Shown here: in pieces, positions 1 to 64,000 of the stretch | Numbering within the stretch: position 1 is the stretch's first letter | How the letters are laid out: each line of letters opens with the position of its first letter | Assembly (NCBI RefSeq): GCF_013155125.1 | Contig: NZ_CP053564.1 | Span: 4,967,501 to 5,031,500, forward strand | Length of the DNA stretch: 64,000 nt | Direction of reading: 5' to 3' | From: Pseudonocardia broussonetiae | Lineage (GTDB): Bacteria > Actinomycetota > Actinomycetes > Mycobacteriales > Pseudonocardiaceae | The notes under the pieces: model-generated | What the model was told of the DNA's origin: nothing | Database searches by the model: none | What the model saw: only the letters and a program-made list of their open reading frames with translations | Program-made: the position numbers and the translations under genes

Positions 1-885
1 GGCGGCCTGCACATCGTCGGCGGGCGCGTCGTCATCGAGGCGGAGGTCGACACCGGCTCCGTCGCGCGCCGGCTGCGCCGCGACATCCACGAGCTGTACG
101 GGCACACCTGCGAGGCGCACGTCATCTCGCCCGGTGGCCTGCGCCGCGGCGCCCGCTACGTCATGCGGGTGGTGCGCGACGGCGAGGGGCTGGCCCGCCA
201 GACCGGCCTGCTCGACGCCCGCGGCCGCCCGGTCCGCGGCCTGCCGCCGCCCGTCGTGTCCGGCGGGGTGTGCGACGCCGAGGCGGCCTGGCGCGGGGCG
301 TTCCTCGCGCACGGCTCGCTCACCGAGCCGGGCCGCAGCTCCTCGCTGGAGGTCACCTGCCCCGGGCCGGAGGCCGCGCTCGCGCTGGTCGGGGCGGCGC
401 GCCGGCTCGGCGTCACGGCGAAGGCGCGGGAGGTCCGCGGCGCCGACCGCGTGGTCGTGCGTGACGGCGACGCGATCTCCGCGCTGCTCACGCGCATGGG
501 CGCGCACGAATGCGTCATGGCGTGGGAGGAGCGGCGGATGCGCCGCGAGGTGCGGGCCACGGCCAACCGCCTCGCCAACTTCGACGACGCCAACCTGCGC
601 CGCTCGGCCCGCGCCGCCGTGGCCGCGGCCGCGCGCGTCGCCCGGGCCCTGGAGATCCTCGGCGACGACGTGCCCAAGCACCTGCTGGCCGCGGGCCGGC
701 TGCGCGCCGAGCACACCCAGGCGTCGCTGGAGGAGCTCGGCCAGCTCGCCGACCCGCCGATGACCAAGGACGCCGTGGCCGGGCGGATCCGGCGGCTGCT
801 GCACATGGCCGACAAGCGGGCGGCCGACCTCGGCATCCCCGACACCGACTCCGCGGTCACCCCGGACATGCTCGACGAGAGCTGA
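1..885 (+). CDS. whiA: WhiA sporulation/cell-division regulator (5' end cut off)
   Basis: The reading frame is open from the first base, so the N-terminus lies outside the window; 294 residues remain of about 325 usual for the family. WhiA has an N-terminal LAGLIDADG homing-endonuclease-like fold without nuclease activity and a C-terminal helix-turn-helix; in actinomycetes it activates division and sporulation genes. The C-terminal HTH is visible near residues 215-275 ([20 protein letters not shown], then [14 protein letters not shown]). The [18 protein letters not shown] stretch near residues 98-120 is typical of the family. whiA usually sits upstream of the glycolytic gap-pgk-tpiA genes, as here, although ppdK intervenes. 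Identity is secure. Confidence 0.95.
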
Positions 886-953
886 GCCCGGCCGCCGGCG
901 CACTCACCGCCCACGCCCGGCTACCGGCTGCGTCGTCCCGCGGGGCAACAAGA

Positions 954-1015
954 TCGTCAGGATCGCGTCGCCAGGGTCGCGGGAGGGACGCTGGGGGTGC
1001 ACTCCCGGTGATCAC
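954..1015 (+). repeat. Imperfect direct repeat, copy 1
   Basis: By eye, 48 of 62 bases match the copy at 1344-1405, exactly 390 bases downstream. The shared core is GGTCGCGGGAGGG, then CCCGGTGAT. The copy ends where the first hairpin element begins. Confidence 0.7.
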
Positions 1016-1087
1016 ACCGCCGTCGCCGCCGTCCGCACACCACGGTCGTCGCGGCAGCCGTCCGGTGCGGCCGGTGGCGATCACGCG
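1005..1087. repeat. Hairpin element of the GGTGATC...CGATCAC family, copy A
   Basis: It begins CCGGTGATCAC and ends GGTGGCGATCAC, and the arms are imperfectly complementary. The inner part (CCGTCCGCAC, CACGGTCGT, CCGTCCGGTGCGG) aligns with the hairpins at 44169-44237 and 44416-44483. Homology is judged by eye and the copy is degraded. Confidence 0.55.
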
Positions 1088-1255
1088 GGGGCTCGCGCAC
1101 CCCGTGGCGTCCTGCGCACGGCCGGACGGTGCGCACACCTCCGGCGGGTGCGCGTCTCGGGGACCTCGTCGGACGCGCTGCGCAGTTCGGGGGAGCGGGC
1201 CGGTGCTGCGGCAGCCCGAGGCCGGCCCGCGGCCCGGCCACGTCCCACTCCCGCT

Positions 1256-1324
1256 CGGTGATCGCCGGGACCGTGACACCGCGGACGTCCCGACGACCCC
1301 GACGCCAGGTCTCGACGATCACCC
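1256..1324. repeat. Hairpin-like element of the GGTGATC...CGATCAC family, copy B
   Basis: It starts CGGTGATCGCCGGGACCGTG and ends CTCGACGATCACC. It shares both ends and the ACCGTGACACCGCGGA-type interior with the family, but is more diverged than copy A. Confidence 0.4.
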
Positions 1325-1343
1325 GGGGTCGAGCTGTCGACGA

Positions 1344-1405
1344 TCCGCAGGACCGCACGGCCACGGTCGCGGGAGGGGCACTGGTGGCGCGATCCCGGTG
1401 ATTAC
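1344..1405 (+). repeat. Imperfect direct repeat, copy 2
   Basis: Partner of 954-1015 (48/62 identical by eye). Together the two copies bracket hairpin elements A and B. Confidence 0.7.
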
Positions 1406-1436
1406 CGTCCGATCGCAGGCCGCACCCGACGGTCGG

Positions 1437-1472
1437 CCGGCAGCCACCCCACCACCGGCAGCCATCCCACCA
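1437..1472 (+). repeat. 18-bp tandem repeat, two units
   Basis: Two adjacent 18-base units beginning CCGGCAGCC and ending CCCACCA differ at one base. They lie just past the ppdK stop codon. Confidence 0.8.
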
Positions 1473-1514
1473 CGAGCGCACCCCCGGCTCCCGCGGTGAC
1501 CGGCTGCCGCCCGA

Positions 1515-6716
<5,202 letters not shown>

Positions 6717-6718
6717 AG

Positions 6719-7504
<786 letters not shown>

Positions 7505-7521
7505 GCCGTTCCGGTCACGGA

Positions 7522-7549
7522 CCACGGGCCCTGCATCCGGGGCCCGTGG
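7522..7549 (+). terminator. Hairpin terminator after tpiA
   Basis: A perfect 10-bp stem (CCACGGGCCC pairing with GGGCCCGTGG) and an 8-base loop, 17 bases past the tpiA stop. There is no U-tract, as is common for actinobacterial terminators. Confidence 0.7.
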
Positions 7550-7558
7550 CCATCCGGG

Positions 7559-7564
7559 TAGTCT
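7559..7564 (+). promoter_or_regulatory. Probable -10 box for secG-rbpA
   Basis: TAGTCT, just after the tpiA hairpin and 34 bases before the secG start, so secG probably has its own promoter. Confidence 0.45.
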
Positions 7565-7598
7565 CGATCGCGGCTGTTCGCGACGTGAAGAGGATGGG

Positions 7599-7835
7599 AT
7601 GAGGATCGCTCTCCAGATCGTGCTGATCGTCACCAGCGTTCTGCTGGTGACGTTCATCCTGTTCCAGAGGGGCAAGGGCGGTGGCCTGTCCAGCCTCTTC
7701 GGTGGCGGCGTCCAGTCGAGCCTGTCCGGCTCGACCATGGCGGACAAGAACATCCAGCGCATCACGCTGTTCACGGGGCTGATCTGGGTGATCGCCATCG
7801 TCGGCGTCGGGCTGCTGGTGAAGGTCGGGGTCTGA
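7599..7835 (+). CDS. secG: Preprotein translocase subunit SecG
   Basis: Small membrane subunit of the SecYEG channel. 78 residues with two hydrophobic segments (about 3-20 and 53-73) around the conserved cytoplasmic loop FQRGKGGGLSSLFGGG. The ATG at 7599 is preceded by a GAAGAGG-type ribosome site. Position after tpiA is conserved in actinobacteria. rbpA follows after 10 bases. Confidence 0.93.
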   Translation: MRIALQIVLIVTSVLLVTFILFQRGKGGGLSSLFGGGVQSSLSGSTMADKNIQRITLFTGLIWVIAIVGVGLLVKVGV

Positions 7836-7845
7836 GGAGATGGCG

Positions 7846-8187
7846 ATGTCCGGTGGCAACGCGATCAGGGGCACCCGCGTGGGTGCCGGTCCGATGGGCG
7901 AGTCCGAGCGCGGCGAGACCGCGCCGCGCGAGCACATCCCCTACTACTGCGCCAACGGGCACGTGACGACGCCGTCGTTCGCGTCCGAGGCCGAGATCCC
8001 CGACTCGTGGGACTGCCCGCGCTGCGGGCTCCCCGCCGGGCGCGACGGGCAGAATCCGCCCGCGGCGCCGCGCACCGAGCCGTACAAGACGCACCTGGCG
8101 TACGTGAAGGAGCGGCGCTCCGACGCCGACGGCGCCGCCATCCTCGACGAGGCCCTGGGCCGGCTGCGCGCCTCGCGCGAGCTGTAG
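7846..8187 (+). CDS. rbpA: RNA polymerase-binding protein RbpA
   Basis: Actinobacteria-specific factor that binds the principal sigma factor and stabilises the open promoter complex. 113 residues. The N-terminal IRGTR motif, the Zn-ribbon-like core (YYCANGH, then WDCPRCG) and the C-terminal sigma-interacting helix (KTHLAYVKERRSDADGAAIL) are typical. The second of two in-frame ATGs (7846) is chosen because GAGGAG lies six bases before it but directly abuts the first ATG. Probably co-transcribed with secG. Confidence 0.95.
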   Translation: MSGGNAIRGTRVGAGPMGESERGETAPREHIPYYCANGHVTTPSFASEAEIPDSWDCPRCGLPAGRDGQNPPAAPRTEPYKTHLAYVKERRSDADGAAILDEALGRLRASREL

Positions 8188-8208
8188 CCCGACCCGGCCC
8201 GACCGCGC

Positions 8209-8709
8209 CTACCGGCCGAGCAGCGCGAGCTGCTCGGCCAGCGCGGCGGTGAGCTTCGCGGCGGTGGTGCCGTCGGGCACGGTGGCGACCGCGAGCGTCA
8301 CGAGGTCGCTCCCGCGGTCGGCCGCGGCGAACACGCCGCCGCCCTCGAGCCGGCACACGAACCCGGTCGCCGCGGGTGTGCGGCTGCCGGCGGCGCACAG
8401 CGCCGCGATGTCGTCGAGCGTGCCCGAGGGCCGCGGGCCGACGTCGACGGCCGCGAACTCCGCGCCCGTGCCGCCCGCCGGGTCGTAGACGCAGCGGGCG
8501 TCGCCCGCCGTCGTCGCGTCCGCGGTCCAGGCCAGGCCGGTGGCCGCCTCCAGCGCGCCCGTGTCGAGCAGGCAGGCCGCCGGGGGAGCGGGCGGCTCGG
8601 TCGTCACCGGGGGTGCGTCCGGCACGGGCGCGGCCGTGCAGCCCGCGACGGCCGGCCCGCCCAGCCCGACCAGCCCGGCCAGCACCGCGCCGGCCAGGAC
8701 GGGCCTCAT
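8209..8709 (-). CDS. Putative lipoprotein, unknown function (DUF3558-like)
   Basis: 166 residues. A hydrophobic N-terminus ending in AVAGC resembles a lipobox, so the mature protein is probably anchored outside the membrane. After a Pro-rich linker comes a small domain with paired cysteines (CLLDTGALEAATGL, ARCVYDP, LCAAGS, FVCRLEGGG), reminiscent of DUF3558-type actinobacterial lipoproteins. The start overlaps the stop of the glutathione peroxidase gene (ATGA), so the two are coupled. The function is not known. Confidence 0.7.
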   Translation of the reverse strand: MRPVLAGAVLAGLVGLGGPAVAGCTAAPVPDAPPVTTEPPAPPAACLLDTGALEAATGLAWTADATTAGDARCVYDPAGGTGAEFAAVDVGPRPSGTLDDIAALCAAGSRTPAATGFVCRLEGGGVFAAADRGSDLVTLAVATVPDGTTAAKLTAALAEQLALLGR

Positions 8710-9203
8710 CGGGGCAGGGCCGCCTCGACCGCCGCGACGACCTCGTCGGAGCCGGGCTCGGTCCGCGGGCGGAAGCGGCGCAGCACGGTGCCGTCGGCGC
8801 CCACGAGGAACTTCTCGAAGTTCCACTGCACGTCGCCGTCGGCCCCGGTGTCGTCGGCGACGGCGGTGAGCGCGGCGTAGAGCGGGTGCCGGCCGGGGCC
8901 GTTGACGTCGACCTTCTCGGTGAGCGGGAAGCTCACCCCGTAGGTCGCCGAGCAGAACGTGGCGATCTCCTCCGCGGTGCCCGGCTCCTGCCCGCCGAAC
9001 TGGTTGCAGGGCACGCCGAGCACGGTGAACCCGCGGTCGGCGTAGCGCTCCTGCAGCTGCTCCAGCGCCGTGTACTGCGGCGTGAGACCGCACTTCGAGG
9101 CGACGTTGACGACGAGGACCGCGCACCCGTCGAGCGCGGGGAGCGGGGAGCCGTCGAGGGCGGTGAGCGGCATGTCGGACAGTGGGGGGACGTGCTGGGC
9201 CAT
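8706..9203 (-). CDS. Glutathione peroxidase-family thiol peroxidase
   Basis: Reduces peroxides in the cytosol. 165 residues. The active site [12 protein letters not shown] has Cys rather than selenocysteine. The conserved Gln ([12 protein letters not shown]) and Trp ([10 protein letters not shown]) complete the catalytic triad. Actinomycetes lack glutathione, so thioredoxin or mycothiol-linked reduction is more likely (inference). The ATG at 9203 has a TAGGGT box seven bases upstream, suggesting a leaderless mRNA. It is divergent from the TrpB gene. Confidence 0.92.
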
Positions 9204-9210
9204 GTCGTGC

Positions 9211-9216
9211 ACCCTA
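9211..9216 (-). promoter_or_regulatory. -10 box of a leaderless promoter (glutathione peroxidase)
   Basis: TAGGGT on the minus strand, seven bases before the ATG at 9203. Confidence 0.55.
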
Positions 9217-9225
9217 CGACCGCGC

Positions 9226-9231
9226 TACCCT
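9226..9231 (+). promoter_or_regulatory. -10 box of a leaderless promoter (trpB2)
   Basis: TACCCT, six bases before the ATG at 9238. The divergent -10 boxes of the two genes are only nine bases apart. Confidence 0.55.
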
Positions 9232-9237
9232 CCGCCG

Positions 9238-10497
9238 ATGACGCGGTGGACGCTCCCCCCGGACAAGATCCCCACGGCCTGGTTCAACGTGGTCCCGCAC
9301 CTGGCCACGCCACCGCAGCCGCCGCTGCACCCCGGCACGCGCGAGCCCGTCGGCCCCGACGACCTGGCCCCGCTGTTCCCGATGGCGCTCATCGGGCAGG
9401 AGGTCAGCGCCGAGCCCTGGATCGACGTCCCCGGCGAGGTGCTGGACATCCTCCGGCTCTGGCGGCCCACCCCGCTGGTGCGCGCGACGCGGCTGGAGCG
9501 GGAGCTCGGGACGCCGGCGCGGATCTACTTCAAGGACGAGTCGATCTCGCCCTCGGGCAGCCACAAGACCAACACGGCGGTGCCGCAGGCGTTCTACAAC
9601 GCCCAGGAGGGCATCACCCGCCTGACGACCGAGACGGGTGCGGGCCAGTGGGGCACCGCGCTGGCGTTCGCGACCGCGCAGTTCGACATGGACCTCAAGG
9701 TCTACATGGTCCGCGCCTCGTTCGACCAGAAGCCCTACCGGCGCATCGCGATCGAGACCTGGGGCGGCGAGGTCGTCCCGTCGCCGGTCGGCGACCCGAG
9801 CCACCCCGGCTCGCTGGGCAGCGCCATCTCCGACGCCGTCCGCGACTGCGCCGGCCGGGAGGACACCCACTACTCCCTGGGCTCGGTCCTCAACCACGTG
9901 CTGCTGCACCAGACCGTCATCGGCATCGAGGCCAAGGAGCAGCTGGAGCTGGCGGGGGAGCGGCTGCCCGACGTCGTCATCGCGCCGTGCGGCGGCGGCT
10001 CCAACCTCGGCGGCATCGCGTTCCCGTTCGTGCCCGACGCCGGCGTGCGGCTCCTCGCCGTCGAGCCGATGTCGTGCCCGACCCTGACGCAGGGCGAGTT
10101 CGGCTACGACTTCGGCGACGTGGAGGGCCTCACCCCGCTGCTGCCGATGTACAGCCTGGGGCGCGGGTTCATCCCGCCGTCGATCCACGCGGGCGGGCTG
10201 CGCTACCACGGCGACTCCCCGCTGATCTCCCAGCTCGTCCGCGACGGCCGGATGGAGGCGGTCGCGTACCCGCAGGGCAAGGTCTTCGAGGCCGCGGTCC
10301 AGTTCGCGCGCACCGAGGGCAGGATCCCGGCGCCGGAGTGCGCGCACGGCATCCGCGCCGCCATCGACGAGGCGCTGGCCGCCAAGGAGACCGGGGAGGA
10401 GAAGGTCATCCTGTTCAACTACTGCGGGCACGGCTTCCTCGACCTCGCCGCGTACGACGAGTACAACCACGGCCGGCTGCCCGAGGAGCAGGGCTAG
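9238..10497 (+). CDS. trpB: TrpB2-type tryptophan synthase beta subunit
   Basis: PLP enzyme of the TrpB2 class, which makes tryptophan from indole and serine, often without a TrpA partner. 419 residues. The PLP lysine lies in [20 protein letters not shown] is the phosphate-binding loop and [12 protein letters not shown] the conserved beta-family motif. The long N-terminal extension ([17 protein letters not shown]) and the length distinguish TrpB2 from TrpB1. No trpA or other trp gene is nearby, so it may salvage indole or use O-phosphoserine (inference). Confidence 0.93.
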
Positions 10498-10508
10498 CAG
10501 CCGCCCCG

Positions 10509-10901
10509 TCAACATCCGCAGGGCGCCGTGAGGGGGTCGGGCGCGTGCTCCACGCGCCCGGCCGCCGTCTCCACCGCGAACCCCTCCCGGATCCAGTACT
10601 CGATGCCGCCCTGCATCTCCCGCACGGCGAACCCGCGCTGCGCGAACGCCAGCGCGGCGCGGGTGGCGCCGTTGCATCCGGGGCCCCAGCAGTAGGTGAC
10701 GACGGGCGTGGCCGGGTCGAGCGGGCCCGGCACGTCCGCGGTGGGCAGGTGCACCGCACCCGGGACGTGCCCCTGGTCCCAGGCGGCGCGGCTGCGGGTG
10801 TCGACGAGCACGAACCCGCCGCCGGGCAGACCGGCGTGGACGTCGGAGACGTCGGTGAGGTGCGTCAGGCGGGCGGTGAAGAAGGCGACGGCGTCGGTCA
10901 T
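10509..10901 (-). CDS. Rhodanese-like sulfurtransferase
   Basis: 130 residues forming one rhodanese domain: VLVDTRSRAAWDQGHVPGAVHL, then the active loop TYCWGPGCNGATRAA with the catalytic Cys in the usual position. It ends in a CGC motif. Probably a cytosolic sulfur carrier or cyanide/thiosulfate sulfurtransferase; the physiological substrate is unknown. The ATG at 10901 lies seven bases after a TAGCGT box, so it is probably leaderless. It is divergent from the Lrp-type regulator, which could control it (inference). Confidence 0.88.
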   Translation of the reverse strand: MTDAVAFFTARLTHLTDVSDVHAGLPGGGFVLVDTRSRAAWDQGHVPGAVHLPTADVPGPLDPATPVVTYCWGPGCNGATRAALAFAQRGFAVREMQGGIEYWIREGFAVETAAGRVEHAPDPLTAPCGC

Positions 10902-10908
10902 GGCTGCG

Positions 10909-10914
10909 ACGCTA
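10909..10914 (-). promoter_or_regulatory. -10 box of a leaderless promoter (rhodanese gene)
   Basis: TAGCGT on the minus strand, seven bases before the ATG at 10901. Confidence 0.5.
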
Positions 10915-10951
10915 GGTCCCGCGCGGGTCGTCCCACAGGTGCGATCCACGG

Positions 10952-10957
10952 TAGTTT
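10952..10957 (+). promoter_or_regulatory. -10 box of a leaderless promoter (Lrp regulator)
   Basis: TAGTTT, six bases before the ATG at 10964. Confidence 0.55.
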
Positions 10958-10963
10958 CGCGCC

Positions 10964-11461
10964 ATGGCCGTGGAATCGTTGGACGACATCGACTGGCGCC
11001 TGCTGGAAGCCCTGCAGTCCGACGGCCGGGCGAGCTATGCCGACCTCGGCCGCACGGTCGGGCTCTCGCCGAGCGCGGTCACCGAGCGGGTGCGCCGGCT
11101 CGAGGAGACGGGCGTGATCACCGGCTACGGGGCGGAGGTCGACCCGGAGAAGCTCGGGCTCGCCATCACCGCGATGGTGCGGCTGCGCTACCCGCACGGC
11201 AACTACAAGCCCTTCCGCGACCTCCTGGCCACGACGCCCGAGATCGGCGAGGCCCACCACGTCACCGGCGAGGACTGCTTCGTGCTGACGGTCCGCGCCC
11301 GCACGATGCGCCACCTCGAGGAGGTGACGGGCCGGATCTCCGGGCTCGGGGCCGTCACCACCAGCGTCGTGTACTCCAGCCCGCTGCCGCGCCGCCCGGT
11401 GGTGGCCAGCGCGGTCGGGGCGTCCGGCGCGGCGGCGAGCACGTCCCGCCGCCGCACCTGA
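10964..11461 (+). CDS. Lrp/AsnC-family transcriptional regulator
   Basis: 165 residues: an N-terminal winged HTH (IDWRLLEALQSDGRASYADL, then GRTVGLSPSAVTERVRRLEE), and a RAM ligand-binding domain (ITAMVRLRY, HHVTGEDCFVLTVRA). Such proteins sense amino acids or small effectors and regulate nearby genes as octamers. Divergence from the rhodanese gene with 62 bases between the starts suggests autoregulation and control of that gene. The tail (about 130-165) is Ala/Ser/Arg-rich and probably disordered. Confidence 0.92.
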   Translation: MAVESLDDIDWRLLEALQSDGRASYADLGRTVGLSPSAVTERVRRLEETGVITGYGAEVDPEKLGLAITAMVRLRYPHGNYKPFRDLLATTPEIGEAHHVTGEDCFVLTVRARTMRHLEEVTGRISGLGAVTTSVVYSSPLPRRPVVASAVGASGAAASTSRRRT

Positions 11462-11480
11462 GCCGCTCGCAGCGTCCGGG

Positions 11481-11936
11481 TCATCGGGCCCGGCGCAGCG
11501 CCCGCCGGTAGTGGAACGCCACGCTCACCGCGATCCAGAAGATCGGCCACACCGGCCACGGGCGGGGCCCGTCGAGGTCGACGGGGCCGCCGATCCACCG
11601 CACCAGCAGCAGCACCGCGACGGCGAGGCCCACGGCGGCGTGCACGGCGAGGCGCCGCCGGGCCCCCGCGTCCAGCCCCCTCCAGCCCGCGACGGGCACG
11701 ACGACCTCCGGCTCGGGCCCGGGCAGGTCGGCGGTCAGCGGCGCCAGCTCGTCGTGGAACCGCGCGGCGTAGGCCAGCGCCTGGCGCTCGTCGGCCTCGG
11801 CGAGGGTGAGGCGGCCGTCGGCGGCGGCGGTGCGCAGCCGCTCCGCGACGGCCTCGCGCTCGGCGTCGGACACGCGGACGGCGGTGGCGAGGGTCCGGTC
11901 GGTGGGGGTCCGGTCGGTGAGGGGCTGGTCGGTCAT
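11481..11936 (-). CDS. DUF1707 domain protein with 2TM region
   Basis: 151 residues. Residues about 20-75 match the DUF1707 SHOCT-like domain ([33 protein letters not shown]), common in actinobacterial membrane proteins. Two hydrophobic segments follow ([20 protein letters not shown] and [16 protein letters not shown]). The ATG at 11936 has GGAG upstream. The N-terminus is a small repeat of [11 protein letters not shown] type. Function unknown; possibly linked to the divergent sensor kinase by position only. Confidence 0.8.
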
Positions 11937-12119
11937 CGGGTGCTCCTGCGGTTCGGGAGGGGCGGGTCCGTCCAGCGTGGCCGCGCGGAGGCCGTCGGTC
12001 GTCGTGCCCGCGGGGGCTCCGCGCCTGCGCCCCGCGGCGCAGGTGGCCCGCCCGGCGTACGCCCGGGGGAGCAGGCGCGCGACCTCCGGCCGGGAGATCC
12101 GGCCGGCGCCGGACCTGGC

Positions 12120-12125
12120 TACCGT
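12120..12125 (+). promoter_or_regulatory. -10 box of a leaderless promoter (sensor kinase)
   Basis: TACCGT, six bases before the GTG at 12132. Confidence 0.5.
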
Positions 12126-12131
12126 GGGCCC

Positions 12132-13286
12132 GTGCCGCCGAACCCCGCCCTGCGCCCCTGGTGGGGCGGGGTGTGGCCGACGGTCGTCCTGCCGCTGCTG
12201 GTCGCCGGGTTCACCCTCGCCGGCACGCAGTGGTCGCGGTGGGGCCAGCCCGCGGCGCGGCCCGTCGACGCGCTCGCGGTCGTGCTGCTGCTGGCCGGTC
12301 CGGCGCTGCTCGTGGTGCGCCGGGCGTGGCCCGGACCGGTCCTCGTGCTCACGGCCGCCGTGCTGGTGGGCTACCTCGCGCTCGGCTACCCGACCGGGCC
12401 GGTGTTCGTCGCGTCGCTGTTCGCGCTGGCCGAGGCCGTGGCGGCGGGGCGGCGGGTCGTGGCGTACGGCGTCACCGCGGTCGCGTTCACCGCCGCCGTC
12501 ACGATCCACACCCTGACGCGCGCGCCGGTGCCGCTGCCCGCGGTCGGCGGCTGGGTCGCCTCGCTCGTCGCGTTCGTCGCCGGGTGCGAGCTGCGCCGGG
12601 CACGCCGGGAGCGCCGCGAGCAGGCGGCGGCGGCCGAGCGCGAGGCCGAGCGCCGTCGGGCGGGGGAGGAGCGCCTGGAGATGGCGCGCGAGCTGCACGA
12701 CGCGCTCGGGCACCACCTGTCGCTGATCAACGTCCAGGCCGGGGTGGCGCTCTACCTCATGGACGACGACCCGGAGCAGGCCCGCCGCGCGCTGGCGACG
12801 ATCAAGACGTCGAGCCGGGACCTGCTGCGCGAGATGCGGGCGACCCTGGGCGTGCTGCGCGGGGTCGACGAGCCGTCCCGGGAGCCGGTGGCCGGGCTCG
12901 CCCGCCTCGGGGCGCTCGTCGCCGAGAACGACCTCGCCGGCCTGCCCGTGACGACGCGGACCCGCGGCACCGCCCGCGACCTGCCACCCGGCGTCGACCT
13001 CGCCGCCTACCGGATCGTGCAGGAGGCGCTGACCAACACCCGCCGCCACGCCGCGGCGAGCGCCGCGACCGTGCTGCTGGACTACGACGAGGAGGGGCTG
13101 ACCATCGAGGTCACCGACGACGGGCGCGGCCCCGCGGCCGCGGGAGGCGCGGGCGGCGACGGCCTGCCCGGCATGCGGGAGCGCGCGGTCGCGCTGGGCG
13201 GCTCGTTCGCCGCGGGCCCCGGCCCGGACGGCGGCTTCCGGGTGCGCGCGCACCTGCCGACCGTCCGCGACGGGGCGGCGCCGTGA
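12132..13286 (+). CDS. Two-component sensor histidine kinase (NarL-partner, HisKA_3 class)
   Basis: 384 residues. Four to five hydrophobic segments within about 10-150 form a membrane sensor without an obvious extracellular domain. A coiled-coil ([20 protein letters not shown]) leads into the HisKA_3 box [19 protein letters not shown], with the phospho-accepting His. The HATPase_c domain follows ([11 protein letters not shown]-box, [15 protein letters not shown]). GTG at 12132 is chosen from the -10 spacing. It overlaps the response regulator gene by GTGA, so the pair is translationally coupled. The signal is unknown. Confidence 0.93.
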
Positions 13287-13960
13287 TCCGGGTCCTGCTC
13301 GCCGACGACCAGGCCCTGGTCCGCGCCGGGTTCCGCGCGCTGCTCTCCTCGACGGCCGACATCACCGTCGTCGCCGAGGCCGAGGACGGCCACGCGGCGG
13401 TGCGGCTGGCCCGCGACACGACGCCCGACGTCGTCCTCATGGACATCCGGATGCCCGGCACCGACGGGCTGGAGGCCGCCCGGCAGATCGTCGCCGACCC
13501 GCGGCTGTCCGCCGTGCGGGTCGTCATGCTGACGACGTTCGCCGAGGACGCCTACATCTTCGACGCCATCCGCGCCGGGGCCAGCGGGTTCCTGGTGAAG
13601 GACATCGAGCCCGCCGACCTCCTCACCGCCGTCCGCGTCGTGCACGGCGGGGACGCGCTGCTCTCCCCGGCGGTGACGCGCCGGCTGATCGAGGAGTTCG
13701 CCGCGCGCGCCAAGCCGCCGGAACCCGGGCGCGAGCCCGGCGTGCTGCTCGCGCGGCTCACCGACCGCGAGCGCGAGGTCGTCGCGCTGGTGGCGACCGG
13801 GCTGTCCAACGACGAGATCGCCGCCCGGCTCGTCGTGAGCCCGGCGACGGCGAAGACGCACGTCAGCCGGGCGATGGTGAAGCTCGGGGTGCGCGACCGC
13901 GCGCAGCTGGTGGTGATCGGCTACGAGTCGGGGCTGGTGCGGCCGGGGTGGCTGGGCTGA
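13283..13960 (+). CDS. NarL/FixJ-family response regulator
   Basis: 225 residues. The receiver domain has the acidic pair in [13 protein letters not shown], the phospho-acceptor Asp in [15 protein letters not shown], and the conserved Thr and Lys ([20 protein letters not shown]). The C-terminal LuxR-type HTH reads [20 protein letters not shown], then [20 protein letters not shown]. Cognate partner of the upstream kinase. The 3' end overlaps the convergent NYN gene by 40 bases. Confidence 0.94.
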
Positions 13961-14367
13961 TCGGGGCTGGGCTGATTCCCCAGCGCGTCGAGCAGCGCCG
14001 ACGGGCCGACCGTCCGCGCCCCCTCCGCCGCGACGCGGGCGGCCAGCCCGCGGTCGGCCGTCACCACGAGCACGCCCGCCCCCAGGGCGCGGACGACGTC
14101 GACGATGGCCCCGTCGCCGTCGGCCGCCGCCCGCACCACCCGAAGGCGGGGGTGCGGGTCGGGGTCGGCCGCGCGGGCGGCGCCCTCCAGCACCAGGTGG
14201 ACCAGCCCGTCGTCGGCCAGGTCGAGGGGGGCGGGGCCGGCGTCGAGCGCCCCCGCGAGCCGGGCGGCCAGGCGTCGCGCCGCCCCGGCCCGGTCGCGCC
14301 ACCAGCCGTCGGGCCGGGAGCCGACGACGTTGGCGCCGTCGACGACCAGGTGCCGGAGACCGGTCAC
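13921..14367 (-). CDS. NYN/PIN-like domain protein
   Basis: 148 residues. [20 protein letters not shown] is the hallmark N-terminus of the NYN (PIN-like) fold with its metal-binding Asp; further acidic motifs appear at [11 protein letters not shown] and [12 protein letters not shown]. The family contains RNases and phosphatase-like proteins; the substrate here is unknown. The GTG start overlaps the pgl stop (GTGA), making it the last gene of the pentose-phosphate operon. Confidence 0.8.
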
Positions 14368-15140
14368 CCGATCGCGGGCACCAGGTCGCGGGGGAGCTTC
14401 GACGCCGCGGCGCGGTCGAGCAGCCACCGCGTGCGGCGCCGGCCCCGCGCCCCGGCGACGGGCAGCGCGACCTCCCCGGCCCCGCTCAGCGCCATCGACA
14501 CCGCCGCGGCCTTCGCCTCGCCCGTCGTCACGATCCACACCTCGGCCGCGCTGCGGATGGCCGGCAACGTGAGCGAGACGCGGGTGGGCGGGGGCTTGGG
14601 GCAGCCGTGCACGGCGACGACCGTGCGCTCGGTCTCGTACACCGCGGGCGAGTGCGGGAACACCGACGCCGTGTGGCCCTCCCCGCCCATGCCGAGCAGG
14701 AACACGTCGAACGAGGGCACGGGGCCGTGGTCCTCGGGCCGCGCCGCCCTCGCCAGCAGCTCCGCGTAGGCCTCGGCCGCCGCCTCGGCGCCGGACGGGC
14801 CGGTGCCGGTGTCGGCGCCCATCGGGAAGATCTTCGCCGGGTCGACGCGGACGTGGTCGAGCAGCGCCTCGCGGGCCTGGGTCTCGTTGCGCTCGGGGTG
14901 GCCGGGCGGCAGGAACCGCTCGTCGCCCCACCAGAACTCGACCTGCCCCCAGTCGACGGCGTCGCGCGCCGGGGTCTGCCGGATGTGCTCGAGCATCGCG
15001 ATGCCCACCCCGCCGCCGGTGAGCACCAGCTTCGGGGCGGTGCCGGCGGCCTGCAGGTCGACCAGCCGCGTGAGCAGCCGGGCGGCCGCGGCCGCGGCGA
15101 GGACGTCCGGGTTGGCGTGGACGGTGATGTCGGCGGCCAT
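14364..15140 (-). CDS. pgl: 6-Phosphogluconolactonase
   Basis: Hydrolyses 6-phosphogluconolactone to 6-phosphogluconate, the second oxidative pentose-phosphate step. 258 residues of the SOL/DevB type. LVLTGGGVG is the substrate loop, WWGDERFLPPGHPERN the signature, and LLGMGGEGHTASVFPHS the catalytic region. The start overlaps opcA (ATGA). Confidence 0.95.
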   Translation of the reverse strand: MAADITVHANPDVLAAAAAARLLTRLVDLQAAGTAPKLVLTGGGVGIAMLEHIRQTPARDAVDWGQVEFWWGDERFLPPGHPERNETQAREALLDHVRVDPAKIFPMGADTGTGPSGAEAAAEAYAELLARAARPEDHGPVPSFDVFLLGMGGEGHTASVFPHSPAVYETERTVVAVHGCPKPPPTRVSLTLPAIRSAAEVWIVTTGEAKAAAVSMALSGAGEVALPVAGARGRRRTRWLLDRAAASKLPRDLVPAIG

Positions 15141-16102
15141 CAGGCACCCACCACGGCGGGGACCTTGACCGGCGTGCGGCCGCGGGTCACCTGGGAGACG
15201 CCGGCGAGCGCCGCCCCGTAGATCTCGTCCGGATCGAGCCTGCGCAGCTCCTCGGCGAGGCAGTCGCGCACCTCCCGGCGGGCGAGGGCGACGAGCCGGT
15301 CGGGCTGCCCGGGCTGGCGCAGGCTGCCGACCTTGCTGTCCGGGCGCACCAGCTCGACGGGCCCGGACGGGCGGTCGAGCCGCACCGAGACCAGGCCCTG
15401 CCCGTTCTCCGCGGGCGAGCGCTTGACCTTGACGCCCAGCCGCGTCGCGAGCCACCCGGCCATCAGGTCGGTGGACGGCGAGACGACCTCCCCGGCCACG
15501 ACGGCGCCGGTGACGTCCTCGTGCGGCGGCGCGTCGAGCGCGGTGGCCAGCAGCGCGCGCCAGGACGTCAGGCGGGTCCAGGTGAGGTCGGTGTCGCCCG
15601 CGACGTGCCGGGCCCGGCGCTGCTCGAACGCCTTGAGCGGGTTCTTCGACGCCAGCGCGTCGGTGATGCGGCGCTGCGCGAGCACGCCGACCGCGTCCTG
15701 CGACGGCACGGCCGGGGCCTCGCCCGGCCACCACGCGACGACGGGCGCGTCGGGCAGCAGCAGCGGCATCACCATGCCGGCGCCGGCGTCGTCGGCCGCG
15801 AGCGGGCCGTAGCCGCGCAGCACGATGACCTCGCTGGCCCCGGCGTCGCCGCCGACCCGGATCTGCGCGTCGAGCCGCGGCGCGGCCTTGCGCTGCCCCC
15901 GGGCGAGCACGATGACCCGGCACGGGTGCTCGCGGCTGGCCGCGTTGGCGGCCTCGATCGCGGCCTCGATGGTGGTGCCGTCGTCGGTGACGATGACGAG
16001 CGTCAGCACCCGGCCCAGGGCCAGCACACCGCCGCTCTCCCGCAGCTCGACGATCTTCTTGTTGACGGCGGAGGTGTTGCTCGACGGCAGGTCGACGATC
16101 AC
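15140..16102 (-). CDS. opcA: OpcA, glucose-6-phosphate dehydrogenase assembly protein
   Basis: Allosteric effector/assembly protein for glucose-6-phosphate dehydrogenase. 320 residues, a usual length. MIVDLPSSNTSAVNKKIVEL is the conserved N-terminus, and the VVAWWPGEAP motif is typical. GTG start at 16102, 16 bases after the zwf stop. The order zwf-opcA-pgl is the standard actinobacterial arrangement. Confidence 0.95.
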   Translation of the reverse strand: MIVDLPSSNTSAVNKKIVELRESGGVLALGRVLTLVIVTDDGTTIEAAIEAANAASREHPCRVIVLARGQRKAAPRLDAQIRVGGDAGASEVIVLRGYGPLAADDAGAGMVMPLLLPDAPVVAWWPGEAPAVPSQDAVGVLAQRRITDALASKNPLKAFEQRRARHVAGDTDLTWTRLTSWRALLATALDAPPHEDVTGAVVAGEVVSPSTDLMAGWLATRLGVKVKRSPAENGQGLVSVRLDRPSGPVELVRPDSKVGSLRQPGQPDRLVALARREVRDCLAEELRRLDPDEIYGAALAGVSQVTRGRTPVKVPAVVGA

Positions 16103-16118
16103 GGGCGGAGCTCCTTCG

Positions 16119-17666
16119 TCACGGTCGCCGCCAGGTGCGGCCGGTGCGGGCGAGCATGGCGTCGGCGGACTCGGGGCCCCAGGAGCCCGCGGCGTACGGG
16201 TCGGGCCCGGTCTTCTCCTGGTGCCAGTGCTCGATGACGGGGTCGAGGATCTCCCAGGAGCGCTCGACCTCCTCGTTCACCGGGAACAGGCTGGGCTCGC
16301 CGAGCAGGACGTCGAGGATGAGGCGCTCGTAGGCCTCGGGGGAGGCCTCGGTGAACGCGGTGCCGTAGCCGAAGTCCATCGTGACGTCGCGGACCTCCAT
16401 CTGGCTGCCCGGCACCTTCGACCCGAACCGCATGGTGACGCCCTCGTCGGGCTGCACCCGCACCACGAACGCGTTCTGGCCGAGCTCCTCGGTCATCGTC
16501 GCGTCGAACGGCAGGTGCGGCGCGCGCTTGAAGATCACCGCGATCTCGGTGACGCGGCGGCCCAGGCGCTTGCCGGTGCGCAGGTAGAACGGGACGCCCG
16601 CCCAGCGGCGGGTGTCGACCTCGACGGTGATGGCCGCATAGGTCTCGGTGCCGGAGTCGGGGTTGAACCCCTCCTCCTCCTTGAGCCCGGGCACGAGCTC
16701 GCCGCCCTGCCAGCCGCCGGTGTACTGCCCGCGGGCGGTGGTCTCGCTCAGCGGGCCGGCCAGCCGGGTGGCCTTGAGGACCTTGGTCTTCTCCGCGCGC
16801 AGCTCGTCGGAGGAGAACGACGTCGGCTCCTCCATCGCGATGAACGCGAGCAGCTGCAGCAGGTGGTTCTGGATGACGTCGCGCGCGGCGCCGATCCCGT
16901 CGTAGTAGCCCGCGCGCCCGCCCAGGCCGATGTCCTCGGCCATGGTGATCTGCACGTGGTCGACGTAGTGGGAGTTCCAGATCGGCTCGAACAGCTGGTT
17001 GGCGAACCGCAGCGCGAGGATGTTCTGGACGGTCTCCTTGCCGAGGTAGTGGTCGATGCGGAACACCGAGTCCTCGGGGAAGACGTCGTTGACGATGCCG
17101 TTGAGCTCCTTGGCCGAGGCCAGGTCGTGCCCGAACGGCTTCTCGATGACGACCCGGCGCCACTGCTCCAGGCCCTCCTGGTCGGCGAGGCCGGACCGCG
17201 AGAGCTGCTTGCACACCACCGGGAACGCCGACGGCGGGATCGACAGGTAGAAGGCGTGGTTGCCGCCGGTGCCGCGCTCCCGGTCGAGCTCGCGGACGGT
17301 GTCCTCGAGGCGGTCGAACGCGTCGTCGTCGTCGAAGCTGCCCTGGACGAACCGGAAGCCCTCGGCGAGGCGGTCCCAGACCGTCTGCCGGAACGGGGTG
17401 CGCGCGTGCGCCTTCACGGCCTCGTAGACGACCTGGCCGAAGTCCTGGGCCTCCCAGTCGCGCCGGGCGAACCCGGTGAGCGCGAAGCCCGGGGGGAGCA
17501 GCCCGCGGTTGGCGAGGTCGTAGATGGCGGGCATGAGCTTCTTGCGCGACAGGTCGCCGGTGACCCCGAAGATCACCAGCCCGCAGGGTCCCGCGATGCG
17601 GGGGAGCCGCTTGTCGCGGGCGTCGCGGAGCGGGTTGCTCCAGTCCGCTCCCGGCTTGGCCGTCAT
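16119..17666 (-). CDS. zwf: Glucose-6-phosphate dehydrogenase
   Basis: Oxidises glucose-6-phosphate to 6-phosphogluconolactone, making NADPH. 515 residues. The Rossmann motif IFGVTGDLSRKKL, the active-site RIDHYLGKE (catalytic His and Lys) and GVPFYLRTGKRL are intact. Start ATG with GGAGA upstream. It follows the diverged pgi-like gene. Confidence 0.97.
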   Translation of the reverse strand: MTAKPGADWSNPLRDARDKRLPRIAGPCGLVIFGVTGDLSRKKLMPAIYDLANRGLLPPGFALTGFARRDWEAQDFGQVVYEAVKAHARTPFRQTVWDRLAEGFRFVQGSFDDDDAFDRLEDTVRELDRERGTGGNHAFYLSIPPSAFPVVCKQLSRSGLADQEGLEQWRRVVIEKPFGHDLASAKELNGIVNDVFPEDSVFRIDHYLGKETVQNILALRFANQLFEPIWNSHYVDHVQITMAEDIGLGGRAGYYDGIGAARDVIQNHLLQLLAFIAMEEPTSFSSDELRAEKTKVLKATRLAGPLSETTARGQYTGGWQGGELVPGLKEEEGFNPDSGTETYAAITVEVDTRRWAGVPFYLRTGKRLGRRVTEIAVIFKRAPHLPFDATMTEELGQNAFVVRVQPDEGVTMRFGSKVPGSQMEVRDVTMDFGYGTAFTEASPEAYERLILDVLLGEPSLFPVNEEVERSWEILDPVIEHWHQEKTGPDPYAAGSWGPESADAMLARTGRTWRRP

Positions 17667-17705
17667 CGGTGTCTCCAGTCTCGTGCCAGCACGGTCGTGA
17701 TCGTC

Positions 17706-19010
17706 CTACAGGTCCTGCACGGCCCGCACGACGGCCACCAGGCCGGCGAGGCGGTCGTGCATGTGCAGCCGCAGCACCGGGCCGGTCTGGGCCGCGGCGT
17801 CGGCGACGACGACCGCCTCCTGGGCGGCGCCGAGGTCGGCGCGGCCGTCGCCCACGCCGGTGAGCAGGCACACCGCCGCCCCCGGACGCCGGGCCGGGCC
17901 CCAGTCGAAGGTGACGGTGGCGCCCGTGCGCCGGGCGAGCTCGCCGCGCAGCACCGCGACCGAGGCGTCGGACTCGCGGTCGAGGTGCGCGTGCAGGGCC
18001 AGGTGCGTGCCGCCCGCGGCGGCCAGCGCGCGCAGGGCGTCGACGGCGGTGGTGGTGCCCTCGGGCAGCCAGGGCCCGGCCGAGACGGTGACGTCGCCGT
18101 CGACGAACACCGCCGACGGCGGCCCGTCCGGCGCGGCGGTGCCCTCCGGGGCGCGCAGGTGCGCCGCGACCGCCGCCGCGTGCTCCCACAGCAGCACCCG
18201 GGCCGCGACCGGCCCGTCCAGCTCGACCGCCCCGCCCGGGCGGACGGTGAGCGCCTCGGCGAGGCCCGGCCCGGCGGGCCCGTCGTCGACGACGACCGGG
18301 ACCGGCTGGGCGTCGGGCAGCACGGCGTCGATCAGCGCGGCGGGCCACCGCACGTCGAGCACGACCGACGGGTGCCCGGCCAGCAGCGCGCCCAGCACCA
18401 GCGCGGGGTTGTCCGGGTCGTCGACGACGTACCGCTCGCGCGCGGCCACCGCGTCGGCGACGACCCGCTCGACGTCGGCGCCGGCCAGCCCGGCCGGGAC
18501 CAGCGCGTACGCCGAGAACGCGCCGTCGGCCCCGCCCGCGACCACGCGGGCGCTGTCGGTCACCGCCTCACCGGGTCCGGCGACGACGACGGTCTGGGCG
18601 TCGGCGTCGAACCCCTCGGCCTCGAAGCCGGCCCGCACCGCGGCGACGACGGCGTCGGGCCCGGAGCGGTCGGCGCCCGGCGGGACGGCGACGACGAGCA
18701 CGGTGGCCTCGAGGTCGCCGTCCAGGGCGTCGGCGACGCGCACGGGGTCGGGGGAGTCGAGGACGAGCAGCCGGGCGCCGTCACCGGCGAGCACCTCGGC
18801 GACCGCGCCGGTGGCGGGCGTCGTCACCAGCAGGACCTTGGCCAGGCCCGCGGCGTGCAGCGTGTCGCGCAGCGCCGTGACCTCCCCGACGAGCGGGCGC
18901 GCCGCCCGCACGCAGGCCGCGCGCGGGCCGTCGCCGACCGCGGACGCGACGGCGCCGTCCACCAGCCGGCCGAGGACGTCGGCGGGCGGGTGGACGGCGG
19001 TGGTCACCAC
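17706..19010 (-). CDS. Glucose-6-phosphate isomerase-like protein, catalytically doubtful
   Basis: 434 residues against about 550 for true isomerases. Placed by position in the tkt-tal-zwf operon and by sequence remnants: the two SIS-like halves, and GGADGAFSAYALVPAGLAG where family members have GGRYS-S..GLVP.AL.G. Two features look damaged: the Arg of the GGR motif is absent, and after RVLLWEHAAAVAAHL, where FDQPxVExxK (catalytic Glu and neighbours) is expected, there is APEGTAAPDGPPSA. The protein is very Ala/Val-rich. It may be a non-catalytic paralogue with a structural or regulatory role, or a very diverged enzyme. GTG at 19010 starts eight bases after tal. Confidence 0.65.
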   Translation of the reverse strand: MVTTAVHPPADVLGRLVDGAVASAVGDGPRAACVRAARPLVGEVTALRDTLHAAGLAKVLLVTTPATGAVAEVLAGDGARLLVLDSPDPVRVADALDGDLEATVLVVAVPPGADRSGPDAVVAAVRAGFEAEGFDADAQTVVVAGPGEAVTDSARVVAGGADGAFSAYALVPAGLAGADVERVVADAVAARERYVVDDPDNPALVLGALLAGHPSVVLDVRWPAALIDAVLPDAQPVPVVVDDGPAGPGLAEALTVRPGGAVELDGPVAARVLLWEHAAAVAAHLRAPEGTAAPDGPPSAVFVDGDVTVSAGPWLPEGTTTAVDALRALAAAGGTHLALHAHLDRESDASVAVLRGELARRTGATVTFDWGPARRPGAAVCLLTGVGDGRADLGAAQEAVVVADAAAQTGPVLRLHMHDRLAGLVAVVRAVQDL

Positions 19011-19018
19011 GGGTCCGG

Positions 19019-20131
19019 TCAGGCCTTCGCGCCGTCGAGCTGGCCCTGCACGGTCTCGCCGAGCTCGGCCCAGGACTTCTCGAACTTCTCGACGCCCTCG
19101 TCCTCCAGCGCGAGGAACACGTCGGTCAGGTCGACGCCCACGCGCTCCAGGGCGTCGAAGACCTCCTGCGCCTCGGCCGCGGTGCCGGTGACCCGGTCGC
19201 CCTGGACCTCGCCGTGGTCGGCGAAGGCCTGCATCGTCTTCTCCGGCATCGTGTTCACGGTGTCGGCGACGACGAGCTCGGTGACGTAGAGCGTGTCGGA
19301 GTAGTCGGGGTTCTTGACCCCGGTCGACGCCCACAACGGCCGCTGCGCCTTCGCGCCCTGCGCCGCGAGCTTCTCCCAGCGCTCGCCGGAGAACACGTCC
19401 TGGAACGCGGCGTAGGCCAGCCGCGAGTTCGCGACGCCCGCCTTGCCGCGCAGCGCGAGCGCCTCGTCGGTGCCGATCGCCTCCAGCCGCTTGTCGATCT
19501 CGGAGTCGACGCGCGAGACGAAGAAGCTCGCCACCGAGGCGATGCCGGCGAGGGTCTGCCCGTTGGCGGCGGCCTGCTCCAGGCCGTCGAGGTAGGCGCC
19601 CATGACGGCGCGGTAGCGCTCGACGGAGAAGATCAGCGTGACGTTGACCGAGATGCCCTCGGCCAGCGCGCGGGTGATCGCCGGCAGGCCGGCCTCGGTG
19701 GCCGGGATCTTGACCAGCAGGTTGGGCCGGTCCACGGCCTTCCACAGGTCGATCGCCTGCGCGACGGTGCCCTCGGTGTCGCGGGCCAGGCCCGGGTCGA
19801 CCTCGAGCGAGACGCGCCCGTCGACGCCGCCGGTGGCCTCCCAGGTGCCGCTGAAGACGTCGCAGGCCTGCTGCACGTCGGCGACGGTGATCTCGCGGAC
19901 GGCGTCCTCGACCGACGCGCCGCGCCCGGCCAGGTCGCGGACCTGCTGGTCGTAGGCCTCGCCCTTGGCCAGGGCGCCCGCGAAGATCGTCGGGTTGGTG
20001 GTGACGCCGACGACGTGCGACTCCGTGATCAGCTCCCGCAGGTTGCCGCTCTGCAGGCGCTCGCGGGACAGGTCGTCGAGCCAGATGGAGACGCCGGCGT
20101 CGGCCAGCGCCTGGAGACGGTCGTTGCTCAT
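19019..20131 (-). CDS. tal: Transaldolase
   Basis: Non-oxidative pentose-phosphate enzyme moving a dihydroxyacetone unit. 370 residues, the long actinobacterial class. [27 protein letters not shown] and the Schiff-base Lys in [16 protein letters not shown] are clear; [12 protein letters not shown] is conserved. Good ribosome site (GAGGAGA). Follows tkt by nine bases. Confidence 0.96.
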
Positions 20132-20140
20132 GGGTTCTCC

Positions 20141-22246
<2,106 letters not shown>

Positions 22247-22409
22247 GGAGGCTCCCTGCTCTCGGTCCACTGCGGAGTGTCTGGTCACGTGGTCGGAACG
22301 CCACGGCGCGTCCCCGGCAGCCTATCCACGCGGGGCGGGCGTGTGGGGCCCCGTCTCCGCGCGGTGCGAGCCCCGGTTACCCGACAGGCCGCCCCGCCAT
22401 GCGCCGGGC

Positions 22410-22415
22410 TAGGAT
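22410..22415 (+). promoter_or_regulatory. Probable -10 box for ctaB
   Basis: TAGGAT, 46 bases before the GTG at 22462, in the 215-base gap between divergent tkt and ctaB. Confidence 0.45.
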
Positions 22416-22461
22416 CGACGCGCTGTAGAAGAACCGCCCCACCACATCGCGGATCGAGGTA

Positions 22462-23412
22462 GTGCCGGTGAGTGTGCCCGTGGCCCACGTGGCACCGACG
22501 CCCGTCGGATTCCGGGCACGGATGCGCACCACCGTCGGGGCCTACCTGGGCCTGACGAAGACGCGCATCATCGAGCAGCTGCTGGTCGTCACCGTGCCGG
22601 CGATGTTCCTGGCGCAGCGCGGCATCCCCAGCGTCTGGCTGATCGTCGCGACGCTCCTGGGCGGCGCGCTGGCCGCGGCGAGCGCGCACGCGCTCAACTG
22701 CGTCGTCGACGCCGACATCGACAAGGTCATGAAGCGCACCGCGCGCCGCCCGCTGGCCAAGGGGCAGGTGCCGCCGCGCAACGCGCTGGTCTTCGGCCTG
22801 GTCCTCGGCGTGCTCAGCTCGGTGTGGCTCGGCCTCACCACCAACTGGCTCGCCGCCGCGCTCTCGGTGGCCGCCATCGCGTTCTACGTGCTGGTCTACA
22901 CGCTGCTGCTCAAGCGCCGGACCTCGCAGAACATCGTGTGGGGAGGCGCGGCGGGCTGCATGCCGGTCGTCATCGGCTGGGCGGCGGTCACCGGCACCGT
23001 GGAGTGGCCGGCGCTGGTGATGTTCGCGATCATCTTCTTCTGGACGCCGCCGCACTTCTGGGCGCTGGCCATGCGCTACCGCGAGGACTACGCGGCCGCG
23101 GGCGTGCCGATGCTGCCCGTCGTCGCCACGCCGGTGCAGGTGTCGCGCCGGATCGTCGCCTACTCGTGGGTGATGGGCGCGGTCACGCTGCTGCTGCTCC
23201 CGGTCACGTCGTGGGTCTACGCGGCCGCCGCGGTCCTGGGCGGGGCGTGGTTCATCTTCTCGGCCCACCGGCTGCACGGGGCGGTGGCGTCGGGGGAGGA
23301 CCCCACCCCGATGAAGCTGTTCCACCTCTCCAACGCCTACCTGTGCCTGCTGTTCGCCGCGATCGCGGTCGACGCGGCGCTGGGGCTGCCGGTTCTCGGC
23401 CTGCCCTTCTAG
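22462..23412 (+). CDS. ctaB: Protohaem IX farnesyltransferase (haem O synthase)
   Basis: Adds a farnesyl group to haem B for cytochrome oxidase haem A. 316 residues, about nine membrane helices of the UbiA family. The first Asp-rich motif [20 protein letters not shown] and the second region [19 protein letters not shown] are conserved. Divergent from tkt as in mycobacteria. Its partner ctaA is 7.5 kb downstream. Confidence 0.95.
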
Positions 23413-23425
23413 CGTCGTCGGGGCC

Positions 23426-23495
23426 ACCTCGCACAGCGGGTGGTGACCTCGCACACGGTCGACGGTGTGCGAGGTGGGTGCTCGGTGTGCGAGGT
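23426..23495. repeat. Quadripartite palindromic element Q1 (downstream of nuclease-like pseudogene)
   Basis: Two forward motifs ACCTCGCACA(C) at 23426 and 23446 and two reverse motifs GTGTGCGAGGT at 23465 and 23485, i.e. about 20-base steps. The inner pair forms a perfect 11-bp stem with an 8-base loop. It lies between convergent ctaB and the pseudogene, touching the latter's stop codon, and could also work as a two-way terminator. Confidence 0.85.
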
Positions 23496-24390
23496 TAGCC
23501 GAGCCGGTGGGCGATGCGAGCCGCGACGGGCGCGAAGTCGGCGAGGTCCGCCCACGTCCAGCGCGTCATGTGCAGGCCCTCGTCGCGGATCGCGTCCTCG
23601 CGGCGCTTCTCGGCGAACAGCACCTCGCCGGCGTCCTGCCCGGGCCGCAGCAGGCGCCCGTACTTCACGCGCCCGTCGAACTCGCCGACGCAGCGCTGCC
23701 GCGGCCATCCGAAGTCGACCTCGCCCACCACCACGCCGCCGCCGTCACGACCGGCCACTGCAGCACCGGGGCGGGCAGGCCGGCGAGGTGCATCGCGACC
23801 CGGCTGCGGGACTCGCCGACGCTCATGCTGCCCGCGGCCGCGAAGCGCAGCGCCCGGTCGGCCGCCGGGGTGCCGGGCCGGCGGGTGCCCCGAGCGAGGG
23901 CGGCGTCGAGCTCCTCGCGGCTGACGAGGTGCCGGTGCAGCGCGGCGTCGGCGACGACGACGGCCTGCTCGAACGGTGCCGACCGGCCGACGTCGGCCAG
24001 GGTGCGCGCGACCGAGGTGACGCGGGCGCCGTCGACCTCCACCACCTCGTCGGGGTCGAGCTGCGCGGCGTGCACGTGCGCGAACCGGCCCACGCGGGCG
24101 CCCGAGCGGCGCGGACGCGTGCTGTGGACGCGGTCGAGCGGCAGGTCCCACACCGGCAGGCCGTGCAGCACCGCGGCCGTCACGTGGCTGAGCACGGCGT
24201 CCGGGGCGAGGTCGGGGGCCGCGGCCAGCGCCCGCGCGCGGTGCCACTGCTCGGGCCCGGTAGGCCGCTCGGCGAGGTAGTGCCCGCGGCGGAGGCGGAC
24301 CAGCTCGCCCGTGCGCAGGCGGCGCCGCAGCTCGTGCTCGCGCACCCCGGCGGCGAGCAGGTCGGGGCGGCGGTGGAACGCGGAGGTCAT
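23495..24390 (-). pseudogene. AbiEi-type winged-helix / nuclease-like protein, frameshifted
   Basis: Paralogue of the intact gene at 31994-32908. The N-terminal part (about 24390 down to 23749) reads as a winged-helix AbiEi-like domain (LLAAGVREHELRRRLRTGEL, VLSHVTAAVLHGLPVWDLPL) and a shared middle region (TLADVGRSAPFEQAVVVADA). At about 23746-23751 the frame breaks: after LQWPVV the homologous sequence continues in another frame as DGGGVVVGEVDFGWPRQR, then GEFDGRVKYGRLLRPGQDAG to the TAA at 23495. Restoring one missing base makes the length equal to the paralogue. It is either a true one-base deletion or a sequencing error; there is no homopolymer at the site. Confidence 0.8.
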
Positions 24391-24456
24391 CCGGGGAGGG
24401 TGCCGCGCGGGGCGGGCCGCCGTGGGCGTTCGGGCGAACTCGCCGCCGTCGCCGGC

Positions 24457-24526
24457 ACATCACACACCGGCTGAGCACCTCGCACACCGCCGACCCTGTG
24501 CGAGGTGCCCGCTCGGTGTGCGAGGT
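24457..24526. repeat. Quadripartite palindromic element Q2 (upstream of nuclease-like pseudogene)
   Basis: Forward motifs at 24457 (degenerate, ACATCACACAC) and 24477 (ACCTCGCACAC), reverse motifs at 24497 (TGTGCGAGGT) and 24516 (GTGTGCGAGGT). Same motif, order and about 20-base period as Q1. It lies 19 bases past the formaldehyde dehydrogenase stop. Confidence 0.85.
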
Positions 24527-24544
24527 GCCCGTCAGGCTGCGGCG

Positions 24545-25762
24545 TCAGGCCGCCGGGATGAGGCCGTTGGGGTTCAGCACGTACTTCTTCGCCGCCCCCC
24601 GGTCGAACTCCTGGTAGCCGCGCGGGGCGTCCTCCAGCGGCAGGACCGTGGCGCCGACCGCGTCGGCGATGTGGGCCTTGTCGTGCAGGATGCTCATCAT
24701 CAGGCCGCGGTTGTACTTCAGCACCGGGCACTGGCCGGTGTACAGCGAGTGGCTCTTCGCCCAGCCGAGCCCGAGGCGCACCTTGAGCGTGCCCTCCTTG
24801 GCGTCCTCGTCGGGCGCGCCCGGGTCGCCGGTGACGTAGAGGCCGGGGATGCCGAGGCTGCCGCCCGCGCGGGTCAGCGACATGATCGAGTTGAGCACCG
24901 CGGCGGGGGCCTCGCCGGCGCCGCTGCCGTGGCCGGTGGCCTCGAACCCGACGGCGTCGACGGCGCAGTCGACCTCGTTCGTCCCGAGGATCTGCGCGAT
25001 CTGGTCCTCCAGGGTGGCGTCCGCGGAGATGTCGACGGTCTCGCAGCCGAACGAGCGCGCCTGGGCGAGCCGGTCGGGGTTGAGGTCGCCGACGATGACC
25101 ACGGCCGCGCCCAGCAGGTTCGCCGAGTACGCGGCGGCCAGGCCGACCGGTCCGGCACCGGCGACGTAGACGGTCGAGCCGGTCGTCACCCCGGCGGTGT
25201 AGGCGCCGTGGTAGCCGGTCGGGAAGATGTCCGACAGCATCGTCAGGTCGAGGATCTTCTCCAGCGCCTGGTCGCGGTCGGGGAACTTCAGCAGGTTGAA
25301 GTCGGCGAAGGGCACCATGACGTACTCCGCCTGGCCGCCCTCCCAGCCGCCCATGTCGACGTAGCCGTACGCGGAGCCGGCGCGGCCGGGGTTCACGTTC
25401 TCGCAGATGCCCGTCTGGCCCTCGCGGCAGTTGCGGCAGCGGCCGCACGCGATGTTGAACGGCACCGAGCAGATGTCGCCGATGTCGACGAACTGGACGT
25501 CGCTGCCCTTCTCGACGACCTCGCCGGTGATCTCGTGGCCCAGTGTCTGCCCCGGGGGTGCGGTGGTCCGGCCGCGGACCATGTGCTGGTCGGAGCCGCA
25601 GATGTTCGTCGAGACCGTGCGCAGGATGACCCCGTGCTCGGCCTTGCGGGTCAGCCCCTTGGCCTGCGCGACCTCGGCCGGCACCTCGAGCTTCGGCGCG
25701 TCGTGGTCCTCCACCGCGACGACGCCCGGCTCCTTGTAGACGACGATCCTGTTGCCACCCAT
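24545..25762 (-). CDS. fdhA: Glutathione-independent formaldehyde dehydrogenase (zinc alcohol dehydrogenase family)
   Basis: 405 residues, a medium-chain dehydrogenase. NICGSDQHMVRGRT and GQTLGHEITGEVVEKG hold the catalytic Zn ligands; CGRCRNCREGQTGIC binds the structural Zn. The Rossmann motif is VYVAGAGPVGLAAA. PFADFNLLKFPDRDQA is characteristic of the Pseudomonas putida-type enzyme, which holds NAD tightly and oxidises formaldehyde to formate. AGGAGG precedes the ATG. Formate produced could feed the formate dehydrogenase encoded at 54.6-59.3 kb (inference). Confidence 0.93.
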   Translation of the reverse strand: MGGNRIVVYKEPGVVAVEDHDAPKLEVPAEVAQAKGLTRKAEHGVILRTVSTNICGSDQHMVRGRTTAPPGQTLGHEITGEVVEKGSDVQFVDIGDICSVPFNIACGRCRNCREGQTGICENVNPGRAGSAYGYVDMGGWEGGQAEYVMVPFADFNLLKFPDRDQALEKILDLTMLSDIFPTGYHGAYTAGVTTGSTVYVAGAGPVGLAAAYSANLLGAAVVIVGDLNPDRLAQARSFGCETVDISADATLEDQIAQILGTNEVDCAVDAVGFEATGHGSGAGEAPAAVLNSIMSLTRAGGSLGIPGLYVTGDPGAPDEDAKEGTLKVRLGLGWAKSHSLYTGQCPVLKYNRGLMMSILHDKAHIADAVGATVLPLEDAPRGYQEFDRGAAKKYVLNPNGLIPAA

Positions 25763-25823
25763 GCGTGCCTCCTGGTGTGTCGGGAGAGGTGGCTACCCAC
25801 GGCCGCCGCGGGCGGAAACGCCG

Positions 25824-27236
25824 TCAGCCGACGCGGCGCTCCTGGGTCTGCGGGTTGAGCACGTCGAAGTCGACGCCCTGCGCGCCCGCGATCAGCGGGT
25901 CGTCGACGGCGAGGACGTCGAGCCCCTCGCGGATGTCGGAGGAGAAGACGTGGCCGTCGTACCAGTAGGCCGACCACGACCCGCCCAGCACGAGCTCGGT
26001 GGCCGACACCGGTCCGCGGTCGAAGAAGCCGATCTCGACGGGGTGCGCGGAGTCGGTGAAGTCCCACACCGAGACCCCGCCCTGGTACCAGGCCTGCACC
26101 ATGACGTCGCGGCCCGGCACGGGGACGAGCGAGCCGTTGTGGGCGACGCAGTTCTCGGTCTCGCCCTGCAGCCGGGGGATCTTGTAGTAGCTGCGGAACT
26201 CCAGCTGCCCGTCGACGATGTCGTAGACGCCGTCGGCGCCGCGCACCGGGCCGACCGCCGCCGTGCAGGTGGCCGCGCTGCCGCCGCCGAGCTCGTCGGT
26301 GAAGACGACCTTCGTGCCCGCGTCGTTGAACGTGGCGCTGTGCCAGAAAGCGAAGTTCGCGTCGTCGCGCACCCGCTCGATCACGCGGGGGGCCTCGCGG
26401 TCGGTGATGTCCAGCAGCACGCCGTCGCCCATGCAGGCGCCCGCCGCGAGGTTGCGCGAGGGGTAGGCGGTGATGTCGTGGCAGCCGGTGGTGGTGTCGC
26501 TGCCCGGGCCGGGGTTGCCGCCGTCGGGGAACAGCACCGGCTCGGCGACGACGGCCGCGGCGGCCGGGTCGGCCAGCGGCACCTCGACGATCGAGATCCG
26601 GTCGTGCGGGGGCAGGCAGCCCGGCAGGTCGGGGGAGGGGGCGTAGGACGAGACGTAGAGGTAGACCGACTCGCCGGCCGTGTCGGGGACGAGCGTGTGG
26701 GTGTGCGAGCCGCAGGCCGTGGCCATCGACGTGACGTAGGCGGGGTTGGCCGGGTCGCGCACGTCGAAGACCTTGATGCCCTCCCAGTAGGGGAGCCCGG
26801 CCCGCTGCGGCACCGCGGAGCAGGTGTCGTCGCTCCAGCGGGAGTCGGTCGACAGGAACAGCAGCCCGTGCGAGACCGACACGTCGTTCTGCGAGCCGGG
26901 GCAGAGCACCTGGCTGACGACCCTCGGCGCCGCGGGCTCGCGGACGTCGTAGACGACGAACCCGTCGTAGTTGCCGACGTAGGCGTAACCGCCCGCGAAG
27001 GCCATGTCGGTGCCGTGGGACTGCTCGCCGTCGAACGGGGCCTGCTTCGGCAGGTGCGCGATCGGCGTGACGTTCGGGCTGGTCACGACTTCGCCGACGC
27101 CCGGCCCGAGCGGCCCGAGCGGCCCGGGCGGCCCGGGCGGCACGGGCGGCACCTCCGCCGACGCGGGCACCGGCGCCAGCAGCGCCAGCACCACCGCCGC
27201 CACGGCCACCCCGCACGCCCGCACCCGTCGTCCCAC
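25824..27236 (-). CDS. Secreted LVIVD-repeat protein
   Basis: 470 residues. Signal peptide at about 1-28 (VAVAAVVLALLAPVPASAE) with a likely cut after ASA, then a collagen-like Pro/Gly stretch (PPVPPGPPGPLGPLGPG). The rest consists of beta-propeller-type LVIVD repeats (YAYVGNYDGFVVYDVREPAA, GIKVFDVRDPANP, GVSVWDFTDSAHP). Several Cys pairs suggest disulfides outside the cell. Probably a cell-surface protein; no catalytic function can be assigned. GTG start with AGGGGGAG upstream. It diverges from the DUF305 gene. Confidence 0.85.
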   Translation of the reverse strand: MGRRVRACGVAVAAVVLALLAPVPASAEVPPVPPGPPGPLGPLGPGVGEVVTSPNVTPIAHLPKQAPFDGEQSHGTDMAFAGGYAYVGNYDGFVVYDVREPAAPRVVSQVLCPGSQNDVSVSHGLLFLSTDSRWSDDTCSAVPQRAGLPYWEGIKVFDVRDPANPAYVTSMATACGSHTHTLVPDTAGESVYLYVSSYAPSPDLPGCLPPHDRISIVEVPLADPAAAAVVAEPVLFPDGGNPGPGSDTTTGCHDITAYPSRNLAAGACMGDGVLLDITDREAPRVIERVRDDANFAFWHSATFNDAGTKVVFTDELGGGSAATCTAAVGPVRGADGVYDIVDGQLEFRSYYKIPRLQGETENCVAHNGSLVPVPGRDVMVQAWYQGGVSVWDFTDSAHPVEIGFFDRGPVSATELVLGGSWSAYWYDGHVFSSDIREGLDVLAVDDPLIAGAQGVDFDVLNPQTQERRVG

Positions 27237-27348
27237 CGTCGTGCTCCCCCTCGCCGTGCGCCGCTCGCCCCGGGACCACTGTGCCGGGCGGCCCCGACAT
27301 CCCGGTGCTCCCGCGCCCGGGTTCCACCCGACCGGTGCAGCCGCGCGC

Positions 27349-27354
27349 TAGCGT
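27349..27354 (+). promoter_or_regulatory. -10 box of a leaderless promoter (DUF305 gene)
   Basis: TAGCGT, six bases before the ATG at 27361. Confidence 0.5.
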
Positions 27355-27360
27355 CGGGCC

Positions 27361-27975
27361 ATGCGCCGCCTGGTCGTCCTCGCCGCACTGGTGGGCGCGC
27401 TCGCCGGGTGCGGGGCGGCCGAACCGGGCCCGCGGACCGTCGTGCCGGGCGCACCGGGGGAGCCGGCCCGCGTGATGGACGGCGCCGAGGCCGCGCAGCG
27501 GCGGGCCCCGGTGCCGGTGTCGCCCGCCGACGTGGAGTTCGTCGCCGCGATGGTCCCGCACCACGAGCAGGCCCTCGCCCTGGCGGCGCTGGCGCCCGGC
27601 CGCGCGGCCGACCCCGGCGTGCTTGCGATGGCCGAACGGATCGCGGCCGTGCAGGGGCCCGAGGTGGCGGTGCTGCGGGCGTGGCTGGACCGCCACGCGT
27701 CCGGCCACCCGGGCCACCCGGCGCACGCCGCCATGCCCGGGATGGTGGCGCCGGAGCGGCTCGCCGAGCTCGCCGCGGCGTCCGGGCCGGCGTTCGACCG
27801 GCTCTTCGTCGCGACGATGATCACCCACCACGAGGGCGCGCTGGCGATGGCCGCGCAGGTCCGGGCGTCGGGCACCGACCTGTTCGTCGCCGGGTTCGCC
27901 GACGACGTCGTGGCCACGCAGAGCGCCGACATCGACCGCCTGCGCGGCCTGCCCCCGGGTGGTCTACCGCAGTAG
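27361..27975 (+). CDS. DUF305 lipoprotein
   Basis: 204 residues. Lipobox LVGALAGC near residue 17 predicts lipidation and outer-surface location. The two DUF305 halves show the paired-His motifs MVPHHEQALALAAL and MITHHEGALAMAA, plus a His-rich loop (HASGHPGHPAHAAMPGM) that could bind metal (inference). The family is often found near copper genes, but none are seen here. Its 3' end overlaps the convergent S9 peptidase by 12 bases. Confidence 0.88.
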   Translation: MRRLVVLAALVGALAGCGAAEPGPRTVVPGAPGEPARVMDGAEAAQRRAPVPVSPADVEFVAAMVPHHEQALALAALAPGRAADPGVLAMAERIAAVQGPEVAVLRAWLDRHASGHPGHPAHAAMPGMVAPERLAELAAASGPAFDRLFVATMITHHEGALAMAAQVRASGTDLFVAGFADDVVATQSADIDRLRGLPPGGLPQ

Positions 27976-29955
27976 CTCCGGCGTCGCCCAGTCCTTCCCG
28001 AGCACGTGGTGGTCCAGGAATGCGGTGACGGTCTCGTACCAGACCGCGGCGTTCTGCGGCGTGAGGATCCAGTGGTTCTCGTCGGGGAACAGCAGGAAAC
28101 GGTGGGGCAGGTCGTCGGGGTCGCCGTCGTGGCGGCTGACGAGGTCCCACCACAGCCGCAGCGCCTCCCCGACGGGCACGCGGTAGTCGCGGTCGCCGTG
28201 GATCACCAGCATCGGCGTGGAGATCGCGTCGGCGAACCGGTGCGGGCTGTGGGCCTGCGCCATCTCCGGGGTCATCTCGCGTCGCCAGTACCAGGGCGCG
28301 TCGGTCGTGGGGCCGAACTGGTCGAGCGCCCACAGGCTCGCGTGGGTGACGATCGCGGCGAAGCGGTCGGTGTGGCCGGCGATCCAGTTCGCCATGTAGC
28401 CGCCGAAGCTCCCGCCCATCGCGGCGGTCCGCTCGGCGTCGACGTCGTCGCGGGCGACGGCGGCGTCGGTGAGCGCCATCAGGTCGGTGTACGGCGCTCC
28501 ACCCCACTCGCCCCAGCCGCGGGCGACGAAGTCGAGCCCGTAGCCGGTGGACAGCGCCGGGTCGGGCAGCAGCACGGCGTACCCGCGCGCGGCCATCAGC
28601 CACGGGTTCCAGCGCCACTGCCAGGCGTTCCAGCTGCCCAGGGGGCCGCCGTGGACCCACAGGACGAGCGGTGCCGGCCCCTCGGCGTCGGGCAGGACCA
28701 GCCATGCGCGCAGCGGCGTGCCGTCGGCGGCGGTGGCGTGCACCTCGGTGAGGGTGCCGGGCACCTCCGGCGCGGGCTCCGGCGCCGGGAGCAGGATCGG
28801 CTGCTGGTCCGGGGTGCGCGCGTCGAGGCGGACCGGCGCCGGCGGGGCGTCGACCGCGCTGCGCAGGGCGTAGACGTGGGCACCGTCCGGCGACACCCGC
28901 ACGTCGGTGTAGGCGCCGTGGTCCCCGGTGAGCCGGGTGACGGTGCCGTCCTCGACGCGGAAGACCGGCGCACGGCCCCCGTCGTCGGCGGTGACGACGA
29001 GCGCGGCGCCGTCCGGCGTCCACTGCGCGCCGCCGGCCCACCGGTCCCAGTCCGGCGCGACGTCGACGGGCTCACCGCCGGCCAGCGGCACCACCACCAG
29101 CCGCATGTCGGTGGGGGTGTCGGGGGTGGAGAAGCTCTCCCGGACGCAGGCGACGCGCGTGCCGTCCGGGCTGACGACGGGCGCGGAGAACTCGTGGTCG
29201 GGATCGTCGGCCAGCACGCGCCGCTCGCCGGTGGCCACCTCGATCACGACCAGCGTGGAGCGGGTGCCGCCGCCGCGCAGCGGCACCGCCCACGTGCTGA
29301 CGACGTGCCGCCCGTCCGGGGTGACGTCGTGCCCGCCCTCGACGAGCGCGGCCCCGGGCTCCGGGGTGAGGTCGGTCCACTCGCCGCCCGGCTCCGGCGC
29401 GGCGAGCAGGCGCGGGGCGTCCGGGCCGAGGTCGTGGTCCCAGAACCGGACGGGGTGCGCGGCGTGCAGCACGCCGCTGACCTTCTTCTCCCGGCGTGCC
29501 TTGCGGCGGGCCTCGTCGTCCTCGCCGGAGGTGGAGCCGGGCAGCGTCATCGACGTGACGACGACGGTGCCGGCCTCGCGCGCCACCACCACTCCGTCGA
29601 CGCCGCCGGGCCGGGTGCCGACGACCTCGGCCTCGCCCGACGCGGGCAGCCGCCACAGCGCGGCGGGGGAGTCCGGCGGCTGCTCGGCGGCGCCGGGGTC
29701 GGGGCGGGCGGAGGTGAACAGGACGTCGCCGCCGGGGGTGAAGACCGCGCCGCCCTCGCCCTTCGCGCTGCGCGTCAGGCGCCGCGCGGGCCGCTCCCCG
29801 GCCGGGTCGACCTCCCACAGCGCCGTGACGAACCGCGTGCGGTCGGGGCCGGGCGTCGCGGCCGACACGACGAGGCGAGTGCCGTCGGGGGACAGCGCGA
29901 GGCCCGACAGGCGCGGCAGGTCGAGGTAGTCCTGGACGTCGTCGAACCGGCTCAT
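27964..29955 (-). CDS. S9-family prolyl oligopeptidase-like peptidase
   Basis: 663 residues. The N-terminal part has WD40/TolB-like beta-propeller repeats (GLALSPDGTRLVVSA, HVVSTWAVPLRGGG, RVSPDGAHVYAL). The C-terminal alpha/beta hydrolase carries the nucleophile in AAMGGSFGGYMANW, the Asp in VIHGDRDYRVPV and the His in FPDENHWIL. No signal peptide, so cytosolic. Translationally coupled (ATGA) to the upstream quinone oxidoreductase. Confidence 0.93.
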   Translation of the reverse strand: MSRFDDVQDYLDLPRLSGLALSPDGTRLVVSAATPGPDRTRFVTALWEVDPAGERPARRLTRSAKGEGGAVFTPGGDVLFTSARPDPGAAEQPPDSPAALWRLPASGEAEVVGTRPGGVDGVVVAREAGTVVVTSMTLPGSTSGEDDEARRKARREKKVSGVLHAAHPVRFWDHDLGPDAPRLLAAPEPGGEWTDLTPEPGAALVEGGHDVTPDGRHVVSTWAVPLRGGGTRSTLVVIEVATGERRVLADDPDHEFSAPVVSPDGTRVACVRESFSTPDTPTDMRLVVVPLAGGEPVDVAPDWDRWAGGAQWTPDGAALVVTADDGGRAPVFRVEDGTVTRLTGDHGAYTDVRVSPDGAHVYALRSAVDAPPAPVRLDARTPDQQPILLPAPEPAPEVPGTLTEVHATAADGTPLRAWLVLPDAEGPAPLVLWVHGGPLGSWNAWQWRWNPWLMAARGYAVLLPDPALSTGYGLDFVARGWGEWGGAPYTDLMALTDAAVARDDVDAERTAAMGGSFGGYMANWIAGHTDRFAAIVTHASLWALDQFGPTTDAPWYWRREMTPEMAQAHSPHRFADAISTPMLVIHGDRDYRVPVGEALRLWWDLVSRHDGDPDDLPHRFLLFPDENHWILTPQNAAVWYETVTAFLDHHVLGKDWATPELLR

Positions 29956-30923
29956 GGCTGCAGCAGCACCTTCCCGGTCGTCCGGCGGGCGTGCAGGTCC
30001 TCGTGCGCGCTGCGCGCCTCCGCGAGGGGGTAGCGGTGGCCGATGCGGACGTCGAGGCTGCCGTCGGCGACGGCGTGGTAGACGGCGGCGGCCCGCGTCC
30101 GCAGCGCCTCGGGCGTGGCGACGTGGTGGAACAGCGTCGGGCGGGTGAGGTAGAGCGAGCCGCCGCGGTTGAGCCGCTGGGGGTCGACCGGCGGCACGGG
30201 GCCACTGGCTGCGCCGAAGAGCACGAGCATCCCGCGCACGCGCAGGGAGTCGAGGCTGGCGTCGAAGGTCGTCCGGCCGACGCTGTCGTAGGCGACGGCC
30301 ACGCCGGTGCCGCCGGTGAGCGCGCGGACCGCGCCGGCCAGGTCGTCCTCCGCCGTGTAGTCGATCACGTCGGCCGCTCCCGCCCCGCGGGCCAGCTCCG
30401 CCTTCTCCGGCGTCGAGACCGTCGCGATCACCCGGGCGCCGCGCGCGGTGGCGAGCTGGGTGAGCAGCAGCCCGACCCCGCCCGCCGCGGCGTGCACCAG
30501 CACGTCGTCGCCGGGCTGGACGGGGTAGGTGTCGTTCACCAGGAAGTGCGCCGTCATGCCCTGCAGGAGCGCGCCGACCGCCACGTCGTCGTCGACGCCG
30601 TCGGGCACCGGCACGGCCTTCGCCGCCTCCACCGCGACGAGCTCGGCGTAGCTGCCGAGCTGCTCGCACCACGCGACGCGGTCACCGACCGCGAACCCCT
30701 CCACGCCTTCGCCCAGGCTCCGCACCCGCCCGGCGCCCTCCATGCCGGGCACGTAGGGCAGCGCCATCGGGTAGACGCCCTCGCGCTGGTAGGTGTCGAT
30801 GAAGTTGACGCCCGCGGCCGCGACCTCGACGAGGAGCTCGCCGGGCCCGGCGACCGGGTCGTCGAGCTCGGTCGGGGTCAGGACGTCGGGCCCACCGGCC
30901 TCGGTGATCTGGATGGCGCGCAC
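29952..30923 (-). CDS. qor: NADPH:quinone oxidoreductase, zinc-independent MDR family
   Basis: 323 residues. GVNFIDTYQREGVYPMALPY is the quinone-reductase signature and VLVHAAAGGVGLLLTQLA the NADPH-binding motif. No zinc-binding Cys cluster is present. A qor gene beside ctaA is also seen in mycobacteria. GTG at 30923 slightly precedes the ctaA stop. Confidence 0.92.
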   Translation of the reverse strand: MRAIQITEAGGPDVLTPTELDDPVAGPGELLVEVAAAGVNFIDTYQREGVYPMALPYVPGMEGAGRVRSLGEGVEGFAVGDRVAWCEQLGSYAELVAVEAAKAVPVPDGVDDDVAVGALLQGMTAHFLVNDTYPVQPGDDVLVHAAAGGVGLLLTQLATARGARVIATVSTPEKAELARGAGAADVIDYTAEDDLAGAVRALTGGTGVAVAYDSVGRTTFDASLDSLRVRGMLVLFGAASGPVPPVDPQRLNRGGSLYLTRPTLFHHVATPEALRTRAAAVYHAVADGSLDVRIGHRYPLAEARSAHEDLHARRTTGKVLLQP

Positions 30924-30930
30924 GGCCCGA

Positions 30931-31881
30931 TCATGGCCCGGTGAGCACCGGCTCCGCATCCCGGGTGGCGACGGCGGCGGTGCTGCGCTCGACGGTGGCG
31001 AACCACAGGGCCGCCGCGGCCGCGGTGACCAGCCCGGCCCCGAGGACGTGCAGCACGACCAGCACCTCGGGCACGCCGATCGCGTACTGGATCCCGCCGA
31101 GCGCGCCCTGCGCGAGCACGACCGCGAGCAGCACGCGGAAGCGGCGCACGACCGCGGCGGGCGCCCCGACGGCGTGCAGCGCGAACCCGAGCCCGACGAG
31201 CAGGCCGAGGTAGCCGAACAGGAGCTCCGCGTGCAGCTGCGCCGTGGCCTCGACTCCCAGGCCCAGCCGCGGTGTCGCGGAGTCGCCCGCGTGCGGCCCG
31301 GCCGCCGTGACCAGCGTCCCGGCCACGAGCAGAGCCGCGAGCACGCCCGAGCTGACGGCGACCAGCCCGCGGATCGCCCCCGGCACGAGCGGCAGCGCGG
31401 GCCCGTCGCCCTCGCCCGCGGCCCGCACCAGCCCGGCGGAGAGCCACACGAGCACCGCCGACACCATGAAGTGCAGCGACACCCCGCCCCAGGCCAGATC
31501 GGTGAGCACGGTGATCCCGCCGATCACGGCCTGCGCGACGATCCCGGCCGGCATCACCGCGGCCAGCAGCGTCAGCCGGCGGCGCCGCGGGCGGGTGCCG
31601 AGCGCGGCGAGCAGCACCAGCGCGGCGATGACCACCAGCACGAACGTCAGCATCCGGTTGCCGAACTCGACCCACTGGTGCAGCGGGGCCACGTCGGCGT
31701 GCGAGACCGGCACCATGCTGCCGGGGAAGCACTCCGGCCAGCCCGGGCAGCCCAGCCCGGAGCCGGTGACCCGCACGGTCACCCCGGTCACCATGATCCC
31801 GACCTGCGCCACCAGGTTCGCCACGGCGAGGCGGCGCATCGTGGTGGGGGAGGTGACGGGGAGGCGGTCGAGAACGCTCAC
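30931..31881 (-). CDS. ctaA: Haem A synthase
   Basis: Oxidises the haem O methyl group to a formyl, giving haem A for cytochrome aa3 oxidase. 316 residues, about eight membrane helices. Haem-ligand histidines lie in HQWVEFGNRML, SLHFMVSAVLV, QLHAELLFGYLG and VLHVLGAGLV. The CPGWPECFPG pair of Cys between helices 1 and 2 is conserved. GTG at 31881 lies six bases after a TACGAT box. Confidence 0.94.
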   Translation of the reverse strand: MSVLDRLPVTSPTTMRRLAVANLVAQVGIMVTGVTVRVTGSGLGCPGWPECFPGSMVPVSHADVAPLHQWVEFGNRMLTFVLVVIAALVLLAALGTRPRRRRLTLLAAVMPAGIVAQAVIGGITVLTDLAWGGVSLHFMVSAVLVWLSAGLVRAAGEGDGPALPLVPGAIRGLVAVSSGVLAALLVAGTLVTAAGPHAGDSATPRLGLGVEATAQLHAELLFGYLGLLVGLGFALHAVGAPAAVVRRFRVLLAVVLAQGALGGIQYAIGVPEVLVVLHVLGAGLVTAAAAALWFATVERSTAAVATRDAEPVLTGP

Positions 31882-31887
31882 TCCCTG

Positions 31888-31893
31888 ATCGTA
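31888..31893 (-). promoter_or_regulatory. -10 box of a leaderless promoter (ctaA)
   Basis: TACGAT on the minus strand, six bases before the GTG at 31881. Confidence 0.55.
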
Positions 31894-31922
31894 GGCGCGG
31901 GGGCTCGTGCCCACCCGTCGCG

Positions 31923-31986
31923 GTCGCACAGGCCGTGGCGCGTCGCTCAGGCTGCACGACCTGCGACGGCCCGGAACCTGTGCGAC
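31923..31986. repeat. Quadripartite palindromic element Q3 (downstream of intact nuclease-like gene)
   Basis: Forward motifs GTCGCACAGG at 31923 and GTCGCTCAGG at 31942; reverse motifs GACCTGCGAC near 31958 and CCTGTGCGAC at 31977. Steps are about 16-20 bases. Bases 31951-31989 form an inverted repeat with 32975-33013 (35/39 matching, the inner 21 perfect). Confidence 0.85.
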
Positions 31987-31993
31987 GGCGGGC

Positions 31994-32908
31994 TCAGCGG
32001 CGGAACGTCCGCCTCAGGCGTGCGGCCGTCGCGTCGAACGGGTCGAGATCGGCCCAGCTCCAGCGCACCGCGCCCAGGCCCTCGCCGCGCATCGCGTCCT
32101 CGCGCAGCTTCTCCGCGTACACGACGTCGCCCGCCGTCCGCCCCGTGGGCACGAGCCGCCCGTACTTCTCCCGCCCGTCGAACTCACCGAAGGTGCGGAG
32201 CTCCGGCCACCCGAAGTCGGCGCGACCCAGCGCGACCCCCGTCGCCGACCGGACCACCCACTGCAACACCGGCTCGGGAAGGCCCGCACGCAGCATCGCG
32301 ACCCGGCTGCGCGACTCCCCGACGCTCTCGGCGCCCCACCGGGCGAACGCCAGCGCCCGGCGGGCGGCGGGCACGCCCGGGCGTCCGCGGGCCGCGTCGA
32401 GCGCCTCGTCGAGCTCGGCCCGCGTCACGAGCTTCCGCCACAGCGCCGCGTCGGCCACGACCACGGCCTGCTCGAACCCGAGGTGGCGTCCCACGTCGGC
32501 GAGCGTGCGGGGCAGCGACGTGACGGCGACACCGTCGACCGAGGTGGTCTCCCACGGCTCCAGCGGCGCGGCGTGGACGTGCAGGTCACCGGTGCGCCGG
32601 GCTCCCGAGCGGCGACCGCGGGTCAGCTGCACGCGGCGCAGGGGGTCGCCCCACACCGGGAGGCCGTGCAGCACGGCCGCGGACAGGTGGCTGACGACGG
32701 CGTCCGGCGACACCTGCCCGACCGCGGCCCGCACCTGCACGGCGTGGCGCGCCTCCGGGCGACTCGGCAGCACCCCCGGCCGGGCGTAGGCGCCGCGGCG
32801 GACGCTGCACAGCTCCCCGCGCCGGCGCCGGGCCCGGATCTCGGTGTCGTCGAACCCGTGGGCGAGGAGCTCGCGCCGGGTGAGCAGCCGCGCGTCGTCG
32901 ATGTCCAT
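31994..32908 (-). CDS. AbiEi-type winged-helix protein with PD-(D/E)XK nuclease-like C-terminus
   Basis: 304 residues. Residues about 5-45 form the winged-helix domain of AbiEi-like antitoxins (TRRELLAHGFDDTEIRARRR, LCSVRRGAYARPG), followed by DAVVSHLSAAVLHGLPVWGD. The C-terminal region (about 215-290) resembles DUF559/Vsr-type nucleases: an Asp in GRADFGWPEL, then GEFDGREKYGRL and VYAEKLREDAMRGEG, i.e. a D...ExDGxxK arrangement. No toxin gene (AbiEii-like) is adjacent, so it is not an ordinary type IV toxin-antitoxin pair. Both sides carry inverted quadripartite elements. Family membership is recognised; the function is not known. Confidence 0.75.
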   Translation of the reverse strand: MDIDDARLLTRRELLAHGFDDTEIRARRRRGELCSVRRGAYARPGVLPSRPEARHAVQVRAAVGQVSPDAVVSHLSAAVLHGLPVWGDPLRRVQLTRGRRSGARRTGDLHVHAAPLEPWETTSVDGVAVTSLPRTLADVGRHLGFEQAVVVADAALWRKLVTRAELDEALDAARGRPGVPAARRALAFARWGAESVGESRSRVAMLRAGLPEPVLQWVVRSATGVALGRADFGWPELRTFGEFDGREKYGRLVPTGRTAGDVVYAEKLREDAMRGEGLGAVRWSWADLDPFDATAARLRRTFRR

Positions 32909-32977
32909 GCGACGACGATGGGCGGAAGGAGGCGGCGCCGGAGGCGAACGGGGCAGGTTGTGGACAACCCGCGTGCC

Positions 32978-33041
32978 GTCGCACAGGTTCCGGGCGCTCG
33001 CAGGTGCTGCAGCCCCTGCGACGAGCCACCAGCCGTGCGAC
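32978..33041. repeat. Quadripartite palindromic element Q4 (upstream of intact nuclease-like gene)
   Basis: Forward motifs GTCGCACAGG at 32978 and CTCGCAGG at 32997; reverse motifs CCCCTGCGAC at 33013 and CCGTGCGAC at 33033. It is the inverted partner of Q3 and lies 13 bases beyond the stop of the ABC permease gene. Confidence 0.85.
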
Positions 33042-33053
33042 GACCGCCGGGCC

Positions 33054-33857
33054 TCAGCGCAGCTTCACCACGCGCGTCGCCAGCAGGCCCGCACCCCCCG
33101 CCCACGCCACCAGCACCAGGACCGGGAGCAGGGCCGGGGGTGCGCCCGTGGTCAGCACCGTCCGCAGCCCCTCGGCCAGCGCACCGGACGGCAGCACCGA
33201 GGCCACGGCGGCGAGCGGGCCGGGGAGCTGGGAGAGCGGGATCACGATGCCGCCCGCGAGCAGCAGCACGAACCACACGACGTTGGCGACGGCGAGGGTC
33301 ACCTCGGCCCGCAGCGTGCCGCCCAGCAGGATGCCCAGCGCGCCGAACGCGGCCGACCCGAGCAGCACGAGCAGCGCGCCCCAGGCCAGGCCGGCCGCGG
33401 CGGGCCGCCAGCCCAGGACCGCGGCGAGGGCGCCGAGCACCAGCATCTGGAGCACGACCACCCCCAGCACGGCGACGAGCCGGCCCGCGACCAGCAGCCA
33501 GCGGGGGAGCGCGGTGGCGGCGAGGCGGCGGATGACGCCGTAGCGGCGGTCGAAGCCGAACGCGATCGCCTGCCCGGTGAACGCCGTCGACATCACCGCG
33601 AGCGCCAGCACCCCCGGTGTCACGGCGTCGACGCGCGGCTCGGGCAGCGGCACGAGCGCCAGCAGCGTCAGCCCGACCAGCAGCACGACGGGGATGAGCA
33701 GCGTCAGCAGCACCTGCTCGCCGTTGCGCAGCGCGAGGCGCAGCTCGGTGCCGGCCTGCGCGGCGAGCATCCGCCCGGGCGAGCCGGCGCCGGGGCGCGG
33801 GGTGAACGTGCCGGGCACGAAGGCGCCCTGCGGCGAGGAGTACATCGACGAGGTCAT
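33054..33857 (-). CDS. ABC transporter permease (ABC-2 type)
   Basis: 267 residues with six hydrophobic segments in the ABC-2 exporter pattern (LLTLLIPVVLLVGLTLLALV, VLALAVMSTAFTGQAIAFGF, GALGILLGG, VVWFVLLLAGGIVIPLSQLP). The motif FDRRYGVIRRLAATAL is typical of drug/antibiotic-type exporters. Start overlaps the ATPase stop (ATGA). The pair upstream of ctaA and beside mptB matches mycobacterial gene order. Substrate unknown. Confidence 0.9.
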   Translation of the reverse strand: MTSSMYSSPQGAFVPGTFTPRPGAGSPGRMLAAQAGTELRLALRNGEQVLLTLLIPVVLLVGLTLLALVPLPEPRVDAVTPGVLALAVMSTAFTGQAIAFGFDRRYGVIRRLAATALPRWLLVAGRLVAVLGVVVLQMLVLGALAAVLGWRPAAAGLAWGALLVLLGSAAFGALGILLGGTLRAEVTLAVANVVWFVLLLAGGIVIPLSQLPGPLAAVASVLPSGALAEGLRTVLTTGAPPALLPVLVLVAWAGGAGLLATRVVKLR

Positions 33858-34777
33858 GCGCGCAGCTCCCGGCCGGTCAGTTCGAGGAACACGTCCTCCA
33901 GGCTGCGGCGCGCCACCTGCACGTCGTCGGCCAGCGCGCCCTGCTCGGCGCACCACGAGGTGATCACGGACAGGACAGTGGGGTTGATCCGGCCCTGCAC
34001 CAGGTAGCGCCCGGCGATGGGCTCGGCGGCGCCGTAGCCGTCGGGCAGCGCGGTGCGCAGGCCGGCGAGGTCCATCCCGGGGCGGGCCCGGAACCGCAGC
34101 TCCTGCTGCTCGCCGGCGGTGAGCGCGGCGGGCGTGCCGTGGGCGACGACGCGGCCGTGGTCGACGATCACGACGTCGTCGGCCAGCGCCTCCGCCTCCT
34201 CCATGAGGTGCGTGGTGAGCAGCACGGCGACGCCGTCGCGCCGCAGCGCGGAGATGAGGTCCCAGACCAGGCGGCGGCCCTGGGGGTCCATGCCGGCGGT
34301 CGGCTCGTCGAGGAACACCAGCTCCGGGCGTCCGACGACGGCGCAGGCCAGCGCGAGGCGCTGCTGCTGCCCGCCGGACAGGCGCTTGTAGGGGGTGCGG
34401 CCGCAGGCGTCGAGGCCCAGCACCCCGGAGAGCCAGCCGACGTCGAGCGGGTGCGCCGCGCAGGCCGCGACGACCCGCAGCATCTCCCCGGCGTGCACCC
34501 CCGGGTACGCGCCGCCGCCCTGCGGCATGACGCCGATCCGGGCGCGCAGGGCGTCGGGCGCGCCGGCGGGGTCGACGCCCAGCACGCGGACCTCGCCCGC
34601 GTCGGCCCGGGCGAACCCCGTGCACACTTCGACGGTGGTGGTCTTGCCCGCCCCGTTGGGCCCCAGCAGGGCGAGCACGGACGACGGTGCCAGCTCGAGG
34701 TCGAGCCCGTCGACCGCGGTGCTCCGCCCGTAGCGCTTGACCAGGCCACGCACGGACACGGCGGGTTGCGAGCTCAC
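33854..34777 (-). CDS. ABC transporter ATP-binding protein
   Basis: 307 residues. Walker A GPNGAGKTTTVE, Q-loop MPQGGGAYPG, signature LSGGQQQRLALA, Walker B LVFLDEPTAGMD and the switch His in LLTTHLMEEAEAL are complete. The C-terminal 70 residues are the DrrA-like extension of ABC-2 exporters. GTG start with a TAGACT box six bases upstream, indicating a leaderless mRNA. Confidence 0.94.
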   Translation of the reverse strand: MSSQPAVSVRGLVKRYGRSTAVDGLDLELAPSSVLALLGPNGAGKTTTVEVCTGFARADAGEVRVLGVDPAGAPDALRARIGVMPQGGGAYPGVHAGEMLRVVAACAAHPLDVGWLSGVLGLDACGRTPYKRLSGGQQQRLALACAVVGRPELVFLDEPTAGMDPQGRRLVWDLISALRRDGVAVLLTTHLMEEAEALADDVVIVDHGRVVAHGTPAALTAGEQQELRFRARPGMDLAGLRTALPDGYGAAEPIAGRYLVQGRINPTVLSVITSWCAEQGALADDVQVARRSLEDVFLELTGRELRA

Positions 34778-34783
34778 ACGGTG

Positions 34784-34789
34784 AGTCTA
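34784..34789 (-). promoter_or_regulatory. -10 box of a leaderless promoter (ABC exporter)
   Basis: TAGACT on the minus strand, six bases before the GTG at 34777. It sits at the very 3' end of mptB. Confidence 0.5.
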
Positions 34790-36388
34790 GAGAGGTGCCC
34801 CCCGGTCCTCCTTCGGGCGACCCGCCGGGACGTGCCCGGGCCAGGCGTCGACGTCGACGCCGGTGCGCCCGACGAGGCTGCGCCGCACCACGAGCAGGGT
34901 CAGCGCGATCACCAGCAGCCCGGCGACGATGGACATCGGGAGCTGGTAGGCGCGGAAGTTGAAGTCGGCGCCCGTGGGCGGCACGACGATCGCGAGGATG
35001 CCGGAGATGATCAGCATCGCCCGGCGGGCCTTGGGCATCGCCTTCGTCGCGGCCAGCGGGATCACGGCCCAGAGCAGGTACCAGGGGTGCACGATCGGGC
35101 TGAGCACGACGACGGCGGCCATCCCGGCCGCCATCCCGGTGATCGCGTCGAGCCGCCCGCGCAGCACGGCGAGCATCAGCCACCCGGCGAGCAGCGCCGC
35201 GAGGACGAGCCCGGCCGTCCGGGTCAGCCCGAGCACGGCGTCGGTGTGGTCGCCCAGGCCGCCGAGGATGATGCCGACCTGCCCGCCCAGCAGCCCGAAG
35301 TCGGTGGAGATCGACAGCCAGCTGCGGATCAGGCTGGGCGCGTCGAGGGCGTCGAGCCAGGCCAGCCCGAGGCCGGTGCCGATCCCGAACGCGGCGTAGA
35401 CCAGGACGGCGATGCCGGTGTAGAGGGCGGTGGCGACGGCGACGTCGCGCACCCGCCCGCCGCGCCGGCGCGCCCACTCGATGCCCAGGAAGCCCAGCGC
35501 GAGCAGCGCCGGGAGCTTGACCGCCGAGGCCAGCACGATCAGCACCCCGCCGGCCAGCAGGTGGGGGTCCCACCAGCGGTCGCCGGCGCGCAGGCCGACC
35601 TCGAACCCGACGAGCATCAGCCCGACCATGAGCGACTCGTTGTGCATGCCGCTGACGAGGTGGAACAGCACGAGGGGGTTGGCCGCGCCGAGCCACATCG
35701 CCAGGCCGACGTCGAGCCCGCAGCGCCGCGCCAGCTTGGGCAGCACCCAGACGATCATGGCGACGCCGAGCAGCGCCAGCGCCCGGTGCGCGAACACCCC
35801 GGCGACGATGTCGTTGCCGGTGAGGGCGGTGATGCCGCGGCCGAGGACCAGGAAGAACGGGCCGTAGGGGGCGCCGGTGTCGCGCCAGATCGTGGGGATG
35901 GAGCGCACCAGCGGGTCGTCGACGCCGAACGCCTCGGCCGGGCCGAGCGTGTAGGGGTCGAGACCGCGGGCCAGCGTCGCGCTCTGGGCGAGGTAGCTGT
36001 AGACGTCGCGGGAGAACAGCGGCGGGGCCAGGGCCAGCGGGATGGCCCACAGCACGGCGGTGCGCGCCAGCTGGGTGCGGTCCGGCGCCGGGGCCACCGC
36101 GCCGTTCGCGCGCAGCATCTTGCCGATCCACAGCCACGCCAGCACGACCATGCCGATCCCGGCGTAGGTGACGGCGATGGCGACCGTGGCGTTGCGGCTG
36201 GGCAGGCTGAGCACCCGGATGCCGAACAGGGGGTTCGGGACGGGCAGCGCGCCGGACCCGAGCGCCCCGCCCGCCATGAGCAGCGAGCCGACCAGACCGA
36301 ACAGCCGGGCGGTGCGGCTGGGGTCGCGCGCGGGGGCGGGAGGCGGACCGCCGGGTGCGGTCGTGGTGTCCACCCCCGGTGCGGTCAT
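34787..36388 (-). CDS. mptB: Alpha-(1->6)-mannosyltransferase MptB-like, GT-C family membrane protein
   Basis: 533 residues with about 13 hydrophobic segments. GT-C glycosyltransferases use polyprenyl-phosphate sugars; the acidic loop motif is seen in PLFSRDVYSYLAQSATLARG. Further family motifs are IWRDTGAPYGPFFLVLGRG and VVLSPIVHPWYLLWAVIP. In mycobacteria MptB extends the lipomannan/lipoarabinomannan core and lies next to sufR in the divergent orientation, exactly as here. The extension activity in this organism is inferred. Confidence 0.88.
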   Translation of the reverse strand: MTAPGVDTTTAPGGPPPAPARDPSRTARLFGLVGSLLMAGGALGSGALPVPNPLFGIRVLSLPSRNATVAIAVTYAGIGMVVLAWLWIGKMLRANGAVAPAPDRTQLARTAVLWAIPLALAPPLFSRDVYSYLAQSATLARGLDPYTLGPAEAFGVDDPLVRSIPTIWRDTGAPYGPFFLVLGRGITALTGNDIVAGVFAHRALALLGVAMIVWVLPKLARRCGLDVGLAMWLGAANPLVLFHLVSGMHNESLMVGLMLVGFEVGLRAGDRWWDPHLLAGGVLIVLASAVKLPALLALGFLGIEWARRRGGRVRDVAVATALYTGIAVLVYAAFGIGTGLGLAWLDALDAPSLIRSWLSISTDFGLLGGQVGIILGGLGDHTDAVLGLTRTAGLVLAALLAGWLMLAVLRGRLDAITGMAAGMAAVVVLSPIVHPWYLLWAVIPLAATKAMPKARRAMLIISGILAIVVPPTGADFNFRAYQLPMSIVAGLLVIALTLLVVRRSLVGRTGVDVDAWPGHVPAGRPKEDRGAPL

Positions 36389-36394
36389 GGCCGG

Positions 36395-36400
36395 AGCGTA
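36395..36400 (-). promoter_or_regulatory. -10 box of a leaderless promoter (mptB)
   Basis: TACGCT on the minus strand, six bases before the ATG at 36388. Confidence 0.5.
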
Positions 36401-36463
36401 TCGAGGGGGTCCGGGAGTGAAGCGCCTCACCCGTGGAGGGGGTGCCTTTGCCGTCTCCGGGCA

Positions 36464-36469
36464 TATACG
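36464..36469 (+). promoter_or_regulatory. Probable -10 box for the suf operon
   Basis: TATACG, 13 bases before the sufR GTG. The predicted transcript start falls inside the SufR operator. Confidence 0.45.
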
Positions 36470-36483
36470 CAACACTGGTGTTG
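36470..36483 (+). promoter_or_regulatory. SufR operator over the suf promoter/start
   Basis: CAACACTGGTGTTG, with arms CAACAC/GTGTTG. It fits the CAAC-N6-GTTG site reported for Streptomyces SufR. With the next bases it also gives ACACT-N5-TGTGA, reported for the mycobacterial protein (both from memory). It ends on the G of the sufR GTG start, ideal for repression. Confidence 0.8.
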
Positions 36484-37231
36484 TGAAAAGCACCGGAACG
36501 CCCCTCGACGGGCACCTGCCCGCAGACGGGCGAACCCGGGAGTCCGTCGCGCGCCTGCTGATGGAGCAGGGCCCGATCGTCGCGGCGGACGTCGCGGCTC
36601 GTCTGGGCCTGTCCTCCCCGGCGGTGCGCCGGCACCTCGACGCGCTGATCGCCGACGGCGAGGCCGAGGTCCGCGACGCCCCCCGCCGGGGCCCGCGCGG
36701 CCGCGGCCGTCCGGCGCGGGAGTACCTGCTCACCGACTCCGGCCGGGCCCGGTTCGGGCACGGCTACGACGACCTCGCGGTCGCCGCGCTGCGCTACCTG
36801 GTCGAGCACGGTGGTCCCGACGCCGTCGAGGGCTTCGCGCAGAGCCGCGTCGAGCAGCTGCTCGGCGACGGCGTCGCGAAGGTCGAGGCGGCACACGGCT
36901 CCGGCGCGCGGGTCCAGGCGCTGGCCGACGTGCTCACCGCACGGGGCTACGCCGCACAGGCCCGCGACGGCGGGCACGGCGTGCAGCTGTGCCAGCACCA
37001 CTGCCCGGTCGCCCACGTGGCGGCCGAGTTCCCGGCGCTGTGCGAGGCGGAGACCCACGCCTTCGCGGAGCTGCTGGGCACGCACGTGCAGCGGCTCGCC
37101 ACCATCGCCCGCGGTGACTCCGCGTGCACCACGCACATCCCGCTGGACCTTCCCGAGGTCCGGCGGATGAACACCACCACGACTCCGGGGCCGCGCCCCG
37201 GGGCAACGATCCCGAGAGGGAGGCAGTCCGA

Positions 37232-37235
<4 letters not shown>
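36483..37235 (+). CDS. sufR: SufR, Fe-S-sensing repressor of the suf operon
   Basis: 250 residues. An ArsR-type winged helix spans about 15-75 ([35 protein letters not shown]). The C-terminal domain has four cysteines: [21 protein letters not shown] near 168-190 and [10 protein letters not shown] near 217; three of these are expected to hold a [4Fe-4S] cluster. Holo-SufR represses suf and loss of the cluster relieves repression. The gene starts inside its own operator and overlaps sufB (ATGA). Confidence 0.94.
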
Positions 37236-38655
<1,420 letters not shown>

Positions 38656-38659
<4 letters not shown>

Positions 38660-39837
38660 GCGAGGGTCGGATGACTGAAACGATTGCCGGCCTCGCCCCC
38701 GAGCTGGCCGGCGCCAAGAAGGGCATGGGCTCCAAGCCCCTGGCCAGCGCGAGCGAGCGCTTCACCTCCTACGACGTGGCGGCCTTCGAGGTCCCCAGCG
38801 GTCGTGAGGAGAACTGGCGGTTCACGCCGAAGCGCCGCCTGCGCGGGCTGTGGGAGACCACGGAGTTCTCGGCCGCGCCCGAGGTCGTCGTCAGCGACGG
38901 CGCCTCGGTCGAGACCGTCGGCCGCGACGACGCGCGCATCGGCGAGGGCGGCATCCCCGCCGACCGCATCGCCGCGGCGGCCTGGTCGGGCTTCGACCGC
39001 GCCACCGTCGTCACGCTCGACGGCACCCCCGAGCCGGTCACCGTCACGGTGACCGGGCCCGGGGAGGGCGTCGTGGCCGCCGGTCACGTGCAGATCCGCA
39101 CCACCCCGCACACCGTCGCCACGGTCGTCGTGGTCAACCGGGGCTCGGGCACGCTGGCCGACAACCTCGAGGTCGTCGTCGCCGACGGGTCGACGCTGCA
39201 CCTGGTGGTCACCGAGGAGTGGGCCGACGACGCCGTGCACGCGGGCGCCCACCACTTCTCGGTCGGCCGCGACGCCACCCTGCGCGCCGTCGCGGTGCAG
39301 CTGGGCGGTGACCTGGTGCGCATCGTGTCCACGGTCAACTACCGCGGCCCCGGCGGCGACGCCGAGCTGCTGGGCCTGGGCTACGCCGACGCCGAGCAGC
39401 ACCTCGAGCAGCGCCTGCTCGTCGACCACGGCGTCTCCCACTGCCGCAGCAACGTGCTCTACAAGAACGCGCTGCAGGGCACGGGCGCGCACACCGTCTG
39501 GATCGGCGACGTGCTGATCCGCGCGGCCGCCGAGAGCACCGAGACGTTCGAGTTCAACCGCAACCTCGTGCTCACCCCCGGCGCCCGCGCCGACTCGGTG
39601 CCGAACCTGGAGATCGAGACCGGCGAGATCGTCAGCGCCGGCCACGCCAGCGCCACGGGCCGCTTCGACGACGAGCAGCTGTTCTACCTGCAGAGCCGCG
39701 GCATCCCCGAGGACGCGGCCCGCCGGCTCGTCGTCCGCGGCTTCTTCGGCGAGATCCTGTCCAAGATCACCCTCCCGGACCTGCGTGAGCGGCTCGAAGC
39801 CCTCGTCGAGGCCGAGCTCGCCGTCACCGGCGTCTGA
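38656..39837 (+). CDS. sufD: Fe-S cluster assembly protein SufD
   Basis: 393 residues, the SufB paralogue of the scaffold. [16 protein letters not shown] (substrate-free N-terminal helix), [20 protein letters not shown] with the conserved His, and [20 protein letters not shown] are typical. ATG at 38656 overlaps the sufB stop and has GGAGGG upstream; an internal ATG at 38671 is an alternative. Confidence 0.95.
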
Positions 39838-39862
39838 CACCACCACCACGGAGCACACTCAC

Positions 39863-41901
<2,039 letters not shown>

Positions 41902-41902
41902 G

Positions 41903-42346
41903 ATGCAGCTGGAGCAGATGTACCAGGAGATCATCCTGGACCACTACCGCACGCCGCACGGCGCCGGACTGCGCGAGCCGTTCGACGCCGAGTCGTTCCA
42001 GATCAACCCGACCTGCGGCGACGAGATCACGCTGCGCGTGAAGCTCGACGGCGACACGGTCGCGGAGGTCTCGCACGACACGCTGGGGTGCTCGATCAGC
42101 CAGGCGTCGGCGTCGGTGCTCACCGACCTCGTCGTCGGGCGGTCGGTGGGCGACTCGATGAAGATCCTGCAGGCGTTCCAGGAGATGACGCAGGGGCGCG
42201 GCAAGGTCGAGCCCGACGAGGACGTGCTCGGTGACGGCGTCGCGTTCGCCGGCGTCGCGAAGTACCCGGCGCGCGTCAAGTGCGCGCTGCTGGGCTGGAT
42301 GGCGTTCAAGGACGCCGTCGTCCGCACGGAAGGGGAGAAAGCGTGA
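41903..42346 (+). CDS. sufU: SufU sulfur-transfer protein
   Basis: 147 residues. Zinc-binding partner that accepts persulfide from SufS. YQEIILDHYRTPHGAGLREP, then NPTCGDEITL, DTLGCSISQASASVLTDL and RVKCALLGWMAF hold the three conserved Cys. Starts one base after the sufS stop and overlaps the next gene (GTGA). Confidence 0.95.
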   Translation: MQLEQMYQEIILDHYRTPHGAGLREPFDAESFQINPTCGDEITLRVKLDGDTVAEVSHDTLGCSISQASASVLTDLVVGRSVGDSMKILQAFQEMTQGRGKVEPDEDVLGDGVAFAGVAKYPARVKCALLGWMAFKDAVVRTEGEKA

Positions 42347-42732
42347 GCGAGACCGACGAGACCGTCGTCCGGGGTGCCGCCGGCATGCCCGAGCCGCCCG
42401 CGCCCGCCGCGGGCCCGTCGATCGACGACCTCGAGGAGGCCATGCGCGACGTGGTCGACCCCGAGCTCGGCATCAACGTCGTCGACCTGGGCCTGGTGTA
42501 CGGGATCCAGGCCGTCGACGGCGTGGCCACGATCGACATGACGCTGACGAGCGCGGCCTGCCCGCTGACCGACGTCATCGAGGAGCAGACCCGCTCCGCG
42601 CTGACCGGTGGCGGCCAGGGCGGCCTGGTCGACGACATCAAGATCAACTGGGTCTGGATGCCGCCGTGGGGCCCGGACAAGATCACCGAGGACGGCCGCG
42701 AGCAGCTGCGCGCCCTCGGCTTCCGCGTCTGA
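42343..42732 (+). CDS. sufT: SufT/MIP18-type (DUF59) Fe-S maturation protein
   Basis: 129 residues. DUF59 fold: VVDPELGINVVDLGLVYGI, then TSAACPLTDVIEEQTRSAL with the conserved Cys, and INWVWMPPWGPDKITEDGRE. Helps in Fe-S protein maturation; it ends the suf operon in actinobacteria. GTG start overlaps sufU. The N-terminal 28 residues are a Pro/Ala-rich tail. Confidence 0.92.
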   Translation: MSETDETVVRGAAGMPEPPAPAAGPSIDDLEEAMRDVVDPELGINVVDLGLVYGIQAVDGVATIDMTLTSAACPLTDVIEEQTRSALTGGGQGGLVDDIKINWVWMPPWGPDKITEDGREQLRALGFRV

Positions 42733-42747
42733 TCCGCGTCGGCTGAG

Positions 42748-43698
42748 GTGACCCCGGCGTCCGGCGTGCGGCTGGGGGCGATGCTCCGGCGGGAGGTCCC
42801 GCCGGAGCACACGGTCGCGTACGCGCGGGGCGTCGAGGCGCTGGGCTTCGACGAGCTGTGGCTCGTCGAGGACTGCTTCTACGCCGGCGCGGTCGCCGCG
42901 GGCGCGGTCGCGCTCGCGGCCACCGAGCGGATCGAGGTCGGCCTCGGGGTCCTGCCAGCCGTGTTCCGCAACCCGGCCGCCACCGCGCTCGAGGTGGCCG
43001 CCCTGGCCCGCATGTTCCCCGGGCGGCTGCGGCCCGGGCTGGGCCACGGCGTCACGGGGTGGATGCGGCAGATCGGCGCGTTCCCGTCGTCGCAGCTCGC
43101 GGCGCTGGAGGAGACCACGTCGGCGCTGCGGGCGCTGCTGCGCGGGGAGCGGGTCACCGTCGACGGGCGGCACGTGCACCTCGACGACGTGGTCCTGGAG
43201 TTCCCGCCGCCGGTCGTGCCGCCGGTGGCCACCGGCGTGCGCGGGCCGCGGTCGCTGCGGGTGTCGGGGCGGGTCGCCGACGGCACGGTCCTGACCGAGC
43301 TGTCCGTGCCGTCCTACGTCCGGTGGGCGCGGGAGCGGATCGACGAGGGCCGCGCCGAGGCCGGCCGCACCGACCCCCACCACCTCACCGTCTACGCCTA
43401 CGCGGCGCCCGACCGCGCGGCCCTGCTCCCGCTCGTCGCCGACGGCCTGCGCGGCGGCGGGGGGGCGGGGCAGTGGGGGGAGCTGGCCGACCCGATCGCG
43501 TCCTGGCGCGAGGCCGGCGGGTCGGGGGACCTGCCCGACGCCTGGCTCGACGCGTTGACGGTGTCGGGTGACGGGGCCCGGGGGTCTCTCGCGGCACTGG
43601 TGGAGGCCGGCGCTGATTCGGTCGTGCTGATCCCGGCGGCGGAGGACCCGGACGATGCGCTCGCGGAGCTGGGTGCCCTGCGGTCCGTGTTGAGCTGA
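42748..43698 (+). CDS. Luciferase-like (LLM) flavin-dependent oxidoreductase
   Basis: 316 residues. Bacterial luciferase-like TIM barrel: GVEALGFDELWLVEDCFYAG, IEVGLGVLPAVFRNPAATAL, PGRLRPGLGHGVTGWMRQIG and SVPSYVRWARERIDEGRAEA. Members use FMN or F420; close sequence features (GxGHG loop) resemble F420-dependent enzymes, but the substrate is unknown. GTG start 15 bases after sufT, so it may be read through from the suf operon. Confidence 0.88.
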   Translation: MTPASGVRLGAMLRREVPPEHTVAYARGVEALGFDELWLVEDCFYAGAVAAGAVALAATERIEVGLGVLPAVFRNPAATALEVAALARMFPGRLRPGLGHGVTGWMRQIGAFPSSQLAALEETTSALRALLRGERVTVDGRHVHLDDVVLEFPPPVVPPVATGVRGPRSLRVSGRVADGTVLTELSVPSYVRWARERIDEGRAEAGRTDPHHLTVYAYAAPDRAALLPLVADGLRGGGGAGQWGELADPIASWREAGGSGDLPDAWLDALTVSGDGARGSLAALVEAGADSVVLIPAAEDPDDALAELGALRSVLS

Positions 43699-44064
43699 GG
43701 CCGGTACTCCGGTTCTTGCGGTCCGCTGAGTCCGATGGGTGGCGGCCGCTGAGCGCTCTCGTGTTCCGCGGAACGCGGCTTGCCGCGTTCGGTTCCGCCG
43801 GTGCTGCCGGGTGGTCGTGCGTTCCGCGGAACGCTCCTCGGCGGGGCCGGTACCCGGCGCGACCGGGCGGTCGTGCGTTCCGCGGAACTCTGCTCGCCGG
43901 GGCTGGTACCCGGCGCTGCCTGGCGTTCCTGCGTTCCGCGGAACGCGCGGTTCGCGGGGTTCGAGTTACCGCGCGCCGGGCGCTCGTGCGCTCCGCGGAA
44001 CGCGACCGGAGCGCCGGCCGCTGGCACCGGTACTCAGCCCGAGGGGCGAGCAGCGCTCCGAAGT

Positions 44065-44279
44065 GTTCCGCGGAACGCGCAGGCGGGTGATCACCGCCAG
44101 CCGTACCTCACGGTCGTCGAGCCGGCCGTGGCGTGCGGGACGCGGCGATCACCGCTGCCATAGCAGGGGGTGATTGCCCGTCCGCCGCACCTCACGGTCG
44201 TGCCGCGGACCGTCAGGTGCGGTCGGCAGCGATCGCCGGCCGTCGGTGCAGCGCTGGACCGGTGCGCGTTCCGCGGAAC
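44065..44279 (+). repeat. About 215-bp repeat unit, copy 1 (palindrome + two hairpins + palindrome)
   Basis: Begins GTTCCGCGGAACGCGCAGG, contains the hairpin at 44169-44237 and a related one before it, and ends with another GTTCCGCGGAAC. It aligns end to end with 44312-44528. Confidence 0.8.
44169..44237. repeat. Hairpin element of the GGTGATC...CGATCAC family, copy C
   Basis: 69 bases. Inner arms CCGCACCTCACGGTC and GACCGTCAGGTGCGG differ from perfect pairing at one position. Outer ends are GGTGATTGCC and GCGATCGCC. Confidence 0.8.
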
Positions 44280-44311
44280 GCAGCTGGCCGAGGCGGCGCG
44301 GGCACGGGAGC

Positions 44312-44528
44312 GTTCCGCGGAACGCGCAGGCTCGGTCTCACTGCCGGCCGCACCTCACGGTCATCGAGCCGGCCATGGCGTGCGGTACGCGGCGATCACC
44401 ACCGCTGCAGCAGCGGGTGATCGCCGTCCGCCGCACCTCACGGCCGTGCCGCGGACCGTCAGGTGCGGACGGCGGCGATCACCAACCCGCGGTGCCACCC
44501 CGGAGACCCGGTGCGCGTTCCGCGGAAC
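44312..44528 (+). repeat. About 217-bp repeat unit, copy 2
   Basis: Same layout as 44065-44279. The central parts (CCTCACGGTC.TCGAGCCGG and CCGCGGACCGTCAGGTGCGG) are nearly identical between copies, implying a fairly recent tandem duplication. Confidence 0.8.
44416..44483. repeat. Hairpin element of the GGTGATC...CGATCAC family, copy D
   Basis: 68 bases and the best-preserved copy: it begins GGTGATCGCC and ends GGCGATCACC, with long, nearly complementary arms around a GTGCCGCG loop. Confidence 0.85.
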
Positions 44529-44739
44529 GCGGTCGGCGCGGGTACTGCGTGTGCGGGCGTGCGGAGCGGCAGGCGGACAGCGTTCCGCGGAACGCACGGA
44601 ACCGCGGTGCCACCCCGGACACCGGCCGGCGCGCGTTCCGCGGAACGCGCACCGGCCGGAGTCGCCGCGGGCACGGCTGCGTTCCGCGGAACGCACCGCA
44701 CCGGTGGCCCACCCACCAGGGGTCACCGGCGCGGTGCCG

Positions 44740-46191
44740 TCAGGGCTGGACCGCGTTCGCCCGGATCACGTCGGCGTAGAACAGGGCGCTGTCCTTGACC
44801 GTGCGCTCCTGCGTGTCGTAGTCGACGTGCACGATCCCGAAGCGCTTCCCGTACCCCCAGGCCCACTCGAAGTTGTCGAGCAGCGACCACACGCAGTACC
44901 CGATCACCGGCGCCCCCGCGGCGATCGCGGCGTGCACGGCGGCGATGTGGGTGCGCAGGTACTCGCGGCGGTCGGGGTCGGCGACCCGGCCGTCCGCCCC
45001 CACGACGTCGGGGAACGCGGCCCCGTTCTCGGTGACCATCAGCTCCAGGCCCGGGTGCTCGCGCGCCATCCGGACCAGCAGCTCGGTCATGCCGCGGGGG
45101 TCGATGCCCCAGCCCATGTCGGTCTTGCGGCCCGGGCGGCGCGGGAACTCGACGTCCTCGCACGCGATCCAGGGGCTCGCGGCCCCGTCGCCGTGGCCGT
45201 CGGCGTACTCCTTGGGCCGCTCGCGCGTCCAGTGCCGCACGACGGTGGGGGAGTAGTAGTTGACGCCGAGCACGTCGACGCCCCCCGCCGCGATGACGTC
45301 GAGGTCACCGGGCCGGACGAAGCCCCAGTCGGTGACGGACGCGGTGTCGACGAGGACGTCGGAGGGGTAGGTCCCGTGCAGCAGCGGGTCGAGGAAGACC
45401 CGGTTCTGCAGGCCGTCGACGCGGCGGGCGGCGTCGACGTCACGGGCCGACGGGGTCTCCGGTCGCACCCACACGAGGTTGAGGCTGATCGACACCCGGG
45501 CGTCCGGGACGGCGCGGCGGACCGCGGCCGCGCCGAGGCCGTGGGCCAGGTTGAGGTGGTGCACCGCGGCGAGCGCGGCGGCGTCCTCGGTGCGGCCCGG
45601 GGCGTGGACCCCGCTGGCGTAGCCGAGGTAGGCGGTGCACCACGGCTCGTTGAGCGTGATGAACAGCCGCACCCGGTCGCCCAGCGCGGCGGCGACGACC
45701 CCGGCGTACTCGCCGAACCGCTCCGCCGTGCTCCGCGACGCCCAGCCGCCCGCGTCCTCCAGGGCCTGCGGCAGGTCCCAGTGGTAGAGCGTGACGGCCG
45801 GGGTGATGCCCGCGGCCAGCAGCGCGTCGACCAAGCCGGAGTAGAACGCGACGCCCTCGGCGTTGACCGGCCCCAGCCCGTCGGCGGTGACCTGCGGCGT
45901 GATCCGCGACCAGGACACCGAGAACCGGTAGGAGGTGAGCCCGAGCCGTTTCATGAGCGCGACGTCGTCGCGGAAGCGGTGGTAGTGGTCGTCGGCGACG
46001 TCCCCGGTGTCGCCGCCCGCGATCCGGCCGGGCGTGTGGGCGTAGGTGTCCCAGATCGACGGGGTGCGCCCGCCCTCCGCGACGGCGCCCTCGATCTGGT
46101 ACGCCGCGGTGGCCGAGCCCCAGAGGAACCCGGGAGGGAACGTGAGCGGCAGGGTCGTCGGCTGGGCTTGCGTGGTGGTCACACCGGTCAT
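44740..46191 (-). CDS. bglC: Beta-glucosidase, GH1 family
   Basis: 483 residues. [20 protein letters not shown] is the GH1 N-terminal signature, [15 protein letters not shown] has the acid/base Glu and [12 protein letters not shown] the nucleophile Glu. No signal peptide, so it works in the cytosol on imported cellobiose or other beta-glucosides. Start overlaps the upstream permease (ATGA). The arrangement permeases-beta-glucosidase matches the Streptomyces cebEFG-bglC locus. Confidence 0.95.
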
Positions 46192-47075
46192 CCCTTCACG
46201 GCGCCGGCGATGATGCCGCCGACGATCTGACGGCCCAGCAGGAGGAAGACCACGATCACCGGCAGCGTCCCGACGAGCGTGCCCGCCATGATCACCGAGG
46301 TGTCCGGGACGTACCCGCTGCCGAGGTTGTTGAGGGCCACCTGCACGGTGGGGTTGGAGGAGTTGAGCGTGATGACGGGCCAGAAGAAGTCGTTCCAGGC
46401 CGTCATGAACGTGAGCATCGCGAGCACCGCCATGCCCGGGCGGGCGATCGGCAGGACGATCGACCAGAAGGTCCGCAGCGACGTGGCGCCGTCGACCTTG
46501 GCCGCGTCCAGGAGCTCGTCGGGCAGCGTCTGGATCAGGTACTGGCGCATGAAGAACACCCCGAAGCACTGCACCAGCGACGGCAGGATCACCGAGCTGA
46601 GGTCGCCGGCCAGGCCGAGGGTCGCCATGAGCGCGTAGAGCGGGACGACGCCGAGGCTCGGCGGGATCATCATCGTGCCCAGCGCGATCCCGAACAGGAC
46701 GTTGCGCCCGCGGAAGCGCATCTTGGCGAACGCGAACCCGGCCAGCGTGCACAGCAGCACCGTGCTGACGGTGATCACACCGGAGACGATCATGGAGTTC
46801 ATCAGGGCGAGCCCGATGTCCTGGGACTCGACCGCCTTGACGATGTTGGACCACAGGTCCGGCCCCGGCAGCAGCGGCGGCGGGGTCTGGTTCATCTCCG
46901 CCATCGGCCGGCTGGCCGCGACGATCATGTAGTAGAAGGGGACGAGGAAGACGAACGCGGTGAGCGCCAGCAGGACGTAGGCGAGCCAGCCCGCGGAGTC
47001 GTTGCGCCGCAGCCGCTTCCGCGACGACGACGCCGCGACGACCGTCACCGGCGGGCGTTCCAGGGTGGCCGTCAC
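46188..47075 (-). CDS. cebG: Sugar ABC transporter permease (CebG-like)
   Basis: 295 residues, six membrane helices of the MalG type. The EAA loop reads [20 protein letters not shown], where the ATPase docks. GTG start overlaps the stop of the previous permease (GTGA). Cluster position gives the probable substrate, cello-oligosaccharides. Confidence 0.88.
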
Positions 47076-48040
47076 GGCTGCCTCCGCCTCGTGATCGCGG
47101 TGTTGACCAGCACCAGCACGATGATCAGCAGGAACGTCACCCAGGCGACGGTGGCGGCGCGGCCGAGGCTGCCGTAGGTCCAGCCCTGCTGGTACATGAA
47201 CAGGCCGAGCGTCTGGTACTGGCCCAGCGCGCCGCCGTCGGGCTGGCCGCCGCCGAAGATCAGCGGCTCGCCGAAGAGCTGGCTCGCGCCGATCGTCGAG
47301 ACGACGGCGGTGAACAGGATCGTCGGCCGGAGCCCGGGCAGCGTGACGTGGCGGAACTGCTGCCAGCGGCTGGCGCCGTCGAGCGCGGCGGCCTCGTAGA
47401 GGTCCTGGCTGATCGACTGCATGCCGGCCAGGTAGATCAGCGCGTTGTAGCCCGTCCAGCGCCAGATGACGATGATCGAGATGGCGAGCTGCGCGGTCCA
47501 GTCGCCGTTGCGCCAGTCGACCGCGTCGACCCCGACGACGCCGAGCAGCCAGTTGACGGCACCGGCGTCGCGCCCGAACAGCTGCGCGAAGACCAGCGCC
47601 GCGGCCGCCACCGAGGTGGCGTACGGCATGATCATCGCGACGCGGAAGAACGTGCGGCCGCGCATGCGGTAGTTCAGCAGGTGCGCGAGGCCCAGGGCGA
47701 TCATGAGCTGCGGCACCGTCGAGAGGACGCCGATGGTGAACGTCTTCCACAGCGAGTTGTAGAAGTCGGGGTTGGAGAACAGCCAGACGTAGTTCTCCAG
47801 TCCGAGCCACTTCATCTCGGAGCCGAGCTTGTAGGAGTGCAGGCTGATCCAGGCGGTCTGGACCAGCGGGAACAGACCGAACGCGGCGAAGAGCAGGAAG
47901 AACGGGGCCACGTAGACGTAGGGCGCGGTGCGCTCCTCGGCCTGGAAGAGCCGGGTGCGCCAGGAGCGGCGTGGGGTCCCGGACCCCGGGGGCGGCGTGC
48001 GCTCCCCGGGGACCGGGCGTGCGGGGGTGGAGATCGACAC
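47072..48040 (-). CDS. cebF: Sugar ABC transporter permease (CebF-like)
   Basis: 322 residues, six membrane helices of the MalF type. [20 protein letters not shown] is helix 1; the EAA loop is [21 protein letters not shown] Pro-rich 30-residue cytosolic tail precedes helix 1. GTG at 48040 starts five bases after the binding-protein stop. Confidence 0.88.
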
Positions 48041-48045
48041 GGAGG

Positions 48046-49368
48046 TCAGCTCACCTGGTTCGAGACGGTGCTCAGCGCGGAGTTCCAGGCGTCGGCCGGC
48101 GCGACGCCGTTGGCCTCCACCGACAGCAGGGCCTCCACCATGGCGCTCTTGATGACGCCGTCCTCCGGGCCGAGGATCTGCACCGGGGCGTTGGCGGTCG
48201 AGGTGGAGAAGATCTGGCCGATCGGGGCGCCGTTGAACCACGGGTCGGTCGCGTCGGCGACCATCTCGATGCCGCCGGTCGTCGACGGGAAGTTGCCGGC
48301 GGAGGCGAAGACCTCGGCCTGGCGCTCCGGGGCGGTGAGCCAGGCGATCAGCTCGGCGGCCTCCTCGACGTTCTCGCTGGAGGCGGGGATGCCCAGGTAG
48401 GCGCCGCCCCAGTTGCCGCCGGCACCGCCGGGCAGCGTCGTGACGTTCCACAGGCCCGAGCCGGCGTCGCCGGCCTTGCCCTTGATGTAGCCGATCATCC
48501 ACGAGGGGCAGGCGATGGTGGCGAAGCTGCCGGAGGCGAAGCCCGCGTCCCAGCCCGGGTCGACGAACTGCTCCAGGCGTGCGGTGAGCCCGGCCTGGCC
48601 GGCCGCCGCTGCGGTGTCGAACGCGGCGCGGACGGCGGGGTTGGAGTCGTGCACCAGGGTGCCCGCCTGGTCGTAGTAGATCGTCTGCTCGGTGGAGACG
48701 ATCGCGTTGTAGAACCCGCCCGCGGAGTCCATCCACGCGCTGCCCGCGGGAGCGGCCGCCTGGTACTCGCGGCCCAGGGCCACGTAGTCCTCCCAGCTCG
48801 TCATCCGGGCCGACAGGGCCGCGGGCTCGGTGGGCAGGCCGGCCTGGGCGAGCAGGTCGCTGCGGTAGCAGATGCCCATCGGGCCGATGTCGGTGCCGAG
48901 GCCCAGGACGGCGCCGTCGGGGGTGGTGGCCGCCGGCTCCTTCCACTCGACGTAGTTGCCGATCGAGCCGGCGGCCGGCGTGTTGCGCAGGTCCGTCCAC
49001 AGCTCGGCCTGGTTGGCGACGACGTCGGCGATGCGCGCGACCTCGATGCCCTGGATGTCGGCGACGCCGCTGCCCGAGGCGAGGCGCGTCTGCAGCGCGG
49101 GCCAGTACTTGTCCTCGCCCTGCGTGGACTCGTAGGTGATGGTGACGCCGGGGTGCTCGGCCTCGTAGCGGTCGAACAGGCCGAGCTCCTCGTAGCCGAA
49201 CGTGCCGAAGAGGCTGACGGTCAGCTCGGTGGTGCCGTCGTCGGCGGCCGCGCCACCGCCCCCGCCGCAGGCGGCGAGGAGCAGCGTGCCGGCCACCGCG
49301 GCGGCGAGGGTCGTGCGTGCGGTCCGCACCCGAGTGGTCCTCGGGGTGGTGCGGGGGGTCGTGGTCAT
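48046..49368 (-). CDS. cebE: Sugar-binding lipoprotein (CebE-like)
   Basis: 440 residues. Signal peptide with lipobox LLLAACGG (Cys about 34). ABC substrate-binding family 1: LTVSLFGTFGYEELGLFDRY, GSGVADIQGIEVARIADVV and FATIACPSWMIGYIKGKAGD are close to the cellobiose-binding CebE of Streptomyces as I recall it. It captures cello-oligosaccharides outside the membrane (inferred). No ATPase gene lies in the operon, so a shared MsiK-type ATPase is probably used. Good ribosome site (GGAGG). Confidence 0.9.
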   Translation of the reverse strand: MTTTPRTTPRTTRVRTARTTLAAAVAGTLLLAACGGGGGAAADDGTTELTVSLFGTFGYEELGLFDRYEAEHPGVTITYESTQGEDKYWPALQTRLASGSGVADIQGIEVARIADVVANQAELWTDLRNTPAAGSIGNYVEWKEPAATTPDGAVLGLGTDIGPMGICYRSDLLAQAGLPTEPAALSARMTSWEDYVALGREYQAAAPAGSAWMDSAGGFYNAIVSTEQTIYYDQAGTLVHDSNPAVRAAFDTAAAAGQAGLTARLEQFVDPGWDAGFASGSFATIACPSWMIGYIKGKAGDAGSGLWNVTTLPGGAGGNWGGAYLGIPASSENVEEAAELIAWLTAPERQAEVFASAGNFPSTTGGIEMVADATDPWFNGAPIGQIFSTSTANAPVQILGPEDGVIKSAMVEALLSVEANGVAPADAWNSALSTVSNQVS

Positions 49369-49415
49369 GCGATGTCCTCCAGGCCCGGCGTCGTCGTCGG
49401 CGATAGGGGCGTCTC

Positions 49416-49433
49416 TGTGAGAGCGCGCTCACA
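49416..49433 (-). promoter_or_regulatory. LacI-type operator-like site O1
   Basis: TGTGAG-N6-CTCACA, a perfect inverted repeat with centre AGCGCG, about 50 bases before the binding-protein start. Confidence 0.6.
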
Positions 49434-49472
49434 CCGTGAGGAGGAGAGTGGCCCCCTCGCGGTGAGATGTCA

Positions 49473-49486
49473 AGAGAGCGCTCTCA
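49473..49486 (-). promoter_or_regulatory. CebR-type operator-like site O2
   Basis: Core GAGAGCGCTCTC is a perfect 12-bp palindrome resembling the Streptomyces CebR box (TGGGAGCGCTCCCA, from memory). It lies between the regulator gene and the transport operon. Confidence 0.75.
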
Positions 49487-49514
49487 CGAGGTGGTGGACG
49501 GGGAAGGGCCGGGC

Positions 49515-50546
49515 TCACGCGGAGGCGCGCCGGACGATCTCCGTCGGCAGGATCACCGGCGCCTGCGGCTCGCCGCCGTGGGTGATCTGGTCGAGCAGCA
49601 GCGTGGCCAGCGTGCGGCCCATCTCGACCATCGGCTGGCGCACCGTCGTGAGCGGGGGCTGCGCGGACACGGCGATCGCGGAGTCGTCGAAGCCGACCAC
49701 GGCGACGTCCTCGGGCACGCGCCTGCCCGCCTCCCGCACCGCCTGCAGCGCACCCACCGCCATCAGGTCGTTCGCGGCGAACACGGCGTCGATCAGGGGG
49801 TCGGCGGCGAGCAGGTCGGCCATCGCGCGGCGGCCCCCGACGATGCTGAAGTCGCCGTCGGCGCTGCCCGCGTCGACGACGTCGTGGGCGGCGAGCTCGG
49901 CCCGGAACCCGTCGACGCGGTCGACCGAGGCGGCCATGTCGAGCGGGCCGGTGATCGTCGCGATCCGCCTGCGGCCCTGCTGGGCCAGCAGCCGGACGGC
50001 CGCCATCGCCCCGCCCACGTTGTCGGCGTCGACGTAGGTGAGCGGCGTGCGGGCCTGGTGGGCGAACGGGCGCCCGGAGAGCACCACGGGCACGCCGGCG
50101 TCCTGCAGGCGGCGGGGGAGCGGGTCGTCGCCGTGCAGGGAGACCAGGATCGCGCCGTCGAGGTGACCGCCCAGCGCGAAGCGCTCGAAGCGCTGGCGCT
50201 CGGTGTCGTCGCCGCTGACGACGGCGAACACGAGCTGCATGTCGTGGCGGGCGACCACACCGTGCGCGCCGTGCAGGACCTGCGAGAAGTAGGGGTCGGC
50301 GAAGAACCGGTCTTCGGACTCCGCGACGACGAACGCGATCGAGTCGCTGCGCCGCGTCATGAGCGAGCGGGCGGCGCGGTTGGTGACGTAGTGCAGCTCG
50401 GCGGCGGCGGCCAGCACGGCGTCACGCGCCCGCGGACCCACCTTGGTGGAACCCGACAGCACCCGGCCCGCGGTCGCCCGCGACACCCCGGCCAGCGCGG
50501 CCACCGACTCCAGCGTGGGCGCCCCGCGCCCGTCCCGCCCCGACAT
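49515..50546 (-). CDS. cebR: LacI-family regulator of the sugar operon (CebR-like)
   Basis: 343 residues. N-terminal LacI HTH (TLESVAALAGVSRATAGRVL, then SGSTKVGPRARDAVLAAA) and a periplasmic-binding-like effector domain (FVVAESEDRFFADPYFSQVL, DAVFAANDLMAVGALQAV, VAVVGFDDSAIA). ATG at 50546 is chosen for the GGAGG upstream; a GTG 18 bases earlier is possible. It lies immediately upstream of the transport operon in the same direction, with two palindromic operators between. Confidence 0.9.
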   Translation of the reverse strand: MSGRDGRGAPTLESVAALAGVSRATAGRVLSGSTKVGPRARDAVLAAAAELHYVTNRAARSLMTRRSDSIAFVVAESEDRFFADPYFSQVLHGAHGVVARHDMQLVFAVVSGDDTERQRFERFALGGHLDGAILVSLHGDDPLPRRLQDAGVPVVLSGRPFAHQARTPLTYVDADNVGGAMAAVRLLAQQGRRRIATITGPLDMAASVDRVDGFRAELAAHDVVDAGSADGDFSIVGGRRAMADLLAADPLIDAVFAANDLMAVGALQAVREAGRRVPEDVAVVGFDDSAIAVSAQPPLTTVRQPMVEMGRTLATLLLDQITHGGEPQAPVILPTEIVRRASA

Positions 50547-50620
50547 CCGCCCTCCGGTCCACACAGGTGCCGCCCGGCACCGCCGGGCTCATCGTCGCAG
50601 GTGCGGTCCCGGACCCGGGC

Positions 50621-51442
50621 TCAGGTCACGCGGGCGTCGTGGCTGTAGACGTTCATCGTCTCCCCGCGCAGGAACCCGACGAGCGTGACACCCGCGTCCT
50701 GGGCCAGCTCGACGGCGAGCGAGCTGGGCGCCGACACCGCGCTGAGCAGCGGCACCCCGGCCATCACGGCCTTCTGCACCAGCTCGAACGACGCCCGCCC
50801 CGACACCATGAGCACCGTGCCGGCGGCGGGGACGCGGTCCTGGAGCAGCGCCCAGCCGAGCACCTTGTCGACGGCGTTGTGCCGGCCGACGTCCTCGCGC
50901 GCCACGAGCAGCTCCCCGTCGGCGGTGAACAGGCCGGCGCCGTGCAGGCCGCCGGTGGAGTCGAACAGCTTCTGCGCGCCGCGCAGGGCGTCGGGGAGGG
51001 CGCTGAGCACGGCGGGCGTGACCACCAGCGGGTCGGCGGCGGGGGAGAAGCGGGTCTTGAGCCGCACCGCGTCGAGGCTCGCCTTGCCGCAGACCCCGCA
51101 CGACGACGTCGTGTAGAAGTTGCGCTCCAGGCTCGCGTCCGGCGGCTCGACGCCCGCGGCCAGTGCGATGTCGAGGACGTTGTAGGTGTTGCGGCCGTCG
51201 TCGTCGAAGGAGTCGCAGTAGCGCGCGGTGAGCACGTCGGACGCCGAGCCGAGCACGCCCTCGGTGAGCAGGAACCCGTGCGCGAGCTCGACGTCGTGCC
51301 CGGGCGTGCGCATCGTGACCGACAGCGGCTTCCCGTCGACGCGCAGCTCGAGGGGCTCCTCGGCGGCGAGGGTGTCGAGCGTGCGCCGTCGACCGTCCGG
51401 CCCGATCCGCACGACCGGCCTGCGGACGCTCAGTCGCCCCAT
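50621..51442 (-). CDS. fdhD: FdhD, formate dehydrogenase sulfurtransferase
   Basis: 273 residues. Transfers sulfur to the Mo-bis-MGD cofactor of formate dehydrogenases. TTSSCGVCGKASLDAV carries the CxxC persulfide site; ELAHGFLLTEGV, GLHGAGLFTADGELLVARED and VGRHNAVDKVLGWAL are conserved. Its ATG overlaps the MoeA-PBP stop, so it is translationally coupled; it serves the formate dehydrogenase encoded 5 kb upstream. Confidence 0.95.
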   Translation of the reverse strand: MGRLSVRRPVVRIGPDGRRRTLDTLAAEEPLELRVDGKPLSVTMRTPGHDVELAHGFLLTEGVLGSASDVLTARYCDSFDDDGRNTYNVLDIALAAGVEPPDASLERNFYTTSSCGVCGKASLDAVRLKTRFSPAADPLVVTPAVLSALPDALRGAQKLFDSTGGLHGAGLFTADGELLVAREDVGRHNAVDKVLGWALLQDRVPAAGTVLMVSGRASFELVQKAVMAGVPLLSAVSAPSSLAVELAQDAGVTLVGFLRGETMNVYSHDARVT

Positions 51443-53355
51443 CAGCGCACCCTTCTCCCCGTCTCCGCGCACGAGTACCCACCGAGGGCCTCGATCCCAC
51501 CCCGGAACGCCGGGTCGTCGAGCAGCGCCCACAGCGGCGCGAGCAGCGGGTCGTCCAGCGCGTCGGCGCGGACCACCAGGTCGTAGGGCTCCTGCGCGAC
51601 CGGCACGAAGTCCAGGCCGAACGCGCGGGCGGCGGCGAGGATGCCCATGCCCGCGTCGGCGCGCCCGGCGGCGACCGCGGCGGCCACCGCGAGGTGCGTG
51701 TGCTCCTCGCGGGCGTACCCCGGCACCGCCGACGGGTCGACGCCGCGCGCGCCCAGCTCGTGGTCGAGCAGGGCGCGGGTGCCGGCGCCGCGCTGGCGGT
51801 TGACGTAGCGCAGCCCGGGCCGGACCAGGTCGTCGATGCCGGTCAGCCCCAGCGGGTTGCCCGGCGCGACGATCAGGCCCTGGTCGCGGTGCACGAGGCG
51901 GACGACGGCGACGTCGAGGTCGCCCAGCAGGCGGTCGACGTAGGGCAGCGTGTACGCGCCGGTCGCCGGGTCGAGCAGGTGCGACCCGGCGAGGTGGCAC
52001 AGCCCGTCGCGCAGTGCGACCAGCCCGCCGAGCGACCCGACGTTGGACGAGGCGAGCGTGAGCAGCGGGTCGGCGGAGCGCAGCGCGGAGGCGGCCATGT
52101 CGAGGACCAGGTCGTGCGAGCCGATGGCGACGATCGTCCGCGCGATCTCCGCGAGGCCGCGCAGCAGCTCCACCCGCACCCGCTCGCCCGCGTGGTGGCC
52201 CTCCACCCCGGCCGGCACGACGAGCAGCCCGTCGGCGCGCACCAGCGAGGTGAGCACCCCGGCGCCGCGGGGCAGCGGGGTGGCGACGACCTCGCCGCCG
52301 ACGCGGCCCAGCCGCACGCGGACCCAGTCGTCGGACCCGATCACCGAGGCCAGCTTGCGGGCCAGGCGGGCGGTCGTCGACGGGCGCTCGCGCGGGGCGG
52401 CGCCCTCCAGCGCGGCGAGCAGCGGGAGGGCGAAGATCTCGAAGGTCAGCGCGGCCGACACGGGGTAGCCGGGCGCTCCCAGGACCGGCGTGCCGCCCTC
52501 GACCACGCCCAGGACGACCGGGTGCCCCGGGCGCACCGCCACCCCGTGCACGGCCAGCGTCCCGGCCCCGGCGACGACCCCGGCGGTGTGGTCGTCGCGC
52601 CCGGCGCTCGACCCGGCGATCAGCACGACGAGGTCGGCCCCGGCCGCCGCCGCGCGCAGCGCCGCGGTGATCCGCTCCGGGTCGTCGGGGACGATCTCCG
52701 TCGCCGCGGCCGTGCACCCGGCCTCCCGGGCCTGCGCGACCAGCATGATCGAGTTGGTGTCGAGGATCTCGCCCGGGCCGGGCTCGGTGCCGACCGGGCG
52801 GATCTCGTCGCCGGTCGGGATCACGACCACGTGCGGCCTGCGGTGCACCGCCGGGGCGACGGCCCCCGCCGCCGCGGCCGCCGCGACGTCGACGGGCCGC
52901 ATCCGGTGCCCGGCCGGGAGCAGCAGCTCGGTGGCGCTGATGTCCTCGCCGATCGAGCGGACGTGCTCGTAGGGCGGCACGGCGGCGCGCAGCTCGGCCC
53001 GCCCGTCGGCGGTGTGGTGGACGTGCTCGCGCATCACCACGGCGTCGTAGCCCACGGGCATCGGGTCGCCGGTGTCGACCACGGCGAAGTCGGCGAGCAG
53101 CACCGGTGTGGTGTCGGCGGCGCCGACGGTCTCGGCCGCGCGCACCGCGATCCCGTCCATCGCGGCCGAGTCGAAGGCGGGCGAGGAGCGCACCGCCCAC
53201 ACCGGCTCGGCGAGGACGCGCCCGACGGCCCCGGCCACCGGTACGTGCTCGGTGCCCGTCCGCTCCGGGCACCCGGCCGCCGCGCACGCCGCCCGCCACG
53301 CCGCCGTCGCCTCGGCGGTGGGGACGTCGGAGACGAAGGGGCCGGAGCGGGTCAC
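51442..53355 (-). CDS. MoeA fused to a PBP-like (LysR-substrate type) domain
   Basis: 637 residues. Residues about 1-410 are MoeA-like molybdenum insertase (PAFDSAAMDGIAVRA, VIPTGDEIRPVG, IAGSSAGRDDHTAGVV, VLGAPGYPVSAALTF). Residues about 430-630 form a periplasmic-binding-like domain without signal peptide (TIVAIGSHDLVLDMAASALR, ASSNVGSLGGLVALRDG, RYVNRQRGAGTRALLDHEL, GMGILAAARAFGLDFVPV). Such fusions may sense molybdate/tungstate or cofactor state (inference). GTG start at 53355. Confidence 0.9.
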   Translation of the reverse strand: MTRSGPFVSDVPTAEATAAWRAACAAAGCPERTGTEHVPVAGAVGRVLAEPVWAVRSSPAFDSAAMDGIAVRAAETVGAADTTPVLLADFAVVDTGDPMPVGYDAVVMREHVHHTADGRAELRAAVPPYEHVRSIGEDISATELLLPAGHRMRPVDVAAAAAAGAVAPAVHRRPHVVVIPTGDEIRPVGTEPGPGEILDTNSIMLVAQAREAGCTAAATEIVPDDPERITAALRAAAAGADLVVLIAGSSAGRDDHTAGVVAGAGTLAVHGVAVRPGHPVVLGVVEGGTPVLGAPGYPVSAALTFEIFALPLLAALEGAAPRERPSTTARLARKLASVIGSDDWVRVRLGRVGGEVVATPLPRGAGVLTSLVRADGLLVVPAGVEGHHAGERVRVELLRGLAEIARTIVAIGSHDLVLDMAASALRSADPLLTLASSNVGSLGGLVALRDGLCHLAGSHLLDPATGAYTLPYVDRLLGDLDVAVVRLVHRDQGLIVAPGNPLGLTGIDDLVRPGLRYVNRQRGAGTRALLDHELGARGVDPSAVPGYAREEHTHLAVAAAVAAGRADAGMGILAAARAFGLDFVPVAQEPYDLVVRADALDDPLLAPLWALLDDPAFRGGIEALGGYSCAETGRRVR

Positions 53356-53390
53356 CGCACCGACGGTAACCGCGCCGGGGCCGCCGCCGG

Positions 53391-54608
53391 TCACCGGTGC
53401 AGGGTGACGATCACCTCGGTGCCCGCCGCGAGACCGGTCGCGGGCTCGGGCACCACGACGTACCCGTCGGCGCGGGTGAGCACCGACAGCAGCGCCGACG
53501 GCCCGAACACCGGGTGCGCCTCCCCGTCGCGCAGCTCGACCTGCACGACGTCGAGCCGGCCCGCCGCGGACGCGACGTCCCGGGCCAGGCGCGCCCGGGT
53601 GGCGGGCTGCGGCGGCGCGCCGGCCCCGGCGAGGCGCCACACCAGCGGCACGCCGACGAGCCCGAACACCACCAGCGCCGACAGCGGGTTGCCGGGCAGC
53701 CCGACCACCGGGACGCCGCCGCACTCCGCGAGCAGCGTCGGCTTCCCGGGCCGGATCGCGAGGCCGTGGCACCACACCTCGCCCAGCGCGGCGATCGCGC
53801 CGGCCGTCTCGTCGCGGGTGCCGACCGAGCTGCCCGCGGACACCACCACCAGGTCGGCGCGGGGCAGCACCCCGCGCAGCGCCGCGGTGAGCGCGCCCGG
53901 CTCGTCGCCCACGATCCCGGCGAGCTCCGGCACGCCCCCCGCGTCGGCCACGAGCGCGGCCAGCGCCGACGCGGTGGCGTCGCGGACCTGGCCGGGCGCC
54001 GGCTCGCGCGTCGACGGGGGCACGACCTCGTCGCCGGTGGACAGGATCACGACCCGGGGCCGCGCGTGCACGGCGATCTCCGTGACGCCCGCCGCGGCGA
54101 GCAGCCCGAGGTCGGGGGCGCGCAGGGGCCGACCGGCGCGCACCAGCACCCCGCCCGCGGCGACGTCCTCGTCGGCGCGGACCAGGCCCGCCCCGGGCGC
54201 GACCGGGCGCGTCACCTCGATCGTGCCGGGCATCGTCTCCGCGGTGTGCTCCACCATCACGACGGCGTCGGCACCCTCGGGCAGCACCCCGCCGGTGGGG
54301 ATCGCGACGGCGCCGCCCGGCGGCACGGCGACGGTCGGTGCGCGGCCCATCCGCACCGCACCGGCCAGGTCGAGGTAGGAGGGCAGGCCCTCCGAGGCGC
54401 CGTAGGTGTCGGCGGCGCGCACCGCGAAGCCGTCGACGGTGGACTTCGCGAACCCGGGCAGGGCGGCGGCCGCGCGCACGGGCTCGGCCGGGACGCGGTG
54501 GCGGGCGTCGGCCGCCGCAACCGTCTCCACGGCGGTGCGACGGGCCGGGGTGAACCCGGCCAGCGCCTCGGCGACGGTGCGGGCGGTGAAGAACTCCCGC
54601 CCGCTCAC
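53391..54608 (-). CDS. moeA: Molybdopterin molybdenumtransferase MoeA
   Basis: 405 residues. Inserts molybdate (or tungstate) into adenylated molybdopterin. LPGFAKSTVDGFAVRAADT, PTGGVLPEGADAVVMVEHT, LSTGDEVVPP, SAGSSVGTRDETAG and GLPGNPLSALVVF are conserved; in the first motif, Lys-Ser-Thr replaces the common Asn-Ser-Ala. GTG at 54608 is preferred (GGGGA upstream, family-like length); an earlier GTG at 54668 would overlap the previous gene. Two MoeA paralogues in one cluster suggest separate handling of Mo and W (inference). Confidence 0.88.
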   Translation of the reverse strand: MSGREFFTARTVAEALAGFTPARRTAVETVAAADARHRVPAEPVRAAAALPGFAKSTVDGFAVRAADTYGASEGLPSYLDLAGAVRMGRAPTVAVPPGGAVAIPTGGVLPEGADAVVMVEHTAETMPGTIEVTRPVAPGAGLVRADEDVAAGGVLVRAGRPLRAPDLGLLAAAGVTEIAVHARPRVVILSTGDEVVPPSTREPAPGQVRDATASALAALVADAGGVPELAGIVGDEPGALTAALRGVLPRADLVVVSAGSSVGTRDETAGAIAALGEVWCHGLAIRPGKPTLLAECGGVPVVGLPGNPLSALVVFGLVGVPLVWRLAGAGAPPQPATRARLARDVASAAGRLDVVQVELRDGEAHPVFGPSALLSVLTRADGYVVVPEPATGLAAGTEVIVTLHR

Positions 54609-54639
54609 CCCGTCCCCGGTGGGCACGACGCGGGACCGG

Positions 54640-56376
54640 TCATCGGTCGGGCTGCGCGGGCTCGCCACCGGGCTTCGGGTGGTCGCGGGCCGCGGCGCCG
54701 CCCTTGTCCAGCCCGAGCACGCTGACCACCGGGCCGAGCGCGACCTGGCCGAGGCCGCAGATGCTGGTCTTGCGCATCGCCTCCTCCAGCCGCAGGATCT
54801 GCGCGCGCTCGTCGTCGTCGAGCTCCGAGCGCCCGGCCAGCAGCTCGTGCGCCTTCGTCGACCCCACCCGGCAGGGCACGCACTTGCCGCACGACTCGTT
54901 GCGGAAGAAGCGCAGCACGTTCGTCGACGCGGCGAGCAGGTCGCTGCCCTCGGCCAGCACCACGAGCGCGCCCGAGCCGAGCATCGTGCCCGCCTCCGCG
55001 GCGCTGCCGAAGTCGAGCGCCGTGCCGAGGCGCTCGGGCCCGATGAAGTTCGACGAGGCGCCGCCGGGCTGGACGGCCCCGAGCGCGCGGCCCTCCGAGA
55101 CGCCCCCGGCCAGCTCGATCAGCGCACCGACGGTGGTGCCCATCGGCACGCAGTAGACGTCGGGGCGCTCGACGTGCCCGGACACGGCGAAGAACTTCCA
55201 CCCCACCGAGTCGCCGAGACCCTGGTCGGCCCACCACTGCGCGCCGCGCTGCACGATCACCGGCACGTCGGCGAAGGTCTCCACCGAGTTGATGAGGGTC
55301 GGGCGCCCGTGCAGGCCGTAGTTGCCGGGGAACGGGGGCTTGTTGCGGGGCTCGCCGCGGTGGCCCTCCATGCACTCCAGCAGCGCGGTCTCCTCGCCCA
55401 GGATGTAGCCGCCGGGGGAGACGAACACGTCCACCTGCCGCCCGGGGCCGACGAGCCCGGCCGCGCGCAGCGCGTCGATCTCCGCGCGCAGCACGTGCTC
55501 CTCGGGCCCGTACTCGTGCCGGATGAAGACCCAGCCCTCCTGCGCGTCGACGACCTCCATCGCGACGAGCAGCCCCTCCAGCACGAGGTGCGGCTGGGTG
55601 GCGAGGATCTGGCGGTCCTTGAACGTGCCGGGCTCGGACTCGTCGGCGTTGCAGATGACGTACTTCGTGGAGCCGGGCTGCGCGCCGCGGACCAGGTCCC
55701 ACTTCTGCCCGGTCGGGAACCCGGCGCCGCCCATCCCGCGCAGGCCGGAGTCCTTCAGGGTCGCGATCACCGTGGCGGCGTCGACTTCCCCGTCACGCAG
55801 GGCGCGCAGGGTGGCGTAGCGCTGCGCGACGCCGGTGCCGGCCGGGTACGGGTCGTTGGGCCACGGCTCGTCGCGCTCCCGCGCGGGGGCGTCGCCGACA
55901 CCGCCGGCGCGCGCCGCGGCCACGAGGTCGTCGACGTCGGACAGCGCGGCGGGCCGCTCGTTGACGGCCACCGCGGGGGCCACGTCGCAGCGGCCCAGGC
56001 AGGACACCTCGACGAGCTCGACGTCGCCCGGGTTGTCGCGGCCGCCCTCGCCGAACCGCTCGCGCAGCTCCGCGATCCGCTCCTCGCCGCCGCGCAGGAA
56101 GCAGGGCAGGTCGTGGCAGGCGTGCAGCGCCACCGCGGGCGGCGGCGACGTGCGGAAGTGCGGGTAGAACGAGACGAGCCCCTCGATCTCGTACCGGGGA
56201 CGGCGGGCCTCGCGCGCCAGCTCCTCCAGCTCCTCGCGCGGCAGCCAGCCCAGGCGGGCCTGGATCGCGTTGAGCGCGGGGATCAGCGACGGGCCGGGGA
56301 ACTTCCCCGCCCGCGCCTCGACCCCGGGCACCCGCCGGGCCCGCACCTCGCCGGCGCGCTCCGTGACGTCGGTCAT
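54640..56376 (-). CDS. NuoE-NuoF fusion, NAD-reducing subunit of formate dehydrogenase
   Basis: 578 residues. Residues about 20-150 are NuoE-like (GWLPREELEELAREARRP; 2Fe-2S ligands in CHDLPC and VSCLGRCDVAPA). Residues about 175-555 are NuoF-like: GLRGMGGAGFPTGQKWDLVR binds FMN, NADESEPGTFKDRQI binds NAD, and SCGKCVPCRVGSTKAHELL with a later Cys (TSICGLGQVA) binds 4Fe-4S. It passes electrons from the alpha subunit to NAD. Starts immediately after the alpha-subunit stop. Confidence 0.93.
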   Translation of the reverse strand: MTDVTERAGEVRARRVPGVEARAGKFPGPSLIPALNAIQARLGWLPREELEELAREARRPRYEIEGLVSFYPHFRTSPPPAVALHACHDLPCFLRGGEERIAELRERFGEGGRDNPGDVELVEVSCLGRCDVAPAVAVNERPAALSDVDDLVAAARAGGVGDAPARERDEPWPNDPYPAGTGVAQRYATLRALRDGEVDAATVIATLKDSGLRGMGGAGFPTGQKWDLVRGAQPGSTKYVICNADESEPGTFKDRQILATQPHLVLEGLLVAMEVVDAQEGWVFIRHEYGPEEHVLRAEIDALRAAGLVGPGRQVDVFVSPGGYILGEETALLECMEGHRGEPRNKPPFPGNYGLHGRPTLINSVETFADVPVIVQRGAQWWADQGLGDSVGWKFFAVSGHVERPDVYCVPMGTTVGALIELAGGVSEGRALGAVQPGGASSNFIGPERLGTALDFGSAAEAGTMLGSGALVVLAEGSDLLAASTNVLRFFRNESCGKCVPCRVGSTKAHELLAGRSELDDDERAQILRLEEAMRKTSICGLGQVALGPVVSVLGLDKGGAAARDHPKPGGEPAQPDR

Positions 56377-59313
56377 TCAGAGAACCTCCACCTGCACGGC
56401 GCAGAACTTGAACTCGGGGATCTTGCCGAACGGGTCGACCTCGTCGATCGTCAGCAGGTTGGCCGCGGCCTCGCGGAAGTGGAACGGGATGAAGACGTTG
56501 CCCAGCTGCTCGCGGTGGCTGATCCGCACCTGCAGCTCGATCTCCCCGCGCCGCGACCGCGCCCGCACCCGCTGCCCGTGCGCCATCCCGCGCTCGGCCG
56601 CGTCCTTGGGGTGCATGTAGACCTCGGCGACCGGCGAGATCGCGTCGAGGGCGTAGGACCGCCGGGTCATCGAGCCGGTGTGCCAGTGCTCGAGCAGGCG
56701 CCCGGTGTTGAGCACCAGCGGGTACTCGCCGTCGGGCAGCTCCTTGGGCGGCAGCCACTGGGCGGGCACCAGGTGCGCGAGGCCGTCGTCGGTGTTGAAG
56801 CGCTCGACGAACATCACCACCGTGCCGTCGGTGTGCTCGGGGTCGGAGTTCGGGTAGAGCTTCCCCGACGAGCCGAGGTTGCCGTGCGCGAGGTTGGCGT
56901 AGGACGGCATCAGCGCGACCATCTCGTCGAACACCTCGCTCGGCGACCCGTACGCCCAGTCCAGGCCGACGCGCTGCGCGATGTCCTGCACGATCTCCCA
57001 GTCGGGCCGGGCCTGCCCGGGCGCGTCGAGGACCTTGCGGCCGAGCTGCACCCGCCGGTCGGTGTTGGTGTACGTGCCGTCCTTCTCCAGGTACGAGGTG
57101 GCCGGGAGGATCACGTCGGCGAACTCGGCGGTCTCGGTGAGGAAGATGTCCTGCACCACCAGGAAGTCCAGCGCCGACAGCGCCTTGCGCACCTTGTTGA
57201 TGTTGGGGTCGGACAGGAACGGGTTCTCGCCCAGCATGTACATGCCACGCACCCCGCCGTCGGGCTGCAGCGCGCTGGAGATGATCTCCGTGACGGTCAG
57301 CCCGCGCTGCGGGTTGAGCGGGGTGCCCCAGGCCTCCTCGAACCGCGCCTGCGTCGCCTCGCGGTCGACGCCCTGGTAGTCGGGGTAGAACATCGGGATC
57401 AGCCCGGCGTCGGAGGCGCCCTGCACGTTGTTCTGGCCGCGCAGCGGGTGCAGCCCGGTGCCCGGGCGCCCGACGTTGCCGGTGATCGAGCACAGCGCGA
57501 TCAGGCAGCGGGCGTTGTCGGTGCCGGTGGTGTGCTGGGAGATCCCCATGCCCCAGTAGACGACCCCGGCGCCCGCCTCGCCCCAGGTGCGCGCGACCTC
57601 CCGGATGGAGTCGGCGTCGACCCCGGTGATCTGCGCGGCGCGGTCGGGCGGGTAGTCGGCGACGGTGCGGGCGAGCTCGTCGTAGTTCGACGTGCGGGAC
57701 GCGATGAACTCCCGGTCGATCAGCCCCAGCCGGATGACCTCGTGCATGACCGCGTTGTAGAACGCCACGTCGGTGCCCGGCTTGAGCTGGATGTGGATGT
57801 CGGCGTGCTCGGCGACGGTCGACGCCCTCGGGTCGACGTAGATGATCTTCGTGCCGCGCCGGCGGGCCTGCTTGAAGAAGCTCGACGCGACGGGGTGGTT
57901 CGCCGTCGGGTTGGAGCCGGTGATGATCACGACGTCGGCGTTGACGACGTCGCCGTAGGTGGTGGACACCGCCCCCGAGCCGACGCCCTCGAACAGCGCC
58001 GCCACCGACGACGCGTGGCACAGCCGCGTGCAGTGGTCGACGTTGTTGGTGCCGAAGCCGGTGCGGATCAGCTTCTGGAAGAGGTAGGCCTCCTCGTTGG
58101 AGCACTTCGCCGAGCCGAACCCGGCGATCGACTCCGGCCCGCCCTCGGCGTGGATCTCGCGCAGGCGGCGCGCGACGAGGTCGAGCGCCTCCTCCCAGGT
58201 GGCCTCGCGGAAGTGCGGCAGCACCTCGTCGTAGTCGACGAGCCCGCCGGGCTTGCGGTGGCCGCCGCGCTTGTCGCCGGGCTTGCGGCTGCGGTCCCCG
58301 CCGCCCCCGCCGCGGCCGCGGTCGTTGTCGCCGCCTCCCCGTCCGGTGGCCCGGTCGCCCGTGCCCTCGCCGCGGACGTCGGCCGACAGCGCGCCCTTCG
58401 GGTAGGCGGCGTCGACCCGGATCAGCGGGACCGTCAGGCGCTGCGGCGACGCGGCGTAGTCCCAGCCGTAGCGGCCCTTGACGCACAGCCGGCTCTGCGA
58501 TCCGGGCTGGTCGCGGCCCTCGGCGAAGGAGATCGCGTTCTGCTCGCGGTCGACGCGGTAGGTGATGGCGCAGCCGACGCCGCAGTAGGGGCAGACGGAC
58601 TCGACGGCGTCGAGCTCCTCGCGGGGGCGGATCGCGATGTCGCGGATCGACTTGTTCGTCAGCGCGCCGGTCGGGCACGCCTGCACGCACTCCCCGCAGG
58701 TGACGCAGGAGGACGCCCCCATCGGGTCGTCGAGGTCGAAGGCGATCCGGGTGGCGTAGCCCTTGCCGGTGCGGCCGATGACGTCGTTGCCCTGGATGTC
58801 GTCGCACGCGCGGACGCAGCGGTCGCAGAGGATGCAGGCGTCGTGGTCGACGTCGATGACGGGGTTCGACGAGTCGTGGCCCCGGCCCGAGCCGCACGGC
58901 AGCGCCCCCCGCTCGACGCCGAGGCCCTGCTCCAGCGCGAGCAGCAGGTTGTCGCCGGTGGTGGTCTGCTTCGGGTCCTCGGCGATCGGCGGCTGGTCGG
59001 CGACCAGCAGCTCGGTCAGCACGGCGCGGCTGCGGTCGAGCTCCTCGGAGGTGGTGACGACCTCCATGCCGTCCTCGCACGGCCGCACGCAGGCCGCCGC
59101 GAACACCCGCCCCCCGGTGTCGACCACGCACATCCGGCAGACGCCGACGGGGTCGTAGCGCTCGTCGTGGCACAGCACCGGGATGTCGACCCCGGCCCGC
59201 CTCGCGGCGTCGTAGATGGTCGTGCCCTCGGCGACGGTGACCTCGCGGCCGTCGATCGTGGCGGTCACGGTCGGGGCCGAGGTGGGCGCCGGCGGTTCCT
59301 GCAGCGTCGTCAT
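56377..59313 (-). CDS. NAD-dependent formate dehydrogenase alpha subunit (Mo/W-bis-MGD)
   Basis: 978 residues. N-terminal 2Fe-2S domain (CHDERYDPVGVCRMC), two ferredoxin clusters (CILCDRCVRACDD; CVTCGECVQACPTGAL), 4Fe-4S motif CPYCGVGCAITY, then the molybdopterin domains. The catalytic ligand is Cys, not selenocysteine: VDHCTRLCHASSVAALFEG, Cys about 431. The C-terminal MopB-binding domain ends with ISHREQLGNVFIPFHFREAA. An unusual Gly/Arg/Asp-rich insert lies at about 313-356. ATG at 59313 has GGGGA upstream and a possible own promoter. Confidence 0.94.
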   Translation of the reverse strand: MTTLQEPPAPTSAPTVTATIDGREVTVAEGTTIYDAARRAGVDIPVLCHDERYDPVGVCRMCVVDTGGRVFAAACVRPCEDGMEVVTTSEELDRSRAVLTELLVADQPPIAEDPKQTTTGDNLLLALEQGLGVERGALPCGSGRGHDSSNPVIDVDHDACILCDRCVRACDDIQGNDVIGRTGKGYATRIAFDLDDPMGASSCVTCGECVQACPTGALTNKSIRDIAIRPREELDAVESVCPYCGVGCAITYRVDREQNAISFAEGRDQPGSQSRLCVKGRYGWDYAASPQRLTVPLIRVDAAYPKGALSADVRGEGTGDRATGRGGGDNDRGRGGGGGDRSRKPGDKRGGHRKPGGLVDYDEVLPHFREATWEEALDLVARRLREIHAEGGPESIAGFGSAKCSNEEAYLFQKLIRTGFGTNNVDHCTRLCHASSVAALFEGVGSGAVSTTYGDVVNADVVIITGSNPTANHPVASSFFKQARRRGTKIIYVDPRASTVAEHADIHIQLKPGTDVAFYNAVMHEVIRLGLIDREFIASRTSNYDELARTVADYPPDRAAQITGVDADSIREVARTWGEAGAGVVYWGMGISQHTTGTDNARCLIALCSITGNVGRPGTGLHPLRGQNNVQGASDAGLIPMFYPDYQGVDREATQARFEEAWGTPLNPQRGLTVTEIISSALQPDGGVRGMYMLGENPFLSDPNINKVRKALSALDFLVVQDIFLTETAEFADVILPATSYLEKDGTYTNTDRRVQLGRKVLDAPGQARPDWEIVQDIAQRVGLDWAYGSPSEVFDEMVALMPSYANLAHGNLGSSGKLYPNSDPEHTDGTVVMFVERFNTDDGLAHLVPAQWLPPKELPDGEYPLVLNTGRLLEHWHTGSMTRRSYALDAISPVAEVYMHPKDAAERGMAHGQRVRARSRRGEIELQVRISHREQLGNVFIPFHFREAAANLLTIDEVDPFGKIPEFKFCAVQVEVL

Positions 59314-59348
59314 GTCGTCCCCCGGTCGGCGGTGATGGCGGCCACCCG

Positions 59349-59354
59349 ACACTA
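59349..59354 (-). promoter_or_regulatory. Probable -10 box for the formate dehydrogenase genes
   Basis: TAGTGT on the minus strand, 35 bases before the alpha-subunit ATG, in the 73-base gap after the AOR gene. Confidence 0.4.
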
Positions 59355-59386
59355 GAGGAACGGACGGCCGTCCACCGCTCCCCGTC

Positions 59387-61201
59387 TCACCCGTCGAGCA
59401 GGAGGTCCGCGGCGGCGTCCGGGCCGGGGCGGCCGGTCGCGTCGAGACCGCGGGCGGCGTAGTACCCGGCGACCATCGTCGCGAGCCGGTCGGCCGTGAG
59501 GGTCGCCGTGCGGCCGGACGCCAGCTCCAGCGGCGTCTGCAGCATCCGGGCCGGGAGGGTGTCGTCGGCGGCCGTCGCGCCCTCGCGGGCGTTGAACGCG
59601 CGCTTGGCGGCGACGATCCGCCGCGCGACCGCGCGCAGCTCGGCGGCGTCGACGTCCCAGCCGGTGACGGGCGCCAGCAGCGCGGCCCACTCGTCGAAGG
59701 GCTCGGTGAACACCCCGCGGAGGAACTTGCAGAGGATCATGGAGTCCATCACCGCGGCCCGGTCCTCGGTGCCGACGGCCGCGGCCACGTGCGCGGCGCC
59801 GCCGTCGAGCCGGTCGTGCTCGCCGGAGAGGTCGGCCTCGTAGGCGCCGGAGCGGTTGTGGTCGGCACCGCGGGAGTTGACGGCGAGGCCGAGCGCCATC
59901 GCCTGCAGCGTCCGGGGCTCGTACCCGGGCAGCTCCAGGCCCTTGACCTGCGGCGCGAAGTCGATCGACCCCTGCCCGACGACGTGCGCCGCCGCCCGCG
60001 AGCCCAGCGCGAGCAGCTCGCCCAGCCCGGGTTCGCGACGCCCGATGAGGTCCAGCGCCCGCAGCAGGGCGGCGCCGTCGCCGAAGCGCAGCCACGGCGC
60101 GACGTCGGCGATCCCGAGCAGCCCGCGCTCGGCGCACTCCATCGCCCACGCGACCGTGCCGCCCGCCGAGATGGTGTCCAGGCCCAGCTCGTCGCAGCGG
60201 GCGGAGGCGGCGAACACGTCGTCGGGGTCGGACACCCCGCACATCGGCCCGAGCGCGAACACGTTCTCGTACTCCATGCGCTGGCTGCCGCCGCCCTTGC
60301 GCGAGTAGATGTGCTCGCAGCCGATCGAGCAGGACGCGCAGCTGTTGCGGGCCACGCCGCGCAGCTCGTGGAGCTCCTCGGCGGCGAGGCGGTGCGCTCC
60401 GTCGAAGGTGGCGGCGGTGAAGTTGCGGGTCGGCAGCGTCGAGACGGCGTTGAACGCGAGCAGGTTGGCGAGCGTGCCCAGCTCGCGGTACTTGCTCGTG
60501 GCCGGGCCGAAGCTGCGCTCGCGCAGGTCCTTCGCGGCGGCCAGCACCGCGGCGGGGTCGGCGACCTCGGCGCGCGTGGCGGCCCGCACCAGCACCGCCT
60601 TGACGTTCTTCGCCCCCAGCACGGCCCCGAGCCCGCCGCGCCCGGCGTGCCGGCCGTCGTGGCTGACCGTGGCGTAGCGGACGCCCGCCTCGCCCGCCGG
60701 ACCGATCGCGGCGGTGCTCCAGCCGCGCCCGAAGCGCTCGCGGACCGCGGTCTCGGCCTCGGCGGCGGGCAGGCCCGCCAGCTCGGGAGCGGGCTCGAGA
60801 CGGGCGCCGTCGCCGTCGACGACGACCACCGAGAGCTCCGCGGCCCGGCCGCGCAGCACGATGGCGTCGTGGCCGGTCAGCTTCCCGGCGATGGCGAACC
60901 GGCTGGACGCCAGCGCGTCGGTCAGCAGCCCCGTCAGCGGTGACTTCGCGACGACGGCGAACTTCGCGCTCGTCGTCAGCGGGGTGCCGACCAGCGGGGA
61001 GAACACGAACGCCAGCGGCGCCTCCGGCGCGAGCGGGTCGACCCCGGCCGGCGCGAGGCGGTGCAGCAGCCAGGTGCCGAGCCCGACCCCGCCGAGGTAG
61101 GCGCGGAGCACCTCGTCGGACAGGGGCAGTGCGGTGCCGGTGGCGGTGCTGCCGTCGACGTCGACGACCAGCGCCCGTCCGAAGTACCCGCCCGCCGTCA
61201 C
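59387..61201 (-). CDS. aor: Aldehyde:ferredoxin oxidoreductase (tungsten enzyme family)
   Basis: 604 residues. Oxidises aldehydes to acids in family members using a tungsten bis-pterin cofactor. The 4Fe-4S ligands are in SCASCSIGCEHIY (CX2CX3C, about 285-293) plus the distant Cys in DSMILCKFLRG. GTPLTTSAKFAVVAKSPLTG and GRGGLGAVLGAKNVKAV are family motifs. GTG at 61201 follows a TACGGT box by seven bases. AOR is unusual for aerobic actinomycetes; the adjacent MobA-MoaD fusion and MoeA genes would supply its cofactor. Confidence 0.92.
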   Translation of the reverse strand: MTAGGYFGRALVVDVDGSTATGTALPLSDEVLRAYLGGVGLGTWLLHRLAPAGVDPLAPEAPLAFVFSPLVGTPLTTSAKFAVVAKSPLTGLLTDALASSRFAIAGKLTGHDAIVLRGRAAELSVVVVDGDGARLEPAPELAGLPAAEAETAVRERFGRGWSTAAIGPAGEAGVRYATVSHDGRHAGRGGLGAVLGAKNVKAVLVRAATRAEVADPAAVLAAAKDLRERSFGPATSKYRELGTLANLLAFNAVSTLPTRNFTAATFDGAHRLAAEELHELRGVARNSCASCSIGCEHIYSRKGGGSQRMEYENVFALGPMCGVSDPDDVFAASARCDELGLDTISAGGTVAWAMECAERGLLGIADVAPWLRFGDGAALLRALDLIGRREPGLGELLALGSRAAAHVVGQGSIDFAPQVKGLELPGYEPRTLQAMALGLAVNSRGADHNRSGAYEADLSGEHDRLDGGAAHVAAAVGTEDRAAVMDSMILCKFLRGVFTEPFDEWAALLAPVTGWDVDAAELRAVARRIVAAKRAFNAREGATAADDTLPARMLQTPLELASGRTATLTADRLATMVAGYYAARGLDATGRPGPDAAADLLLDG

Positions 61202-61208
61202 ACCGGCG

Positions 61209-61214
61209 ACCGTA
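61209..61214 (-). promoter_or_regulatory. -10 box of a leaderless promoter (aor)
   Basis: TACGGT on the minus strand, seven bases before the GTG at 61201, in the 19-base gap after the MobA-MoaD stop. Confidence 0.5.
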
Positions 61215-61220
61215 CGCGCC

Positions 61221-62072
61221 TCAGCCCCCGGCGTCCGCCGACAGGAACGCCACGGAGTCGCCGGCGACCAGGGGGAGCAGGGGGTCGCGGGTGATGCGGT
61301 CACCGTTCAGCGCGGCGACGACGTGCCGGTCGAGCTCCAGCCCGAGCGCCTGCGCCGCGGCACCCAGCGTGGCGGCGGCGACGGTCCGCTGCCCGCGCCG
61401 GCCCCCGCCCGCGAGCGCGCCGAAGCACTGGACGACGACGTCGGCGGGCGGGCGGGCCCGGGCGGCGGTGTAGTCGGCGGGCTCGTTGACGTTGAGCACC
61501 GAGTCGAGGTCCGGGTCGAGGCGGGCGACGGCGGGGTCGGCGAGCAGGTCGGCGTCGTCGAGGCGGGCGACCGAGCAGTGCTCGTAGAGCATCCCGGGTC
61601 GGCTGCGCCCCTGCGCGATCAGCGAGGTGACCAGCTCGGCGAGCCCGGTGCGGTAGGCCGCGGCGAGGGGCTGGCGGAAGCCGCGGGCGAACGGCAGCGC
61701 CACGTCGACGCCCGGCCCGGACGCGCGCAGCACGCGCCGGACGAACGCCGGGTGCAGGAACGGCATGTCGGTGGAGCAGACGAACGCGGTGCCCGCCCGG
61801 TCGCGCAGCGCGGTCAGGCCGGTGGCGATGCCCTGCATCGGGCCGACGCCCTCGACCGGGTCCTCCACCACCTCGACGCCCGCGGGCAGCGCGGGCAGCT
61901 CCTGGCCCGGGGAGGCGACGACGAGGACCGGGCCGTCGACGGTGCGGGCGAGCAGCGCCGCCGTGCGGTGCAGCAGCGTGGAGCCGTGCCACTCCAGCGC
62001 CGCCTTCGCCCTGCCCATGCGCGACGAGCGGCCCCCGGAGAGGACGACCCCGGCCGTGCCCTCCGCGCCCAT
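61221..62072 (-). CDS. mobA: MobA-MoaD fusion: molybdopterin guanylyltransferase with C-terminal ubiquitin-like sulfur carrier
   Basis: 283 residues. Residues about 1-200 are MobA-like: GVVLSGGRSSRMGRAKAALE (GTP loop), PMQGIATGL, STDMPFLHPAFV, and LDSVLNVNEPADY at the end. Residues about 207-283 are a MoaD/ThiS beta-grasp domain (VVVQCFGALAGG, VVAALNGDRITRDPLLPLVA, GDSVAFLSADAGG) ending in Gly-Gly, the C-terminus used for adenylation and thiocarboxylation. One chain thus carries both early sulfur-carrier and late nucleotide-attachment functions. ATG at 62072 has a TACGAT box six bases before it. Confidence 0.9.
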   Translation of the reverse strand: MGAEGTAGVVLSGGRSSRMGRAKAALEWHGSTLLHRTAALLARTVDGPVLVVASPGQELPALPAGVEVVEDPVEGVGPMQGIATGLTALRDRAGTAFVCSTDMPFLHPAFVRRVLRASGPGVDVALPFARGFRQPLAAAYRTGLAELVTSLIAQGRSRPGMLYEHCSVARLDDADLLADPAVARLDPDLDSVLNVNEPADYTAARARPPADVVVQCFGALAGGGRRGQRTVAAATLGAAAQALGLELDRHVVAALNGDRITRDPLLPLVAGDSVAFLSADAGG

Positions 62073-62078
62073 GCCGGG

Positions 62079-62084
62079 ATCGTA
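62079..62084 (-). promoter_or_regulatory. -10 box of a leaderless promoter (mobA-moaD)
   Basis: TACGAT on the minus strand, six bases before the ATG at 62072. Its expected -35 region falls inside repeat element Q5. Confidence 0.55.
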
Positions 62085-62087
62085 GGC

Positions 62088-62161
62088 GGCCCGCACACGG
62101 GTTCCGGGGCCGGCACACAGGTCCGGCCCTGTGTGCGAGCCCCGTGGCCTGCGTGCGAGCC
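62088..62161. repeat. Quadripartite palindromic element Q5, solo
   Basis: Forward motifs GGCCCGCACACGG at 62088 and GGCCGGCACACAGG at 62108, reverse motifs CCTGTGTGCGAGCC at 62128 and CCTGCGTGCGAGCC at 62148: exact 20-base steps. Same layout as Q1-Q4 but with no nuclease-like gene beside it. Ends two bases before the MFS stop codon. Confidence 0.85.
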
Positions 62162-62162
62162 A

Positions 62163-63596
62163 TCAGGCCGTGAGCATCTCCAGGCCGGGGTAGGGGCGGA
62201 TGCGGGTGCGGGCGGCCGCGTCCGCGACGGGGGTGCGGGTGGTCGTGGCCGTCAGGGCGGGCAGGTCGCCGCCGTGGCGCCGCACGGCTGCCGCGCCCCG
62301 CAGCACGGCCGGGCGGGCGGTGGCGGCGAAGCCGCGGGGCAGGACCCGCAGCGGGCCGGACGGGGCGACCGTGCGCGCGGCGGCGACGGAGAGGCGCGCC
62401 AGGGGGATGCGCGCGGGCAGCGCGACGCGCGGACGCTCCGCCGCCACCACCACCGCGAGCGCCGCGGCCAGCACCGCGAGCACCGGCACCGTGGCGAGTG
62501 CGACCGGTAGCCCGGCGTGCTCGGCCAGGAACCCGATCACCGGCGGGCCGCCGAGCAGGCCGCTGTAGCCGACGGTCGAGGCCAGGGCGACGCCGCCGAA
62601 CCCGCCCAGCGCCCCGGCGCGCGCGATCGTCACCGGGAACAGGTTCGCGAACCCCAGCCCGACCAGCACGAACCCGGCCAGCGCGACGGGCGCCGACGGC
62701 GTGAGCAGGGCCAGCGCCATCCCGGCCGCGGCGAGCAGCGCGCCGCCGCCGAGCAGGCGCGTCTCGCCGAACCGGCCGAGCAGGCGCCCGCCGGCGAGCC
62801 GCCCGGCGGCCATGGCCAGGGAGAACCCGGCGTACCCGGCGGCGGCCAGGCCGGCCGACGCGCCGAGGGTCTCGGCGAGGTGCAGCGCGCCCCAGTCGGT
62901 GAGCGCGCCCTCCCCGAACGCCGTGCAGCCCGCGATCACGCCGAGCAGCACGACGAGCCCGCGGGTGCGGCCGGCCGGGCGCCCGGCCGGGGCCCCGTCG
63001 ACGGCGGGTGCGGCGGCGAGGCGCCGCAGGTCCGGGGCGGTGGCGGCGGCCACCGCGAGCCCGAGCGCGCCGACGGCGGCGAGGTGCGCGGCGGGGGCGA
63101 GCAGGCCGGACACCAGCCCGCCGACCGCGGCCCCGGCCAGCCCGCCGAGGCTGAACGCGGCGTGCAGGGCGGGCAGCAGCGGCCGGGCCGCGCGGGCCTC
63201 CACCTCCACGCCCGCGCTGTTCACGGCCACGTTGAGCAGCCCCGTCGCGGCGCCGAACACGCACAGCGCCGCGCTCAGGGCGGGCACGGACCCGGTGGGG
63301 CCGGGCAGCAGGACGGCGAGCGAGGCGAGCACGGCGGCGCCGGTGGTGACCCGGCCCGCGCCGAACCGGGCGCACAGCGCGCCGGCGGGCTGCATCCCGG
63401 CGAGCGCGCCGACCGACAGGCACAGCAGCGCGACGCCCAGGGTGGCGTGGGTCGCGCCCACCTGCGCGGTGACGTCGGGGATGCGGGCGGCCCAGCTGCC
63501 GAACAGCAGGCCGTCGAGGGCGAACACGGCGCCGACGGCGCCGGTGGGGGACAGGGTGCGGGGTGCGCCGCGCGGGCGCGCGGGGAGGACGTGCAT
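62163..63596 (-). CDS. MFS transporter (YbjJ-like)
   Basis: 477 residues, about 12 hydrophobic segments. FALDGLLFGSWAARIPDVTA, LSVGALAGMQPAGALCARFG (loop 2-3) and GEGALTDWGALHLAETLG are typical of the YbjJ-like MFS branch. The C-terminal 80 residues are Arg/Ala/Pro-rich, cytosolic and not conserved in the family. ATG at 63596. It is first in the long minus-strand series leading to the Mo/W genes; a link to metal or pterin transport is unproven. Confidence 0.85.
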   Translation of the reverse strand: MHVLPARPRGAPRTLSPTGAVGAVFALDGLLFGSWAARIPDVTAQVGATHATLGVALLCLSVGALAGMQPAGALCARFGAGRVTTGAAVLASLAVLLPGPTGSVPALSAALCVFGAATGLLNVAVNSAGVEVEARAARPLLPALHAAFSLGGLAGAAVGGLVSGLLAPAAHLAAVGALGLAVAAATAPDLRRLAAAPAVDGAPAGRPAGRTRGLVVLLGVIAGCTAFGEGALTDWGALHLAETLGASAGLAAAGYAGFSLAMAAGRLAGGRLLGRFGETRLLGGGALLAAAGMALALLTPSAPVALAGFVLVGLGFANLFPVTIARAGALGGFGGVALASTVGYSGLLGGPPVIGFLAEHAGLPVALATVPVLAVLAAALAVVVAAERPRVALPARIPLARLSVAAARTVAPSGPLRVLPRGFAATARPAVLRGAAAVRRHGGDLPALTATTTRTPVADAAARTRIRPYPGLEMLTA

Positions 63597-63750
63597 CGGG
63601 GGACCTCGGTGCCGGGCGCCCACCGCGCGGCGTCGGTTGCCGTCGCGGGGGCCCGGCGGTGTCGCGGGGCGGTCGGGAGGAGACGCACGACCGCGTGCGC
63701 CGGGCTCCATGGTGCGGCGCCCCCACCCCGTCGGCGCAAGCTACACGCTG

Positions 63751-63764
63751 GTGAGTGTCCTCAC
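63751..63764. promoter_or_regulatory. Operator-like inverted repeat upstream of the MFS gene
   Basis: GTGAG-TGTC-CTCAC, 155 bases before the MFS start, in a locally AT-richer stretch. The regulator is unknown; it could be a chance palindrome. Confidence 0.3.
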
Positions 63765-63785
63765 GATCGATTCAGAAAAGACTCC

Positions 63786-64000
63786 TCAGAAGAACCGGGC
63801 CAGGTGCTCGTCGAGGTCGGGCAGGCCGGAGGTGTCGATCAGCAGGTCGCGCTCCAGGACCTTGCGGAGCTCGGCCGCCGAGCGCAGGTCCCGGCGCTCG
63901 CTGGGCCCGCCGAGGTGGTGCACCGACAGGGCGGCGCCCCCGCCCCCGAGCATCCCGCCCAGCGCGAACCGCCGGTCCGGTGCCGCCCGTCCGGCCCGCA
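63786..64000 (-). CDS. Unknown protein, C-terminal 70 residues (5' end cut off)
   Basis: The frame is open from the window end to a TGA at 63786-63788. The visible sequence contains FALGGMLGGGGAALSVHHLG, then GPSERRDLRSAAELRKVLER, ending DLDEHLARFF. No family is recognised. Codon use (G/C at third positions) supports real coding. Confidence 0.55.
   Translation of the reverse strand, partial: RAGRAAPDRRFALGGMLGGGGAALSVHHLGGPSERRDLRSAAELRKVLERDLLIDTSGLPDLDEHLARFF

Follow-up and report, generated by a model that had tools for sequence, protein, structure and literature searches.

Two genes in the window (the whole stretch of 64,000 nucleotides of Pseudonocardia broussonetiae DNA analysed here, from genome G000) each lie between a pair of repeated elements, and the question raised by this arrangement is whether gene and repeat belong together as one system and, if so, of what kind. 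The first-pass annotation had answered by analogy with REP elements and RAYT proteins, reading each unit as a selfish or domesticated cassette whose protein would bind or nick its own flanking element. Our analysis supports that putative reading.

The two genes and their flanking elements

Both genes specify an AbiEi-antitoxin-like protein fused to a domain like those of Vsr and EDxHD homing endonucleases, as indicated by Pfam, PADLOC and fold comparison (VIA-align rows restricted to chains ranked by Foldseek). The protein had initially been described as having a winged-helix N-terminus and a PD-(D/E)XK-like C-terminus; the winged helix stands, as part of the AbiEi-like portion, and so does the nuclease, although Vsr/EDxHD homing-endonuclease-like is the more precise description. 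The second copy is intact, but that at 23495-24390 is not the open gene it had been taken for, being frameshifted (Table 1); a Pseudonocardia oceani copy situated between CTCGCACA elements is an open frame. The nuclease domain has conserved acidic residues and a lysine (position K248 is K in 92/96 rows without stops in a wider set), its putative catalytic residues being strongly conserved, and the dN/dS of the protein is low. About half of the homologous loci (54/107) have TGTCCACA upstream of the gene, and a sequence which we take to be DnaA-box-like lies upstream of cassette 2.

Table 1. Positions of the cassette features within the window
Feature	Position	Strand	Description
Q1, left of cassette 1	23426..23495	none	ACCTCGCACAC in clean forward-forward-reverse-reverse order at ~20-bp steps: 23426 (+, one mismatch within the 11-mer), 23446 (+), 23465 (-), 23485 (-)
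AbiEi-nuclease gene, cassette 1	23495..24390	-	interrupted by a frameshift; open over 23665-24390, with the nuclease domain continuing in a different frame
Q2, right of cassette 1	24457..24526	none	three exact TCGCACA; a fourth copy of the motif differs at 2 positions
Q3, left of cassette 2	31923..31989	none	GTCGCACAGG at 31923 (+) and at 31977 (-), the copies between them being degenerate; two exact TCGCACA
Cassette 2 protein, intact, 304 aa	31994..32908	-	residues ~1-190, winged helix and AbiEi C-terminal domain; residues ~193-303, nuclease domain (Vsr/EDxHD-like)
TTGTCCACAA, presumably DnaA-box-like	32958..32967	-	about 50 bp upstream of the cassette 2 start codon
Q4, right of cassette 2	32975..33041	none	degenerate; one exact TCGCACA

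Such a protein could belong to a defence or conflict system, cutting incoming DNA while the host elements serve as decoys or self marks. The AbiEi-like part matches PADLOC AbiEi models, the nuclease fold resembles Vsr and some restriction enzymes, and the distribution of the cassettes is patchy (30/40 Pseudonocardia genomes). We nevertheless regard a defence role as improbable, since it does not readily account for a private element at each end of the gene, and since there is no toxin partner, as first noted, among the window neighbours ctaB, fdhA, ctaA and the ABC transporter genes, none of the genes adjoining either copy being an AbiEii nucleotidyltransferase toxin gene.

That elements bracket both genes is clear from comparison of left with right flanks, which are inverted repeats of 74 nt (78% complementary) at gene 1 and 67 nt (82%) at gene 2. 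Their local scores are 38 and 37 respectively, compared to a maximum of 18.5 among 2,865 random segment pairs taken ~1 kb apart in the window. Q1 and Q2 score only 8-10 against Q3 and Q4, and the element types of the two cassettes are thus different, in agreement with the motif difference reported originally. The first-pass annotation had in addition assigned four TCGCACA motifs in forward-forward-reverse-reverse order to every element, which holds for Q1 only, because Q2 has three exact copies and Q3 and Q4 are degenerate. Local motif counts were dropped as evidence, as clusters of a 7-mer (two forward and two reverse copies within 75-bp stretches) are not clearly in excess of chance, numbering 21 in this GC-rich window and 77 in five Markov controls; significance comes instead from the agreement between the two flanks of each gene and from further loci and genomes. 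The Q1 class is also present at other sites in the genome.

Homologous loci and the element motif

Across Actinomycetota, flanks match at 84/107 homologue loci, compared to 8/500 when flanks are mispaired and 0/26 for the flanks of ctaB; the remaining 23 loci score under 20. (The set comprises 107 of 109 loci, L078 and L079 being duplicates of L042 and L043; L105 was left out as its flanks are too short, the tree contains 104 of the 107 loci, and for ctaB 30 of 40 matches were fetched, four of which were too short.) The expected recurrence of the elements at homologues is therefore confirmed, although the four-motif layout is not general: a typical Pseudonocardia element is about 66-70 bp long with four motif copies in forward-forward-reverse-reverse order about 20 bp apart, whereas several Nocardioides flanks are simple palindromes. 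The distant DUF559-like paralogues at L009-L011 have no convincing flanking motif. Pairs of ctaB and fdhA without a cassette exist, as had been anticipated, and cassettes occur in opposite orientations at the same site.

Motifs differ except among close relatives. The five paralogues of G000 have different motifs, each with its own type on both sides, and the motif common to the two flanks of a cassette is often absent from other cassettes at the same site; both flanks can change together. The motif type tracks the protein, and the covariation with the winged helix proposed in the first-pass annotation is borne out; it is matched by that of the AbiEi C-terminal domain, and these tests are not free of phylogeny because close relatives share sequence by descent.

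Being palindromic and often at gene 3' ends, the elements might be transcription terminators or structural hairpins that happen to flank a lone gene. This reading is disfavoured, and we give it hardly any credence: it does not account for a motif shared by one flank pair and often lacking in others at the same site, and in 39 elements from G022 and G034 the spacer arms are no more complementary within an element than between elements (permutations reaching the observed value: 1558/5000 in G022, 4991/5000 in G034). Being inverted repeats, the motifs might nonetheless pair with one another. As the arms between them are not complementary beyond chance, a putative four-site double-strand target is favoured over a hairpin.

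Dispersed copies of the elements

A genome-wide search with five element families found 20-63 matches in genomes with the matching protein, the families searched occupying about 12 to 40 genomic places. Four of the five are absent or rare in genomes without it, the CTCGCACA type being broader. The dispersed elements are intergenic, palindromic and often at gene 3' ends, and their numbers differ strongly between related genomes. It had been reasoned that elements common after unrelated genes with no link to the protein would speak against a cassette; they do occur after unrelated genes, but they are linked to presence of the protein, with exceptions. Thus G030 has dispersed elements of type TTCACACA yet the flanks of its related cassette are TTCGCACA, one cassette of G011 has a nearby motif yet the genome gives 0 matches, and the 7 CTCGCACA-type matches of G037 are not assigned to any one of its cassettes, as in several genomes with 1-10 matches.

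These are also properties of ordinary REP elements, moved by RAYT or another transposase, among which the gene would merely happen to lie. The genome with most TTCACACA matches, G022, indeed holds one gene for a RAYT-type transposase (Y1_Tnp, PF01797). However, none was found in 35/40 Pseudonocardia genomes, among them G000, G004, G030 and G034 (an E. coli control was positive), and RAYT was rejected as the mover; nor would mere proximity give each G000 paralogue its own type on both sides. This explanation too is disfavoured, and we consider it very improbable.

At 12/16 sites examined in G000 the same place is occupied in P. oceani (30/47 own and 30/39 P. oceani matches were fetched), and most of the dispersed elements examined are therefore old; recent mobility in G000 was rejected on the same grounds. 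One of three candidate empty sites was clear, that of L182, which is empty in G011 and G015 and filled by other DNA in G034. The remaining two aligned poorly or contained other DNA.

Between G000 and P. oceani the element core is less changed than the spacer (7/309 and 52/457 differences at 11 sites), a comparison that is biased because the elements were found by their core. Such conservation, together with the low dN/dS, would be expected if the protein were an AbiEi-type autorepressor with the flanking elements as operators, the dispersed ones as a regulon or nucleoid-organising sites, and a nuclease fold that only binds. According to PMC7319586, the sites bound by these proteins in their own promoters are a pair of 23-bp inverted repeats for AbiEi and four tandem ones for Rv2827c. 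A regulatory role is nonetheless unlikely in our view, as elements lie 3' as well as 5' of the gene, the putative catalytic residues are retained, element numbers vary so strongly among related genomes, and just 2 of the 28 dispersed elements with both neighbours assigned (from the 39 in G022 and G034) lie between divergent genes, a poor placement for operators.

A putative repeat-nuclease system compared with known systems

We consider it probable that gene and element together constitute a repeat-nuclease system that resembles REP/RAYT but is assembled from unrelated components. One part would be the fusion of an AbiEi-type putative DNA-binding protein with the Vsr/EDxHD-like nuclease domain, distinct in each paralogue within a genome; the other would be that protein's own element, which flanks the gene left and right and is dispersed as well. 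We also favour, with somewhat more reserve, the fuller proposition that the AbiEi-derived reader and its Vsr-type nuclease propagate their own four-site element, re-specify rapidly and rewrite both flanks together, as a widespread actinobacterial class convergent with REP/RAYT.

Judging from the periodicity and from the behaviour of the AbiEi family, the winged helices of up to four protomers may read sites aligned along a single face of the duplex, and the nuclease domain, given its fold and conserved residues, could nick or cut the element. Repair might then copy elements between sites, which would spread them slowly and keep the flanks of a cassette alike, as their coupling suggests. Protein specificity would drift and the elements follow; the covariation is observed, and such drift as its cause would yield different motifs in paralogues and even in same-site relatives. 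Recombination between flanks may invert or delete the gene, consistent with the opposite orientations at one site.

The combination, found in soil bacteria, appears to be a mobile or domesticated repeat system of a kind without earlier description; a literature search with thin coverage of subscription papers returned, among the matches listed, no AbiEi- or DUF559-type protein tied to dispersed repeats. If correct, a gene family annotated as antitoxin-like or hypothetical would be drivers of genome-specific repeat families, the origin of many actinobacterial intergenic palindromes would be explained, and proteins now catalogued as solitary AbiEi antitoxins or as hypothetical would acquire a function. 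Since each cassette presents a DNA reader with its apparent target on both sides, many such pairs could be collected by surveying genomes, and they would amount to a natural code for specificity change in winged helices.

Homing genes as a rule lie within, and thereby protect, the sequence that they target. The putative catalytic fold and residues resemble those of the EDxHD homing endonuclease I-Bth0305I and of Vsr, but here, if the element is the target, copies lie on both sides and many uninterrupted ones at other genomic sites. As in insertion sequences and MITEs, there are inverted repeats at the ends and short relatives without coding capacity; in contrast to them, the motifs of the five G000 paralogues differ and no near-identical gene copies were found among 90 within-genome pairs in 18 genomes (the closest being 70% identical). 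At the one empty dispersed site the flanks are too diverged to place ends exactly, and no target-site duplication could be defined. Residues 1-190 share the fold (winged helix and C-terminal domain) of AbiEi antitoxins of type IV toxin-antitoxin systems (6y8q; Rv2827c, 1zel), from which the protein differs in its extra nuclease domain, in the lack of an adjoining AbiEii gene in the window, and in having repeats on both sides and dispersed.

The closest likeness in organisation is to REP/RAYT, in which, according to PMC3116915 and PMC8049555, single-copy and mutually distinct genes, inherited mostly vertically, are each accompanied by a separate class of intergenic palindromes, located next to the gene and dispersed. 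Short, dispersed, intergenic palindromic repeats with a copy beside the gene are found here as well. In contrast to RAYT, the protein has AbiEi and Vsr-like nuclease domains in place of a Y1/HUH domain match, elements of the usual Pseudonocardia type combine four sites spaced 20 bp apart with a lack of arm complementarity outside the motifs, and the system is found in Actinomycetota. It would thus offer a second, independent case in which to ask why hosts keep populations of repeats with a dedicated nuclease.

Cassettes of the window and of other Actinomycetota

The closest named relatives of the window, which lies in a genome of 7.29 Mb (G000, C1:4967501-5031500), are Pseudonocardia. As the first-pass annotation proposed, it contains two AbiEi/nuclease-like genes of one family, the nuclease domain being Vsr/EDxHD-like, but only in part as described: the cassette 2 gene is intact (304-aa product), and that of cassette 1 is frameshifted, unlike the P. 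oceani copy between CTCGCACA elements, which is an open reading frame. Elements do lie on both sides of each gene: local alignment of one flank with the other scores 38 and 37, the top score among 2,865 random segment pairs in the window being 18.5, and the elements differ between the cassettes (cross-cassette score 8–10). The proposed order of two forward and two reverse motifs holds for the element left of cassette 1 (Q1; motif starts spaced 20, 19 and 20 bp), but one motif is degraded in its right-hand counterpart Q2, and the cassette 2 elements (Q3 and Q4) are mostly degraded. Motif counts by themselves showed no clear excess over chance in the window.

Features of the cassette family and associated repeats
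Feature	Coordinates	Site or element
Cassette 1	window 23495-24390	ctaB (heme o synthase)/fdhA interval; same gene family as cassette 2
Cassette 2	window 31994-32908	ctaA/ABC-2 transporter gene interval; same gene family as cassette 1
TGTCCACA	window 32958-32967	upstream of cassette 2 gene
L001		GTCGCACAGG, both sides
L002		GCTCCCGCGCG arrays, both sides
L003		CCGCACCGCCG, both sides
L004		GGCTCGCACACAGG, both sides
L005		ACCTCGCACAC, both sides
L008	G000:C1:129915-130493	DUF559-like paralogue amid repeats; CGACGATCACCGAG and GATCAAGGGC on either side
Unit array	G010:C23:34186-34303	CTCGCACA units, 22-bp steps
Unit array	G018:C40:5633-5684	CTCGCACA units, 22-bp steps

We sampled 36 named loci (Pseudonocardia, Nocardioides, Jiangella, Arthrobacter, Microcella, Olsenella and others) together with loci of 40 Pseudonocardia genomes, 30 of which carry a homologue at E ≤ 1e-30. 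Upstream and downstream flanks scored ≥ 20 at 84 of 107 loci, compared to 8 of 500 mispaired flanks and none of 26 ctaB control loci; a 9-mer was found in both orientations on either side at 56/109 loci versus 20/1,090 swapped flanks. Elements thus recur at homologues, with diverse motifs (e.g. GGCGAATTCACC at L047, CGCGTACCAC at L048, TCGGCCGGCCGA at L049, CGGCCACCT at L056 with steps of ~20–21 bp, CGACTGCAGTCG at L139). Among the Pseudonocardia loci inspected, elements typically have four motifs, and several Nocardioides flanks are simpler palindromes. Long inverted termini are visible by eye outside the motif elements of L045 and L046, cassettes from Jiangella and a relative. In addition, TGTCCACA, part of TTGTCCACA, which we take to resemble a DnaA box, lies 36–112 bp upstream of the start in 54/107 loci and downstream in one; this could reflect a promoter element or a connection with replication.

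G000 contains five close gene copies (L001–L005), each with a private element type on either side. It also has L007, a distant AbiEi-like relative that shares 30% identity over 241 residues and is flanked on both sides by a very different palindrome. The DUF559-like paralogue L008 and its repeats are perhaps a further related system. The closest within-genome protein pair is only 70% identical (90 pairs, 18 genomes), so the gene is not multiplying as near-copies.

Joint change of element and protein

Elements on either side are private to each protein and change together with it, as had been predicted for the motif. At least two common enriched 8-mers were found in 13/17 protein pairs with a normalised score > 0.75 and in 17/3,222 with a score < 0.3. 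Close pairs mainly occupy one and the same chromosomal site, so their agreement partly reflects common descent; same-site pairs with unlike elements are more telling. L048 and L051, at the same site, have 93% identical outer flanks and 69% identical proteins; element scores are 46 and 42 when the two sides of one cassette are compared and 13 between cassettes, with same-side scores of 18 and 72, the latter inflated by common host DNA. Among 66 same-site pairs in which both cassettes are coupled, the median score was 30 within and 16 across, and the cross score was at background (≤ 13) in 27.

Restricting comparison to pairs with nuclease identity ≥ 0.60, winged helix and nuclease identities were 0.63 and 0.74 for pairs with alike elements (n = 40), and 0.42 and 0.63 for those with unlike elements (n = 273; with one use per locus within group, 16 vs 25 pairs, p = 0.0004). 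The AbiEi C-terminal domain covaries with the elements equally strongly, so the comparison does not single out the winged helix as the DNA-reading surface.

Dispersed elements and the dynamics of sites

Genome-wide searches covered five element families; the counts are of pattern matches, up to two per element. Pairs of TTCACACA numbered 63 in G022 (~40 places by our clustering), 57 in G034 and 27 in G030, with none in the 37 other Pseudonocardia genomes or the reversed control. For CTCGCACA pairs, 125 matches came from 17 of the 30 genomes that encode a close protein (G000 had 33, at ~26 places, and G004 had 31; each of the other 15 had 1–10), with one match in the 10 genomes without it and 6 for the control over all 40. 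Similarly, GGTGAATTCGCC, the L047 type, had 20 matches in its own genome (~12 places) and 2 in eight others; the L007 type (≤ 2 mismatches) had 38 in its own genome, six adjoining the gene, with one in G007 and none in 38 genomes; and the L056 type had 23 in its own (~14 places) and none in 10 others. Dispersed copies are therefore tied to protein presence in most tests. The exceptions are G011, which has a relative with a slightly differing motif yet no TTCACACA match; G030, whose cassette is flanked by TTCGCACA while its dispersed copies are TTCACACA; and G037 and several low-count genomes, whose CTCGCACA-type copies were matched to no cassette. Arrays of CTCGCACA units step differently from the 20-bp elements (Table). 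Many G034 elements (L155–L174) are embedded in a dispersed repeat of greater length, their flanks being related on either side, as if captured by another mobile repeat.

With 12–37 bp permitted, 39 of 47 motif pairs in G000 start exactly 20 bp apart, and two classes can be told apart by forward-to-reverse distance: one of 37, represented by L005, and one of 41, represented by L004. In G022, conservation falls beyond ~68 bp in elements picked for intact motifs. Within-element complementarity of the spacers was not above chance, a result that favours four double-strand sites along one face of the helix over selection for a hairpin. Binding by known relatives fits this layout: AbiEi attaches to two 23-bp inverted repeats and Rv2827c to four (PMC7319586), and I-Bth0305I acts as a dimer whose target spans nearly 60 bp (PMC3943268). 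Both neighbouring genes could be assigned by a simple GC3 rule for 28 of 39 dispersed elements picked in G022 and G034, being co-directional at 15, convergent at 11 and divergent at 2.

We located ctaB in 40 genomes and analysed 30 loci. Six carry a cassette, that of G000 being opposite in orientation to the other five; fdhA lay outside the analysed stretch in 16; and one (L252, in G022) has ~1.1 kb of other DNA between the genes with no detectable cassette. The empty sites envisaged in the first-pass annotation exist at the remaining seven, where ctaB and fdhA are 10–291 bp apart with no such element by eye. L092/L113 and L097/L100 match on one outer side, likewise in opposite orientation. 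The shared sites S1 and S3 each hold more than one protein-tree lineage. S3, whose neighbour was recognised by eye as a glutaredoxin-like gene, carries cassettes of several lineages with differing motifs (L004, L083, L092, L104, L107, L109, L110, L122; also L194), marking it as a hot spot of insertion or replacement.

One dispersed G022 element lies opposite a 71-bp, element-sized gap in G011 and G015. However, 12 of 16 G000 element sites examined are common to P. oceani, which argues against high mobility. At 11 common sites, differences numbered 7/309 in cores, 52/457 in spacers and 142/1,087 in flanks, the core count being biased to intact cores since elements were found through them.

Relation to known systems

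We infer that the protein binds and cuts its element, and that repair then copies elements. If the element is the target, the gene is not a standard homing gene, as elements persist at the occupied site and elsewhere; nor is it part of a type IV toxin-antitoxin pair, as no toxin gene adjoins in the window. We found no description of such a repeat-nuclease system in the open-access literature searched. Y1_Tnp, the profile of the RAYT transposase domain, is absent from 35/40 Pseudonocardia genomes, including G000 (E. coli control positive); G022 has one such gene. RAYT enzymes are described in PMC3116915 and PMC8049555 as single-copy and vertically inherited, each with one private repeat class. 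The AbiEi-nuclease protein resembles them in being a single-copy, vertically inherited enzyme with its own repeat class, but matches no Y1 domain; the system is thus not a member of REP/RAYT, though it works like it.
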